64,000 nucleotides of DNA, taken from Chromatiaceae bacterium (GTDB lineage: Bacteria; Pseudomonadota; Gammaproteobacteria; Chromatiales; Chromatiaceae). The stretch lies in the NCBI GenBank assembly GCA_024639005.1, contig JAHEJD010000154.1, forward strand, positions 1-64,000, written 5' to 3'. A program made the translations under genes and the position numbers. The notes beneath the pieces are model-generated. The model saw only the letters and a program-made list of their open reading frames with translations, ran no database searches and was not told where the DNA came from. Shown in pieces: positions 1 to 64,000 of this stretch (position 1 is its first letter; each line of letters starts with the position of its first letter).

Positions 1-131
1 GGCAGCACGATCAGCTCGGCGCCCTGCTTCACTGCTGCCTCTGTCTGGCGCTCGGCCTCGAGCAGATTCGCACTCACATTGCTGCCGGAGGCCAGCTGGA
101 TCGCGGCGACTTTTCTCTTCGAGTGGTTCAT
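1..131 (-). CDS. Carbon-nitrogen hydrolase (nitrilase) family protein, N-terminal fragment cut by the window edge
   Basis: Reverse-strand translation from ATG at 131: MNHSKRKVAAIQLASGSNVSANLLEAERQTEAAVKQGAELIVLP, typical nitrilase-family N-terminus; adjacent to yhdP/rng as in many gammaproteobacteria. Confidence 0.8.
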   Translation of the reverse strand, partial: MNHSKRKVAAIQLASGSNVSANLLEAERQTEAAVKQGAELIVL

Positions 132-361
132 GGCTGCTCGCGTCGATCCTCTGTCCGAATTTTACTGCCTGCGGCGTGATGGGCAAAGGAATATCGAGAC
201 AAGAAAAGGGCTGATTGTCGGTGGTATTTACCGTGCCCCAACACGCCCTGATTCCCGAAACCTTCGTGCCAAATCCTCGCTGCTTGAGCAATCAGCCCGG
301 CCAAGGTTACCTGGTTTAGGACTTTATGGGCGTTCAAGCCGACCTGTGCCCGCCTGGACGG

Positions 362-3300
362 CTATTCCTGCTCACTTGTGTCCGGTGCAGGCGATGCGGC
401 TGGCGGCTCGGGCGATCCCTTGTCCGCCGATGTCGGCGTTTCCTCTGTGCTGGTCTCATCCGGTGATGCGGTGCCGCCGCCGAACCGCCGCAGGAGCTTC
501 GACAGTGTGCCACCGGTATCCAGCTGCGTGGTCTCGGGGTTGGTCAGTGGACCGCTGACGCGATATTCGAATCGATAGATATCGTCGACCTGCTTGTCCA
601 TCAGCTTTTGCGCTAGCAGGACAGCCAGGCCCGCCACGGGCCCGCCGGCGAGGGTGGTTGCGATGGGCAGCGTGGCATCGAGTTTTGGTATCACCGTCAT
701 CTGGTGGTCGACCGTGCGCTCCACCAGATCGGCCGAGCCGACGACGTCGATGCGGCCGGATGGGCCGAGTATCCGCAGATTCTCCGTAGTGGCGTCCCCG
801 TCCTTCAACGCGAATTCGCCGGTGATCTTGTCGAAGCTGTAGCCTTTGCTGAAGAGATCGCGGAAATCGAGTCGCAAGCGGCGCAGGAGGGCATTTAGGT
901 TGAGCAGTCCGACAAGGCGCGTGGCGCCGGGATCCAGTTCCACAATCCGGCCGGCGCCGATATCGAGCTTCGCTTCGCCGTCCAACGTCTGACGATGGGC
1001 CTGGGCTGGGGTCCCCGGCCAGCGAAACAGGAAGCCGATGTCGCTCGCCGCCTGCTCGACCTGCCGCGAGTAACCCAGGTCTACCAGCAGATCACCCAGA
1101 TCCTTGGTGCTGACGCTGCCGCCCCAGGCGGTCTGGAAGCGCGCGCCGATGCGCGACCAATGACCGGCACTTTCGAGCGCGACCTGACCACCACGCAGAC
1201 TGAACTGAGTGATCCGCAGGCCCTCGGGCGCGCGCTGTGCATTGAGTTGAAGCCGCCCCATCTGCGCATCGTTAATTTGAAAGTCGGCGATGTCCAACAC
1301 AAGGCCGGCAAGGTCGGTGGGATCCGGACCGTCGCTGACATTGGGCACCGGCGTCAACTCCAGCGCTTCGCCGCCGACCGGAAAGCTGAGCTTGAGGCGT
1401 TCCAGTTCAATCTCGATCGGCTGCTCGCGCAACTCGCTCGGGGCAGTGAAACGCCCGGCCATGTTCGGCGCCTCAACGGTTCCCTGCCACTGGCGCTCGG
1501 TGCGCGTCGCGTTGACGTGGAGTTCAGTCATTTCCAATGTATCGACGACCAGGCGGTCGGTTCGAACATCGATGGTTACTGGTCTTGCGTCATCGGCGTT
1601 GTCCAAGGGCAGCGATTGCAGTGCCTCGCTCCATGCCGTTATGTCGATCTCCGGCAGCCGACCGTCGATATAAACACCTGGTTTGGAAGCCAGTTGGGCC
1701 GCTGTTCCGCCGAGCCGGACAGCGACTCTCTCGCCGTCGGCGCTGAACTTCGAGGATACCTGCCGGGCGTAATCAAGGCTGCCTGGTGCGGTGGTTCCGC
1801 CGAGCGGCATTCGGATCGACAGAGGTCGTTCTTGCGCTGCTGCCTTGCCTACCGGGGGTGGTAGGCGGATGTCGATACCCCGCAGGTCGCTATCGACCGC
1901 CAGCACAATGGGTGTCTCCGGGTCGGCCTCGCCGGACGGCAGATCGACGTCGAACTGAAACCGGGCCGCGCCGTCTGCGAAATTCAGCGGCAGCCCGGGC
2001 AGCTGACCCGCAATATCTGTCACGGCAACCTTGCCCACACTGCGTACCCTAGTGATCCCGTTGCCGACCCGCAGCACATCGATGTTGATCGGGGCGTTCA
2101 TGGTGCGGCCGCTGATGCCTGTGGCGCTCAGACCCTGGAGGTCGAAGCCGATCCGTCCCTTCAGATCGCTGACGGTGAAGTCCCAATCCGGCAGCGTGAG
2201 TCTGGCGCCACTGAGGTCGAGCTTGCCATTCAGCGCGCGATGGCCGTTTTTCCGGAGCGGCAGGGCAAAATCCAGCGTCAGCACGCTGCCGCCTTTGGCG
2301 CGCATGACCGCAGCGATTTTTCCGAAGCGATCGCGCAGTGCCTCTTCGTTAAGTACGCGAATCTTGTCCTGAAGTGGCCCGACGATGCGGCCGCGAACCC
2401 GCAGCGGGCCGGCTGGCTTCAGGCTGGCGAGGTGCGCGGTCGTCTTTGTGACGTCGCTGTCATAGATCTTCGCCGATTTGGCCTCGACATCGAGCTGGTT
2501 GCCGTGAAACTTGACGCGTGCGCTCAGCTGCTCGAGCGGCGGCCAGCCCGGCGCATAATCAAGAACTAGATCCTCAGTTTCGAAGTGCGCCTGGAATACG
2601 CCATCTTTGTGTTGCTCGAAGGGAAAGCCGTCGAGCGATCCATACAGCAACGCGCTGCCTTGGGTGATACGTCCGGCGGGAAATGCGCGGTCGAGCCAGT
2701 CGACGACCTTGTTGCGTGATTCGGTGACCGGCAGATAAGACCGGACGGATGCAGCGTCACCGTCGGCAATATCGGTCTGCATGTCGACGAATGTCGCTTC
2801 CCCCGCTTGATGTCGCAGGTGCAGACGGGTCTGTGTGCGGATGTGCGGCGTCACGGCAAGCAGGTTCTCACTGGCAAGTTGCCAGCCCGTGTCCCCCCGG
2901 GTCCAGTCCAGCCCCCCTTTAAGATCCTGTAGTACGATTGGGTTGCGCAGTTTGCTGAACTGCAGCCTGGCGTCGCGGCTGTCGAGCTGCATCACAATAT
3001 GGTCCTGCTGGCCGTGCAGCTGGCCACTGAAATGCGCAGTCTCCGGGAACTGGCCCCAGGCCTTTGTGCCGATATCGACGAATTCCGCGCGGCCGCGCCA
3101 GGCGAAGTCTTCGTTCGAGAGCTCGACGAATAGCGCCAGATCGCGGACTGCCCCGCGTGGTTGGAGTTGCTCGAGGGGTTCCTGCAGTCCTTTCCAGGGC
3201 ATTCGGACCTGGAGGATTGCGATGATGTCCTCGATGCGCAGATAATCCGCGGCCGCCTTGAGACGCCGTCCGCCGTCGGCCTGCCGAGTCAACGCCAACG

Positions 3301-4237
3301 CGAGATTGGCGGCTGGCCAGCGCCACCCATCGCGCACCAGGACCAGGTCTTTCACACCGACGCGCAGACCGTCGCTGGCCTGCTCGATGGAGAATCCTGC
3401 GCTGGCCTGTTCGATCAGCAGCCGGCGCGAGTCATCCGCCCTCGGCTGCAGAGCCAGGTCGCGCATGCGCCATTGACCATGGGCGCTGACCAGCGCCGCA
3501 TCTTTCCAGCGGCTCCAGGCCTCCAGGTCGAGCTCGAGGGTGTTCAGGCCGTAACTGGGCGGCAGGTATGGCGCGAAAAGCCTCGCCACATCAAGGCCGT
3601 CGACCTTCAGGTAGGTGTCGCCATGCCATGTGGTGGTGTCCAGAAACCCGTCGATCTGCGCCGCCGCGACGGCGTTGCCCGCCTCGGTCGCCAGGCTGGC
3701 GCGCAGGTTGAGCGCGTTGCCGTCACGTTCGATGACGAGGGTGATGTCCTGTATCGTCAGCGGCGGATTGCCGGCTTTGCGATCGATCCACCGCACACGC
3801 GTGTTTACCAAATGCAGCTGCTGCGGCAGCGCGAACTCACCCTGCCCGCCCTGAAGCGCTCCATAGCCATCCAGATGGAGCTGACCGCTTGGTTCGTGCA
3901 CTACCGTCAATAGGATACCGTCCAGGGTAATGCGCAAGGGCTCCAGCAGGTCGCCCAGCAGGAGTGCTCCCAGCGACAGCTGGACTGTTATCCTATCGGC
4001 GGTCAGTCGGCGCTCTGCTTCGCCGATGCGCACGCCATCGAACTCGATCAGCGGGGACAATCCATACCAACGTGCCTGCACACGGTCGATCGCGACCGGG
4101 ACGCCCAGGGAGCGGCTCAGCAGTGCGGCGACGTCCTCGCGATGCTCGGCGAGCAGTGGCGTGACGGCGCGTGTCGTGAGGGCTAGCAGCCCCCAGACGA
4201 TGATCAGTGTCGCCAGCAGGATTTTCAGCGTGCGCAA
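362..4237 (-). CDS. yhdP: YhdP family (AsmA-like/DUF3971) large envelope protein
   Basis: 1291 aa ORF with N-terminal TM and AsmA-like repetitive beta architecture; location upstream of rng/maf matches conserved order. Confidence 0.88.
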   Translation of the reverse strand: MRTLKILLATLIIVWGLLALTTRAVTPLLAEHREDVAALLSRSLGVPVAIDRVQARWYGLSPLIEFDGVRIGEAERRLTADRITVQLSLGALLLGDLLEPLRITLDGILLTVVHEPSGQLHLDGYGALQGGQGEFALPQQLHLVNTRVRWIDRKAGNPPLTIQDITLVIERDGNALNLRASLATEAGNAVAAAQIDGFLDTTTWHGDTYLKVDGLDVARLFAPYLPPSYGLNTLELDLEAWSRWKDAALVSAHGQWRMRDLALQPRADDSRRLLIEQASAGFSIEQASDGLRVGVKDLVLVRDGWRWPAANLALALTRQADGGRRLKAAADYLRIEDIIAILQVRMPWKGLQEPLEQLQPRGAVRDLALFVELSNEDFAWRGRAEFVDIGTKAWGQFPETAHFSGQLHGQQDHIVMQLDSRDARLQFSKLRNPIVLQDLKGGLDWTRGDTGWQLASENLLAVTPHIRTQTRLHLRHQAGEATFVDMQTDIADGDAASVRSYLPVTESRNKVVDWLDRAFPAGRITQGSALLYGSLDGFPFEQHKDGVFQAHFETEDLVLDYAPGWPPLEQLSARVKFHGNQLDVEAKSAKIYDSDVTKTTAHLASLKPAGPLRVRGRIVGPLQDKIRVLNEEALRDRFGKIAAVMRAKGGSVLTLDFALPLRKNGHRALNGKLDLSGARLTLPDWDFTVSDLKGRIGFDLQGLSATGISGRTMNAPINIDVLRVGNGITRVRSVGKVAVTDIAGQLPGLPLNFADGAARFQFDVDLPSGEADPETPIVLAVDSDLRGIDIRLPPPVGKAAAQERPLSIRMPLGGTTAPGSLDYARQVSSKFSADGERVAVRLGGTAAQLASKPGVYIDGRLPEIDITAWSEALQSLPLDNADDARPVTIDVRTDRLVVDTLEMTELHVNATRTERQWQGTVEAPNMAGRFTAPSELREQPIEIELERLKLSFPVGGEALELTPVPNVSDGPDPTDLAGLVLDIADFQINDAQMGRLQLNAQRAPEGLRITQFSLRGGQVALESAGHWSRIGARFQTAWGGSVSTKDLGDLLVDLGYSRQVEQAASDIGFLFRWPGTPAQAHRQTLDGEAKLDIGAGRIVELDPGATRLVGLLNLNALLRRLRLDFRDLFSKGYSFDKITGEFALKDGDATTENLRILGPSGRIDVVGSADLVERTVDHQMTVIPKLDATLPIATTLAGGPVAGLAVLLAQKLMDKQVDDIYRFEYRVSGPLTNPETTQLDTGGTLSKLLRRFGGGTASPDETSTEETPTSADKGSPEPPAASPAPDTSEQE

Positions 4238-4285
4238 TCCCTAGTCCTGGTGTGATCGCAGCGTCACGGCCCGCGCGGGCGATCG

Positions 4286-5737
4286 TCAGATCAATACCAC
4301 GTCGTACTGTTCCTGGTTATACAGCGTCTCGGCCTGCAGCTTAATCGGACGGCCGATGAACTGCTCGAGTTCGGCCAGGTTCTGCGACTCCTCATCGAGC
4401 AGGCGATCCACCACCTCCTGGGAGGCCAGGACCAATAGTTGCTCGACGTCAAACTGGCGCCACTCGCGCAGGATGTCACGGAAGATGTCGAAGCAGGTGG
4501 TCTCGGGTGTCTTCAGCGTGCCGCGACCACCACAGGTGGGACAACTCTCGCACAGCACATGTTCCAATGACTCACGGGTGCGCTTGCGTGTCATTTCGAC
4601 CAGGCCCAGCGATGACACCTCTGAGATGTGCGTCTTGGCGTGGTCGCGGGCCAAGCAGCGCTCCAGCGCCCGCATCACCTGGCGCTTGTGTTCCTCGTCG
4701 GTCATGTCGATGAAGTCGATGATGATGATACCACCCAGGTTGCGCAATCGCAGTTGGCGGCAGATCGCCTGCGCTGCCTCGAGATTGGTCTTGAAAATCG
4801 TCTCTTCGAGATTGCGGTGGCCGACAAAGGCGCCGGTATTGACGTCGATGGTCGTCATTGCCTCTGTCTGATCGATCACCAGATGTCCGCCGGATTTGAG
4901 ATCGACCTTGCGCTCGAGCGCCTTTTGAATCTCGTCCTCGACACCGTACAGGTCGAACAGCGGCCGTTCGCCCGGGTAGTACTCGATAGACGAGCGCTGA
5001 TCCGGGATGTATTTCGTGGCGAATTGTTGGGCCCTCTCCCAGGTAGAGCGCGAATCGATGCGCACTTTTTCGACCTCGGGATTGATAAGGTCCCGCAGCG
5101 CGCGCAGGGCCAACTGCAGGTCCTCGTGTATCAGCGCCTTGCTCGGTGTAGCGGCCGCTCGCTCTTTGATCGAATTCCACAGGCGTACCAGAAAACGCAT
5201 ATCGGTCTGCAGCGCCTCTTCCGAGACGCCCTCGGCCGCAGTACGGGCGATAAAGCCCGCATTGATACCGCTGACCTCGGCGTAGGCAGTAAGGACCTCG
5301 CGCAATCGTGCGCGTTCTGTCTCATCCTCGATTTTTTGCGATACGCCAACATTGCCGACGTTGGGCATGAAGACCATATACCGTGAGGGTATAGAAATGT
5401 TGGTCGTTAGACGCGCGCCCTTGGTGCCCAGTGGGTCCTTGACCACCTGTACGATGACGTCGCCACCCTCTTGCACCAGGTCGGTGATCTGGTCCGACTT
5501 TTCGCACTCTTCGATGCAGATATCCGAGGCATGCAGAAAGGCCGCGCGCTCCAGGCCGGCATCGACAAAGGCTGCCTGCATCCCGGGCAGTACGCGGCAG
5601 ACCTTACCCTTGTAGATATTGCCGACCAGGCCCCGTTTGGCCGTGCGCTCGATGATGATCTCCTGCAGGACGCCATTCTCTATCACCGCGACCCGGGTCT
5701 CCGGCGGGGTAACGTTTATCAGTATTTCTTCACTCAT
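4286..5737 (-). CDS. rng: Ribonuclease G
   Basis: MSEEILINVTPPETRVAVIENGVLQEIIIER...GNIYKGKVCRVLPGMQAAFVDAG S1-like start, CESCPTCGGRG zinc-link motif. Confidence 0.95.
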   Translation of the reverse strand: MSEEILINVTPPETRVAVIENGVLQEIIIERTAKRGLVGNIYKGKVCRVLPGMQAAFVDAGLERAAFLHASDICIEECEKSDQITDLVQEGGDVIVQVVKDPLGTKGARLTTNISIPSRYMVFMPNVGNVGVSQKIEDETERARLREVLTAYAEVSGINAGFIARTAAEGVSEEALQTDMRFLVRLWNSIKERAAATPSKALIHEDLQLALRALRDLINPEVEKVRIDSRSTWERAQQFATKYIPDQRSSIEYYPGERPLFDLYGVEDEIQKALERKVDLKSGGHLVIDQTEAMTTIDVNTGAFVGHRNLEETIFKTNLEAAQAICRQLRLRNLGGIIIIDFIDMTDEEHKRQVMRALERCLARDHAKTHISEVSSLGLVEMTRKRTRESLEHVLCESCPTCGGRGTLKTPETTCFDIFRDILREWRQFDVEQLLVLASQEVVDRLLDEESQNLAELEQFIGRPIKLQAETLYNQEQYDVVLI

Positions 5738-5763
5738 GGGTGGATACTACACCTGTGGTGTTG

Positions 5764-6333
5764 TCACGACGGCCAACGACCCTGTACCCCGATGGCCGCG
5801 AGTATCTGCATGGTCTCGAACAGCGGCAACCCCATGATCCCGGAATAGCTGCCCTCAATGCGCTCAACAAAGACCGCGGCCAATCCCTGAATGGCGTAGC
5901 CGCCGGCCTTGTCGGCGGGCTCGCCGGTGGCCCAATAGGCAGCGGCTTCCTGCCTGCTGATGTCGCGCAGGGTCACGCGACTGAGATTCAGGCGGTAATG
6001 GGTCTGTTCGGTGACTACGGCGACGCCGGTCAATACCTCATGGGTGCGCCCGGACAGACGCAGCAGCATGTCGATGCCCTGTTCGCGATCGCGTGGCTTG
6101 CCGAGGACCGTGTGATCGATCACCACCGCGGTGTCGGATCCAAGCACAGGGCAGTCGGGGAAATCCGCATGCACTCTCTTGGCCTTGGCGATGGCCACGC
6201 GTTCGACATAGTCCGCGGCCCGCTCATCGGGATGAACGCTTTCGTCCATCGCTGTTGGAACAACGCGAAACTCAACGCCGATCTGGGTCAGGAGTTCCGC
6301 CCGACGCGGCGATTGGGAGGCGAGAATGATCAT
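5764..6333 (-). CDS. maf: Maf-like nucleotide pyrophosphatase
   Basis: MIILASQSPRRAELLTQIGVEFRVV; start trimmed from the ORF-track start at 6408 because the extra N-terminus is read out of the intergenic repeat. Confidence 0.93.
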   Translation of the reverse strand: MIILASQSPRRAELLTQIGVEFRVVPTAMDESVHPDERAADYVERVAIAKAKRVHADFPDCPVLGSDTAVVIDHTVLGKPRDREQGIDMLLRLSGRTHEVLTGVAVVTEQTHYRLNLSRVTLRDISRQEAAAYWATGEPADKAGGYAIQGLAAVFVERIEGSYSGIMGLPLFETMQILAAIGVQGRWPS

Positions 6334-6363
6334 CGGGTCTGTTGCATGTTGTTTTTCGGGCGT

Positions 6364-6545
6364 TAGCCTGCAGATCTCACCGATTTCCTGCTGCGGGCGT
6401 CGATACACTCGCCCTAACGGGGCGTACTCGCCACAGCCGCTTCGACGTAGTGTCAGCTACGCCTTCACCGTCTTCCACTGCGTGCGCCCCGCCATGGCGG
6501 CGTCTCGACACCCTCGCGACGAAAAAGGGTGAGACCTGCAGGCTA
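6364..6545 (+). repeat. MITE-like element, copy 1 (about 182 bp) with terminal inverted repeats
   Basis: Left end tagcctgcagatctcaccg (6364-6382); right end gggtgagacctgcaggcta (6527-6545), 17/19 inverted match; interior closely matches the reverse complement of 21760-21942. Confidence 0.85.
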
Positions 6546-6576
6546 GACGCAGCGATGCCGGCAGCACACCTTCTGT

Positions 6577-7047
6577 TCAGGCGCGGTGATACGGATGCCG
6601 GCGCAGGATGCTCCAGGCCCGATATAGCTGTTCGGCTACGATCACGCGCACCAAAGGGTGCGGCAGGGTCAGCGGGGAAAGCGACCAGCACTGCACCGCC
6701 TTGGCCCGAGCGGCGTCGCCCAAGCCATCCGGTCCGCCGATCAGCAGTGCCAGATCCTGCCCCGCATTCATCCAGTCCTGCAGTTGGTTCGCCAGCCGCT
6801 CGGTCGACCAGGCGCGACCATCGACCTCCAGGGCTACCACGATGGCGGCCTTGGGGATTGCGGCCAGCATGCGCTGCGCCTCGTCGTTTAAGGTGCGGGC
6901 GAGATCTGCGTTCTTGCCGCGTCTGCCGGCCGAAATCTCGGTCAGGCACAATGCGCACTCGGCAGGCAGGCGCTTTGCGTACTCTTCGTAGCCCTTTTGC
7001 ACCCAGTCCGGCATTTTGCCGCCGACGGCGATGAGATGAATGTTCAT
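6577..7047 (-). CDS. rlmH: 23S rRNA (pseudouridine(1915)-N(3))-methyltransferase RlmH
   Basis: MNIHLIAVGGKMPDWVQKGYEEYAKRLP ... LLIGGPDGLG; SPOUT/RlmH signature. Confidence 0.95.
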   Translation of the reverse strand: MNIHLIAVGGKMPDWVQKGYEEYAKRLPAECALCLTEISAGRRGKNADLARTLNDEAQRMLAAIPKAAIVVALEVDGRAWSTERLANQLQDWMNAGQDLALLIGGPDGLGDAARAKAVQCWSLSPLTLPHPLVRVIVAEQLYRAWSILRRHPYHRA

Positions 7048-7155
7048 CCTGGGCGCGATGCGGGGGAGGTCAAGGCACCAGGTGCGGCTGCCGAGGTGCC
7101 GGGGATGTTGCCGTGGTTGTCGACCAGCGGGTGCATCAGCGGCGCAAAAGGCGGT

Positions 7156-7521
7156 TCAGCTGGCGCCGCGTTCCTTGCTGAGCTTCTCTGCCGCCGTCGG
7201 GTCGACGCTCCATAGCCGTTCGAGCTGATAGAAGTCCCGCACCTTGCGTTGCATCACATGCACCACGACGCCGTTGAGATCGATGAGCGCCCATTCCCCC
7301 TCGGCCAGCCCCTCGATGCCGATCGGCGGCTGGCCCGCCTGTTTGGCCTGGAAGGCGACGGATTCGGCGGCGGATTTGACATGGCGATCAGATGTACCCG
7401 AGGCGATCACAAAGAAGTCGGTGATGCTGGTCTTGCCGCGGACATCGAGGGAAACAACGTCGAAGGCCTTCATATCTTCAAGGGTCTGGATAACGAGATC
7501 TCGGAGTTCTTCTACCTGCAT
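7156..7521 (-). CDS. rsfS: Ribosome silencing factor RsfS
   Basis: MQVEELRDLVIQTLEDMKAFDVVSLDVRGKTSITDFFVIASGTSDRHVKS. Confidence 0.93.
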   Translation of the reverse strand: MQVEELRDLVIQTLEDMKAFDVVSLDVRGKTSITDFFVIASGTSDRHVKSAAESVAFQAKQAGQPPIGIEGLAEGEWALIDLNGVVVHVMQRKVRDFYQLERLWSVDPTAAEKLSKERGAS

Positions 7522-7552
7522 GCCTGGGCCCGAAAGAATCTGATACCAGTGA

Positions 7553-8251
7553 TCATAAACCATCTGCAGGGGTTTTAACGCAATACAGCCCGTGTCGGAC
7601 GATGAGGTCGAGCACGGCCGGCGGTGTCAGGAAGTCTGCGCTACGCCCGCTGGCGATACGTTGGCGGATGTCACTCGATGCAATCTCCAGCTGGGTGACC
7701 GTGCAGAAAACGATCTGCCCTGAGCGGGCCGGCATAAGCTCTTTCACCCAGTGTTTCGTCAGTAGTTCAGCGAGCGCGGGGTCGCTTGACGATGCCTGGT
7801 TGGGACGCCTCAGGACCGCGATATTGGCCAGTCCCAGGATGCCAAGCGGATCGTGCCAGCTCGCAAAGTCGTTGAAGGCGTCGTCGCCGAGCAGCAGACA
7901 TAACCGCGCCTCGGGAAAGTCTTCGTACAGCGAACGCAGGGTGTCGATGGTGTACGACGGTCCCTTGCGCCGCAGTTCGCGGTCATCGGCGATCAAGTCT
8001 TGCCGCCGGTCGAGCGCAGCCTGCAGCATCTGCAGGCGCACATCGGCCGGGGCGTCGGGCTGTTTCCGGTGTACCGCCTGAGCCAGAGGGACAAAGCGCA
8101 CCTGCTGCAATCGCAGCGTCTCCAACGCATCCAGCGCGATACGCAGATGGCCGTGGTGGATCGGATCGAAGGTTCCGCCGAAGACGCCGATGGAGCACGC
8201 CTGTGCGGCCCCGGGATCCCCGTTTCGGTTACTGCCGGATATGCCCATCAC
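7553..8251 (-). CDS. nadD: Nicotinate-nucleotide adenylyltransferase
   Basis: [19 protein letters not shown] nucleotidyltransferase motif; between proA and rsfS. Confidence 0.94.
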
Positions 8252-9515
8252 CGAGCACGATGAATTTCACCGAGGTAAGTCCTTCGAGACCCACCGGCCC
8301 GCGTGCATGGAACTTGTCGGTAGAGATACCGATCTCGGCACCGAGGCCGTATTCGAAGCCATCTGCGAATCGCGTCGAGGCATTGACCATCACGGAACTC
8401 GAATCCACCTCGCGCAGGAAGCGACGCGCCTTGGTGATATTTTCGGTCACGATGCTGTCGGTGTGCATAGAACCGTGCTCGGTGATGTGTCCAATCGCCT
8501 GGTCGAGGTCGTCGACGACCCGGATCGACAGGATCGGTGCCAGATACTCGGTATCCCAGTCGTCGGGTGTTGCCATTGGGCAGTCGCTAAGGATGGCGCG
8601 GGTCCTGTCACAGCCACGCAGTTCGACGCCTTTCTCACGGTAGGCGGCGGCGAGACCGGGCAGGAAGTCGGCGGCGACGGTGTCGTGTACCAATAGGGTC
8701 TCCATGGTGTTGCAGGTGCCATAACGCTGGGTCTTGGCGTTCAGCGCGATATCGAAGGCCTTGTGGGGATCGGCCTCATCGTCGACATACACATGGCAGA
8801 TGCCGTCGAGGTGCTTGATCACCGGGACGCGCGCATCTCTACTGATGCGCTCGATCAGGCCCTTGCCGCCACGCGGGATAATGACGTCGATGAACTCCGG
8901 CATGCTGATCATGCTGCCGACTGCCGCGCGGTCTGTGGTGGCCACCACCTGGACCGCGTCGCCCGGTAGCCCGGCGGCTGCGAGGCCGTGTTGGATGGCC
9001 GCCGCGATTGCCTGGTTGGAGTAGAACGCCTCGGAGCCGCCCCGCAACAGGGTTGCATTGCCGGATTTGAGGCACAGGGCCGCGGCGTCTGCGGTTACGT
9101 TAGGGCGCGACTCATAAATGATGCCGACCACGCCCAGCGGCACGCGCATCCGCCCGACCTGTATGCCGCTGGGACGAAACTGCAGATCAAAGACTTCGCC
9201 GATTGGATCCGTCAGGGTGGCAATCTGGCGCAGACCCGCGATCATGCCGTCGATGCGCGCATCGGTCAGTTCGAGTCGGTCGATCAGTGCGGTGTCCAGC
9301 CCCTTGCCGACGCCGGCCTCGAGGTCCCTGCAATTCTCGGCGATTAGCTCGGCGCGTACCCTATCGAGCGCATCTGCGATTGCGTGCAGGGCGGCGTTCT
9401 TGGCCGCGGTATCGGCGGCCGCCAGCGACCGCGACGCCTGCCGTGCCCGGTGACCGAGGTCACGCATGTAGGCGGAGACATCCTCGATCGGCAGCGTATT
9501 GGCGGCTTGGCTCAT
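8229..9515 (-). CDS. proA: Glutamate-5-semialdehyde dehydrogenase
   Basis: Full-length ProA-like ORF ([44 protein letters not shown]). Confidence 0.95.
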
Positions 9516-9596
9516 GGCGATGTCTGTTCGGTAGGCAGGTGGGATTGGATTCTAGCGCAGGCCTTCGGTGCCGGGCGCGTCGGGCCGCGTATCCCG

Positions 9597-10382
9597 TCAG
9601 CTGTTCGGCAACGGAACGGGCTGCGGCTTGGTGATCTTCTCGTTCGATGGCGTCTCCCAGGAAAATTTGGGCAGGTTGCCGAAGGCCTCCTTGATACCGT
9701 TATTCCAGGCCTCGCGCACGCTGATCAAGTAGGTGTCGTCCGCGTCGAATCGACAGCGGCATCCGAGCACCAGGCTGTCTCGCTGGTAGGTGGCCAGCTC
9801 GAACGGTGGCCCCACCGTGATATTCGAGCGGGTCGTGGCGTCCAGTGAAACCAATGCCAGGCGTGCGCCCTGGTTGAGCGATAGCCCGGGATGGGCGATG
9901 CGATCTAGCGCCGGTTTACCGTACTTGCTCTCCCCTATCTGCAGGTACGGCGTCTCCGGCGATGACGTGATGTAGTTGCCTTGCGGGTAGATCATCATCA
10001 GCCCGTGGGGTTGACCGGCGATCTGGCCGCCGATCAGCAGCGTCGTCTCACCGCTCACGCCCGACTGCGCCAGCGCATCGCTGTGTTCTTTTTGCACCGC
10101 GAGGCTGACCGCGCCGACATATTCGGCCGCCTCGAACAGATACCGGACATTGGCAAGATTGGGCCCGCCGGCAGGATAATCGAGATCACGCTGAATGTGG
10201 TTGACGACCTCTTGGGTCGTCGCCAGATTGCCAGCCGACAGCAATACGAAAAAGCGATCGGGTGTTGGGGTGAATACGTGCATCTTGCTGTAGGTGGTCA
10301 CATAGTCGACCCCCGCATTGGTGCGAGAGTCTGAGGCGAACACGAGTCCATCTTCGAGACTGAGTCCCAGGCAATACGTCAT
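9597..10382 (-). CDS. Proteasome-type protease, Anbu (ancestral beta subunit) family
   Basis: MTYCLGLSLEDGLVFASDSRTNAGVDYVTTYSKMHVF: Thr directly after initiator Met (Ntn-hydrolase nucleophile) and 20S-beta-like start; adjacent to transglutaminase, CP-ATP-grasp and alpha-E genes. Confidence 0.88.
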   Translation of the reverse strand: MTYCLGLSLEDGLVFASDSRTNAGVDYVTTYSKMHVFTPTPDRFFVLLSAGNLATTQEVVNHIQRDLDYPAGGPNLANVRYLFEAAEYVGAVSLAVQKEHSDALAQSGVSGETTLLIGGQIAGQPHGLMMIYPQGNYITSSPETPYLQIGESKYGKPALDRIAHPGLSLNQGARLALVSLDATTRSNITVGPPFELATYQRDSLVLGCRCRFDADDTYLISVREAWNNGIKEAFGNLPKFSWETPSNEKITKPQPVPLPNS

Positions 10383-10539
10383 TCATAACACCTCGGTGGG
10401 CGAAATCACACGGGCTAGTATGGGACGAAAGCGATGCTGTTTGGAACCCCTTGTTTTCGACCTGCATCCCCAGCAGAATCAAGCCGGCATCATTTTTGCT
10501 CGGTGTTAGTATGGCGAACTTCTCTCGGAGGTATCCCGA

Positions 10540-13500
10540 ATGTCCATCAGAGTGGCCCTCCACCACCGTACCGAGTACCTGTTTGACCGCAGCGTAGCCC
10601 TCGCCCCGCATCAGATCCGCCTGCGCCCGGCGCCGCATACGCGCACGCCGGTCCATGAATTTTCGCTCAAGGTCGAGCCGGCCGAACACTTCCTTAACTG
10701 GCAGCAGGATCCATTCGGCAATTTCGTCGCGCGCTATGTGTTTCCGGAGAAGACCCGGAAGATGGTCATCGACGTAGGGTTAGTGGTGGAGATGGTCACC
10801 ATCAATCCGTTCGATTTCTTCGTCGAGGAGTATGCCAACAAGTTCCCTTTCGGCTACCCGAAGCAGCTGCATAAGGAACTCAAGCCCTATTTCGAGGTTA
10901 CCGAGTCCGGGCCCCGGTTGTGCGACTGGCTGGCCAGCGTATCGCGCGAACCCATGCAGATCGTCGACTTCCTGGTCGCGCTGAATCAGCGCCTGCAGAG
11001 CGAGATCGGCTATGTGATTCGGATGGAGCCCGGCGTTCAGACCTGCGAGGAGACCCTCGGCATAAGCCGCGGCTCGTGCCGGGACAGCGCCTGGCTGCTG
11101 GTCCAGATCCTGCGTCATCTGGGCCTGGCCGCGCGTTTCGTCTCCGGTTATCTGGTGCAGCTGACCTCGGATCAGGAATCGCTCGACGGTCCATCCGGAC
11201 CGAGCGAGGACTTTACCGATCTACACGCCTGGGCCGAGGTGTACGTGCCGGGGGCGGGCTGGATCGGCCTCGACCCCACGTCGGGCCTGTTCGCCGGCGA
11301 GGGTCATATACCGCTGGCCTGCACGCCGGACTATGTCAGCGCCGCCGCGGTGAGCGGTGCGGTCGACCCGAGCGAAGTCGAGTTCAAATTTGTCAACCAG
11401 GTCACACGGATCCACGAGGACCCTCGCGTCACGCTGCCTTATGACGACCATCAATGGGCCGCAGTGATGGCGCTGGGCGAGCGCATCGACGCTGAGCTTA
11501 ATCACAACGATGTACGCCTCACCATGGGCGGCGAGCCGACCTTCGTCTCGATCGACGACATGGACGGTGCCGAATGGAACACCGCCGCGCTGGGCGCGCA
11601 CAAGCGTGAACGCGCCGAGGCATTGCTGCGCCGTCTGTGGCAGAGGTTTGCGCCCGGTGGTGTGCTGCACCATGGCCAGGGCAAGTGGTACCCGGGCGAG
11701 CCGCTGCCGCGCTGGGCGCTATCGTGCCTATGGCGCGAGGATGGCCAGCCGGTGTGGCACGATCAGGCCTTGGTGGCAGACCCGACGTCTCGCGGCGGTG
11801 CCGCCGCCGGCGATGCGCGCAGCTTCGCCAGGCGTCTCGCCGGCCGCCTTGGCGTCCCTGCAAACAACGTCGAGCCCGGCTTCGAGGACGTCCTCTACTA
11901 CCTGTGGAAAGAAGGCACCCTGCCCGAAAACGTTGATGTGCTTGAAAGTCGCCTGGAAGACAGACTCGAGCGTGCCCGCCTGCGCCGGCTGTTCGAGCGC
12001 GGGCTCGACCAGGTGACGGGCTACGCCCTGCCGTTGGGTTGGGAGCAGGAGGGCGAGCGCTGGGTAAGCTCGCCCTGGACGTTCCGGCGCGGCCACATGT
12101 TTCTGTTGCCGGGCGATTCGCCGATGGGTCTTCGCCTGCCGCTGGATGCGCTGGTCTGGGAGCGACCCGAGCTGCGCCAGCCGCTCGACCAACTCGATCC
12201 GTTCGCGCCGCGCCGCGCCCTGCCCGGCGCCGGCGACGTCTCCGCGCGCTACACCCAGTGGAAGGACGGGCTGCCGCCCGACAGTCTGCGCGCCCACGGA
12301 CTCAGCGAACAGGGACTGGCCGACGCCGAGCAGCCGGGCCGCTATTTCGTGCGCACCGCGATGGTCTTGGAGCCGCGCGACGGCAACCTGCACGTCTTCC
12401 TGCCACCGATCGCTGATGCCGCACATTGGCTCGATCTGATCGGGCATATCGAGGAGACCGCCCGCGAGCTGGGTCTGGCGATCGTGCTCGAGGGCTATCC
12501 GGCACCCCATGATCCGCGGTTGAAACGTTTTTCCGTGACACCGGATCCCGGTGTCATCGAGGTCAATATCCATCCCGCTCGCAGCTGGCCGGAGATGGTG
12601 CAGAACACCGAGATTCTCTATGAAGAGGCGCGTTTGTCCCGGCTGGGAACGGAGAAGTTCATGCTGGACGGTCGCCACACCGGCACCGGCGGCGGCAACC
12701 ACGTCACCCTGGGTGGGCCCAGCCCAGCTGACAGCCCCATCCTGCGCAATCCGCAGGTGCTGGGCAGCCTGCTGCGTTACTGGCAAAACCACCCGGCCCT
12801 GTCGTACTTGTTCTCGGGGATGTTCATCGGGCCAACCTCGCAGGCCCCGCGCGTCGACGAGGCACGCGATGACAGCCTGTATGAGCTGAATGTCGCGCTT
12901 CATCAGCTGCCCCCCGGCGAAGTGCCGGCACCCTGGGTGGTCGACCGCGTGCTGCGCAACCTGCTGGTCGACATGACCGGAAACACGCACCGGGCAGAAT
13001 TCTGCATCGACAAGCTGTACTCGCCCGATTCGGCGGCCGGCCGCCTGGGCCTGGTCGAGTTTCGTGCGTTCGAGATGCCGCCGCATGCGCGTATGGCGAT
13101 GGTGCAGGGCCTTCTGCTGCGCGCGCTGGTGGCGCGCTTCTGGCAGCAGCCCTACGCGCAGGACCCGGTCCCCTGGGGCACGGAGCTGCATGACCGTTTC
13201 ATGCTGCCGCACTATGTGCAGCGCGACATGCGCGATGTGGTATCGGATCTGCTGCGTTGGGGCTATCCGTTCCAGGGCGACTGGTTCGACCCCTTCGTCG
13301 AATTTCGTTTCCCGCGCTATGGCACCATTAACGTCGACGACATCGAAATGGAACTGCGATTCGCCATCGAGACCTGGCATGTACTCGGCGAAGAGGTCAC
13401 CGCGCAGGGCACGGCGCGCTTTGTCGACTCCTCGGTCGAGCGTCTGCAGGTCAAGGTCCGGGGTATGACCGACATGCGCCATGTTGTGACATGCAATGGC

Positions 13501-13872
13501 CGGCGTGTGCCATTGCGGTGCACGGGCGAGCGCGGCGAATTCGTGGCCGGCATACGCTACAAGGCTTGGGACTCGCCCTCGGGGCTGCATCCGACCATTC
13601 CGGTGCACGCGCCCCTGGTTGTCGACATCGTAGACACCTGGTCGCAGCGGTCTCTTGGTGGCTGCACCTACCATGTGTCACACCCTGGCGGCCGAACCTA
13701 TGAGACCTTGCCGGTGAACGCCTACGAGGCGGAGTCGCGGCGGCTGGCACGATTCTGGCCTGTCGGGCACTCGACGGGCGAAATGCATTTACCGACCGAG
13801 ACCCCGCAATGCGAACATCCCTATACCCTGGATCTGAGGTTCTCCACACCTAGTCGAGGCGACGGGCGCTAG
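10540..13872 (+). CDS. Transglutaminase-like protein fused to DUF2126
   Basis: N-terminal transglutaminase-like domain with Cys (RGSCRDSAW), His (DLHAWAEV), Asp (GLDPTSGL) triad; C-terminal about 750 aa DUF2126-type region. Confidence 0.88.
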   Translation: MSIRVALHHRTEYLFDRSVALAPHQIRLRPAPHTRTPVHEFSLKVEPAEHFLNWQQDPFGNFVARYVFPEKTRKMVIDVGLVVEMVTINPFDFFVEEYANKFPFGYPKQLHKELKPYFEVTESGPRLCDWLASVSREPMQIVDFLVALNQRLQSEIGYVIRMEPGVQTCEETLGISRGSCRDSAWLLVQILRHLGLAARFVSGYLVQLTSDQESLDGPSGPSEDFTDLHAWAEVYVPGAGWIGLDPTSGLFAGEGHIPLACTPDYVSAAAVSGAVDPSEVEFKFVNQVTRIHEDPRVTLPYDDHQWAAVMALGERIDAELNHNDVRLTMGGEPTFVSIDDMDGAEWNTAALGAHKRERAEALLRRLWQRFAPGGVLHHGQGKWYPGEPLPRWALSCLWREDGQPVWHDQALVADPTSRGGAAAGDARSFARRLAGRLGVPANNVEPGFEDVLYYLWKEGTLPENVDVLESRLEDRLERARLRRLFERGLDQVTGYALPLGWEQEGERWVSSPWTFRRGHMFLLPGDSPMGLRLPLDALVWERPELRQPLDQLDPFAPRRALPGAGDVSARYTQWKDGLPPDSLRAHGLSEQGLADAEQPGRYFVRTAMVLEPRDGNLHVFLPPIADAAHWLDLIGHIEETARELGLAIVLEGYPAPHDPRLKRFSVTPDPGVIEVNIHPARSWPEMVQNTEILYEEARLSRLGTEKFMLDGRHTGTGGGNHVTLGGPSPADSPILRNPQVLGSLLRYWQNHPALSYLFSGMFIGPTSQAPRVDEARDDSLYELNVALHQLPPGEVPAPWVVDRVLRNLLVDMTGNTHRAEFCIDKLYSPDSAAGRLGLVEFRAFEMPPHARMAMVQGLLLRALVARFWQQPYAQDPVPWGTELHDRFMLPHYVQRDMRDVVSDLLRWGYPFQGDWFDPFVEFRFPRYGTINVDDIEMELRFAIETWHVLGEEVTAQGTARFVDSSVERLQVKVRGMTDMRHVVTCNGRRVPLRCTGERGEFVAGIRYKAWDSPSGLHPTIPVHAPLVVDIVDTWSQRSLGGCTYHVSHPGGRTYETLPVNAYEAESRRLARFWPVGHSTGEMHLPTETPQCEHPYTLDLRFSTPSRGDGR

Positions 13873-13892
13873 TCGCCCCTCAGGAAAACGCT

Positions 13893-15341
13893 ATGCCGAT
13901 AGAACTCACCGAGTACGATCCAGGCACTTTCTTCGACGAGATGATGGCGGGCAAGAATCGTGCGCGCCCGTTATCCAAGGAACTGATAGGGCTGTTTCGT
14001 CGGATGAACGACGGCGACCTGGCCGAGCGGCAGGCGGCTGCGGATCTCGCGATCAAGGAGATGGGGATCACCTTTACCGTCTACAACGAGAACGAGGGCA
14101 TGATCGACCGCAACTGGCCGTTCGACATCGTGCCACGCATTATTGCCAAGCAAGAGTGGGATGGTATCGAGGCCGGTCTCGAACAGCGCGTGCGGGCCCT
14201 TAATCTGTTCATCGACGACCTCTATCACGAGCAAAATATCATTAAGGATGGTGTGTTTCCCTCCGAGGTCCTGGCCGAATCAAAGAATTTCCGTCAGCAG
14301 TGCGTCGGCGTAAACCCGCCGCAAGGGGTTTGGGCGCATATCTGTGGCTCCGACCTGGTCCGTGACACCGACGGTACCCTGTACGTGCTGGAGGACAATC
14401 TGCGGGTGCCCTCAGGGGTGTCCTACATGCTGGAGAATCGGCTGGTAACCAAGCGGGTGTTTCCCGAGCTTTTTGAGAGCTATGCGCCGCTTCCGGTCGG
14501 TGACTATACGACCCAGTTGTACGAAATGTTGGCCTCGCTGTCGCCACGCAAGATCAAACGCCCATCGGTCGCTGTGCTCACGCCGGGTATCTACAACTCG
14601 GCCTATTTCGAACACGCCTACCTGGCGATGGAGATCGGTGCAGAACTCGTCGAGGGGCGCGACCTCTGTGTGGAGAAAGACGATTGTGTCTATATGCGCA
14701 CCGTCTCGGGGCCGCGCCGAGTGGACGTCATCTATCGCCGCGTCGACGACGAATTCATCGACCCCGAGGTATTCCGCGATGATTCCATCCTCGGGGTGCC
14801 GGGCCTACTGCGCGCCTGGAAGGCCGGCAACGTTGGTTTGGCCAACGCGCCCGGTGCCGGGGTTGCCGACGACAAGGTGGTGTATGCTTTCGTCCCGGAG
14901 ATCATCCGTTATTATCTCGGCGAGGAGCCCGGGATCCCCAATGTGCCCACCTACCGCTGCATGTATGCCGAGGAACGTGATTTCGTCCTGGGGCATATCG
15001 AGCAGCTGGTGATCAAGCCGGCGAATGAGTCGGGCGGGTATGGCATGTTGATCGGGCCGCGTTCGACCAAGGCCGAGCGCAAGCAGTTCGCACAGTTGAT
15101 TCGGCGGAATCCACGCAACTACATCGCCCAGCCGACGCTCGGCATCTCGACGGTGCCGACTGTGGTGGGGCAGGGTCTGGAGCCACGGCACGTGGACCTG
15201 CGGCCCTTTATCCTCAGCGGCCGCAAGATCTCGGTGACCACCGGCGGTCTGACCCGGGTGGCATTGCGCAAGGGGTCACTGGTGGTGAATTCGTCACAAG
15301 GTGGCGGATCTAAAGACACCTGGATCGTCGAATCCAGCTGA
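13893..15341 (+). CDS. Circularly permuted type 2 ATP-grasp protein
   Basis: GVNPPQGVWAHICGSDLVRDTDGTLYVLEDNLRVPSGVSYMLENR and VIKPANESGGYGMLIG. Confidence 0.9.
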   Translation: MPIELTEYDPGTFFDEMMAGKNRARPLSKELIGLFRRMNDGDLAERQAAADLAIKEMGITFTVYNENEGMIDRNWPFDIVPRIIAKQEWDGIEAGLEQRVRALNLFIDDLYHEQNIIKDGVFPSEVLAESKNFRQQCVGVNPPQGVWAHICGSDLVRDTDGTLYVLEDNLRVPSGVSYMLENRLVTKRVFPELFESYAPLPVGDYTTQLYEMLASLSPRKIKRPSVAVLTPGIYNSAYFEHAYLAMEIGAELVEGRDLCVEKDDCVYMRTVSGPRRVDVIYRRVDDEFIDPEVFRDDSILGVPGLLRAWKAGNVGLANAPGAGVADDKVVYAFVPEIIRYYLGEEPGIPNVPTYRCMYAEERDFVLGHIEQLVIKPANESGGYGMLIGPRSTKAERKQFAQLIRRNPRNYIAQPTLGISTVPTVVGQGLEPRHVDLRPFILSGRKISVTTGGLTRVALRKGSLVVNSSQGGGSKDTWIVESS

Positions 15342-15354
15342 TCGGAGACCGAGC

Positions 15355-16305
15355 ATGCTATCGCGGGTTGCAGAGAACATCTATTGGCTGTCTCGATATG
15401 TCGAGCGGGCGGAGAACACTGCGCGCCTGGTGCGGGTGAATTCAAACCTGGTGCTGGACACGCCGAGAGGCATCACTCCAGGCTGGCAGCCCCTGGTCGA
15501 TATCACCGGGCTTCTCAACGAATTTCGTTCCGTCGAACGGGAGCCGAACGAGCGCAATGTGGTTCGATTTCTGATCGGGGATGCCAACAATCCCGGGTCG
15601 ATACTCAGTTCGCTGGCGGCCGCGCGGGAGAACTGCCGCACCGTGAGGGAGGTTCTGCCACGGTCGTCGTGGGAGAAGCTGAATGAGCTGTATCTTTACG
15701 CCAAGGAACATGTGCAGACCGGATTGACCAAGGGTGGGCGCGATGGTTTTCTCAACCAGATCATCGCCGGCTCACAGCAGTTCACCGGCCTGTTGGCATC
15801 CGTGATGTATCGCGATGCCGCCTGGCAGTTTGCACGTCTCGGACGCAACCTGGAGCGCGCCGATATGACGACGCGGATCATCGATGTGCGTTCTACCGAT
15901 TTGTTCCCGGATGATCTGCTGGAGTCACGCTCACTGGACACCCTGCAATGGATCAGTGTGCTGCGCTCGCTGTCCGGCTACCAGAGTTACCGGCGCCATG
16001 TGGCTATCCGGGTCAGTCGCCCCGACGTCCTGGGTTTTCTATTCCACGACTCGGTGTTTCCGCGCTCCGTTCTCCACTGCATCAACGCAGTGGATGAGGG
16101 GCTGGGCGAGCTCGAGAATACGGGCGTGGCCATGAGTAGTGTGCATGGGCTGCAGCGCAAACTGCGCCAGACGAAAGTCGCCGAGCTGAGTCAATCCTCA
16201 CTGCATGAATTTATCGACGAGCTGCAGCTGGGCATCATGAAGCTTCACTCGCGACTGGTGAAGGCCTATTTTCTGCCGCCGATGCCGCTGGATAAAACGG
16301 CTTAG
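15355..16305 (+). CDS. Alpha-E domain-containing protein (DUF403)
   Basis: MLSRVAENIYWLSRYVERAENTARLVRVN; start trimmed from the ORF-track start at 15301. Confidence 0.9.
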   Translation: MLSRVAENIYWLSRYVERAENTARLVRVNSNLVLDTPRGITPGWQPLVDITGLLNEFRSVEREPNERNVVRFLIGDANNPGSILSSLAAARENCRTVREVLPRSSWEKLNELYLYAKEHVQTGLTKGGRDGFLNQIIAGSQQFTGLLASVMYRDAAWQFARLGRNLERADMTTRIIDVRSTDLFPDDLLESRSLDTLQWISVLRSLSGYQSYRRHVAIRVSRPDVLGFLFHDSVFPRSVLHCINAVDEGLGELENTGVAMSSVHGLQRKLRQTKVAELSQSSLHEFIDELQLGIMKLHSRLVKAYFLPPMPLDKTA

Positions 16306-17339
16306 CCGACAGACTGACGCACCCCACGCGCATCAACTGAGCCGCATATCGCCAGCACCATGTCCTCGAGCTGCAGCCACGGCTGCGCGTGTCCCAATCC
16401 CTTGATCGCGGCATCGACCTTGTGGCACTGATCGAGCAGCATCAACCACTGTGACGCCCGCAGCCGCGACAGCGCCTGGCGCACCAACGGCACGCGCTTG
16501 CTGAACACCTTGGCACGGCTGATCGCCTGCTCGGGGCCGAGACCCTTCGCTGCAGCAGCGGAGATCTGCGCCATACTGCGGATCTCACGGTGGAGCGCCC
16601 ACAACACCACTGCGGGTGCCTGGCCTTCGCTGCGCAGGCCGTCGAGTATATGAATACAGCGCGCCGCATCGCCGCGCAGGGCGCTGTCCACGAGCTCGAA
16701 GACGTCATAGCGGGCGCTGTCTGCAACCGCAGCGGCCAGCTGTTCGCTGTCGACTGTGCCTTGTCCATACAGCAGTGCCAATTTTTCGATCTCCTGGCGC
16801 GCGGCCAGCAGGTTGCCTTCAACGCGATCCGCAAGCATCTGCACCGCATCGCGGGTCGGACGTATACCGGCCGCCATCAGACGCCTCTCTATCCAAGTGG
16901 GCAGGCGCTGTGCCTCGATTGGCCACACTTGAATCACGAAACCCAATGCGTCGACGGCCTTGAACCATTTGCTGTTTTGTTGCTGACGATCGATCTTGGG
17001 CAGGGTCAGGAGCAACAGGGTATCCGGTGGCGGATCATCGCAGTAGGCGACAATAGCCTTGCCGCCTTCGGCACCGGGTTTGCCGCCCGGGATGCGCAGG
17101 TCGATGATCTTGCGCTCGGCAAACAATGAGATGGCCGCCGCCTCGACGCCGAGCTGATGCCAGTCAAAGCCACTGCCGGCCTCCATGACCTCGCGGGTAA
17201 CGTAGCCGGCAGCGCGTGCCGCTGCTCGAATGGCGTCACAGCACTCCCCCAGCTGCAGCGGTTCATCGCCGCTTATCAGATAGGCCGGGGCCAGCTGTTG
17301 GGTGAGGTTATCCTGCAGCCTGTCGGGATAGAGCCGCAT
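16302..17339 (-). CDS. holA: DNA polymerase III subunit delta
   Basis: PAYLISGDEPLQLGECCDAIRAAARAAGY...; adjacent to lptE-leuS. Confidence 0.92.
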   Translation of the reverse strand: MRLYPDRLQDNLTQQLAPAYLISGDEPLQLGECCDAIRAAARAAGYVTREVMEAGSGFDWHQLGVEAAAISLFAERKIIDLRIPGGKPGAEGGKAIVAYCDDPPPDTLLLLTLPKIDRQQQNSKWFKAVDALGFVIQVWPIEAQRLPTWIERRLMAAGIRPTRDAVQMLADRVEGNLLAARQEIEKLALLYGQGTVDSEQLAAAVADSARYDVFELVDSALRGDAARCIHILDGLRSEGQAPAVVLWALHREIRSMAQISAAAAKGLGPEQAISRAKVFSKRVPLVRQALSRLRASQWLMLLDQCHKVDAAIKGLGHAQPWLQLEDMVLAICGSVDARGVRQSVG

Positions 17340-17344
17340 CAGCG

Positions 17345-17890
17345 CTAGCGTGCAGCGGCCATGTGCCGGAGGATGCGCGTGGCGAGCTCTTCACGCATGT
17401 CCTCGCGGAGCAGCACACCTTCACGATCGCTGCCGAGGATGCCTTGTTCCGGTCGGTACAGGAGCCGAAGGACCCGGATGTCCTGCTGGGCCACGAGTTC
17501 GCGGCCGTCCGCACCATAGAAGGAGAAGCGCGCGCTCTCCGCGAGTTCGAACTCAACTGCCCTGTTGTTGCTGTCCACCGAGAGCACCCGCCGGTCTCTG
17601 GACACGTCATGAATCCGTAGCTGCGCGGCGGCGGCGTCGGCGGCGCGCAGCGCGATCTCGATATCGGCGATAGCGAGCTGACGTTCCAGCGCGCGATACA
17701 GCGGCGAAAAGCGGCCGATGCCGCTGATGAATAGTGGGCTGGGCAGCGTTGCCGTGTCGAAGCCTTCGGCCACACCACGCGGCTGGAAGCCACAACCGCC
17801 GATACAAAACGAGAGCAGGGCGAGCAGCATCCCGCCGACCGCAGCCAGGCGTCGCGCAGACGGTCCCAGCGAAATCGCCGTCTCGTTCAT
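17345..17890 (-). CDS. lptE: LPS-assembly lipoprotein LptE
   Basis: Signal peptide with lipobox-like [15 protein letters not shown]; conserved leuS-lptE-holA order. Confidence 0.88.
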
Positions 17891-20442
17891 TGGACGACGA
17901 TATTGATCAATTTGTTGGGCACGACAACGACCTTGCGCACGGTGAGACCCTCTGTGAAACGTCGGACGTTCTGATCCTCGAGTGCGGCCTGTTCGACCGC
18001 GTCTTGCGCGGCGTCAGTGGGTATTTCGATTGTGCCCCGCTTTTTGCCGTTCACCTGCACCACATAGGCTGTCGTGTCCGAGACCAGCGCCGACTCGTCC
18101 ACGACTGGCCAACCGGCGTGCTCAATATCCTCACCATAGCCGAGTTCCTGCCACAGCGTATGAGCGATGTGTGGCGCAATCGGCGACAGCAGGCGCAGCA
18201 TGATGCTGACCCCTTCGCGCCGCACCGCGGCTGCATCTGCCGAGTCGTCGAGTCGAGTGAGGATGTTGACCATGGTCATACAGGCGGAGACAACGGTGTT
18301 GTACTGCTGGCGCTCATAGTCGAACAGCGCCTTCTGCAGCGTGCCATGCAATTCACGTCGCGCGTCGGCGCAGTTGCTGTCCCCGCCCGGCCGGCTGGTG
18401 CCGCTGCCATCCTCCGCGAGTCGCAGACCCAAATTCCAGACGCGCTTGAGGAATCGATGGGCCCCCTCGACGCCCTCATCCGACCACTCGAGCGATTGAT
18501 CGGGCGGGGCGGTAAACATGGTATAGAGACGAACGGTATCCGCACCATAACGGTCGATCAATATCTGCGGATCGACGCCATTATTCTTCGATTTCGACAT
18601 CTTCTCGATGCCGCCGGGGGTGACCGGCTCGCCATCAGACTTGGCGATTGCGCGCACCGCCCGGCCCTTATCGTCGCGCTCGACCTCGATGTCCGCCGGA
18701 TTGAACCACTCTTTGGCACCGTCCGGCCCGCTTCGGTAATAGGTCTCGGCGACCACCATGCCCTGGGTCAACAGGCGGCTGAATGGCTCGTCGCACTCGA
18801 GCAGACCTTCGTCGCGCATGAGTTTGTTGAAGAATCGGGCGTACAGCAGGTGCAGGATGGCGTGTTCGATACCACCGACGTACTGGTCGACCGGCAGCCA
18901 GTAGTTCGCTCGTTGATCGAGCATGCTGCTGTCGGCATCCGGACAGCAATAGCGGGCGTAATACCAGCTGGACTCGAAAAAGGTGTCGAAGGTGTCCGTT
19001 TCTCGCTGGTCCCCATTGCCGAGGTCGTAAAAGGCCGGCATCTGCTTCAGCGGTGAACCCGAACCGTCGACCATGACGTCTTCGGGCAGGCGTACCGGAA
19101 GATCGCCGGCAGGCTCGACCGAGCCATCTGCCTTGTGTGTAACCGGGATCGGACAGCCCCAGTACCGCTGCCGCGATACTCCCCAGTCGCGCAGCCGAAA
19201 ATTGACTCGGCGCTCGCCCTTGTGGTGCTTCTCGAGCCACGCCGCGATGGCATCGAAGGCCGCGTCGGAACTCAGGCCATCGAACGGCGCTGAATTGGCG
19301 AGTACACCCTTGTCGACGAAGGCGGCCCGTTCGATACCGCATTCTTGACCCTCACCATCAAAAATCACCTGACGCTTCTCGATACCGCACTTGTCAGCGA
19401 ACTCCCAGTCGCGCTGATCATGCGCAGGGACTGCCATCACTGCACCGGTACCGTAGCCCATCAACACGAAGTTGGCCGCAAAGACAGGGACACGCTCTCC
19501 GCTCACCGGATGCAGTGCATAGATTCCGAGCGGCATGCCCCGCTTTTCCATTGTCTCGAGCTCGGCCTCACTGATGCCGCCACGGCGGCATTCGGCAATG
19601 AACTCGGCCAGCGCGGCATTCGTGACGGCGACGCGCAGTGCCAGCGGGTGCTCAGCGGCGACTGCTACATAGGTCACACCCATCAGCGTGTCGGGGCGGG
19701 TGGTATAGACCTCCAGCGTCTCACCGCTGCCCTCGATAGCGAACGTTATCTGCACGCCTGTAGAGCGGCCGATCCAGTTGCGCTGCATGGCCACAACCTG
19801 CTCGGGCCAGCCGGGCAGTCTGTCGAGGTCGTCGAGCAGCTCCTGTGCGTAATCCGTGATTCGGATGAACCATTGCTCGATGTCGCGCTTCTCGACCGGC
19901 GCGCCGGAGCGCCAACCTCTGCCTTCGATCACCTGCTCATTGGCCAGTACGGTCTGATCGACCGGATCCCAGTTGACCGTCGCGGTCTTGCGATAGGCCA
20001 GTCCCTTCTCGATCAGGCGGGTGAACAGCCATTGCTCCCAGCGGTAGTAGTCCGGGTCGCAGGTCGCCAGCTCGCGGTCCCAGTCGTAACCGAAGCCGAG
20101 GCGCTGCAATTGTCCCTTCATCTCAGCGATATTCGCGTAGGTCCACGCGGCGGGCGGGCGGCCGTGTTTGATCGCGGCATTCTCCGCCGGAAGGCCAAAG
20201 GCGTCCCAGCCCATTGGCTGGAGGACGTTTTTCCCCAACATCCGTTGATAGCGCGCGATCACGTCGCCGATGGTGTAGTTGCGCACATGCCCCATATGCA
20301 GCTTCCCGCTGGGGTATGGAAACATCGACAGACAGTAGAACTTCTCCTGAAGGGGATCCTCGATCGCCTTGAAGGAGGCATTTTCTTCCCAAAATTTCTG
20401 CGCCGAGTTCTCTATTTGTTCTGGTTTGTACTGCGGTTCCAT
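17887..20442 (-). CDS. leuS: Leucyl-tRNA synthetase
   Basis: [21 protein letters not shown] (HIGH-type) and [12 protein letters not shown] (KMSKS). Confidence 0.97.
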
Positions 20443-20676
20443 GTAGGGTCAGCTGTCGCCACGAAAAGATGATCGCGAGAGGATACCGCAGCGCGCATGG
20501 GCGCGCGATGTAGCAGTCGCCGCCCGAGACGGTCGCGGGCCTTTTTGCGCTGGATTAAAAACTCTGCAATTGACGTTTGCCCGTGAATCGCCTCGGGATT
20601 GATAGTACGCGAGGGGATTTCTATCGAGACTATTATTGTAACCGCCACGCAGCGGATGGATTAAGGAGACGACGCC

Positions 20677-21123
20677 ATGGTCAGTTACGAGAGCCTGCAC
20701 AAACAGAACCACAAGATCACCGAACTCACGAACATCCTGCAACACCTGCTCGGGGATCGCGTGCTGTGTGATTCGGAGGTTACCGCCAATCTTTTCTTCG
20801 ACTACGTAAACGCCGTGAAAGACCATATGGCGGTGACCGACAACGCCATGTACTCCAAGCTTCTCGGTTCCGGGGATCAGAAAATGAGCAATCTCGCCAA
20901 CCGTTTTCTCGGTGGCTCGCGCGAGATCAACCGTATCTTTTCTGCCTATCTCAAGCGCTGGTGCAAGATCAAGCGCAAAGAGCTGGTGATCAAGGAATAC
21001 GATGCGTTCATGCAAGATACTCAGGAGATGTTCGACATGGTTCTGGATCGCATTCAGAACGAAACCGAGCACCTTTATCCAGCGGTGCGCAAGCTGACGG
21101 GCGATGCCCGCGAGGTCGCCTAA
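20677..21123 (+). CDS. Hemerythrin-like (HHE) domain protein
   Basis: 148 aa; VKDHMAVTDNAMYSKLL and NETEHLYPAV resemble HHE helices with one D in place of the usual E; strong upstream AAGGAG. Confidence 0.6.
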   Translation: MVSYESLHKQNHKITELTNILQHLLGDRVLCDSEVTANLFFDYVNAVKDHMAVTDNAMYSKLLGSGDQKMSNLANRFLGGSREINRIFSAYLKRWCKIKRKELVIKEYDAFMQDTQEMFDMVLDRIQNETEHLYPAVRKLTGDAREVA

Positions 21124-21222
21124 GGCCGCAAGGGTGGGCCGCCGGGCTGTGCCGCACCGGCCGTCTTGACAACAGCTGGAAGCAGCCTCGGTTCGTCGGT
21201 TTTCATTAGAGGAGCCACGATC

Positions 21223-21762
21223 ATGAACGAAGAGCCCAACAACGCTGTCGATCGCCTGGTCGCCGCCTATGAGTCGATGCTTGAACGCGTCCATGCCGCG
21301 GCTGACACCGCCGAGCAGAAATCCGTTCCGTGGCTGCGCGAGGCGTTGGCGAATGCGCGTGAAAAGGCGGTTGAACTCGAGGAGCTGACGCGCGAGGAGG
21401 CAGAAAAGGTATCGAGCTACGTCGAGCGCGATATCCAGGATGCAGCGAGCTACATCGCCGAGACTGGCCAGGAGTTTCGTGACTGGCTGAGCTTTGACTG
21501 GCAGTTGATGCAGAATCGTATGCTGGACATATTCGCGGGGATGGCAGACCAGACGAGTCTTGCACTGAAGGGCTTCGCCGAGCAGGCGCGCCAGGCGAGC
21601 CTTTATCGCACCGGCGAGATCACCGCGCCCGGCGTGCTCAAATGCACTGACTGTGGTGAAGAATTGCATTTCGAGACGACCGGACATATCCCGCCCTGCC
21701 CGAAGTGCCATGCCACCAGTTTCCAGCGCAAGTCAGGCAAACCGAAGGCCGAAAGCGACTAG
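21223..21762 (+). CDS. Zinc ribbon-containing protein, YbeL/DUF1451-like
   Basis: LKCTDCGEELHFETTGHIPPCPKCHATSFQRKSGK C-terminal zinc ribbon after an acidic helical domain; near leuS as in E. coli. Confidence 0.8.
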   Translation: MNEEPNNAVDRLVAAYESMLERVHAAADTAEQKSVPWLREALANAREKAVELEELTREEAEKVSSYVERDIQDAASYIAETGQEFRDWLSFDWQLMQNRMLDIFAGMADQTSLALKGFAEQARQASLYRTGEITAPGVLKCTDCGEELHFETTGHIPPCPKCHATSFQRKSGKPKAESD

Positions 21763-21942
21763 TCTGCGTATCTCACCGTTTTTCGTAACGAGGTCGCCGA
21801 GACGCCGCTATGGCGGGGTGCACGGAGGGGAAGGCGGTAAAGGCGTAGTCGACACTACGTCGAACTGCCTGCAACGAGTACGCCCCGTCATAGCGAGAGT
21901 ATCGGGGGCCGCAGCAGGAAATCGGTGAGATATGCAGGGCTA
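21760..21942 (-). repeat. MITE-like element, copy 2 (about 183 bp), opposite orientation to copy 1
   Basis: Ends tagtctgcgtatctcaccg (21760-21778) and cggtgagatatgcagggcta (21923-21942); reverse complement aligns almost end to end with 6364-6545. Confidence 0.85.
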
Positions 21943-21951
21943 GCCCGATGC

Positions 21952-22716
21952 TCAAGGTGCCGCCGCGGCGGCGGCGAGCCGCGTCAATCGGGCGGCCAGA
22001 GACGCAAAGTCGATACCCCAGCGCCTGCCCTGTGCAACGAGCGCGTCGGATGAAGGTGTCTGCGGGGCGTGCGAGCGAAATGCCAGTACCAGCAGATTGT
22101 CGTGACCCGGATTGCTCAGCAGCAGGATATCCGATCCGAATGTCTGGCGAATCCGCAGCAGGGCCTCGCTGATCTTCATGGCGTCGTCGAAGAGCAGGTT
22201 GAGCGTCAAGGTGCCATGCGCACTTAGGTGATTGCGACAGCCCTCGAGGAAGGCGGCCTCTGTAATCCAGCGGGGGGTGGTCTGGTTCTCCTCGAGATCA
22301 ACCAGAATGTAGTCGTAGCGCCTGTTGCTGATCACGATGTGCTCACGGACATCGGCGATCTGCAGCTCCCAATTGCTGTCTGACGGCGGAAACTCGAAGT
22401 ACTCGCGTGCCAGGCGCGCTACTGTAACCGATAATTCGATCGCGTCTCCGTGGACCTCGGGTGCCCGCGCATGCAGCCAGCGCGCAATGGCGCCACCGCC
22501 ACAACCGGCCAGCAGGACGCGCTGCAGGGGGAGGCCGAACATCAGGTGCGCAAGCATCGCGCGGTTCACCGGGTTGGGCAGCACAGCCGAGTCGTGAATA
22601 TTGATCTCGGTCTGCAGAATGACGTCGTCGAACCATAGGCTGCGGCGATCGCCGTCTTCCCAGATCTCCAGATGCGTGTCGTCGTTTTCCTCGCGGTAGA
22701 TGCAGTGGCCGGACAT
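21952..22716 (-). CDS. Spermidine synthase-like methyltransferase fold protein
   Basis: MSGHCIYREENDDTHLEIWEDGDRRSLWFDD...VLLAGCGGGAIARWL...YDYILVDLEE; TGATG overlap with upstream mgtE stop. Confidence 0.75.
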   Translation of the reverse strand: MSGHCIYREENDDTHLEIWEDGDRRSLWFDDVILQTEINIHDSAVLPNPVNRAMLAHLMFGLPLQRVLLAGCGGGAIARWLHARAPEVHGDAIELSVTVARLAREYFEFPPSDSNWELQIADVREHIVISNRRYDYILVDLEENQTTPRWITEAAFLEGCRNHLSAHGTLTLNLLFDDAMKISEALLRIRQTFGSDILLLSNPGHDNLLVLAFRSHAPQTPSSDALVAQGRRWGIDFASLAARLTRLAAAAAAP

Positions 22717-24074
22717 CACACCAGGAACAGGCTGGCCAGCCCGAGAAAGGCGAAGAAGCCCACCACGTCGGTGACGGTCGTAAGCAACACAGACCCGGCG
22801 AGCGCCGGGTCGATGCCGACGCGCTCCAACAGCAGCGGCAGCACCGACCCGGTCACCGCAGCGAAAACCATGTTGATAGTGATGGCGGCGGCGATCAGCA
22901 CTGCGATCGCAGTGCTTTGGAACCAGGCCCCGGCGATCACCGCCACGACCACAGCCCATATCAGGCTGTTCAGACTGCCCACCGCCAGTTCCTTCAGCAG
23001 CAGGGCCCGGACGTTCTTGCTGCTTAGCTGTCCAAGCGCGATACCGCGGATCGCCAGGGTCAGGGTCTGGCTGCCGGCGATCCCGCCCATACTGGCAACG
23101 ATCGGCATCAGTACCGCCAGTGCGACGACCTTTGAAAGCGTCTCCTCGAACTGACCGATCACCCAAGAGGCGAGGAATGCGGTCGCCAGGTTGATGCCCA
23201 GCCAGAGCGCACGTCGGCGCGTGCTCGCCAACACCGGCGCGAACATATCCTCCTCTTCAGACAGGCCGGCGCGCCCCATGAACTGGTGCTCGCCCTCCTC
23301 TCGGATGACATCGATCACGTCGTCCACAGTGATACGTCCGAGCAGATGCCCCTCATCGTCGACGACTGGCGCGGACAAGATATCGTATGCCTCGAAGCGC
23401 CGCGCTACCTCGGTGGTCGGCAAGTCGGCCCGAATGGGCTGCATGTTCAGGCTCATCGCCTCGGCCACGGTGTCTTCCGGATTGCGGGACACCAGTTGCG
23501 ACAGACGCAGCACGCCGAGATAGCTGTCATCACGATTCACAACGAACAGCTTGTCGGTGTCGCTCGGCACGTTGTCACCGAGGCGTCGCAGATAGCGCAG
23601 CACGACATCCAGCGTGACCTCCGGGCGGACGGTGACGGTATCCAGATTCATCAGGCCGCCGGCAGTGTCTTCCGAATAGGAGAGCACGGCTTCGAGCCGT
23701 TTGCGTCGCTGGTCATCCAGGGCGTCCATCACCTCGGCCGTGATCGCCGAGGGCAACTGCTGGACCAGGTCGGCCAGATCGTCGAGGTCGAGGTTTGCAG
23801 TCGCCGCCAGCACCTCCGCGTTATCCATATGGCGGATCAGCGCAGCGCGCACCTCGTCGGTGACCAGCAGCAGAATCTGACCGTCCTGCTCTTCATCGAC
23901 CAAGTTCCAGATGATCTCGCGCTCACCCGCCGGCAGCGACTCCAGCATGTTCGCGATCTCTGCCGGAGCGAGACTGCGCAGCAGCCGGGTTGCCTCGCGC
24001 ACCGCGCCCGATGCGAGGATGTCCTGCAAACGTTGCAAGCGCGTTTCTTCGCTGCTTTCCGTTGGGGTGCTCAT
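22716..24074 (-). CDS. mgtE: Magnesium transporter MgtE
   Basis: MgtE N-domain, CBS pair and C-terminal TM segment (GGIAGSQTLTLAIRGIALGQLS). Confidence 0.94.
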   Translation of the reverse strand: MSTPTESSEETRLQRLQDILASGAVREATRLLRSLAPAEIANMLESLPAGEREIIWNLVDEEQDGQILLLVTDEVRAALIRHMDNAEVLAATANLDLDDLADLVQQLPSAITAEVMDALDDQRRKRLEAVLSYSEDTAGGLMNLDTVTVRPEVTLDVVLRYLRRLGDNVPSDTDKLFVVNRDDSYLGVLRLSQLVSRNPEDTVAEAMSLNMQPIRADLPTTEVARRFEAYDILSAPVVDDEGHLLGRITVDDVIDVIREEGEHQFMGRAGLSEEEDMFAPVLASTRRRALWLGINLATAFLASWVIGQFEETLSKVVALAVLMPIVASMGGIAGSQTLTLAIRGIALGQLSSKNVRALLLKELAVGSLNSLIWAVVVAVIAGAWFQSTAIAVLIAAAITINMVFAAVTGSVLPLLLERVGIDPALAGSVLLTTVTDVVGFFAFLGLASLFLV

Positions 24075-24077
24075 AGC

Positions 24078-24228
24078 CTAGCCTGGAAATCTCACCGCTA
24101 GGACCGCAATAGGCCGGCGGCGAAAACAGGGTTTCATTGCTCGAAGTGGAGTCATGTGAATTCATACCGCTGCAAGTTCAAGCGCTTACCAGGCAGCCGT
24201 TGGCTGGCCGGTGAGATTTCCAGGCTAG
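24078..24228. repeat. MITE-like element, copy 3 (151 bp) with perfect 20-bp terminal inverted repeats, different interior
   Basis: ctagcctggaaatctcaccg (24078-24097) and cggtgagatttccaggctag (24209-24228) are exact inverted repeats; 3 bp upstream of the mgtE ATG. Confidence 0.9.
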
Positions 24229-24327
24229 ACAGTGAATCAAATCGCCTGAATTCCAGCAGAGTTTAGCAGTCAGGCGTCGCGAAAGGCCCGCCGGCCTATG
24301 CAGATCAGGCCATCGGGGCGATCTCAA

Positions 24328-26055
24328 TCAATGCGCGCGATCAAGCTCTTCCAGCAGGCTCGTGGGGTCTATCGTCTCCAGGTTGTTCATCGCCCGATGA
24401 ACCGTCTCGGTCAGGCAGTTGACGTCGAGCTTGCGAATCTGTTGGTGCACATCAAGCAGTGCGGCAGGCTGCATGCTGAACTCGCGCAGACCCATCCCAA
24501 GCAACAGTGGCACGAAGCGCCCATCGCCGGCCATCTCACCGCACATACTGACCGGGATATCGGCGGCAATACCCGCCGCGATCACCTCGTGAATCAGCCG
24601 CAGTACTGCTGGATGCACCGGATCGTAGAGGTAGTTTACCTCGTCATCCACGCGATCTATCGCTAGGGTGTACTGGACCAGATCGTTGGTGCCGAGCGAC
24701 ATGAAATCGAGGCGCGTCGCGAATGCGCGCGCACTCAGGGCTGCCGCCGGGACCTCAATCATGCCGCCGATCGGAATCTGTGGATCATAGGCGATGCCGT
24801 CGGCTTCCAGATGTTGCATGGCCTGGCGAATGAGCCGCACAGCCTGCTCGATCTCCCAGACATTGGTCAGCATCGGCAGCATGATGCGCGTTCTACCGAA
24901 TGCCGAGGCGCGTAAAATGGCCCTTATCTGTGGATAAAACAGTTCCGGCTCCTTGAGGCACAAACGGATCGCGCGCAGCCCCAATGCCGGATTGCATGCA
25001 GCCGCACTCGTGGTGGCGGTGCCGGGTTGTTTGTCGGCGCCCAGGTCGAGGGTGCGAATTGTGACCGGTTGACCCTGCATGCCTTCCAGGACCGCGCGGT
25101 AGACGTCGAAGTGTTCCTCCTCGCTGGGTGGCCGATCTCGGTTCATGTACAGGAACTCTGTCCGGTACAGGCCGATACCCTGGGCGCCGTTGACCCGCGC
25201 GGTCTCTACATCCTCAACCAGTTCGATGTTGGCCAATAGCTGGATCAGCTCGCCGTCCTTCGTGATCGCTGGCTGAACACCGCGCCGGCGAAGCGCCGCA
25301 GTGCGCGATGCATCGGCCGCCTGACGCGCAGCGAAATGCGCCAGCACGTCCTCGTCACAGTCGGCCAGCACGATCCCGGTACTGGCGTCGAGCACCAAAG
25401 GTTCACCGTGCTGCAGGCAGCGGCTGGCCGCGCGTGCGCCCACCACGGCAGGGATGCCCAGGCTACGCGCCAGAATCGCGGTGTGCGACATCGGTCCGCC
25501 GTAATCGGTCGCGAAGCCGGCGACGTCATACTTTTTCATCATGATGATGTCGGCCGGGGTAAGGTCCTCGGCCAGCACGATCTGGTGACGCAGTTCCTCG
25601 AACTGTGACTGATGCTGTTCGAGCAGGATGCCGAGAATGCGGTTGACGACATGATCTAGATCATCGCGCCGCATGCGCAAATAGGAGTCCTCGATATCTT
25701 CGAATATCCGGACGAGTGCGTCACGATGCTGCTGCAGCGCCCATTCTGCACTGGTGCCCTCGGCGCGAATCATCTGAATCGGTCGCCCGGAGAGCGCCTT
25801 ATCCTGGAGCATCAGCAGATGGGTGTCGATGAACTCGCTGATCTCAGCCGGTGTGTCCGGCGGAATCTGCTCGCGCACACCCTGCAGCTGCAGGGCCGCG
25901 GTGCGCACCGCTGATTCGAAGCGTTCGATCTCGGTCTCGATCGCAGTCGCCGCCACCCAGCTGGGGGCCACGCACACCGGTCCGCGATTCAGCATGCAGG
26001 CATTGCCGATCGCCACACCGGTCCCGACACCGATGCCTGCGCACGCGATGGTCAC
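24328..26055 (-). CDS. ptsI: Phosphoenolpyruvate-protein phosphotransferase (PTS enzyme I; no N-terminal GAF domain)
   Basis: GGPMSHTAILARSLGIPAVVG active-site His region; FLYMNRDRPPSEEEHFDVYRAV; SMCGEMAGD. Confidence 0.9.
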   Translation of the reverse strand: MTIACAGIGVGTGVAIGNACMLNRGPVCVAPSWVAATAIETEIERFESAVRTAALQLQGVREQIPPDTPAEISEFIDTHLLMLQDKALSGRPIQMIRAEGTSAEWALQQHRDALVRIFEDIEDSYLRMRRDDLDHVVNRILGILLEQHQSQFEELRHQIVLAEDLTPADIIMMKKYDVAGFATDYGGPMSHTAILARSLGIPAVVGARAASRCLQHGEPLVLDASTGIVLADCDEDVLAHFAARQAADASRTAALRRRGVQPAITKDGELIQLLANIELVEDVETARVNGAQGIGLYRTEFLYMNRDRPPSEEEHFDVYRAVLEGMQGQPVTIRTLDLGADKQPGTATTSAAACNPALGLRAIRLCLKEPELFYPQIRAILRASAFGRTRIMLPMLTNVWEIEQAVRLIRQAMQHLEADGIAYDPQIPIGGMIEVPAAALSARAFATRLDFMSLGTNDLVQYTLAIDRVDDEVNYLYDPVHPAVLRLIHEVIAAGIAADIPVSMCGEMAGDGRFVPLLLGMGLREFSMQPAALLDVHQQIRKLDVNCLTETVHRAMNNLETIDPTSLLEELDRAH

Positions 26056-26321
26056 TCGCCTTCACCAAACTTGTCTTCGATCAGTTCGACCAGCGCCTTC
26101 ATGAGCTCTTCCTCACCCTCACCGTCCACCGTCAGCTGCAGCGCGGTACCCTTGCTGGCCGCCAGCATCATCACGCCCATGATGCTCTTGCCATTCACTC
26201 GCTGGCCCTGTTTTTCAAGCGTCACATCTGCGCCGAAGCCGCCGGCGAGCCCGACCAATTTCGCCGCCGCCCGTGCGTGCAGCCCAAGACGATTGACTAT
26301 CGTGATCTCGCGGGAGAGCAT
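26052..26321 (-). CDS. HPr family phosphocarrier protein
   Basis: IVNRLGLHARAAAKLVGLA His site; NGKSIMGVMMLAASKGT. Confidence 0.93.
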   Translation of the reverse strand: MLSREITIVNRLGLHARAAAKLVGLAGGFGADVTLEKQGQRVNGKSIMGVMMLAASKGTALQLTVDGEGEEELMKALVELIEDKFGEGE

Positions 26322-26743
26322 CAGACCTGCTCTCGATTTCTTGTAATCGACTCCAGCGGACAGCTCATGATGCCGCGACTGCCACCCTCGGCGGCCTTGC
26401 TGGCAAGGGTATCCAGATCATCCTGCGGGTAGTTGAATACGCGAACGAGCATCGGTAGGTTTAGGCCGGAAAGCACAGTAGTACCGCGCTTATTGCACGC
26501 CATCTGCTGTGCAATATTGTGTGGCGTGGCGCCAAAAATATCGGTCAGTACCAACACGCCCGCGCCGCGGTCGAGAACCTTCAGCATGCTACACGCGCGC
26601 TCGTAGACTGGATCCAGCGGTGCATCCGGCGGCACTTCGAGGCACTTGATGGGCAGCGTGCTCTTCCCGACGATGCGACTGGCGATGTGCAACATGGCCG
26701 AGCCCACGCCCGGATGGGTGACCAACAGTACGCCGACGGTCAT
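26321..26743 (-). CDS. PTS EIIA component, mannose (EIIA-Man) family
   Basis: MTVGVLLVTHPGVGSAMLHIA ... VLVLTDIFGATPHNIAQQMA. Confidence 0.88.
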   Translation of the reverse strand: MTVGVLLVTHPGVGSAMLHIASRIVGKSTLPIKCLEVPPDAPLDPVYERACSMLKVLDRGAGVLVLTDIFGATPHNIAQQMACNKRGTTVLSGLNLPMLVRVFNYPQDDLDTLASKAAEGGSRGIMSCPLESITRNREQV

Positions 26744-27627
26744 GGCAGCTCCCGGTGCTTACAAACGACGCTGCGCCCCTGCGACTCGAAAAACTGCGCC
26801 AGCTCTTCGACCAGGAACACCGAGCGGTGTTGACCGCCGGTACAACCGATGGCGATAGTCAGGTAGCTGCGCCCCTCGCCCTCGAAGCAGGGTATCCAGT
26901 GCGACAGAAACTCGGCGATGTGGGTCAGCAGGCCGCGCACCTGAGGATCATTTCCGAGAAAATCGGCCACCAGCTTGTCCTTGCCGGTGTGTGGTCGCAG
27001 ATCGGCATGCCAATGTGGATTGGCTAGGCAGCGCGCATCGAAGACGAAATCGGCATGCCGCGGCACCCCGTGCTTGAAGCCAAAGGACTGCAACATAATC
27101 GACATCTCGCCGCTTTCACGTTCAGCAACCCGCGCCCGGATGATCTCGCGCAGTTCATGCAGCGTAGTCCGCGTGGTATCGATTTTGAGGCGGGCCAGGT
27201 CGAGCAGCGGGTCGAGCATCTCACGTTCAAGCTGGATGGCCTGCTCGAGTGTCCGTCCCTGTTCGGTCAGCGGGTGGCGTCTACGGGTCTCGCTGAAGCG
27301 CTGGATCAGGATGTTGTCGTCGGCATCGAGAAACACCACCTCGCAATCCACGCCGTGGTCGCGCAGCCGCTTGATCATCCCCGGTAGCTGGTTGAGTTCG
27401 GCGCCCGGGTTGCGGGCGTCAATGCCGATGGCGGTCAGGCCGCGGGTCCTGGTCGGTTGTACCGTTATGTCGCGCACCAAGGCATCGAACAGACTGACCG
27501 GCAGGTTGTCGATGCAATAAAACCCAACATCTTCAAGTACATGCAGGGCTATGCTCTTGCCGGAGCCAGATAGCCCGGTGACCAGTACCACCCGCGGTGG
27601 CTCGGTATCGTTACTACGCTTGGACAT
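26740..27627 (-). CDS. rapZ: RNase adapter protein RapZ
   Basis: VVLVTGLSGSGKSIALHVLEDVGFYCIDNLP; AIGCTGGQHRSVFL. Confidence 0.95.
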   Translation of the reverse strand: MSKRSNDTEPPRVVLVTGLSGSGKSIALHVLEDVGFYCIDNLPVSLFDALVRDITVQPTRTRGLTAIGIDARNPGAELNQLPGMIKRLRDHGVDCEVVFLDADDNILIQRFSETRRRHPLTEQGRTLEQAIQLEREMLDPLLDLARLKIDTTRTTLHELREIIRARVAERESGEMSIMLQSFGFKHGVPRHADFVFDARCLANPHWHADLRPHTGKDKLVADFLGNDPQVRGLLTHIAEFLSHWIPCFEGEGRSYLTIAIGCTGGQHRSVFLVEELAQFFESQGRSVVCKHRELP

Positions 27628-27710
27628 GGCTGCGGCGTTCGATCAGGCGATAATGACCTCCTCGAGACCACAAGTGTAGTGGTTAACGCGCGGCTTGACT
27701 GCCGGGCTGC

Positions 27711-28655
27711 TCAGTTTTGGTCCAGTATCGCCTGCTGTTGACGCTCGATGAGCACCTCGGCAGCATCGTAACCCTTCAGGCGCAGCAGGTGATTGCGTAC
27801 CGCGGACTCCACCAGTACGGCGAGATTACGGCCCGGCGCGACGGGTACGGTGACCTGCGGAATCGACACGCCAAGGACGTCACGATCGGCATGCGCGCCC
27901 GACAGCCGATCCATTCCGGAGATCTGCTCCGCTGACATGCGCTTTAGATTCACGATGAGACGCAGGTACTTGCTGCGCTTAATGGCGCTATCACCAAACA
28001 TCGCGCGAATGTTCAGGATCCCAAGGCCGCGGACCTCGAGGAACTCTCGCAATAGCGGCGGGCAGGTGCCGCTGATGATATCGGGTGCGATGCGGGTAAA
28101 CTCCGGCGCGTCATCTGCCACTAAGCGGCTGCCCCGGGTGATCAGATCCAGCGCCAGTTCGCTCTTGCCGACCGCGGGGTCGCCGGTCAACAAGACGCCC
28201 ATGCCCAGCACTTCCAGGAAGACGCCATGCAGAGTGGTCTTTTCTGACAGGAACAATGAGGCGTAATACTGCAGATTGTCCAGGACCTGACTGTCCGGCA
28301 GAGGCGAGCACATCAATGCGACGGCGGCATCATCCGCCATGCCGGGAAGCTCCGTTGGACACTCGACGTCATTGACCACGATGATCAACGCCGGCTCATC
28401 CTCGAGCAGTTGCTGCAGCGCCTGCCGGCGATTGCTTGGACGCAGACTGTCGAGGTACGCGAGTTCGGCAGGGCCGATCACCTGAACCCGGTTTGGATGT
28501 ATGTAGTTTAGCGGCCCGGCGATGATGCCGGTGCTGATATCGTTGTCGGCCGCCAGCAGCTTCCGGTCAGCGCCGGCTTGGCCGGCGATCCACGTAAGCT
28601 GAAGGCGTTCGTGCAGGGCCTCGTACAGGTCCCGAACGCGGATCCTATGAGGCAT
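27711..28655 (-). CDS. hprK: HPr kinase/phosphorylase
   Basis: GVLLTGDPAVGKSELALDLITRGSRLVADD Walker A; LEVRGLGILNIRAMFG signature. Confidence 0.95.
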   Translation of the reverse strand: MPHRIRVRDLYEALHERLQLTWIAGQAGADRKLLAADNDISTGIIAGPLNYIHPNRVQVIGPAELAYLDSLRPSNRRQALQQLLEDEPALIIVVNDVECPTELPGMADDAAVALMCSPLPDSQVLDNLQYYASLFLSEKTTLHGVFLEVLGMGVLLTGDPAVGKSELALDLITRGSRLVADDAPEFTRIAPDIISGTCPPLLREFLEVRGLGILNIRAMFGDSAIKRSKYLRLIVNLKRMSAEQISGMDRLSGAHADRDVLGVSIPQVTVPVAPGRNLAVLVESAVRNHLLRLKGYDAAEVLIERQQQAILDQN

Positions 28656-29109
28656 GGAGGGCGGTGTTGCCGGTCAGGATCGCCAGCGCCTCGCCACCGT
28701 CCGCCTCGCGCAGCCGCTGGCGAAGGTCTGCTTCATTGAACATGCTCGCCAGCCGGGCGAGCAGCTGTAGGTGTTCCTCAGTGGCTTCTTCGGGCACCAG
28801 CAGCGCAAACACCAGATCGACCGGTTGACCGTCGAGGGCATCGAAGTCGACTGCCGCGGACAGGCGCAGAAAGGCACCGCGACTGTCGCTGATGCCGGGC
28901 ATGCGGGCGTGTGGCAGCGCCACGCCGCCCGCAAGCCCGGTACTACCCAGACGCTCGCGCTCCAGCAGGCGCTCGAAGACCTGTTCGGCGCCGGATTCCT
29001 CGTCACTGCCGGCGAGCAGTCGCGCGGCACTCTCCAGCACACGTTTCTTGCTGGACGCGGGGTCGGCCACGCTGATGCTGCCGGATTCGAGGATGCCTGC
29101 GGGTAGCAT
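28645..29109 (-). CDS. ptsN: PTS IIA-Ntr (nitrogen regulatory) protein
   Basis: GLAGGVALPHARMPGI active-site motif; between hprK and hpf. Confidence 0.9.
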   Translation of the reverse strand: MLPAGILESGSISVADPASSKKRVLESAARLLAGSDEESGAEQVFERLLERERLGSTGLAGGVALPHARMPGISDSRGAFLRLSAAVDFDALDGQPVDLVFALLVPEEATEEHLQLLARLASMFNEADLRQRLREADGGEALAILTGNTALHAS

Positions 29110-29123
29110 GGGGGGCGAATGTC

Positions 29124-29450
29124 TCAGCCAGCGGATTCGAGCGACTCTCTGTGGCCGTTGCCGCGGTGGCTTTTTAGCTTTTCCTTGTGGCGAAGGACCT
29201 GGCGATCGAGTTTGTCGATCAGCGCATCGATGGCCGCATACATGTCAGCGTGCACTGCATCTGCGAAAACATCGGCTCCGGCCGCGTGCACTGTGGCCTC
29301 CGCTTTTTGATTGAGCTTTTCCACACTGAGGATGACATGCACATTGGTGACGTGATCGAAGTGACGTTCGAGGCGCGCGATCTTTTCGTCAACATAGGCC
29401 CGAAGCGGGTCGGTGATGTCGACATGGTGACCGGTCAGGTTCACTTGCAT
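29124..29450 (-). CDS. hpf: Ribosome hibernation-promoting factor
   Basis: MQVNLTGHHVDITDPLRAYVDEKIARLERHFDHVTNVHVIL. Confidence 0.93.
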   Translation of the reverse strand: MQVNLTGHHVDITDPLRAYVDEKIARLERHFDHVTNVHVILSVEKLNQKAEATVHAAGADVFADAVHADMYAAIDALIDKLDRQVLRHKEKLKSHRGNGHRESLESAG

Positions 29451-29477
29451 GGTTTTTCTCCTTGCGTTTGAGCGCTT

Positions 29478-30968
29478 CTAGGCCAAGCGCTTGCGTTCGT
29501 TCGACGGCGGGATCGCCATCGATTCACGATACTTGGCGACGGTCCTGCGCGCCACGTTTATGCCCTGATCTGCCAGTATGGACGCGATTTTGTTGTCAGA
29601 CAGGGGTTTGTTCGGTTTTTCCGCGCCGATCAGTTTCTTGATCAATGCGCGAATCGCTGTCGCGGAGGCTTCACCACCGCTGGCCGTGCTGACGTGGCTG
29701 GAAAAGAAATACTTGAACTCGAAGGTGCCGCGCGGGGTATACATGTACTTTTGCGTGGTCACACGGGAAATAGTCGATTCATGCATCTCCAGCGCCTCAG
29801 CGATATCCCGCAATACCAGCGGTTTCATCGCCTCTTCTCCATACTCGAAGAAATTGCGCTGAAAGTCGACTATCCGGGACGCGACCCGCAACAGGGTATC
29901 GTTGCGACTCTGCAGGCTCTTGATGAACCATCGCGCCTCCTGCAGGTGATTCTTCAGGGTCACGTTGTCCGCGCTATTGTCGGCGCGCCGGATCATGCCG
30001 GCATACTCTGAGTTGACCCGTAATCGGGGGGCGGCTTCGGGATTCAGCTCGACGCGCCATTGATTGTTGCGCTTGTAGACAAACACGTCCGGCTCGATGT
30101 AACTCGTGGTCTGGCTGGCGATACTGGTGCCAGGGCGTGGATTAAGCGAACGAATCAGATGAATCACCGCCATCAGATCATCGCTGTCCAGCTTAAGCCT
30201 GCGTCGCATCTGCGTCTCGTCCTGGCTCGCGAGCAGGTCGAAGTTGTCTTCGACCAGTTCTATCGCCGCAGTGCGCCAGTCTAATTCCTCCGGCAGCTGG
30301 CGCAATTGGATAAGCAGGCACTCGCGCAGATCGCGTGCGGCGACCCCAGGTGGGTCGAATGCCTGCACCCGATGCAGCACTGCTTCGACTTCCTCGATCT
30401 CGATTTCGGGGTCGTCCATGCTAACGACGATGTCTTCCAGCAACGTCGTCAGGTAGCCGTCGTCGCTGACACCGTCGAGGATCGCCTCGGCGATTGCCAG
30501 GTCACTCGGGCTGAACGGGGTGAGCTGCATCTGCCAGACCAGATGATCACGCAGCGTCTCGCCGGTGCTTTGCTGATTGAGAAAGTCGTGTCCATCATCG
30601 CCGCCGGCCGGTCCCGCACCGCTGGCCGGCATCACGCTGTCATAGATGTCGTCCCAGACGGTATCGACCGGTAGTTCGTTCGGTATGCTGTCCGCCTCGA
30701 TCTTGATCTCGGTCTCGTTATTGGGGTCGTTGACTGCCTGCTCAGATGCGGTGCTGTTCGGTTGTTCGTCCGACCCCCCCTTGTCGCTCGCGTCCTCTTC
30801 ACGCCGGGAACCCTCTTCCTCGGTCTCCAACATTAAATTAGAGTCTAGCGCCTCCTGGATCTCTTGTTTCAGGTCGAGCGTCGACAGCTGCAGCAGCTTG
30901 ATTGCCTGCTGCAGCTGGGGCGTCATTGTCAGGTGTTGGCCCAGTCGAAGCTGGATCGTGGGCTTCAT
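29478..30968 (-). CDS. rpoN: RNA polymerase factor sigma-54
   Basis: [33 protein letters not shown]; RpoN box [12 protein letters not shown]. Confidence 0.96.
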
Positions 30969-31118
30969 GCGGTTACTTCTGGTACGAAAATTGTTTAAGT
31001 TTCCCTTGGACCCATTCTAGCGCAACTGAGACGGGTTCAAGAGAGACAGATGGTTATCTGTGTCGACCCCGTTCATACGCCTAGGCCAGCTCGCCCGACG
31101 CGGTCACCAAAATGCGCC

Positions 31119-31844
31119 TCAGAGTCGAAAGTGTTCGCCGAGATAGACCGCGCGGACGTCCGGGTTGGCGAGGATTTCCTCTGGCGACCCGAGGGCCAGT
31201 ACTGCGCCCTCATTGATGATGTAGGCCCGCGCGCAGATCCCGAGCGTCTCGCGAACGTTATGATCGGTGATGAGAACGCCGATCCCACGCTCGGCCAGTT
31301 GCGTGACGATACGCTGAATATCGACGACCGATATGGGGTCGATCCCGGCAAAGGGCTCATCGAGCAGGATGAATCGGGGTTGGGCGGCCAGTGCGCGGGC
31401 GATCTCCAGGCGCCGGCGTTCGCCCCCGGACAGGCTGATTGCCTGATTATCGCGCAGATGCCGGATGCCGAACTCATGCAGCAGTTCATCACAAAGGTTG
31501 TTGCGTTGCGCACGATCCATACCACGGCGCGTCTCCAGGATGGCGAGGACGTTCTGTGCCACGGTAAGACGCCGGAACACGGACGGCTCCTGCGCCAAAT
31601 AGCCCAAGCCGAGCCTGGCCCTGGCGTGCATCGCCTTATCGGTCACATCTTGGTCGCCGAGCAGCACGCGGCCCTTATCGGCGGGCACCAGACCGGCGAT
31701 GATGTAGAAGCTCGTGGTCTTACCTGCGCCGTTGGGTCCCAGCAGACCAACGACCTCGCCCTCGTTGAGATGCAGCGAGATTCCATTGACTACGGTGCGT
31801 CCACGATAGCTTTTGACCAGGTCTTCGGCGGCAAGGTGCATCAT
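31119..31844 (-). CDS. lptB: LPS export ABC transporter ATP-binding protein LptB
   Basis: [36 protein letters not shown]; start trimmed to [13 protein letters not shown]. Confidence 0.94.
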
Positions 31845-31863
31845 CGTGGGCAGCAGGGTTGGG

Positions 31864-32346
31864 CTATTTGCCGGGCGCCTCAATCGAGATACGGACGCGC
31901 TGTTTGCCTGCGGCGGCGGCCCCGGCCTTGACTATCGATCGCACGCGGTCGTAGACGATGCGGTCGCTGCGCATGCGGTCTTCACCCTTCACCAACAGGG
32001 CATCGCCGTCCATCGTGAGATTCTCGCTGTCGACTTCGTACTCGACGTGACGCGCCTCTCCCTCCACCGGCCCCTCGGCGGCCTGCTGTTTGAACTTCAC
32101 CGGGCGGCCCTCGGCGACTACTCTGGTGGTCTTGCGGTCGACTTGGTAGACGGTGACGACGTCGGCGCGCAGATGCATGCTGCCCTGGCGCAGGTCGACA
32201 TCGCCCTTGTAGATGCTCACGCCCTTGGCCTCGTCGATGTCAACGCTGTCGGCCACCAACTCGATCGGCTGCTCCTTGTCCGACTCCAACGCCCGGGTGG
32301 GCGGTCCGACCAGCAGCAGGGCGATCAGAAGACTAACGCGGAACAT
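31864..32346 (-). CDS. lptA: LPS transport periplasmic protein LptA
   Basis: Signal peptide then [42 protein letters not shown]. Confidence 0.9.
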
Positions 32347-32899
32347 AATGGCCTTTCACCTGCGAGAGAAGTTGGATGCGTGAGGGCGGACGAAACCAAG
32401 CCTGCATGCCTACCGCATTCAAGCGATCCGCGTTGCTCACTACCCTAACCTTTTCATCGGTTTCCGCATAGTCTTCGCGGGGCTTAACACGCAGTTCGCG
32501 GGTTTGCATACGAATCGGGCGGGTGGTGCCGCCGCCGGCGCGCTCGATCAGCACCTCGCCCTTGAGCAGAAGCAGACTGCCGTCGGCGGACATCCGGGCC
32601 CGTTCGGCGTCGACCTCCCACGGTGGTCCATCTGCCTGATACACCGTCAGATGGGGCTGTTCCAGTTCGGTGGTTTCGTCGCTGCTGAAATGGCGCAACC
32701 TCTGCGCACGCAGACGATGGGCGGGTACACCGGCTGGCGTCATGCGTGTCACGTCTAGTCCGACGACGTAGTAGTCGACGGTCCGTTGCGCACCCGTCAC
32801 GGGGGCTGGATCATCCGGCTGGTTATGCTGCAATAGCCACCAACTGAGCGCTGCCGCGCAAACCAGCAGAACGGCCAGCAGCTGCCGATAATAGGCCAT
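32333..32899 (-). CDS. lptC: LPS export ABC transporter periplasmic protein LptC
   Basis: MAYYRQLLAVLLVCAAALSWWLL single TM; overlaps lptA. Confidence 0.88.
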   Translation of the reverse strand: MAYYRQLLAVLLVCAAALSWWLLQHNQPDDPAPVTGAQRTVDYYVVGLDVTRMTPAGVPAHRLRAQRLRHFSSDETTELEQPHLTVYQADGPPWEVDAERARMSADGSLLLLKGEVLIERAGGGTTRPIRMQTRELRVKPREDYAETDEKVRVVSNADRLNAVGMQAWFRPPSRIQLLSQVKGHYVPR

Positions 32900-32901
32900 C
32901 C

Positions 32902-33426
32902 CTAATCCAGATAGGCCTGCATGGCCCCGCGCAGGGTTCCTTGCGCATCCATGAGCATTTCGCACACCTCGCGCGCTGCGCCACGGCCACCGCCGCTCGG
33001 TGTGACCCAGTGTGCGTGCTGCTTGGTCAGCCGATGGGCATCCTGCACGGCGATCGCCAGCCCCACCCGGGTCATCACCGGCAGGTCCACTACGTCGTCA
33101 CCGACGTAGGCGATCTGCTCGTCACCCAAACCGGTGGCCTGTTTGACTTCCATGTAGGCCGGCAGCTTGTCGCGCCTGCCCTGGTAAACATGCTGGACGC
33201 CCAGGCTCTGCATGCGGATGCGGACCACATCCGAGGAGCGCCCGGTGATGATGGCGATCTGCACGCCGGAATTCTGCAGCATGACCATGCCGTGGCCGTC
33301 CTTGGAGTGAAAGGCCTTGTACTCCTGGCCGTCGTCACCGATGTAGAGGCTGCCGTCGGTCAATACCCCATCCACGTCGAACACGACAAGATGAATCGCG
33401 GCGGCTTTGGTCTGAATGTCTTGCAT
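32902..33426 (-). CDS. kdsC: 3-deoxy-D-manno-octulosonate 8-phosphate phosphatase KdsC
   Basis: IHLVVFDVDGVLTDGSLYIGDDGQEYKAFHSKDGHGM; start chosen after GGAGAG, ATG at 33447 is an alternative. Confidence 0.93.
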   Translation of the reverse strand: MQDIQTKAAAIHLVVFDVDGVLTDGSLYIGDDGQEYKAFHSKDGHGMVMLQNSGVQIAIITGRSSDVVRIRMQSLGVQHVYQGRRDKLPAYMEVKQATGLGDEQIAYVGDDVVDLPVMTRVGLAIAVQDAHRLTKQHAHWVTPSGGGRGAAREVCEMLMDAQGTLRGAMQAYLD

Positions 33427-33443
33427 TGGTTCTCTCCGTTCGG

Positions 33444-34421
33444 TCATACGACGCCGGCGCGCAGCAGATCGTGCATGTTGAGCGCGCCGCACAGGCGCGA
33501 ATCGCGGTCGACCACCAACAACGCATTGATTTTCATCTCCTCCATCACGTTCAGCGCCTCGGCTGCGAGCCGGTCGGGTTCGATGCGCCTGCCGCCGCGC
33601 GTCATTACCTCTGTCACGGTGGCCTGACGGATATCCGTACCGCCGTCGAGGCAGCGTCGCAGATCGCCGTCGGTGAAGATTCCGACCGGGCGCCCGTCAC
33701 TGTCCACTATCGCGGTCATGCCCAGACCTTTAGCCGTCATCTCCATCAGGGCATCGCGCAGCGCGGCGTCCTGCCGGACCACGGGCATCTGGTCTCCGGT
33801 GTGCATAATGTCGTGGACATGCAACAACAGACGGCGCCCTAGGCTGCCGCCCGGATGCGACAGGGCGAAATCTTCAGCCGTAAAGCCGCGCGCCTCCAGC
33901 AGCGCAATCGCCAGCGCATCGCCCATCACCAGCGCGGCGGTCGTGCTGGCGGTCGGCGCGAGATCCAGCGGACAGGCCTCTTTGGCGACGCCGACATCGA
34001 GATTGACATCGGCCTCGCGCGCCAGGGTCGATTCGGCCTTGCCCGTCATGCTGATCAGCGGTGCGCCCATGCGCTTGATCAGCGGTAAGATGGTGACGAT
34101 CTCGTGGGTCTCGCCGGAGTTTGACAGCGCCAGGACGACGTCGCCTGCTGTGATCATGCCGAGATCGCCGTGGCTGGCCTCGCCAGGGTGGACAAACAAG
34201 GCTGGGCTGCCGGTGCTTGCCAGCGTGGCCGCAATCTTGCTTCCGATATGGCCGGACTTGCCCATGCCGATGACGACGACACGACCCTTACAGCCCAGGA
34301 TGTGCTGACAGGCCGTCACGAATTCATGGTCAATGCGCGATGCGAGCGCCTGGACTGCCTCGGCTTCGATGCCTATGACGCTCCGGCCCGATTCACAGAG
34401 TTGCGCCGCACTGGGGGTCAT
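33444..34421 (-). CDS. kdsD: Arabinose-5-phosphate isomerase KdsD
   Basis: SIS domain (VIGMGKSGHIGSKIAATLASTGSPALFVHPGEASHGDLGMI) plus CBS pair; start trimmed to MTPSAAQ. Confidence 0.93.
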   Translation of the reverse strand: MTPSAAQLCESGRSVIGIEAEAVQALASRIDHEFVTACQHILGCKGRVVVIGMGKSGHIGSKIAATLASTGSPALFVHPGEASHGDLGMITAGDVVLALSNSGETHEIVTILPLIKRMGAPLISMTGKAESTLAREADVNLDVGVAKEACPLDLAPTASTTAALVMGDALAIALLEARGFTAEDFALSHPGGSLGRRLLLHVHDIMHTGDQMPVVRQDAALRDALMEMTAKGLGMTAIVDSDGRPVGIFTDGDLRRCLDGGTDIRQATVTEVMTRGGRRIEPDRLAAEALNVMEEMKINALLVVDRDSRLCGALNMHDLLRAGVV

Positions 34422-34438
34422 GGAGTGGTCTCCTTGCG

Positions 34439-34669
34439 TCAAATGGTCGGTGCGGCACGCCTCTGCAGGCAGTCCTTGGGCATTCGATAACGCAGTCCGG
34501 TAGATCCGCAGCGTGCGACCTCGGTGAAAAAAAGCGCCAGCGTCAGGCCCAGAAACAACAGAGGCAGGCAGAGGTCGAGATCGTGCCGTTTGCATTGTGG
34601 TCTCCCGACCCGAGAATTGTCGCGAATGCATGGCCCGCTGTCCAACGCCCAGGCTACCTTGATCCGCAT
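34439..34669 (-). CDS. Possible small single-TM membrane protein (76 aa)
   Basis: MRIKVAWALDSGPCIRDNSRVGRPQCKRHDLDLCLPLLFLGLTLALFFTEVARCG...; hydrophobic helix, starts 4 nt after the 34674 gene stop with GAAGG upstream; no homology checked. Confidence 0.35.
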   Translation of the reverse strand: MRIKVAWALDSGPCIRDNSRVGRPQCKRHDLDLCLPLLFLGLTLALFFTEVARCGSTGLRYRMPKDCLQRRAAPTI

Positions 34670-34673
34670 GCCT

Positions 34674-34859
34674 TCAGTGGGCGCGGACCTTGATCTGGCC
34701 GCAACGCGCGCAGCGGTAGCGGGTGACCAGTTTGCCAAGTTGGACATCGAATACCGACTGCTTGTCCACCTGCCACTTGTGATGCCCGTTGCGACACAGT
34801 GTCTTGCCGCGGTGTCGGTCGCTCGCCTTGACGCGCCTGAAAGGTAGAATCTCGCCCAT
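34674..34859 (-). CDS. Small conserved-looking zinc-ribbon-like protein (61 aa)
   Basis: MGEILPFRRVKASDRHRGKTLCRNGHHKWQVDKQSVFDVQLGKLVTRYRCARCGQIKVRAH; CxxxH and CxxC. Confidence 0.6.
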   Translation of the reverse strand: MGEILPFRRVKASDRHRGKTLCRNGHHKWQVDKQSVFDVQLGKLVTRYRCARCGQIKVRAH

Positions 34860-34954
34860 TGCGGTTTCCGGAGGTGGTTGCGGCTGTTGCGCAATATTAC
34901 CGTCTGCTGGGCAGCGGCGGCTGGCCGCAGCCAACAAGGCGGACAGGCTGCTGC

Positions 34955-34973
34955 CTAGCCTGGAAATCTCGCC
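34955..34973 (+). repeat. Lone MITE-like terminal repeat (one end only)
   Basis: ctagcctggaaatctcgcc differs at one base from the copy-3 TIR; no matching opposite end seen within about 200 bp. Confidence 0.65.
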
Positions 34974-35085
34974 AGATGTGCCAACGATTGCGATGCTGTC
35001 CTTGCGGTTGTCGACCGGACAGTCGCTCATCCGGGCAGTTTCGCGAAGTGTTTCCGCGGTTAGAGCGGTTTGACGGCCGCGACGC

Positions 35086-35114
35086 TTGACGCACCCTGCC
35101 TGGCTCCTCAGAAT
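35086..35114 (+). promoter_or_regulatory. Predicted sigma-70-type promoter for the mla operon
   Basis: TTGACG - 17 bp - CAGAAT upstream of mlaF in the divergent region. Confidence 0.4.
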
Positions 35115-35185
35115 CATCGGCTCGCAGTCGATTACCGCCTGTTTATAAAAGCATTTTCATGAAATCACGCCGCCGCAGGGGAAAA

Positions 35186-36007
35186 ATGATCCGCCAACCA
35201 CGCGCTAAAGACACCTTGGTGCGGATCCGCGATCTGACCTTTCATCGCGGCACGCGCGCGATATTCGAAGGGGTCGACATCGAGATACCACGCGGTGCCG
35301 TGACGGCGATCATGGGACCGTCGGGGTCGGGCAAGACCACGCTCCTCAAGCTGATCGGTGGTCAGCTGACGCCGGATGCGGGCCGCATCGAGGTCGACGG
35401 ACAAGACGTACACGCCCTGTCGACGCGCGATCTCTATCGGCTGCGGATGCGCATGGGGATGTTGTTCCAGAGCGGGGCGCTGCTGACCGATCTGTCGGTT
35501 TTCGATAATGTCGCCTATCCGCTGCGCGAGCATACCCGACTGACGCCATCGATGATCCGCAAGCTGGTGCTGTTGAAGCTCGAGGCGGTCGGCCTGCGCG
35601 GCGCCCACCAGTTGATGCCGAGCGAGCTGTCGGGTGGTATGGCGCGCCGCGTCGCGTTGGCGCGCGCTATTGCGCTGGATCCGATGATGATCATGTACGA
35701 CGAGCCTTTCACCGGCCAGGATCCTATCTCCATGGGTGTGCTGGTACAGCTCATTCGTCGGCTCAACGACGCTGCACGCATCACCAGTGTGATCGTTTCC
35801 CACGACGTGGCGGAGACATCGCAGATTGCAGATCTCATCTATGTCATCTCGAACGGCCGGGTGATCGAGTCGGGACCGCCACAGACGCTGCACGACAGCG
35901 GCGGCGAATGGACGCGCCAATTCATGCAGGGGCTGGCCGATGGGCCAGTGCCATTCCATTATCCCGCGCCGGAGCTGGCACTCGACCTGTTTAGGAGGCT
36001 GGTTTGA
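35186..36007 (+). CDS. mlaF: Phospholipid-trafficking ABC transporter ATP-binding protein MlaF
   Basis: IMGPSGSGKTTLLKLIGGQLTPDAG; LSGGMARRVALARAIALDP; followed by mlaEDCB. Confidence 0.93.
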   Translation: MIRQPRAKDTLVRIRDLTFHRGTRAIFEGVDIEIPRGAVTAIMGPSGSGKTTLLKLIGGQLTPDAGRIEVDGQDVHALSTRDLYRLRMRMGMLFQSGALLTDLSVFDNVAYPLREHTRLTPSMIRKLVLLKLEAVGLRGAHQLMPSELSGGMARRVALARAIALDPMMIMYDEPFTGQDPISMGVLVQLIRRLNDAARITSVIVSHDVAETSQIADLIYVISNGRVIESGPPQTLHDSGGEWTRQFMQGLADGPVPFHYPAPELALDLFRRLV

Positions 36008-36780
36008 TGGAATGGCTGGCCACATTGGGTCGCCGCGGGCTGTCCTTGTCTGCCCGCCTCGGGCGGGCCAGTCTATTGATGCTGGCGATGCTCAGAGGAC
36101 TGCCTGCCCTGCTGCGCCGGCCACGCCTGCTGTTGGAGCAGTTGTTGTCGGTCGGTGTGCTGACGGTGTTGATTGTGGCCGTTTCGGGCATCTTCGTCGG
36201 GATGGTGCTGGGCCTGCAGGGCCACTACATCCTGTCGCGCTTCGGCGCCGAAGCGACCCTGGGTGTGATGGTGGCCGCATCGCTGGTCCGTGAACTGGGT
36301 CCGGTGGTCACGGCACTCCTGTATGCCGGTCGCGCAGGGTCGGCGATGTCCGCCGAGATCGGCTTGATGAAAGCGACTGAGCAGTTGTCCGGTCTAGAGA
36401 TGATGGCGGTCAACCCAGAGCACCGGGTGCTGACGCCGCGCCTGATTGCCGGGATCATTTCCATGCCGCTGCTTGCGGCGATGTTCAGTGTGCTCGGCGT
36501 GTATGGCGGCTGGTTCGTGGGCGTGGGGCTCTTGGGCGTGGACGAGGGGACCTATTGGGCGCAGATGCAATCGCAGATCGATTGGAATGACGACGTGCTC
36601 AATGGGGTAATCAAGTCCGTCGTGTTCGGGGTGGTCTGTACCTGGATCGCCATTTTTCAGGGCTATGAGTGCGTGCCGACGTCTGAAGGGGTGAGTCGGG
36701 CGACGACGCGCACGGTGGTACATTCATCGCTGGCCGTACTCGGGCTGGACTTCGTATTGACCGCGATGATGTTCGATTGA
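36007..36780 (+). CDS. mlaE: MlaE permease
   Basis: GIFVGMVLGLQGHYIL...LVRELGPVVTALLYAGRAGSAMSAEIGLMKATEQL. Confidence 0.94.
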   Translation: MEWLATLGRRGLSLSARLGRASLLMLAMLRGLPALLRRPRLLLEQLLSVGVLTVLIVAVSGIFVGMVLGLQGHYILSRFGAEATLGVMVAASLVRELGPVVTALLYAGRAGSAMSAEIGLMKATEQLSGLEMMAVNPEHRVLTPRLIAGIISMPLLAAMFSVLGVYGGWFVGVGLLGVDEGTYWAQMQSQIDWNDDVLNGVIKSVVFGVVCTWIAIFQGYECVPTSEGVSRATTRTVVHSSLAVLGLDFVLTAMMFD

Positions 36781-36799
36781 GCGTGCAAAGGACCCGACT

Positions 36800-37270
36800 A
36801 TGTCGAAAATGAGACAGATAGAGATTTTGGTAGGCGCCTTCATGGCGGCCGGTTTCGTCGCATTGTTTTTTCTGGCGATGCAGGTCAGCAACCTGGGTAC
36901 GGTGAATACCGGAGGCTCTTATAAGGTGTTGGCGCGGTTCGACAATATCGGGGGTTTGAAGGTCAAATCCCCGGTCACCATGGCGGGTGTAGAAGTTGGT
37001 CGCGTGGTCGATATCTACTACGACCGCAAAGATTTCCGCGCGGTCGCGGTTCTGGGAATCTATTCGCAATACGATGGGATTCCTGATGATACCTTCGCTA
37101 AGATTCTCACGGCGGGGCTGCTCGGCGAGCAGTACGTCGGGCTGGACCCGGGCGGCAGCGACCAAGTGCTTGGAGACGGCAGCGAGATCCCCATCACCCA
37201 GTCTGCCCTCGTGCTGGAGGAGATCATCGGGCAGTTCATCTACGGCAAGGCGCAAGAAGGAGCGAACTGA
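36800..37270 (+). CDS. mlaD: Outer membrane lipid asymmetry protein MlaD (MCE domain)
   Basis: KVLARFDNIGGLKVKSPVTMAGVEVGRV MCE motif. Confidence 0.94.
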   Translation: MSKMRQIEILVGAFMAAGFVALFFLAMQVSNLGTVNTGGSYKVLARFDNIGGLKVKSPVTMAGVEVGRVVDIYYDRKDFRAVAVLGIYSQYDGIPDDTFAKILTAGLLGEQYVGLDPGGSDQVLGDGSEIPITQSALVLEEIIGQFIYGKAQEGAN

Positions 37271-37884
37271 TGGAAACTCTGACGGTCATCCGCCGGGCTC
37301 TGGCCATTCTTTTCCTGCTCACGTCCTTCGCGGTCGCTGCGGTGGAAGATCCGCAGCAGATGGTGCGTGAGACGGGCGACCGCATCCTGGCCGAGTTGGA
37401 CACCCGCAAAGCCGATCTGCAGAACGACCCCAGCCTTATCTACCCATTCGTCGAGACCATGATCTTGCCGCTGTTCGACTTTCGCTTCATGTCGCAGTCG
37501 GCGTTGGGGCGTTTCTGGCGGAATGCCAGCGAGGGGCAGAGAGAGGCGCTTACCGTCGAGTTCCGCGAACTGCTGGTCCGGACCTATGCCTCGGCTCTGC
37601 TCGATTACACAGACCAGAACGTCGAGCTGCTACCAGTGCGTTCCCAGCCGGATGCGACCCGGGTAACGATCCCCACCCGACTGCAAGCGCCTGGTGCACC
37701 GCCGATACCGATGGACTATCGCTTGCGCCTCAAAGGTGACAAATGGCTGATCTATGATGTAGTGATCGACGGCGTCAGTCTGGTAACCAATTACCGGAGC
37801 CAGTTCGCGGCCGAGGTCCGGCGCGGCGGTGTGGACGGCCTGATCCGCACGCTGGCCTCTAAGAATGAGCGGGTGAGTAACTGA
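37270..37884 (+). CDS. mlaC: MlaC phospholipid-binding protein
   Basis: Signal peptide; DFRFMSQSALGRFWRNASEGQREALTVEFRELLVRTYASALLDYTDQ. Confidence 0.92.
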   Translation: METLTVIRRALAILFLLTSFAVAAVEDPQQMVRETGDRILAELDTRKADLQNDPSLIYPFVETMILPLFDFRFMSQSALGRFWRNASEGQREALTVEFRELLVRTYASALLDYTDQNVELLPVRSQPDATRVTIPTRLQAPGAPPIPMDYRLRLKGDKWLIYDVVIDGVSLVTNYRSQFAAEVRRGGVDGLIRTLASKNERVSN

Positions 37885-37886
37885 TC

Positions 37887-38192
37887 GTGGCGAGCCTGAC
37901 GCCTGCAGGTGAGGGGCGCTGGGCGGTGGGCGGTGTGCTCGATTTTGACACAGTGCCCGAGATCTGGCCGGCGCTGGATGCACTGCTCACAAGCACCAGC
38001 GATAGCCAGCTGACTTTGTCGTTGGCACAGGTCAGCCAGGCCAATAGCGCAGGCCTGGTCATGCTGCTTGAGGCACGTGATCGTGCGCGCCAGCTGAACT
38101 GTCGACTGGATCTGGTCGATGTCCCCCAAGACCTTCACGACCTCGCAAGCGTGTCGCAATGTGAAGCGCTGATCGCCGAAGGCCACGCCTGA
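37887..38192 (+). CDS. mlaB: STAS-domain protein MlaB
   Basis: Short STAS-like ORF (LSLAQVSQANSAGLVMLLEARDRA) at the end of the mla operon; GTG start. Confidence 0.85.
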   Translation: MASLTPAGEGRWAVGGVLDFDTVPEIWPALDALLTSTSDSQLTLSLAQVSQANSAGLVMLLEARDRARQLNCRLDLVDVPQDLHDLASVSQCEALIAEGHA

Positions 38193-38208
38193 CGCTAGCC
38201 TGCACCCT

Positions 38209-38231
38209 CCCGCTGATGCGGGATTTTCTTT
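38209..38231 (+). terminator. Predicted intrinsic terminator after mlaB
   Basis: CCCGC-TGAT-GCGGG followed by ATTTTCTTT. Confidence 0.5.
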
Positions 38232-38242
38232 ATCATGGATAA

Positions 38243-39541
<1,299 letters not shown>

Positions 39542-39551
39542 GAGGTGCGAC

Positions 39552-40199
39552 ATGACGGCTGAGATTGCGGCACCGCTGAAAATCGCGCTTTCGAAAGGAC
39601 GCATTTTCAGAGACACATTGCCGCTGCTGAGACAGGCCGGTGTTGAGCCTTTGGATGATCCCGACACCAGCCGCAAACTCATCCTCGCTACCTCCCACCC
39701 GCTGGTGAAGTTCGTCCTGATCCGTGCCACCGATGTGCCGACCTATGTCCAGTGGGGTGCGGCCGATCTCGGCGTGGCCGGCAAGGATGTCCTGATGGAG
39801 CACGGTGGTGAGGGTCTGTACGAACCACTCGATCTCAAGATCGCCCGCTGCCGGATGATGGTCGCCGGTCGTCCCGAGGCCGACATCAGCGCGCGGCGTC
39901 TGCGCATCGCCACCAAGTACGTGAACTCGGCGCGCGCCTTCTTCGCCAATCGCGGCCAGCAGGTGGAGGTCATCAAGCTTTACGGCTCGATGGAGCTTGC
40001 CCCATTGGTCGGCTTATCTGAAGTCATCGTCGACCTGGTCGAATCCGGGAATACGCTGCGGGCCAACGGTCTCGTGCCGCTGGAGCATATGCACGACATC
40101 AGCGCGCGCCTGGTGATCAACAAGGCGTCGTGGAAGATGAAGCATGCCAGCATACTGGCACTGGTCGGTGCACTGCGCGAGGCGGTAGGCGATGACTAG
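39552..40199 (+). CDS. hisG: ATP phosphoribosyltransferase (short form)
   Basis: [26 protein letters not shown]; start trimmed from 39465. Confidence 0.95.
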
Positions 40200-40348
40200 C
40201 CGAGGCCCCAGGTAACCAGAAATGCGCCGAAGATGCGACGCTGTGCAGGACGCCGGGCAGCTGCACCGCAAGTCGGTTGAAGGCTATGCTCAGCCTGCCG
40301 CGTTCCGCGACGGCGTTTCTTTCGGCTGGATGATCCAGGTGTCCCGCA

Positions 40349-41650
40349 ATGGCTGATATACGCAAACTGACGACTGCAGACAAAGATTTCGGGCAGCAAC
40401 TCGACGCGCTGCTGGCCTGGGAATCGGTCTCGGATGCTTCCGTCAATCAGGTCGTCCAGGAGGTGATTGGCGAGATCCGTGCGCGTGGGGACGCGGCCCT
40501 GGTCGATTACACCCAGCGATTCGATGGCTGGGTGGCCCAGTCGCCCGCTGATCTGCAGATCCCGCTGACCCGCCTGCGACAGGCCTGGGAGGCGATTCCC
40601 GCCCGACAGCGCGAGGCGCTCGAACACGCGGCTGGTCGCGTGCGCGCCTATGCCGAGCGGCAGAAGATGGAAGGCTGGACCTACTCCGAGCCCGACGGCA
40701 CGCTGCTGGGGCAACAGGTCACGCCCCTCGACCGCGTCGGTCTCTATGTCCCTGGCGGCAAGGCCGTCTACCCCTCGTCGGTGTTGATGAACGCGCTGCC
40801 GGCCAAGGTGGCCGGCGTGGCCGAACTGATAATGGTCGTGCCGACCCCGCGGGGTGAACTGAACGAGCTGGTGCTGGCGGCGGCACACGTAAGCGGGGTC
40901 GATCGTGTCTTTGCCATTGGAGGCGCCCAGGCGGTGGCCGCGCTGGCGTATGGGACGCAGTCGGTGCCGCCGGTCGACAAGATCGTCGGTCCGGGCAACA
41001 TCTATGTGGCGACGGCCAAGCGTACCGTGTTTGGACAGGTCGGCATCGACATGGTGGCCGGGCCATCTGAGATCCTGGTGATCTGCGACGGTCAGACGGA
41101 TCCGGATTGGATCGCAATGGACCTGTTCTCGCAGGCCGAGCACGACGAGGACGCCCAGTCGATACTGCTGTGCCCGGATGCCGATTTCATGTCGCAGGTC
41201 GAGCGCAGCATCGATCGTCTGCTGCCGGAGATGAGCCGGCGCGAGATTATCGCCACGGCGTTGCGTGCGCGTGGCGCGCTGATCGTCTGCCGCGACCTGA
41301 ACGAGGCGGCCGAGGTCGGCAATCGCATCGCCCCCGAGCACCTCGAGTTGTCGGTTGCTGATCCGCAGGCCCTGCTGTCGAAGATCCGCCATGCCGGCGC
41401 GGTGTTTATGGGGCGTTACGCCTCCGAGCCGCTGGGTGACTATTGCGCGGGGCCGAATCATGTGCTGCCAACCTCGCGCACTGCGCGCTTCAGTTCGCCA
41501 CTCGGGGTGTACGATTTTCAGAAGCGAACCAGCGTGATCATGGTGTCGGCCGAGGGTGCCCGGACCCTGGGCCGGACCGCCTCTGTCCTGGCGCGGGGCG
41601 AGGGCCTGGAGGCGCATGCGCGTTCGGCGGAATTCCGGATCGACGACTAG
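40349..41650 (+). CDS. hisD: Histidinol dehydrogenase
   Basis: [44 protein letters not shown]. Confidence 0.97.
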
Positions 41651-41785
41651 CCTGGACTAGCCATGTCTTGCTGCACGCCGCGCGTGGGCCGCCGCGCACC
41701 GCGGATCGCGCGCAACCACTTAAACGCGGAACGCTGGCACTCAGATTCAGCACTCAGGACTCACCGACTCACAGCACAGCATGTC

Positions 41786-42880
41786 ATGTCCGACTCATTG
41801 AACGACCTTGTATCGCACTGGGTTCGCCCGGAGATCCGCGCGCTGACGGCCTATCGGGTCCAGTCCGCGGCTGGGTTGATAAAGCTGGATGCGATGGAGA
41901 ACCCCTACACCTGGCCCGCGGCGCTGCGCGACGCCTGGGTCGATATGCTGCGCGGCACAGCCGTCAACCGCTACCCCGATCCGACCGCGCACGCCCTGAG
42001 CGAGCGTCTCAGGGAGGCGATGGCGGTGCCTCCGGGGATGCGCGTGCTGCTGGGCAACGGCTCGGATGAGCTGATCCAGATGATCGCCATGAGCCTCTCA
42101 GGTGCGTCCGCGAGTGTGCTGTCGGTCGAGCCGACCTTTGTGATGTACCGCCTGATCGCGATCTTCTGCGGTATGCGCTATGTCGGGGTGCCGTTGCAGG
42201 CCGACGATTTCAGCCTCGACCTGCCTGCCGTGCGGCAGGCGATGGAGGAACATCAACCGGCGGTGGTGTTTCTGGCCTACCCGAACAATCCCACCGCCAA
42301 CCTGTTCGACGAAAGTGCCGTGGTCGACATTATCCGCGCCGCACCCGGGCTGGTCGTGGTTGACGAGGCCTATGCGCCCTTTACCGACGCGAGCTTCATG
42401 CAGCGTCTGGGCGAGTTCGAAAACCTGGTGGTGATGCGCACAGTGTCCAAGATGGGCCTAGCCGGGCTGCGTCTGGGCCTGCTCGCCGGCCCCCCGGCCT
42501 GGTTGAATGAGTTCGACAAGGTACGACTGCCCTACAACATCAACGTCCTGACCCAGGCGAGCGCCGAGTTCGCGCTGCGCCATCGGCAGGTTTTCGACCG
42601 CCAGACGCGGCAGATCCGCGCGGCGCGTGAGGGTCTGGCCGCAGCCGTCGCGCGCCTGCCGGGCGTGAGGGTCTATCCCTCTCAGGCGAACTTTCTGCTG
42701 CTGCGCACCCCGCCGGGCATGGCCACCCCGTGGTTCGACGGCCTGCGTGACCGCGGCATCTTGATCAAGAAACTCGATGGTGCACACTCGCTGCTGGCCG
42801 ACTGCCTGCGGCCGACGGTCGGCACCGACCAGGAGAACGATGCATTGATCGCAGCGCTGGGCGAGGTGTCGGCCGACTGA
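41786..42880 (+). CDS. hisC: Histidinol-phosphate aminotransferase
   Basis: KLDAMENPY...GNGSDELIQMI...VVDEAYAPF...MRTVSKMGLAGLRLG; start trimmed to MSDSLND. Confidence 0.95.
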   Translation: MSDSLNDLVSHWVRPEIRALTAYRVQSAAGLIKLDAMENPYTWPAALRDAWVDMLRGTAVNRYPDPTAHALSERLREAMAVPPGMRVLLGNGSDELIQMIAMSLSGASASVLSVEPTFVMYRLIAIFCGMRYVGVPLQADDFSLDLPAVRQAMEEHQPAVVFLAYPNNPTANLFDESAVVDIIRAAPGLVVVDEAYAPFTDASFMQRLGEFENLVVMRTVSKMGLAGLRLGLLAGPPAWLNEFDKVRLPYNINVLTQASAEFALRHRQVFDRQTRQIRAAREGLAAAVARLPGVRVYPSQANFLLLRTPPGMATPWFDGLRDRGILIKKLDGAHSLLADCLRPTVGTDQENDALIAALGEVSAD

Positions 42881-42903
42881 GACTCGACCGATCGCGGCGC
42901 CGA

Positions 42904-43191
42904 TCATCCGGCGTCCTGACAGGCACATCGGTAGTCGAATCTGTCTCGTACGGCGCGCAACCGGCGCAGCAGATCGTCACGGTCGCCGGCAAACACGGCC
43001 ACGCTGGGGTCATTGCGATCAAATCGCTGGTGCACCATGAGTTCTGCGGCAGGCAGCCTGTCATCCCGCTGTCCGTCGCTGATGCCCCGACAAATGGGGC
43101 ACTCATCGAGCAGGCCGGCGGCGAGGTCGATCTCGATGGCGACCGCATCGCGGGCTGCGCCGGGCCGTCTGAACAGATCGAAGAAGCCCAT
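42904..43191 (-). CDS. Hypothetical protein with CPIC and CAC motifs (95 aa)
   Basis: MGFFDLFRRPGAARDAVAIEIDLAAGLLDECPICRGISDGQRDD...; directly downstream of the DegQ-like gene on the same strand. Confidence 0.5.
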   Translation of the reverse strand: MGFFDLFRRPGAARDAVAIEIDLAAGLLDECPICRGISDGQRDDRLPAAELMVHQRFDRNDPSVAVFAGDRDDLLRRLRAVRDRFDYRCACQDAG

Positions 43192-43197
43192 GGTGCT

Positions 43198-43216
43198 TAA
43201 CCTGAAAATCTCACCG
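43198..43216 (+). repeat. Lone MITE-like terminal repeat overlapping the stop codon of the DegQ-like gene
   Basis: taacctgaaaatctcaccg, 17/19 match to tagcctggaaatctcaccg; TGA stop of the protease is within it. Confidence 0.6.
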
Positions 43217-44359
43217 GCCGGCCAGCCGCGGCCGCTCGCCGACGATCGCTACTTGTTCCAGTTCGCTGCCGTCGCGCGAGACGGTAAGCGACAATGGCGA
43301 GCCGGGGGGCCTGCTGGCGATGCGCGCCAGTATCTGCTGCGCACTCGTGACCGGTCTGCGATCGATCTTGACAATAAGATCGCCGGGTTTGAGTCCTGCG
43401 AGATCGCCAGGCCCACCCTCCAGCACACCCGATACCAGTATGCCTTCGCGAAAGTCGATCCCCATGGACTCGGCCAGCGCGGCCGTCAGATCCTGGCCGG
43501 AGATGCCCAGCCAACCACGAATGACGCGGCCGTTCTCGATGAGCTGGGCCATGACCTCTTTGGCCAGCTGAATGGGGATGGCGAAGCCGATGCCCAGCGA
43601 GCCGCCACTCTGCGAAAAGATCGCGGTATTGATCGCTACCACGTCACCGATGGCGTTGATCAGCGCACCGCCAGAGTTACCGGGATTAATGGCCGCATCG
43701 GTCTGGATAAAATTCTCGAACTCGGTGATGCCGAGTTGATTCCGTCCGGTCGCGCTGACGATGCCCATGGTCACCGTCTTCCCCACACCGAAGGGATTGC
43801 CGATGGCCATCACGACATCGCCGACCTGCAGCGCACCGGCCTCGCTCAGGCGCGCGACAGGCAGTTTGCTGCCTGCTGCCTGCAACACCGCGATATCGGT
43901 CTCCGGGTCACTGCCGACGAGTCGCGCCGGCAGATTGCGACCGTCCCCGAGGACTACCTGGATCTCGCTGGCGCCCTCGATCACGTGGTTGTTGGTCAGC
44001 ACATAGCCGTTGGGGTCGACAATGACGCCCGACCCGAGGCTGTTCTCGCGCTTGATCCGCGGGCGATTGATCTGGTTGCCGAAAAAATGCTTGAACAGGG
44101 GCTCGTCGAGCAGTGGATGGGGCTTTTCACGGGTGATTTTGGTCGCAAAGACGTTGACGACCGCAGGGGCCGCACGCCTCACTGCCTCGGCATAGGACAC
44201 AGGTCCACCGCTGCGCTCGAGCAGGATGGGCGCGGGAGTAATGGCCGGGGTGCGGCCGACCAGGTCGGGTCTCAGCAGCAGGACCACGAAGGCGGCGGCG
44301 AGACCGGTAGCGATGGACGTAAACAGGAAGGTGAATGCGCGATACCACTTCATGCGCAT
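43211..44359 (-). CDS. DegQ/AlgW/DegS-like trypsin-family serine protease with one PDZ domain
   Basis: N-terminal TM; LTNNHVIEGA (His), SDPETDIAVL (Asp), NPGNSGGALIN (Ser); single PDZ. Confidence 0.92.
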   Translation of the reverse strand: MRMKWYRAFTFLFTSIATGLAAAFVVLLLRPDLVGRTPAITPAPILLERSGGPVSYAEAVRRAAPAVVNVFATKITREKPHPLLDEPLFKHFFGNQINRPRIKRENSLGSGVIVDPNGYVLTNNHVIEGASEIQVVLGDGRNLPARLVGSDPETDIAVLQAAGSKLPVARLSEAGALQVGDVVMAIGNPFGVGKTVTMGIVSATGRNQLGITEFENFIQTDAAINPGNSGGALINAIGDVVAINTAIFSQSGGSLGIGFAIPIQLAKEVMAQLIENGRVIRGWLGISGQDLTAALAESMGIDFREGILVSGVLEGGPGDLAGLKPGDLIVKIDRRPVTSAQQILARIASRPPGSPLSLTVSRDGSELEQVAIVGERPRLAGR

Positions 44360-44398
44360 ACACTAGCATGTCAAACCAGGCCCCCGGCACAAGTTGAA

Positions 44399-45139
44399 AT
44401 GGCCAGACTCGACGACATCGTGGTGTACTGTGATGAACGGCTGGATGCCTCCGCGTTCGACGACTATTGCCCGAACGGCCTTCAGGTCCAGGGGCGCGAT
44501 GAAGTGGCCCGCCTGATATCCGGTGTCACCGCCAGTCAGGCCCTGGTGGATGCGGCAGTCGCCGCAAGTGCGGACCTGCTGCTGGTGCATCACGGCTATT
44601 TCTGGCGGGGTGAGGCGGCGCCGCTGGTGGGCATTAAGGGCCGGCGACTAAAGGCCCTGCTGAGGGCCGATACCAGCCTCCTGGCCTATCATCTGCCGTT
44701 GGATGCGCATGAGACGCTGGGCAATAATTATCAGCTGGGCCTGCGGCTGGGTTTCGAGGGGGCGGCACGGGTTGCGGGTCTTCTGTGGGGTGTGGATCTC
44801 GCGCAACCCACTGGCGCCGACGCCTTGGTAGATAGGGTCGCAAAGGCGCTGGATCGTACACCGCTGGTGATCGGGCCGGCCGGCCTGGTGCGCCGGGTCG
44901 CCTGGTGTACCGGCGCAGCACAGGGCATGATCGAACAGGCGGCCGCGGCCGGTTTCGATGCCTTCATCAGCGGTGAGATCTCTGAACAGACGGTGCATCA
45001 GGCGCGCGAGTTGGGGATGCTCTACCTCGCCGCCGGTCATCACGCCACCGAACGCTATGGCGTGCAGGCGCTGGGGGCAGCGGTCGCAAACCATTTCGGG
45101 ATCGCGCACCGGTTTATTGACATCGACAATCCGGTTTGA
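44399..45139 (+). CDS. Nif3-like dinuclear metal center protein
   Basis: FDDYCPNGLQVQG ... LLLVHHGYFWRGE ... YHLPLDAHETLGNNYQLG; ATG at 44399 chosen, the 43013 ORF start is antisense to the protease. Confidence 0.92.
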   Translation: MARLDDIVVYCDERLDASAFDDYCPNGLQVQGRDEVARLISGVTASQALVDAAVAASADLLLVHHGYFWRGEAAPLVGIKGRRLKALLRADTSLLAYHLPLDAHETLGNNYQLGLRLGFEGAARVAGLLWGVDLAQPTGADALVDRVAKALDRTPLVIGPAGLVRRVAWCTGAAQGMIEQAAAAGFDAFISGEISEQTVHQARELGMLYLAAGHHATERYGVQALGAAVANHFGIAHRFIDIDNPV

Positions 45140-45197
45140 ACGGCGAGGGCTTTACGGGCGCATTTATTCGACGTTTTCTGGTCACTGTGTGCATTGG

Positions 45198-45226
45198 TTG
45201 ACCGCGCTATCGCCTTATTAGAAAAT
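45198..45226 (+). promoter_or_regulatory. Predicted promoter for petABC overlapping an inverted repeat
   Basis: TTGACC - 17 bp - GAAAAT; GTTGACCGCG (45197-45206) / CGCGGTCGAC (45228-45237) imperfect inverted repeat. Confidence 0.35.
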
Positions 45227-45324
45227 CCGCGGTCGACTGAGGAAATTCAGTATATTATTAAGATTCAAACCGAAATCAGGGCGGTCTCTTTCACGTCCGC
45301 ATTCGGGTCTTTTGGAGCCCACTC

Positions 45325-45921
45325 ATGAGTATAGAAGAAGGCGTAGACCTCAAGAAACGCCGCTTCCTGACCGTCGGCACGGCCGTCGTGGGAGCGATCG
45401 GCGCCGGCTTTGCCGCCGTTCCCTTCATCGCGTCCTGGAACCCTTCGGAGCGTGCCAAGGCCCTTGGTGCGCCGGAAGAGGCCGACATCACCAATCTCGA
45501 GCCCGGGGCTCTGCTGCGCGTCAAGTGGCGTGGCAAGGTGTGCTGGGTCGTGAACCGTACCGAGCAAAACATCGCTGACCTCAAGACCCTGACGGACAAG
45601 TTGGCCGATCCAAATTCAGAGGTCCCCCAGCAACCCCCGTATGCGCAAAACGAGACGCGCTCGATAAAGCCCGAGTACGCGGTCCTGGTCGGAATCTGTA
45701 CCCATCTGGGCTGCTCGCCAACCTATCGTCCCGAGGTGGCACCGGCCGATCTCGGCGATGATTGGAAGGGCGGATTCTTTTGCCCCTGTCACGGTTCGAG
45801 CTTCGACCTCGCCGGTCGGGTCTACAAGGCCGTACCGGCGCCGACCAACCTGGTCGTGCCGCCCCACCAATACCTGTCCGAAAACGTGATCCTAATCGGC
45901 GTAGACGGAGGTGCCGTATGA
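45325..45921 (+). CDS. petA: Ubiquinol-cytochrome c reductase iron-sulfur (Rieske) subunit
   Basis: GICTHLGCSP and FFCPCHGSSFD cluster-binding motifs; N-terminal Tat-like/TM. Confidence 0.97.
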   Translation: MSIEEGVDLKKRRFLTVGTAVVGAIGAGFAAVPFIASWNPSERAKALGAPEEADITNLEPGALLRVKWRGKVCWVVNRTEQNIADLKTLTDKLADPNSEVPQQPPYAQNETRSIKPEYAVLVGICTHLGCSPTYRPEVAPADLGDDWKGGFFCPCHGSSFDLAGRVYKAVPAPTNLVVPPHQYLSENVILIGVDGGAV

Positions 45922-47138
45922 GCTTAATGACCTGGATCGATGACCGCTTCCCGGCCACCAAGGTCTGGAATGAGCACCTGGCGCAGTACTACGCGCCCAA
46001 AAACATGAACTTCTGGTACTTCTTCGGCTCGCTGGCCATGTTGGTGCTGGTCAACCAGATCGTGACCGGAGTGTGGCTGGCGATGATGTACAAACCGTCG
46101 GCAGCCGATGCCTTTGCGTCGGTCGAGTACATCATGCGCGATGTCGACTACGGCTGGCTAATCCGTTACATGCATTCGACCGGCGCCTCGGCATTCTTCC
46201 TAGTCGTCTACTTCCATATGTTCCGTGCCCTGATCTATGGTTCGTATCAGAAGCCGCGCGAGCTACTGTGGATCATCGGCGTGCTGATCTACCTGGCGAT
46301 GATGGCGACCGCGTTCATGGGCTACCTGCTCCCCTGGGGGCAGATGTCCTATTGGGGCGCCCAGGTCATCGTCAACCTGTTTGCCGCCTTCCCGTTCGGT
46401 ATCGGAGAGCCGTTGTCGATATGGATTCGCGGTGACTACGTGATATCGGACGCGACGCTGAACCGCTTCTTTGCACTACACTTCCTGCTGCCTTTCGTGC
46501 TCGCGGCGCTGGTGTTCCTTCACATAGTCGCGCTGCACAAGGTCGGTTCCAACAACCCGGACGGCGTCGATATCAAGAAAGTCAAAGACGAGAACGGCAT
46601 CCCGCGCGACGGCATCGCGTTCCATCCCTATTACACCGTCAAGGATTCGGTGGGCGTGGGCGTGTTTCTGATCTTCTTCACTGGCGTGATCTTCTTCTGG
46701 CCGGATTTCGGCGGCCTGTTCCTCGAGCCGCCGAATTTCGAGCCGGCAAACCCGCTCAAGACGCCCGAGCACATCGCGCCCGTTTGGTATTTCACGCCCT
46801 TCTACGCGATGCTGCGTGCCGTGCCGCCGATGTTCAGCTCCCAGTTTCCGGGCGTGATCGTGATGTTTGCGGCCATATTGATACTCTTCTTCGTGCCCTG
46901 GCTGGACCGCAGCCCGGTCAAGTCGATCCGTTACAAAGGCATGCTGTCCAAAATCGCCATCGCGATCTTTGTTGTCACCTTCGTCGTACTGGCGTGGTTG
47001 GGTATGCAGTCCTCCACGCCGGCCAAGACCCTGCTGGCGCAGATCTTCACGGCGATCTACTTCGCGTTCTTCCTGCTGATGCCCTTCTATACCAAGATGG
47101 AAAAGACCAAGCCGGTGCCTGAGCGGGTGACGTCATGA
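45918..47138 (+). CDS. petB: Cytochrome b
   Basis: MSLMTWIDDRFPATKVWNEHLAQYYAPKNMNFWYFFGSLA; overlaps petA stop. Confidence 0.97.
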   Translation: MSLMTWIDDRFPATKVWNEHLAQYYAPKNMNFWYFFGSLAMLVLVNQIVTGVWLAMMYKPSAADAFASVEYIMRDVDYGWLIRYMHSTGASAFFLVVYFHMFRALIYGSYQKPRELLWIIGVLIYLAMMATAFMGYLLPWGQMSYWGAQVIVNLFAAFPFGIGEPLSIWIRGDYVISDATLNRFFALHFLLPFVLAALVFLHIVALHKVGSNNPDGVDIKKVKDENGIPRDGIAFHPYYTVKDSVGVGVFLIFFTGVIFFWPDFGGLFLEPPNFEPANPLKTPEHIAPVWYFTPFYAMLRAVPPMFSSQFPGVIVMFAAILILFFVPWLDRSPVKSIRYKGMLSKIAIAIFVVTFVVLAWLGMQSSTPAKTLLAQIFTAIYFAFFLLMPFYTKMEKTKPVPERVTS

Positions 47139-47962
47139 ACAAGCTGTTCGGTGTCATGGCGCTGAGCCTGCTGTCGTTCGCCCTAATGCCGCTGACGGCG
47201 ACAGCCGCGGGTGGTGAGGTCAAGCTGCAGCAGGCCAACGTCGACCTCAGTAACAATGCGGCCATCCAGCGCGGCGCCAAGTACTTCGTTAACTACTGTA
47301 TGGGGTGCCACTCTGCCCAGTATGTCCGGTATAAACTGTTCACCGAGGTCGGCCTGACCGAAGATGACATCGAGGACAATCTGATATTCACCGACGGCAA
47401 GGTCGGTGGCCTGATGAAGATCGCCATGCCGGAAGACGATGCCGCAAGGTGGTTTGGTGCCGCAGCGCCGGACCTGACCCTGACCGCCCGCATCAAGCAT
47501 GGCGGCGCGGATTGGATCTACAGCTACCTAAAAGGCTTCTACACGGACCCATCGCGGCCCTTGGGCGTCAACAACACGGTATTCGCCAACGTGGGGATGC
47601 CGCATGTGCTTTGGCGACTGCAGGGTATCCAGGATCCGGTATACAAATACGAGGTGCATCATGAGGGGCATACGGTCGCCTCTTTCGACAACGAGGCCGA
47701 GGCGGAAGCCTATGCCAAGGAGCGCGGCGAGACCTACCGCCTGGAACGCGTTGTCGATCGACTCGAGTTGGTGCAGCCCGGGAGCATGACCCCGCTCGAG
47801 TACGATCAGGTGGCGCGCGATCTGGCTACCTTCCTTACCTTCATCGCGGAACCGATGAAGCTTGAACGCCAGCGCATCGGGGTGTGGGTGCTGCTGTTTT
47901 TGATCGTGTTTACTGTCCTGGCCTACTTCATGAAGAAGGAATGGTGGAAGGACGTCCACTGA
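47135..47962 (+). CDS. petC: Cytochrome c1
   Basis: YFVNYCMGCHSAQYVRY heme motif; C-terminal TM anchor. Confidence 0.96.
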   Translation: MNKLFGVMALSLLSFALMPLTATAAGGEVKLQQANVDLSNNAAIQRGAKYFVNYCMGCHSAQYVRYKLFTEVGLTEDDIEDNLIFTDGKVGGLMKIAMPEDDAARWFGAAAPDLTLTARIKHGGADWIYSYLKGFYTDPSRPLGVNNTVFANVGMPHVLWRLQGIQDPVYKYEVHHEGHTVASFDNEAEAEAYAKERGETYRLERVVDRLELVQPGSMTPLEYDQVARDLATFLTFIAEPMKLERQRIGVWVLLFLIVFTVLAYFMKKEWWKDVH

Positions 47963-47989
47963 TTATTCCCACTTCCGGCGGGAAATGAA

Positions 47990-48024
47990 GGGCGCATAGT
48001 CTGGTATACTATGCGCCCTTTTAT
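47990..48024 (+). terminator. Predicted intrinsic terminator after petC
   Basis: GGGCGCATAGT-ctggtat-ACTATGCGCCC perfect 11-bp stem followed by TTTTAT. Confidence 0.75.
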
Positions 48025-48074
48025 GTCCCGTACCCGCGCTGGCGCTGGACGGCAACAACCGGGAGTAAACATTG

Positions 48075-48701
48075 ATGACCGCCGTCGCCACCCGCCGCTC
48101 CGTGATGACTCTGTTCTCCGATCCACGAAGTCTACACAGTCATCGCGTGCGCATGGTGCTGGCCGAGAAGAACGTCACCTGCGATATCATTGATGTGGAT
48201 CCCATGAACACGCCCGATGACGTCATGGATCTGAATCCCTATGGTACTGTTCCGACGCTGGTGGATCGCGACCTTGCGCTCTACGACTCGCGCATCATCT
48301 GCGAGTACCTGGACGAACGTTTCCCACACCCGCCGCTGCTACCGGTAGACCCGGTTTCGCGCGCAAGCGCCCGCCTGTACATGTTTCGTGTGGAGAACGA
48401 CTGGTACGGTCTGGTTGACCAAATCCTGGCGGGCGGCAAGCCTGCGACCAAGGCGCGCAAAGAGCTGCGCGAGGGTCTGACCGCGGCAGCGCCCGTGCTG
48501 GCGCATCGTCCCTTTTTCATGAGTGACGAGTTCAGTCTGGTGGACGCGAGTATTGCACCGTTGCTATGGCGCCTCCCGATGCTTGGCGTCGAGATTGCTG
48601 GCCATGAGGCCAAGCAGGTCAACACTTACGCTGGCGGCCTGTTCACGCGCAACGGCTTTGTCGCCAGTCTCACCGAACAAGAGCGCGAGATGCGCCGCTA
48701 G
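48075..48701 (+). CDS. sspA: Stringent starvation protein A (GST-like)
   Basis: MTLFSDPRSLHSHRVRMVLAEKNVTCDIIDVDP; followed by sspB. Confidence 0.93.
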   Translation: MTAVATRRSVMTLFSDPRSLHSHRVRMVLAEKNVTCDIIDVDPMNTPDDVMDLNPYGTVPTLVDRDLALYDSRIICEYLDERFPHPPLLPVDPVSRASARLYMFRVENDWYGLVDQILAGGKPATKARKELREGLTAAAPVLAHRPFFMSDEFSLVDASIAPLLWRLPMLGVEIAGHEAKQVNTYAGGLFTRNGFVASLTEQEREMRR

Positions 48702-48724
48702 CTGTCTATCCCCTAGCGCGCAGC

Positions 48725-49123
48725 ATGGGCTCTATGACATCGAATCGACCCTACCTTATTCGAGCGCTGTACGAATGGCTGGTCGATAACGATCTGACCC
48801 CCTATCTGCTGGTCGACGCCAATCGTGAGCCCGTGCATGTTCCAGAGCACTACGTCGAAGATGGTCGGATTGTACTTAATGTCAGCCCGAATGCGGTTCG
48901 TGATCTAACGCTCGGCAACGAGCTGATCGCGTTCGAGGCACGTTTTGGCGGAACGGCGTTTTCCATCTCACTGCCGCCGGATGCGGTACTCGGCGTCTAT
49001 GCGCGGGAGAACGGGAAGGGGATGCTGTTCCCCGAGGAAGGCCTGCAGGAACCGGAGCCGCCGCAACCCGACCCGCCGGCGCCGTCACCCAACGGCCGGC
49101 CATCGCTGAAGGTGGTGAAGTAG
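48725..49123 (+). CDS. sspB: ClpXP protease specificity-enhancing factor SspB
   Basis: SNRPYLIRALYEWLVDNDLTPYLLVDAN; C-terminal LKVVK-type tail. Confidence 0.94.
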   Translation: MGSMTSNRPYLIRALYEWLVDNDLTPYLLVDANREPVHVPEHYVEDGRIVLNVSPNAVRDLTLGNELIAFEARFGGTAFSISLPPDAVLGVYARENGKGMLFPEEGLQEPEPPQPDPPAPSPNGRPSLKVVK

Positions 49124-49128
49124 CGGCC

Positions 49129-49536
49129 TCAGCGGTCCTTGCGTCGGAACGGGATGACTTTGCGCTCCTTGTCGGCAACCGGGGCAGTCGTCTGCGTCTC
49201 CGCCCGAACGACCTCGATCGGCGGCTTGTCGCTCTCTTTCATCAGGCCGTCGTCGATCGCCTCGAGCCGCGTACCCAGCATCAGCACATAACCGATCCGA
49301 CGCCCGACGCCCTCGAGGCTGAACTCGAAGCGAAACATGCGGCGCAGGCGCAATCCCTCTGTGGTCCAGCGCATGCCGAATCGCACCGGTGCGACCGTAT
49401 CGTCCAGAAACTGCAGCCCGCGTTTTTCACAGTGACGGCGTGCGAGGATGGTCGCGAACTCGCGCGCACGAGCGGCGCTCAGCCAGACCAAGGCGAGCGC
49501 CAGGAGTACCAGAAACGGCAGCAGGGTAGTGATCAT
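49129..49536 (-). CDS. DUF3301-like membrane-anchored hypothetical protein
   Basis: MITTLLPFLVLLALALVWLSAARAREFATILARRHCEKRGLQFLDDTVAP. Confidence 0.75.
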   Translation of the reverse strand: MITTLLPFLVLLALALVWLSAARAREFATILARRHCEKRGLQFLDDTVAPVRFGMRWTTEGLRLRRMFRFEFSLEGVGRRIGYVLMLGTRLEAIDDGLMKESDKPPIEVVRAETQTTAPVADKERKVIPFRRKDR

Positions 49537-49620
49537 GATGCGTGTCGTCTCGTCACCGGCCAGAAACAGAGCATACACGCTGGGCGCAGTTCGCGGATAT
49601 CTTGAGCCCTTGATGTGGCC

Positions 49621-50424
49621 TCATCCGCTAAGGCGATCACGGCGCAGGCGTGAGCGCACGTCGAACAGGCGTTTTGATCCCAGCAATACCGCGGCCATGC
49701 TGCCCAGGCCGGTGCCGGCCGCGATAAGAAACAGGATCAGCAGCTGATATTTCGCCGCATCCATGGGCGGGCTTCCGGCCAGGATCTGTCCTGTCATCAT
49801 GCCGGGAAGGCTGACGATACCCGCCGTCGTCATCGCATTCACGATCGGGATCAACCCAGAACGCAGCGCGTCACGTTGGATATCACCGATCGCCTGGCTG
49901 GCGTCCTGACCGAGCGCGAGACGGGCCTCGATCTGGCCCGCCTTGTCGAGCGTTTGGCGGGTCAGGTTATCGAGTGCGACCGCGATGCCGGTCATGGTAT
50001 TGCCGAGCAGCATGCCGAGCAGCGGGATCGAGTACTGCGGGGTGTACCAGGGCGCCGGCTGTAATAGCACCGTCAGGGCCAGTGTCGTGATCGAAAATGA
50101 GGATAGAAACATCGACAGCGTGCCGGTCCCATATCCCCAGAAGCCATGCAGACGGTGTCTCTGTCTGGCCATGATTTCATAGCCGGCTACGGCCAGCATC
50201 ACCGTGGCCAGTAGTCCGATCAGCCAGGGGTTGGCGGTATTGAACAGGGCCTTGAGGACCAGGCCGAGCAGCAGCAGTTGCACTGTGCTGCGCGCTGCGG
50301 CGATCAGCATGCCTCGGGCGATGCCCAGATGCAGCTGCCAGGAGAGCGCGGCCAGGAGCAGGACCAGGCCGGCTGCGACCGCGAGGTCGAATGCGCTCAG
50401 TGCGATCAGGGTGTCAGAGGCCAT
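49621..50424 (-). CDS. fetB: FetB/UPF0014-family ABC transporter permease
   Basis: MASDTLIALSAFDLAVAAG...RSTVQLLLLGLVL...LGMLLGNTMTGIAVALDNL. Confidence 0.88.
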   Translation of the reverse strand: MASDTLIALSAFDLAVAAGLVLLLAALSWQLHLGIARGMLIAAARSTVQLLLLGLVLKALFNTANPWLIGLLATVMLAVAGYEIMARQRHRLHGFWGYGTGTLSMFLSSFSITTLALTVLLQPAPWYTPQYSIPLLGMLLGNTMTGIAVALDNLTRQTLDKAGQIEARLALGQDASQAIGDIQRDALRSGLIPIVNAMTTAGIVSLPGMMTGQILAGSPPMDAAKYQLLILFLIAAGTGLGSMAAVLLGSKRLFDVRSRLRRDRLSG

Positions 50425-51016
50425 CTGTGCGCCGCAGCTCGCCCGCCTCAATGCGGTATTGGGTCGTCGCCACGCGTGACCGCTGGGCCGGTTCATGGCT
50501 GACCCAGAGGGCACTGCCCGCCGTGCGCTTGCGCCAGGCCTCGATCAGCGCCTCAACACAGAGGGTGTTGGTCTGATCGAGATTGGCCGTCGGTTCGTCG
50601 AGCAGCAGCGCCGACGGCGCATGGGCGAGGGCGCGCGCGAGCGCCAGACGCTGCCGCTCGCCGCTCGAGAGCCGTTGCACCTGCCACTGCAGCACATGCT
50701 CGTCGAAGCCCAGCGCCTCGAGGTCGGCCTGCGGCCAGTGCGGCGCGTGCGGCCCCACCTGCGGCGCCCACCAATGGCTTTCGGCGGCGACATAGATCAC
50801 CTGTCGGCGCCATGCGGGTCCGCTCAGGCTGCTGCGCGCCCGTTCGTCCAGCCACACCTCGCCGTCGGCCTCGTCGAGGTCGGCGATGGCACGCAACAGC
50901 AGGGTCTTGCCACTGCCCGAGGGGCCGAATACTGCAGTGCAGCTGCCGGCCGCGATGGTCAGTCCGGCGGCATTCACGCCGGGGCGGGCAAGGCGCTCTA
51001 TGCGCAAGCTGCTCAC
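50414..51016 (-). CDS. fetA: ABC transporter ATP-binding protein, FetA-like
   Basis: AVFGPSGSGKTLLLRAIADLDEADG, LSSGERQRLALARAL; GTG start at 51016 overlapping trmB stop; longer ORF-track start rejected. Confidence 0.85.
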   Translation of the reverse strand: MSSLRIERLARPGVNAAGLTIAAGSCTAVFGPSGSGKTLLLRAIADLDEADGEVWLDERARSSLSGPAWRRQVIYVAAESHWWAPQVGPHAPHWPQADLEALGFDEHVLQWQVQRLSSGERQRLALARALAHAPSALLLDEPTANLDQTNTLCVEALIEAWRKRTAGSALWVSHEPAQRSRVATTQYRIEAGELRRTDGL

Positions 51017-51717
51017 GTGTGCCGGTGGAAGATCAGATCCCAGACGCCGTGGCCGAGGCGCTGGCCACGCCGCTCGAATTTGGTCAGCGGGCGCGAGTCC
51101 GGGCGCGGGGCGAAATTGCCCGGGCCCGCCGGGTTCCGAAAGCGCTCGGAGTCGGCGCTGAGCACGTCGAGCATATGCTTGGCATAGTCCTGCCAGTCGG
51201 TCGCGGCATGCAGATGGCCTCCGGGGCGAATTACCCGCGCCAGCTCCTCGACGAGCGATGCCTGCAGGATGCGGCGTTTGTGATGCCGTTTTTTCTGCCA
51301 CGGGTCGGGGAAGAACAGGTATACCGCCTCGAGGCTGGCGGCGGGGAGCATGTGCCTCAGAACCTCGACGGCATCATGGCGAATGACCCGTACGTTGGTG
51401 CAGCCAAACTCTTCCAGTTTGAGCAACAGATGACCCAGCCCCGGCGTATGTACCTCCACGCCGAGATAATTGCGCTCCGGGTGACGGCGCGCCATCTCTG
51501 CGAGGCTCTCTCCATTGCCGAAGCCGATCTCCAGATACACAGGGTGGGCATTGCCGAAGATCGCGGCAAGCGCGAGGGGCTCCGTCTGGAAATCCAGTCC
51601 CCAGCGCGGCCACAGCGACTCGAAGGCGCGCTTTTGGCCCGGCGTGAGGCGGCCCTCGCGACGCACGAAGCTGCGGATGGGGCGGCGGGCGGCGCTGTTG
51701 TTCTCTGTCTCGGCCAT
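51013..51717 (-). CDS. trmB: tRNA (guanosine(46)-N7)-methyltransferase
   Basis: YLEIGFGNGESLAEMARRHPERNYLGVEVHTPGL; FPDPWQKKRHHKRR. Confidence 0.95.
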   Translation of the reverse strand: MAETENNSAARRPIRSFVRREGRLTPGQKRAFESLWPRWGLDFQTEPLALAAIFGNAHPVYLEIGFGNGESLAEMARRHPERNYLGVEVHTPGLGHLLLKLEEFGCTNVRVIRHDAVEVLRHMLPAASLEAVYLFFPDPWQKKRHHKRRILQASLVEELARVIRPGGHLHAATDWQDYAKHMLDVLSADSERFRNPAGPGNFAPRPDSRPLTKFERRGQRLGHGVWDLIFHRHT

Positions 51718-51788
51718 TCGGAGGTGCGGTCCGGGGGTCTCTTTGTGTCGAACGCCGGGCCAGCCGGTACTTACTTGTCGGGTTTGGG

Positions 51789-52583
51789 TCAATCGAAAAA
51801 CAGGCCCTCGAGCGGTGACGAGGCGGAGGCAAAGCGTTTGGCCGGCATCCGACCAGCCAGATAGGCCTCGCGTCCGGCCTCGATCCCCTTGCGCATCGCG
51901 CTGGCCATCAGCACCGGCTTCTGCGCCGCGGCGATGGCGGTGTTCATCAACACGCCGTCACAACCGAGTTCCATGGCCACCGCGGCGTCCGAGGCGGTGC
52001 CGACGCCGGCATCGACCAGGACCGGGACCGAAGCGTTCTCGACGATAGTGCGGATGTTGAGTTTATTCCGGATCCCGAGGCCGGAACCGATCGGTGCAGC
52101 CAGCGGCATCACCGCGACACAGCCCATGGCCTCGAGTTCGCGCGCCATAATGGGGTCATCGTTGGTGTAGACCATGATCTTGAAGCCGTCGCGGACCAGC
52201 TCCTCGGCGGCCTTCAGCGTTGCGATCACGTCCGGAAACAGCGTCTTTTCGTCACCCAGCACCTCGAGCTTCATCAGGTCGTGGCCGTCCAGCAGCTCGC
52301 GCGCCAGCCTGCAGGTCCGCACTGCCGTCTCGGCGTCGTAACAGCCTGCGGTGTTGGGCAGCAGCGTAAATCGGTTGGGCGGCAGCACCTCGAGGATGTT
52401 GGGCTCATCGGTGTTTTGACCGATATTGGATCGACGTACCGCGATGGTGACGATCTCGGCGCCGCTGGCGTCAACCGCCGCGCGCGTCTCGTCCATGTCC
52501 CTGTACTTGCCGGTCCCGACCAACAGGCGCGATGAGAAGGTGCGGTCAGCAATAATCAGCGGGTCAGTGAGATTCTGAGGCAT
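51789..52583 (-). CDS. thiG: Thiazole synthase
   Basis: [22 protein letters not shown] ... [31 protein letters not shown]. Confidence 0.96.
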
Positions 52584-52637
52584 CGTGGATGGTTTCCCGG
52601 GTTTGCATTGGATGAAGACGACGCGACTGGCTGGTAT

Positions 52638-52838
52638 TCAGCCGCCACCGATCGCCTGCACCACCTCCACGCGGTCACCCGCGCACAGGGTGCGGCCGGC
52701 GTGCTCGCTGCGCGGAATGAGCGCTTCATTGATCTCGACCGCGAACCGTCTGTTTTGCAGCTCGAGGGTGGCCAGGAGGTCGGTCAGCGTGCTGTCTTCC
52801 GCCACTTCACGTGGCTCGCCGTTAAGCAAGATGTGCAT
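52638..52838 (-). CDS. thiS: Sulfur carrier protein ThiS
   Basis: 66 aa ending in VEVVQAIGGG (GG C-terminus). Confidence 0.95.
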   Translation of the reverse strand: MHILLNGEPREVAEDSTLTDLLATLELQNRRFAVEINEALIPRSEHAGRTLCAGDRVEVVQAIGGG

Positions 52839-52916
52839 GGCAAGATCGGGCCAGATATATGAAACTGCGACGAATACTACACCATAAGTCAGCGCGCCAT
52901 TTCACCCACGGGGGAG

Positions 52917-54791
52917 ATGTCTTCGGCGCAGCCCGCGACGCGAAACGGAGGAGCCCCGGTGGCAGATTTCCACGAAGACCTGATCTCGCCCGACGAGGCA
53001 GTGACGCTGGACGGCCTGTTCGCCAGTCGCGTCAGGCGAACGCCCGAGCTTGCCGCGTACCGGTATTTCGACAAAGCGAACAAGGCGTGGGCGAGCCATA
53101 CCTGGGCGGCGATGGCGGTTGCGGTGGCTCGCTGGCAGGCGGGGCTGGGCGCCGAGCGTCCGCCCGGCGGTGCGCGAGTCGCCATTCAGCTGCGCAACTG
53201 TCCCGAATGGGTGATGTTTGATCAGGCCGCCCTGAGCCTGGGTCTCGTCACCGTTCCGCTCTACACCGACGACCGACCCGACAATGTCGCGTACATCTTG
53301 AAGGACGCGGATGTGCAAATCCTGCTGCTACAGGATGCCGGGCGCTGGCGCCGCCTGGCGCCGGCGCTCACCGATGACGTGCCGCTGCAGCGCGTGCTGC
53401 TGCTCGACGACAGCGGGGCGGCGCGCGAGCTCGCGGCGGAAGACGGCCGCGTGCGCCTGGTCGACGACTGGCTGCCGACGCACCCCGCTGAACTCGGCCG
53501 GCGCAGCGATGGCGACGGCAACGCATTGGCCTCGATCGTCTACACCTCGGGTACCACGGGTCGCCCCAAGGGCGTGATGCTCAGTCATCGCAATATGATG
53601 TCCGTCGCCCATGGCAGCCTGACGCTGCTGGACTGCTATCGCGAGGACGTGTTCCTGTCTTTCCTGCCGCTGTCCCATACGCTGGAGCGAACCTGCGGCT
53701 ATTACCTGTGTGTGATGACCGGTTCCTGTGTGGCCTACGCGCGATCCGTCGCGCAGCTGGGCGACGACCTGCTGACTATCAGGCCCAGTGTGCTGATTGC
53801 GGTACCACGCATATTTGAAAAGATTCACTCGCGAATTGCCGACCAGATGCACAAGCGGGGCGCCCTGGCGAAGCGGTTGTTCGATCTGGCGGTCGCCGTC
53901 GGTTGGCGGCGCTTTGTCTACCAGCAACATCGTGGTGGCTGGTCGATCGGCAACCTGCTGTGGCCGCTGCTGGACCGCCTGGTGGCAAGCAGAGTTTCCG
54001 CCAGGCTCGGGGGGAATCTGCGTCTCGCCGTCAGCGGCGGTGCGCCGCTCAACGAAGAGATCGCCCGGGTTTTTATCGGCCTCGGCGTGCCCATCGTGCA
54101 GGGCTATGGCTTAACCGAGACGTCCCCGGTCGTCGCCGCCAATCCACTCAACGACAATATCCCGAGCAGCGTGGGTGTGCCCATCCCCGGGGTGCAGGTC
54201 CGGGTCGGAGACAATAATGAACTCCTGGTGAAGGGGCCGGGGGTGATGCTGGGTTACTGGAATAATGATGCCGCCACCGCCCAGGTCATCGATCACGAGG
54301 GTTGGTTGCACACCGGTGATCAGGCACGCATCGACGCGTCCAATCACGTCTATATCACCGGGCGCCTCAAGGATATTCTGGTGCTGTCGAATGGCGAAAA
54401 GGTACCGCCGGCCGATATGGAGATGGCGATTGCGCTCGATCCGATGGTCGAACAGGTCATGGTGGTGGGCGAGGGACGACCGTACCTCACGGCGCTGCTG
54501 GTACTGGATGGGGAACACTGGGCGGCCCTTGCGCAGGCACAGGGGGTCGATCCGCTGGATCCAGCCAGTCTTAACAATGCTGGGGTGTTGGCCGCGGTTG
54601 GCCGACGGGTCAGGGCGGCGCTCAAGGACTTCCCCGGCTACGCCAAGATTCGGCAGCTGCATCTGTTGCTCGAGCCCTGGGGCATCGAGGAGGGGCTGAT
54701 CACGCCGACGCTGAAGGTCAAGCGTGCCAAGGTGCTCGCGCACTATGCGGCCGCAGTGGAGGCGATGTATCGTGGCGGACCGGCCACCTGA
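52917..54791 (+). CDS. AMP-dependent synthetase/long-chain acyl-CoA synthetase
   Basis: SIVYTSGTTGRPKGVMLSHRN; GYGLTETSPV; YITGRLKDILVLSNGEKVPP. Confidence 0.93.
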   Translation: MSSAQPATRNGGAPVADFHEDLISPDEAVTLDGLFASRVRRTPELAAYRYFDKANKAWASHTWAAMAVAVARWQAGLGAERPPGGARVAIQLRNCPEWVMFDQAALSLGLVTVPLYTDDRPDNVAYILKDADVQILLLQDAGRWRRLAPALTDDVPLQRVLLLDDSGAARELAAEDGRVRLVDDWLPTHPAELGRRSDGDGNALASIVYTSGTTGRPKGVMLSHRNMMSVAHGSLTLLDCYREDVFLSFLPLSHTLERTCGYYLCVMTGSCVAYARSVAQLGDDLLTIRPSVLIAVPRIFEKIHSRIADQMHKRGALAKRLFDLAVAVGWRRFVYQQHRGGWSIGNLLWPLLDRLVASRVSARLGGNLRLAVSGGAPLNEEIARVFIGLGVPIVQGYGLTETSPVVAANPLNDNIPSSVGVPIPGVQVRVGDNNELLVKGPGVMLGYWNNDAATAQVIDHEGWLHTGDQARIDASNHVYITGRLKDILVLSNGEKVPPADMEMAIALDPMVEQVMVVGEGRPYLTALLVLDGEHWAALAQAQGVDPLDPASLNNAGVLAAVGRRVRAALKDFPGYAKIRQLHLLLEPWGIEEGLITPTLKVKRAKVLAHYAAAVEAMYRGGPAT

Positions 54792-54839
54792 AGGCACTGT
54801 ACCGCCGGCCCGGCGTTACATAGAATGGCACCTGAGTTA

Positions 54840-54913
54840 GCGGCCATCGTATATCGGTATTACCCTAGCTTCCCAAGCTAGAGAGGCGGGTTCGACTCCC
54901 GCTGGCCGCTCCA
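54840..54913 (+). tRNA. tRNA-Gly (anticodon CCC), CCA encoded
   Basis: Acceptor GCGGCCA/TGGCCGC, anticodon arm CTAGC-TTCCCAA-GCTAG, T arm GCGGG-TTCGACT-CCCGC, T-CCA end. Confidence 0.95.
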
Positions 54914-54945
54914 TATCTCCGAGCGATATCGGCGCCTGCTAGTAG

Positions 54946-55092
54946 CGACCGGCGCCGTGGGAGCAGGAGTTTCTCGAGGAGACCGACCTTGAAGAGGAAA
55001 CAGACCTCGAAGCGGCTCCCGAAGAACAGACGTCCGAGGCACCTCGGGAAGCCAACGCGGAGTTAGCGGTGGCACCAACGGCGCAGCTGTAA
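54946..55092 (+). pseudogene. Possible 3' coding remnant with acidic repetitive tail and no start codon
   Basis: Open frame RPAPWEQEFLEETDLEEETDLEAAPEEQTSEAPREANAELAVAPTAQL*; tandem EETDLE units differ only at synonymous third positions. Confidence 0.3.
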
Positions 55093-55196
55093 TCGAGCGA
55101 CTGCGGCCTCAGCGACCGCAGCACTACCACGTAACTCAGTCATCCGATAGGCCGTGGTCGTCCGTCCTCTCGTCGAGCGGAGGCGGCATCTTACTG

Positions 55197-55796
55197 TCAA
55201 CTGGCCAGCGCCTCGCGTAGGGTCTTGGCGATGCCGGCGGGCGTCTCGCCGTGATGGATCATGGAGCGGATGACGCCGTCCTTGCCGACGACATAGATGA
55301 TGGACGAATGGTCCATGGTGTAGCCCATGCTGGAGTCTTCCAGGGGCACCTTTTCGAACAGCACGAAGTGGCTCTTCGCCACCTTGGTAACGTCCTCCAG
55401 CGAACCCGTCAGGCCGACGAAACTCGGGCCGAAGTAGCGCGCGTACTCGCCCACGCGTGCAGGGTCGTCGCGTTCCGGGTCGATGGTGATAAAGACCGGT
55501 TGGACCTGGCTGCGCTCGGCCTCGGAGAGTTCTTTCAGGCCAGCGGCGATACTGCTGAGCGAGGTGATGCAGATGTCGGGACAATGCGTGAATCCGAAAT
55601 AGATCGGGACCACCTTGCCGCGGAAATCCGCGAGGTTGACGGGGCCCTGATCCGACGTCAGCGTGAAGTCGCCACCGAGATCAGGGTACCCCTCGGACTG
55701 CTGCTGTGACTTGCCCTGCATGCCCGACCAGAGGCCGATGCCAATACTGGCCGCGGCGAGCACGCCGAGGATGACGATTTGCCTGAGATTTTTCAT
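55197..55796 (-). CDS. SCO1/SenC family copper-binding protein
   Basis: PIYFGFTHCPDICITSLSSI CxxxC motif; N-terminal TM. Confidence 0.92.
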   Translation of the reverse strand: MKNLRQIVILGVLAAASIGIGLWSGMQGKSQQQSEGYPDLGGDFTLTSDQGPVNLADFRGKVVPIYFGFTHCPDICITSLSSIAAGLKELSEAERSQVQPVFITIDPERDDPARVGEYARYFGPSFVGLTGSLEDVTKVAKSHFVLFEKVPLEDSSMGYTMDHSSIIYVVGKDGVIRSMIHHGETPAGIAKTLREALAS

Positions 55797-55885
55797 GACG
55801 TGATACTACTGTTTTGTCGAGGGGCTAGGCGGGATACTTGCGATCGCGCATGATTATCGCCCTGTTAGATTGTGTCAATTCGTCA

Positions 55886-56200
55886 ATGCTCAAGTTTTAC
55901 GAAGCGCGCGACAGCCTCGAGGCAAGGCAGTTGATCGATGCGCTGGCCGCGCATCGGATCGAAGCCACCGTACTCGGTGAATACCTCAGCGGGGCCGCGG
56001 GTGAACTGCCCGCGTTCAACTTTCCCTGGGTGTGGTTGATCAACAATGACGACCTGCGGCCGGCGCAGGATGTCCTGGACGGTTTCCTCGCCAGTCGCGG
56101 CAGCCTGCCGAAAAAAGGCCCCTGGGTCTGCCCGAGCTGTGGGGCGCAGGTCGATGCCGGTTTTGATATCTGCTGGCAGTGCGGCGCGGAGGCAAAGTGA
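55886..56200 (+). CDS. DUF2007-type protein with C-terminal zinc ribbon
   Basis: [42 protein letters not shown]...[25 protein letters not shown]. Confidence 0.82.
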
Positions 56201-57243
56201 GCAGCGCGTTTGCGCGCCGCATGCTGGCCTGGTTCGACGATCACGGACGTAAAGATCTGCCATGGCAACGGGCCGCATCACCCTATCGGGTCTGGGTGTC
56301 CGAGATCATGCTGCAGCAGACCCAGGTCGGCACCGTGATCCCCTACTACGAGCGCTTCATGGCTCGCTTCCCAACCGTCTGTGAACTCGCCGCCGCGCCG
56401 CTCGATGAAGTGCTGCACCATTGGTCAGGGCTTGGCTACTATGCGCGGGCGCGGAATCTTCACCGCACGGCGCGCCGGGTCTGTGAACTGCTGGGTGGTG
56501 AATTTCCCGATGACCTGGCGACCATGCAATCACTGCCGGGCATCGGTCGCTCGACCGCCGCGGCGATCCTGTCGCTCGCCAAGGGACGGCGCGCGGTCAT
56601 CCTCGACGGCAACGTCAAGCGCGTGGTCGCGCGCTATTTCGCCGTAGCGGGTTGGCCGGGTACGACAGCGGTCTCGAATAGACTCTGGGCACTCGCAGAC
56701 TCGGTCACGCCGCCGGACCGGGTCGCGCACTACAACCAGGCGATCATGGATCTCGGCGCGACCGTCTGCACGCGCAGCAGGCCCAGCTGTGGCGCCTGCC
56801 CCCTGCGCAACGAATGTGTCTCGCACGGCCGGGGCAACCCGGAGGCCTATCCCGGTCGGAAGCCGAAGAAGGCCCTGCCGGAAAAGGCGGTCCGCATGCT
56901 GCTCGTATGTGATCCGGAGGGCGCCGTTCTGCTCGAGCGACGGCCGCCGACCGGTGTTTGGGGCGGCCTATGGTGTCTGCCCGAGACGGCGGTCGATACC
57001 GATCCGCTGGACTGGTGTCTCGATCAGTTAGCCGAGGCGGCGGTACTGGGCCGCCGTCTTCCGGCACGCCGCCACACCTTCAGTCATTTTCACCTGGATA
57101 TCGAGCCGATCGAGATCCTGCTGAATAGACCGGGTAGCGCCGTGATGGAGGCGCAAAGCCGACTTTGGTATAACCCAGGGACTCCGCGCAGCGTCGGGCT
57201 GGCGGCGCCCGTTGTGCGCCTGCTTGCCGAGGTCGCGGGCTAG
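56197..57243 (+). CDS. mutY: A/G-specific adenine glycosylase
   Basis: RKDLPWQ...[51 protein letters not shown] Fe-S loop; GTG start overlapping the preceding stop. Confidence 0.95.
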
Positions 57244-57264
57244 CTTCAATCTATGGAGACAGAA

Positions 57265-57531
57265 ATGGGCCAGATGGTGAACTGCGTGCGTCTCAAGCGT
57301 GAGTCCGAGGGGCTCGATAGGCAGCCGTATCCGGGGGAACTGGGCAAACGTATCCTTGAGAATGTGTCCAAGGAGGCCTGGCAGGAATGGCTGCGTCATC
57401 AGACCATGCTGATCAACGAATACCGGTTGAGCCCGGTGGATCCCAAATCACGCAGCTTTCTCGAAGAGCAGATGGAGAAGTTCTTCTTCGGCGACGGTGC
57501 CGAGACGCCCCCGGATTTCAAGCCGGAATAG
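57265..57531 (+). CDS. yggX: Oxidative damage protection / Fe(2+)-trafficking protein YggX
   Basis: [52 protein letters not shown]; downstream of mutY. Confidence 0.95.
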
Positions 57532-57551
57532 GCCGCTTTGGCGCGCCGAAC

Positions 57552-57580
57552 TTGACGAACATAGGCGACGCCGTTTTAAT
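57552..57580 (+). promoter_or_regulatory. Predicted sigma-70 promoter of tRNA-Phe
   Basis: TTGACG - 17 bp - TTTAAT followed by a GC-rich discriminator, 38 bp before the tRNA. Confidence 0.7.
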
Positions 57581-57618
57581 ATCGCGTCCTTCGCGCCGGC
57601 CACGGCGCCGTCTGAAAC

Positions 57619-57694
<76 letters not shown>

Positions 57695-57704
57695 CATAAA
57701 ACAA

Positions 57705-57737
57705 AGGCTTACGGCAGAATTTGGCATAAGCCTCTTT
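57705..57737 (+). terminator. Predicted terminator after tRNA-Phe
   Basis: AGGCTTA-N15-TAAGCCT followed by CTTT. Confidence 0.45.
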
Positions 57738-57779
57738 CGTGCTTGTGCAATTCTTGTGTAATCGAGCCAGAAAAAACGG

Positions 57780-58007
57780 CTATTTGGGCGACCTGTACCT
57801 GTTGCTCAGTTTGTCCATTGCAGCATTAATATGGTCACCGTTTTGGTGACTATGGCGTTCCACCATTCCCAATGTCTTATGGCCTGAAATCCGTTTGACT
57901 GTTGGGAGGTCAACACCAGCCTGCACTAGATGGGTGATGGCCGTGTGCCTTAGCGTGTGACGCACCACCTGGGTTGGATCGAGTCCCGCGGCGATGACGG
58001 CACGCTT
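57780..58007 (-). pseudogene. C-terminal fragment of a tyrosine recombinase/phage integrase, catalytically dead
   Basis: KRAVIAAGLDPTQVVRHTLRHTAITHLVQAGVDLPTVKRISGHKTLGMVERHSHQNGDHINAAMDKL; in-frame stop upstream (58008-58010) and His at the expected nucleophile Tyr. Confidence 0.82.
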
Positions 58008-58196
58008 CTAAGGCTTTTCGATGTTCACAGTATGCCCGGTCTTCGATCTACTCGAAGGGAAGAACAACCAACAGTGCCGAGTGAAGCCCTGCTTTTTGCC
58101 GCACCGGATGGTTTTTCGATGGGCAAAAAAGCCATCACTTGGAAAAACTCACAGAAAGAACAACCATCGTGGAAGTCCTCACCTGAGGAACGGAAC

Positions 58197-58883
58197 GTGA
58201 ACTATAAGCTACCTGTAAATGCACGAAAATTTGCTCTCTTTCAAAGAAACCTTTTGCTTCCCGAGGGGGGCCCGCACTTTAGTGATGATGGTTTTGGCAA
58301 ATTCATTGAAGAGCATGCTGCTGCTGAGCCAGAGCTAATCGAAACAAAATATTTTGCGCTCATGAAAGAGACCGCTGAGGACTTTCTGGAGCATATGCCT
58401 CCGTCTACCTCATCGATACTTGATATTGGCTCCGGTATTGCCGGGTTAGACTTGTTTTTTTACCACGCCCTGAACACACCAAAGCTCTATCTATTGGATA
58501 AAACTCAACTTGAGGAAAAAGTTTGGTACATGTTTGAGGAAAAGCCTGCGTTCTACAGTTCGCATGACATAGCCAAAGAAGTGTTGGCATTGAATGGGGT
58601 TGAGGCTGCGGACATTACGACGATTGATGCACGAGACGATGGGGTGATTCCCATCGCTCCCAAGTCGATCGATGCGGTTGTATCTACGGTATCCTGGGGC
58701 TTTATGTATCCGGTGAAAAGCTATCTGGCCAGCGTTGTGGCGGTCTTACGAGACGATGGCGTTGTAATAACCGACATTCGAAAGGGTACGGATGGAGAAG
58801 CTCAGCTTGCTGAATTCTTTGACACGGAAGTGATAAGAGAAAACCGTAAGTTCAAGACATTGAAGTGCCGCTTGCGGACATGA
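58197..58883 (+). CDS. Class I SAM-dependent methyltransferase-like protein
   Basis: SSILDIGSGIAGLDLFFYHAL motif I; GTG start at 58197 preceded by GAGG; start uncertain. Confidence 0.6.
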   Translation: MNYKLPVNARKFALFQRNLLLPEGGPHFSDDGFGKFIEEHAAAEPELIETKYFALMKETAEDFLEHMPPSTSSILDIGSGIAGLDLFFYHALNTPKLYLLDKTQLEEKVWYMFEEKPAFYSSHDIAKEVLALNGVEAADITTIDARDDGVIPIAPKSIDAVVSTVSWGFMYPVKSYLASVVAVLRDDGVVITDIRKGTDGEAQLAEFFDTEVIRENRKFKTLKCRLRT

Positions 58884-58918
58884 AACTCCGCTTGGCCCAC
58901 GAGGGGCAGACAAGGTCA

Positions 58919-60106
58919 TCAGGCATAGGGATCGGCTGCATCTCGAATGCCATCGCCCAGAAAGTTGAATGCCAGGATGACCAAAATCACAGGCACGACT
59001 GGCAGGATCAGCCAGGGGTAGAGCGCCACAACACTGATATTCTGTGCCTCGTTGAGCAGCACCCCCCAACTCGTGACGGGGGCCCGAAGGCCGAGTCCGA
59101 GAAAAGACAACGCCGTTTCACCCAATATGATCGCTGGAACGGACAGGGTTGCCGAAGCGACCAGGTGGCTCATGAACCCCGGCAGCAGATGCCGCCCAAT
59201 GATGCGTTGCGGCTTTGCTCCCATGAGCTGTGCCGCCAGGCAATATTCTTCTTCACGCAGTGATAACAGCTTCGAGCGTACCGCTCGCGCCAGGCCCGTC
59301 CAGTCAAACATCGCGAGAATAACCGTGATCCCAAAATAGATCAGCAAGGGTGACCAGGTCACGGGGAGAACCGCCGCAAGCGCCATCCAAAGCGGAATCT
59401 GTGGGAATGACTGCAGGATCTCTATGAGCCGCTGGATAAGGAGATCGACGATGCCCCCAAAGTAGCCGGCTATGCCGCCAATCACCAGTGCCAAAGAAAA
59501 GCTCAACATGGTGCCGATTAAGCCAATAGACAGCGAAATTCTGGCTCCGTAGATTATCCGCGATAACACATCCCGCCCCAGACGATCGGTGCCGAGTAGA
59601 AACAGGGTGCCGCCGTCCTCGACGCAGAACAGATGAAGATCGCTCTCCATCGCTCCCCAAAACTTGTAGGGATCACTACGACAAAAGAACCGGATCCGGT
59701 AAATTTGCGAGGTGTCCTCGGTGTAAATCCGCTGCAGGTTCTCCATGTTCAGGCGGTAGTGGGTGCCATAAACAAAGGGTCCAATGAAACTGCCGTCATG
59801 GATCATGCGGACCTGTTGCGGTGGGACGTAGATGAAATCCGGATGCCGACTGTGCAGTTCGTAGGGAGCAAGAAACTCCGCGATCAGGATCGCCAGGTAG
59901 GTCAAGAGCAAAAACAGCCCCGAGATCACCGCCAGGCGATGGCGGGTGAACTTCCACCACATCAATTTCCATTGCGAGGCCAGATAGAATTTTTCCTGCT
60001 CCGGCGTCAGGGGCGCGCCAAGGGGATTTCGATCGAACGGTTCGTCAGAGACAAAATGCTCGAGGCGGTCGTTACCAGCCTGCCGGATTTTATCGGTGCC
60101 GCTCAT
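58919..60106 (-). CDS. Oligopeptide-type ABC transporter permease (OppC/DppC-like) with long periplasmic insertion
   Basis: LLGTDRLGRDVLSRIIYGARISLSIGL; start trimmed to MSGTDKIRQ at 60106. Confidence 0.9.
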   Translation of the reverse strand: MSGTDKIRQAGNDRLEHFVSDEPFDRNPLGAPLTPEQEKFYLASQWKLMWWKFTRHRLAVISGLFLLLTYLAILIAEFLAPYELHSRHPDFIYVPPQQVRMIHDGSFIGPFVYGTHYRLNMENLQRIYTEDTSQIYRIRFFCRSDPYKFWGAMESDLHLFCVEDGGTLFLLGTDRLGRDVLSRIIYGARISLSIGLIGTMLSFSLALVIGGIAGYFGGIVDLLIQRLIEILQSFPQIPLWMALAAVLPVTWSPLLIYFGITVILAMFDWTGLARAVRSKLLSLREEEYCLAAQLMGAKPQRIIGRHLLPGFMSHLVASATLSVPAIILGETALSFLGLGLRAPVTSWGVLLNEAQNISVVALYPWLILPVVPVILVILAFNFLGDGIRDAADPYA

Positions 60107-61101
60107 GCGCTTGATCCTCCGCTTAGCCGGATCCTGGGGTCCAGCCAGGCCAGCAAAAGGTCCGAGATCAGCACGCCAATCACGGTAAGCGTAGCCAGAA
60201 ACATCAGGAATGAACCGGCAAGATACATGTCCTGGCTTTGTAGAGCGGAGATCAGGATCGGTCCGGTCGTTGGCAAAGACATGACGACAGCGACCAACTC
60301 TGCGCCGGAAATAACCCTCGGCAGCAGATTGCCGATGTCCGCGACAAAAAAGTTCAGGGATGACCGAAGCGGATACTTGATCAAGGCGCGGTTTCGCGGC
60401 AGGCCTTTTGCCTTTGCTGTCACCACGTATTGCTTTTGCAGCTCGTCCAGCAGATTGGCGCGCAGACTGCGTATCATCCCGGCCGTTCCAGAGGTGCCTA
60501 TGACGACGACGGGAATCCACAGATGTTCCAGCACCGACAGGGCCTTGTTCACGGACCAGGGCTGGTCGAGATACTGCGGATCCATAAGACCGCCGATCGA
60601 CGTTCCCCACACGACATTGGCGAAGTAGAGGAGGATCAAGGCCAAAAGGAAATTGGGCGTGGCGAGGCCCAGAAGTCCGATGAAGGTCAAGCCATAGTCA
60701 CCCCAGCTGTATTGGTGTGTTGCCGAATAGATGCCGATGGGGAATGCGATCAACCAAGTGAAAAGGATTGTTGCTATTGAGACGAGGACCGTCAGAAACA
60801 GCCGGTCGCCGACGACTTCGGAGACTGGCAGGCGGTATTCGAAGGAATAGCCGAAATCTCCCTGCAGCATGCCGGTAAGCCATTGGAAATACCGTTCTAT
60901 CGCTGGGGCGCCGAACCCGTACTGTTCGCGCAAGAACGCAATCTGCTGCTCATCAACCGTCTCTCCCATGCTTTGCAGTTCTGCGACATAGCTTTCAAGG
61001 TAGTCGCCAGGCGGCAGTTCAATGATTGTGAAGACCAGGGCGCTGATCACGAGCAACGTCGGGATCATGATCAGCATGCGGTGAATGACATACCTAAGCA
61101 T
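60103..61101 (-). CDS. Oligopeptide-type ABC transporter permease (OppB/DppB-like)
   Basis: MLRYVIHRMLIMIPTLLVISALVFTIIELPPGDYLESYV; ATGA overlap with the next gene. Confidence 0.92.
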   Translation of the reverse strand: MLRYVIHRMLIMIPTLLVISALVFTIIELPPGDYLESYVAELQSMGETVDEQQIAFLREQYGFGAPAIERYFQWLTGMLQGDFGYSFEYRLPVSEVVGDRLFLTVLVSIATILFTWLIAFPIGIYSATHQYSWGDYGLTFIGLLGLATPNFLLALILLYFANVVWGTSIGGLMDPQYLDQPWSVNKALSVLEHLWIPVVVIGTSGTAGMIRSLRANLLDELQKQYVVTAKAKGLPRNRALIKYPLRSSLNFFVADIGNLLPRVISGAELVAVVMSLPTTGPILISALQSQDMYLAGSFLMFLATLTVIGVLISDLLLAWLDPRIRLSGGSSA

Positions 61102-61104
61102 CGA

Positions 61105-63060
61105 CTATTGTCTTGTCTTGGCAGGTTGCCCGGCCGCCTCGTCATCGTTGGCGGAAGCCAGCCAGAAGGTATCTGGCTTGTGAACGCCGAAGTAAGCGCC
61201 TGGGTCCCAATCGAAAAACGCTTCCGCTGGAACGTTCCTCAAACGTTTACTGATGACGACCGGCTGCAATGTGCTATTGACGATCCCAATGGTGAAGACT
61301 TGATCGGCGTGGATGTCGAGCATCTGCTTCCAGATACGGCCCTGCTCGACTACCGACTCAGCACGCGGCCAGGCCTGACACAAATCTGCCAGGTGTCGTA
61401 CCTGCTCCATCTCGGGTTCCTCTCCCGCTTTGCCACCGGTTTGGCCCCAAAGTCCCCAAAGCGGCCATTGAAGTTGGTACTTATTCGTCGGAGCAAGCGC
61501 CTCGGGACTCATCGCGGCTGTCGCCAGACCGTTCGACATGCCGGACCAGACAGACATGATGGTTTGTCCGGCGACGATACGTTTGCGAAAGACGTCGCGC
61601 TGGGACGGCCTGACGAGCAATTTGATCCCGATTTTCGCCCAACCGTCCTGGATCAACTCCAGGACATCGGCCTGCTCTGTCGATTCACCGGCGGTATCAA
61701 CCGTGATAATCAATGGTCGACCGTCCGCCATTAGCCGAAGACCGTCATCGTCACGGGCAGTCAGGCCAATCGCGTCAAGCAGTTCGTTCGCCTGTTCCAG
61801 GTCGAACTGCGTCCATGCCGATCTAAGCTCGGGACGAAACAGGGGGCTTTGCGGGAGAACCGTGTTGCTACTTATGTTGGCGAGCCCGTAATAGATGACC
61901 TGATTGATTTCATGCCGGTTTATCGCGATGGACAATGCCCGGCGGAACCGGACATCGCGCATCAACGCCCGCCATGACGGGTCCTCGGCATTCAGATTAG
62001 GGTAAAGAGCAATCTGTGCGCCACTGGCTTTCTTCCAGAGTTTGACCACCTGATCAAAGCGTTTCTCGCTTTCCTTCAGGAATGTGTAATGGTCCAGACG
62101 GAGATACCGGGCCTGAAGATCAGACTCTCCCGCCCCGGTTTTAGCCGGGATCATTCGGGTTTCACCCATGTACATGATTAACTCGTCGATATAAGGCAAT
62201 TGGCGGCCTTCGCTATCGATACGGTGATAATAAGGATTTCGCGTGAAAACGAACCGCTCCGATGGCGGTTTGATGGTATTCCGCCACGGCTGAAGCGTCG
62301 GCAATTCGGGATTGTCCATGCGATACCACCGGTCCCGGCTGGCATGGAGTTCCACCCAGTCCCGTTTGCGTTCGGTATCGATCAGGTTTTCGATCGCCGC
62401 CTGGTCGCCGTAACTGGGATTGAATGTCTTCAGGTAATGTGCCGGGCGATAGATCTGCAGCGGTCGAGGTTTGGCCAGCCAGGGAATGAACAGGTGATTT
62501 GGTTTCGTCCATGTGAATCGAACGGTCCAGTCGTCGATGACTTCGAACAAGGGGCCTTGACCGTCCACCAACATGATATTGGGTGGTCCCTGTGGCGAAA
62601 CCTCCGGATTGTTGGCCATGTCTTCCCAGTAATAACGGAAGTCTTCGGCTGTAAACGGTCTTCCATCAGACCATTTATGCCCTCTACGAATTTTGAAGGT
62701 AAAAATCCGGCCATCCTTGACGCTGAAATCGCGAAGAATATCGGCAACAAATTCGAGTTCTTCATTCAGGCCGATGAGCCGGGCATAGCCGTAGACATTG
62801 ATCATCCGGGTGTCTTTTTGTTTGCCCATAAGCAACCGAAGGGTGCCTCCATGGCGACCGATTTTCTTGTCCGGTACTGCGAGGTCGACAAGATTAGGCT
62901 CTTTGGGCAAACGTGCCTGGACTGGCGGCAGAGTCCCCGACGCGACAGCCATGGACAGCCCTGGCGTTTCAATGAAATGCTCAGCCGTGGCTGTGGCCGC
63001 CCCTGCCGACCACAGGCTGGCGGTCACAAGTCCGATCCCCAAAACACGGTTCTTCATCAT
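61105..63060 (-). CDS. ABC transporter extracellular substrate-binding protein, family 5
   Basis: Signal peptide; FTFKIRRGHKWSDGRPFTAEDFRYYWEDM SBP_bac_5 hallmark. Confidence 0.92.
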   Translation of the reverse strand: MMKNRVLGIGLVTASLWSAGAATATAEHFIETPGLSMAVASGTLPPVQARLPKEPNLVDLAVPDKKIGRHGGTLRLLMGKQKDTRMINVYGYARLIGLNEELEFVADILRDFSVKDGRIFTFKIRRGHKWSDGRPFTAEDFRYYWEDMANNPEVSPQGPPNIMLVDGQGPLFEVIDDWTVRFTWTKPNHLFIPWLAKPRPLQIYRPAHYLKTFNPSYGDQAAIENLIDTERKRDWVELHASRDRWYRMDNPELPTLQPWRNTIKPPSERFVFTRNPYYHRIDSEGRQLPYIDELIMYMGETRMIPAKTGAGESDLQARYLRLDHYTFLKESEKRFDQVVKLWKKASGAQIALYPNLNAEDPSWRALMRDVRFRRALSIAINRHEINQVIYYGLANISSNTVLPQSPLFRPELRSAWTQFDLEQANELLDAIGLTARDDDGLRLMADGRPLIITVDTAGESTEQADVLELIQDGWAKIGIKLLVRPSQRDVFRKRIVAGQTIMSVWSGMSNGLATAAMSPEALAPTNKYQLQWPLWGLWGQTGGKAGEEPEMEQVRHLADLCQAWPRAESVVEQGRIWKQMLDIHADQVFTIGIVNSTLQPVVISKRLRNVPAEAFFDWDPGAYFGVHKPDTFWLASANDDEAAGQPAKTRQ

Positions 63061-64000
63061 GGAAATAGCGCCTCTGGCTGTGTTCCTGGGGCCGCCAATA
63101 CGTAGTGTCCCTCTCCCAGGTCGAGCTGGGCCATCGGTTGATCAGAACGGATGGTGTAAGGCGCGGGCCAGTCCGCTGGTCCGGAGGTGCCAGACCCCGT
63201 GAACAGGTCGAAATCAAGCTTACGATCCAGATCGGGATAGGGAACGGCGGCCATCAGGCGACGGGTGTAATGGTGGGCCGGATTCTTGAAAAGCACTTCA
63301 CGTGGGGCGATCTCAACGATGCGTCCTGCGCTCATGACGGCGATCCTGTCGGATACGTAATCGACTACGGCCAGATTGTGAGAAACAAACAGGTAGGTCA
63401 GGTCGAGATCTTTCTGCAGATCCTTGAAGAGATTGAGGACTTGGGCCTGGATGGAAACATCCAGTGCCGAAACGGGTTCATCGCAGATCAGCAGATCGGG
63501 TTTCAACGCAAGAGCCCGCGCCAGTCCGATCCTTTGTCGCTGGCCGCCGGAGAAGCTGTGGGGGTAGCGGTTGAGAAAGCGAATATCGAGACCAACCAAC
63601 TGCATCAGTTGTTGCACCAAATCGGCCTGCTGCCTTCTTGTGCCGATACCGTGAATGACCAGGGGCTCACGGATAATGTCAATGACCGTCATCCTCGGGC
63701 TAAGGGATTTTACGGGGTCCTGGAAAATCATCTGTACCCGTTTCCGATAATCGGTCAGTGCATCGCCGTCCAAGGCCAGGACGTCGGTGTCCGAATCTCT
63801 ATCGTGGAGCGTGATAGTGCCTTCGTCAGGTGTGATCGCCCGCATGATCATCTTGCTGACCGACGATTTACCGCAACCGCTTTCACCGACAAGACCCAAA
63901 CATTCACCTTTGCGTATCTCCAGATCGAGGCCCGCAACGGCCTTCGTATGGCTAGGAGGGCCGGACGTAAAAAGGTTCTGTTTTCGCGTGGTGTAGGTCT
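63057..64000 (-). CDS. Oligopeptide-type ABC transporter ATP-binding protein, partial (runs off the window)
   Basis: Frame open to the window end: TYTTRKQNLFTSGPPSHTKAVAGLDLEIRKGECLGLVGESGCGKSS; FSGGQRQRIGLARALALKPDLLICDEPVSALD. Confidence 0.92.
   Translation of the reverse strand, partial: TYTTRKQNLFTSGPPSHTKAVAGLDLEIRKGECLGLVGESGCGKSSVSKMIMRAITPDEGTITLHDRDSDTDVLALDGDALTDYRKRVQMIFQDPVKSLSPRMTVIDIIREPLVIHGIGTRRQQADLVQQLMQLVGLDIRFLNRYPHSFSGGQRQRIGLARALALKPDLLICDEPVSALDVSIQAQVLNLFKDLQKDLDLTYLFVSHNLAVVDYVSDRIAVMSAGRIVEIAPREVLFKNPAHHYTRRLMAAVPYPDLDRKLDFDLFTGSGTSGPADWPAPYTIRSDQPMAQLDLGEGHYVLAAPGTQPEALFP

What the first reader, a model, noticed from the sequence alone, without database searches (positions are those of the whole stretch)
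24072..24228. Inverted-repeat element forms the mgtE leader and contains its probable Shine-Dalgarno
The 151-bp element has perfect 20-bp inverted repeats and ends 3 bp before the mgtE ATG. In the mRNA sense the start region reads CGGTGAGATTTCCAGGCTAGGCTATG. The AGG at about 7 nt before ATG is inside the TIR, so pairing of the two ends in the transcript would bury the ribosome-binding site in a 20-bp helix. This suggests a mobile repeat may now act as a translational switch for a Mg2+ transporter. It also separates mgtE from the upstream ptsI gene.
Basis: partly seen in the sequence, partly recalled or inferred. Interest (0 to 1): 0.62.

Follow-up and report, generated by a model that had tools for sequence, protein, structure and literature searches.

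The report
Miniature transposon inserted in mgtE leader
A short non-coding transposon of a family scattered through this genome has inserted into the RNA leader of a magnesium-transporter gene, where its two ends should pair into a hairpin just before the start codon; this is a real and probably expression-lowering insertion, but there is no sign that it acts as a magnesium switch.

Summary
Window 24078-24228 is a 151-bp element with perfect 20-bp inverted ends, 3 bp before the mgtE ATG. It is a MITE-like repeat. The genome has at least 32 inverted pairs and 48 solo ends, with no hits to the reversed control pattern. Eight congeners have almost none. The ends match IS1380-family insertion sequences: fragments in this genome, and full copies in relatives with 4-bp CTAA/CTAG target duplications. 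So the "20-bp repeat" is a 16-bp terminal repeat plus a self-complementary CTAG duplication. Five congeners keep a TGCTAMACT promoter-like motif that would give a 30-31-nt leader. Removing the element restores 31 nt here, so it landed between promoter and ATG and both arms should be transcribed. Folding predicts a strong block: 25.5 kcal/mol to open the start region, against 7.8 without the element and 7-10 in those congeners; highest of 63 window genes. The Shine-Dalgarno claim is weak, because mgtE lacks a good one throughout the genus. Nothing supports Mg2+ sensing. Other copies abut start codons too, and CTAG scarcity in genes explains the placement. Most likely a fairly young insertion that lowers mgtE translation, or is cut by RNase III like Correia elements. 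New member of a known kind.

The parts
24078..24228 (-). IS1380-type MITE with its target duplications (143-bp element plus 4-bp TSD on each side), in the mgtE 5' leader
24078..24081 (.). CTAG target-site duplication, mgtE-proximal
   Evidence: direct sequence; CTAA/CTAG TSDs of IS1380 copies in relatives
24082..24097 (+). 16-bp terminal inverted repeat CCTGGAAATCTCACCG (mgtE-proximal arm, next to the start codon)
24209..24224 (-). 16-bp terminal inverted repeat (distal arm)
24225..24228 (.). CTAG target-site duplication, distal
   Evidence: direct sequence
24260..24268 (-). Conserved extended -10-like motif TGCTAAACT (TGCTAMACT in congeners); predicted mgtE start of transcription about 24252
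   Evidence: same motif at a fixed distance (30-31 nt leader) in five congeners; inferred, not mapped
22716..24074 (-). mgtE, Mg2+ transporter, 452 aa, intact; start ATG conserved in congeners
24328..26055 (-). ptsI (PTS enzyme I), upstream gene
24078..24155 (-). 25-codon open frame inside the element, ending in TAG 3 nt before the mgtE ATG (possible coupling; speculative)
   Evidence: the ATG is present in all seven copies compared
6363..6546 (.). 182-bp sister MITE (TIR TAGCCTGCAGATCTCACCG), 30 nt upstream of a maf-like gene
21759..21942 (.). 182-bp sister MITE between convergent genes
34955..34975 (+). solo TIR end
43197..43217 (+). solo TIR end next to a start codon read on the minus strand

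Best explanation
A non-autonomous MITE with IS1380-type ends inserted at a CTAG site in the roughly 31-nt 5' leader of mgtE, between its promoter and its ATG. Shown by sequence: the element, its family, its target duplication, and restoration of the conserved leader length when it is removed. Inferred: transcripts from the native promoter carry both arms, which pair into a helix of about 20 bp ending 3 nt before the ATG. That helix hides the initiation region and lowers mgtE translation all the time rather than in response to Mg2+. Translation can occur to the extent that RNase III or other nucleases cut the helix, or ribosomes and cotranscriptional timing open it. The position reflects the target preference: CTAG is rare in genes and sits mainly in intergenic DNA and at stop codons. 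It does not by itself point to selection for regulation.
For: Family: 73 TIR sites against 0 control; 32 pairs and 48 solo ends in the fetched stretches. IS1380 (PF13701) fragments in the same genome carry ends CTAGCCTGCATCGCTCACCG and CTAACCCGCATCGCTCACCG. IS1380 copies in relatives show CTAA/CTAA and CTAG/CTAG duplications. Promoter-like motif to ATG: 30, 30, 31, 30, 30 nt in five congeners; here 178 nt minus 147 = 31. Opening cost 25.5 with the element, 7.8 for the near-empty leader, 7.0-9.6 in those five congeners, and 7.6-10.1 if only the proximal arm is transcribed; rank 63 of 63 window genes, mean 12.2, sd 4.2. Arm pairing probability about 1.0 over the outer 14 bp; arm duplex -37.8 kcal/mol. 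The mgtE copy is the only one of 32 pairs with perfect 20/20 arms and has the interior closest to the subfamily consensus. CTAG 44 seen against about 224 expected, 20 of 44 outside genes in 7.7% of the window.
Against: No transcript start, RNA structure or expression data are available. mgtE is intact and is the only MgtE-type match found in this genome, so complete silencing may be costly, although one CorA is present. Other window genes without an element reach opening costs of 22-23. The fold is an equilibrium prediction; kinetics, proteins and RNase III could change it. No near-identical source copy was found (closest 84%), so the insertion may not be very recent.
Confidence: 0.72

Rival explanations
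1. RNase III processing: the long helix is cut in the leader, as in Correia-element transcripts, leaving a shortened mgtE mRNA with an open start region. The element then changes mRNA stability more than translation.
For: Helix of about 20 bp with near-certain pairing. Published precedent: RNase III cuts Correia-containing transcripts at the TIRs, including a Correia element downstream of the mtrCDE promoter (PMC10969869). With only the proximal half of the element present the opening cost falls to 7.6-10.1.
Against: No data on RNase III in this organism; not tested. The predicted inner end of the helix is shared with competing pairs (0.2-0.55), so the perfect part may be near the lower length limit.
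Confidence: 0.3
2. Neutral passenger: the insertion has little effect because initiation or folding kinetics tolerate it, or transcription starts inside the element.
For: Insertion site explained by the CTAG target preference. Elements sit near many unrelated genes. Gene intact. If only the proximal arm is transcribed the block disappears.
Against: Conserved promoter-like motif lies upstream of both arms. No sigma-70-like consensus found in the element.
Confidence: 0.25
3. Leader-peptide coupling: ribosomes translate the 25-codon open frame in the element, melt the proximal arm and restart at the mgtE ATG 3 nt after its TAG stop.
For: Open frame 24155-24078 ends 3 nt before the ATG; its ATG is present in all seven copies compared. 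Reinitiation at leader genes is a proposed general mechanism (title and abstract of PMC4833913).
Against: No good ribosome site seen before the small frame. The frame runs on past the core in most other copies, and its end at mgtE is accidental.
Confidence: 0.12
4. The first reader's Mg2+-responsive translational switch.
For: Position in the leader of a Mg2+ transporter; a perfect stem next to the ATG.
Against: No Rfam match. Relatives have leaders of about 30 nt with no conserved sensor. A single dominant helix and no second fold seen. Similar abutments at Rieske, Sua5/YrdC, ion-channel and GH3 genes.
Confidence: 0.04

Closest known systems
Correia (CREE/NEMIS) elements of Neisseria, notably the copy downstream of the mtrCDE promoter
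   Same: Short non-autonomous inverted-repeat element in a leader between promoter and gene; helix-forming transcript; many copies (PMC10969869, PMC2229807)
   Different: Different TIR sequence and parent IS; here the arm abuts the start codon; no IHF site or element promoter was shown, and RNase III cutting is untested
IS1380-family insertion sequences (PF13701)
   Same: Terminal repeat CCYGNATNTCTCACCG-like and CTAR duplications in relatives' copies; fragments in the same genome
   Different: The element has no transposase gene and is 143 bp; trans-mobilisation is inferred
ERIC elements of enterobacteria
   Same: Intergenic MITE-like repeats of about 127 bp, co-transcribed and affecting mRNA fate (PMC2229807)
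   Different: Different sequence and ends; the documented effect is RNase E-mediated decay of upstream transcripts
M-box and other Mg2+ leader switches
   Same: Located in leaders of Mg2+ transporter genes (general knowledge)
   Different: No sequence or structure match here

Membership tests
MITE (non-autonomous inverted-repeat transposable element) | Short, with terminal inverted repeats, no transposase gene | tested here: met
   143 bp, 16-bp perfect TIRs, too short to hold a transposase gene
MITE (non-autonomous inverted-repeat transposable element) | Target-site duplication | tested here: met
   CTAG on both sides here; 11 of 32 pairs keep identical 4-mers, the commonest CTAG. CTAG is palindromic, so at this copy alone it cannot be told from TIR
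MITE (non-autonomous inverted-repeat transposable element) | Multiple dispersed copies | tested here: met
MITE (non-autonomous inverted-repeat transposable element) | Empty site in relatives | tested here: met
   Five congeners lack it; removal restores the 31-nt leader. Leader sequences are too diverged for base-by-base alignment
IS1380-derived | Ends match those of an IS1380 element able to mobilise it | tested here: met
   End matches of 16/20 (own C106) and 17/20 (L162) over duplication plus TIR
IS1380-derived | Mobilised in trans by the IS1380 transposase | not testable with these tools
   needs a transposition assay
Correia element | Correia TIR sequence | not tested
   TIR here is CCTGGAAATCTCACCG, of IS1380 type; the Correia TIR was compared from memory only, and looks different
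Correia element | Transcript cut by RNase III at the TIRs | not testable with these tools
   needs RNA mapping
Mg2+ riboswitch | Match to a known Mg2+-sensing RNA family | tested here: not met
   Only two tRNAs in the window at gathering thresholds

The most novel reading that the evidence does not exclude
A subset of this MITE family acts as portable initiation-blocking hairpins. By inserting at CTAG sites just before start codons (mgtE, a Rieske gene, a Sua5/YrdC gene whose ATG lies in the TIR, an ion-channel gene, a GH3 gene), the arms place several unrelated genes under common post-transcriptional control, for example through RNase III level.
Probability: 0.1. Interest if true: 0.6.

Novelty: new member of a known kind. 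Interest (0 to 1): 0.33.

Why it matters
It gives a clean natural example of a bacterial MITE dropped between a conserved promoter and a start codon, with the ancestral leader inferable from relatives. The effect of a MITE hairpin on translation, which a 2024 review of prokaryotic MITEs (PMC10969869) does not list among demonstrated effects, becomes directly testable with a pair of reporters. It also shows how an IS1380-type CTAG target preference steers insertions to gene borders.

Tried and rejected
An IS630 origin was tested and rejected (no PF13358). PF01609 gave only weak partial matches, one of them overlapping the IS1380 fragment. A 12-nt match to the TIR in the mgtE leader of G003 (L030) was judged coincidence because that leader has normal length (31 nt). 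The sigma-70 consensus scan found nothing; the promoter inference rests on comparison. G002 (L029) is an exception: its motif lies 155 nt upstream. Literature searches for IS1380 with CTAG and for MITE effects on translation initiation gave nothing direct.

Full report
Observation. The minus-strand region between ptsI and mgtE contains CTAGCCTGGAAATCTCACCG at 24078-24097 and its exact reverse complement at 24209-24228, with the mgtE ATG at 24074-24072. mgtE and ptsI are confirmed by Pfam. The finding's coordinates and quoted sequence are right.

What the element is. The 151 bp recur elsewhere in the same 3.2-Mb genome: six other copies cover most of the element at 78-84% identity. The TIR pattern has 73 hits at up to 3 mismatches against 0 for the reversed control. 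In the stretches fetched there are 32 inverted pairs and 48 solo ends. More than half of the pairs form a 182-bp subfamily with TIR TAGCCTGCAAATCTCACCG; two of these lie in the window at 6363-6546 and 21759-21942 and explain the long inverted pair I1. The rest run from 40 to 327 bp. Ninety-two relatives have essentially none, and the eight other genomes of the genus have 0-3 ends each.

Parent element. IS1380-family transposase (PF13701) fragments occur in the genome. Next to them are ends CTAGCCTGCATCGCTCACCG and CTAACCCGCATCGCTCACCG. Multi-copy IS1380 elements in relatives show CTAA/CTAA and CTAG/CTAG flanks with TIRs of the same type. The 20-bp repeat is therefore best read as a 16-bp TIR plus a 4-bp CTAG duplication that happens to be self-complementary. 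CTAG is scarce in the window (44 against about 224 expected from base composition); 20 of the 44 lie outside called genes although such DNA is only 7.7%, and 8 are stop codons. That alone steers insertions to gene borders. The gene calls behind searches are my own codon-usage calls, not an annotation.

Where it inserted. In five congeners a TGCTAMACT motif lies at a fixed distance from the mgtE ATG, giving predicted leaders of 30, 30, 31, 30 and 30 nt; G002 is an exception with the motif 155 nt upstream. Here the same motif (TGCTAAACT, 24268-24260) predicts a start at about 24252 and a 178-nt leader. Subtracting the 143-bp element and one duplication leaves 31 nt. The element thus sits between the promoter and the ATG, and both arms should be transcribed.

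Predicted effect. Opening positions -18 to +12 costs 25.5 kcal/mol with the element, 7.8 in a near-empty leader (30 nt, one base short of the exact 31-nt empty site), and 7.0-9.6 in the five congeners. It falls to 7.6-10.1 if only the proximal arm is transcribed. mgtE ranks highest of 63 window genes (mean 12.2, sd 4.2), though three others reach 22-23. The outer 14 pairs form with probability of about 1. The Shine-Dalgarno claim is weak: predicted anti-SD pairing is -4.0 here, -1.8 in the empty leader and +0.4 to -2.2 in congeners, so mgtE in this genus appears to start without a strong SD.

Is it a switch? Rfam found no Mg2+ RNA, relatives' leaders are too short for a sensor, and the fold has one dominant helix. 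Other copies with an end within 13 nt of a start codon show a similar predicted rise at unrelated genes: a Sua5/YrdC gene (29.9 against 7.6), a Rieske gene (30.7 against 14.8) and an ion-channel gene (17.4 against 8.1). The pattern fits target preference. A constitutive lowering of translation, or RNase III cutting as described for Correia transcripts (PMC10969869), is more economical than a Mg2+ switch.

Age. The mgtE copy is the only pair of 32 with perfect 20/20 arms, and among the seven compared copies its interior is closest to consensus, 9.5%. This suggests a relatively young insertion, but its nearest relative in the assembly is only 84% identical, so the source copy is lost or unassembled. 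Selection to keep the arms paired cannot be excluded from these data.

Conclusion. A real, well-delimited IS1380-type MITE insertion in the mgtE leader with a credible but untested inhibitory hairpin; no evidence for Mg2+ regulation. The rival confidences overlap with the best explanation, because the insertion itself is common to all of them; they differ only in what the hairpin does.

Noticed in passing
window 6363-6546 and 21759-21942: Two copies of a 182-bp sister MITE with related ends; they are the 184-nt inverted pair found by the repeat search.
   Followed up: yes
genome-wide, for example window 21759-21762: In 14 of 32 paired copies the TAG/TAA of the target duplication is the stop codon of a neighbouring gene; a CTAG or CTAA duplication restores the stop, so such insertions should be harmless.
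   Followed up: partly
L098:1642 (C11): A Sua5/YrdC-family gene appears to start at an ATG that lies inside the MITE terminal repeat (CGGTGAGATATGCAGGTTAA).
   Followed up: partly
L023:1934, L024:3985, L025:175: Verrucomicrobia contigs carry the same end sequence; in L023 and L025 a second inverted end follows within about 75 bp, suggesting related MITEs in another phylum.
   Followed up: partly
solo ends, for example window 43197-43217 and L008: About 48 ends lack a recognisable partner and several stop after GGCCGGCCA(ACGGCTG); how solo ends arise is unexplained.
   Followed up: no
L002, L003, L006 interiors: Longer copies contain an inner palindrome around GGTAGCYRTAGCTACC and an open frame like MTPCFRRWPIAVLAVSRSPW shared among copies.
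   Followed up: no
L029 (G002): In one congener the promoter-like motif is 155 nt from the mgtE ATG, so that leader may have its own insertion or another promoter.
   Followed up: no
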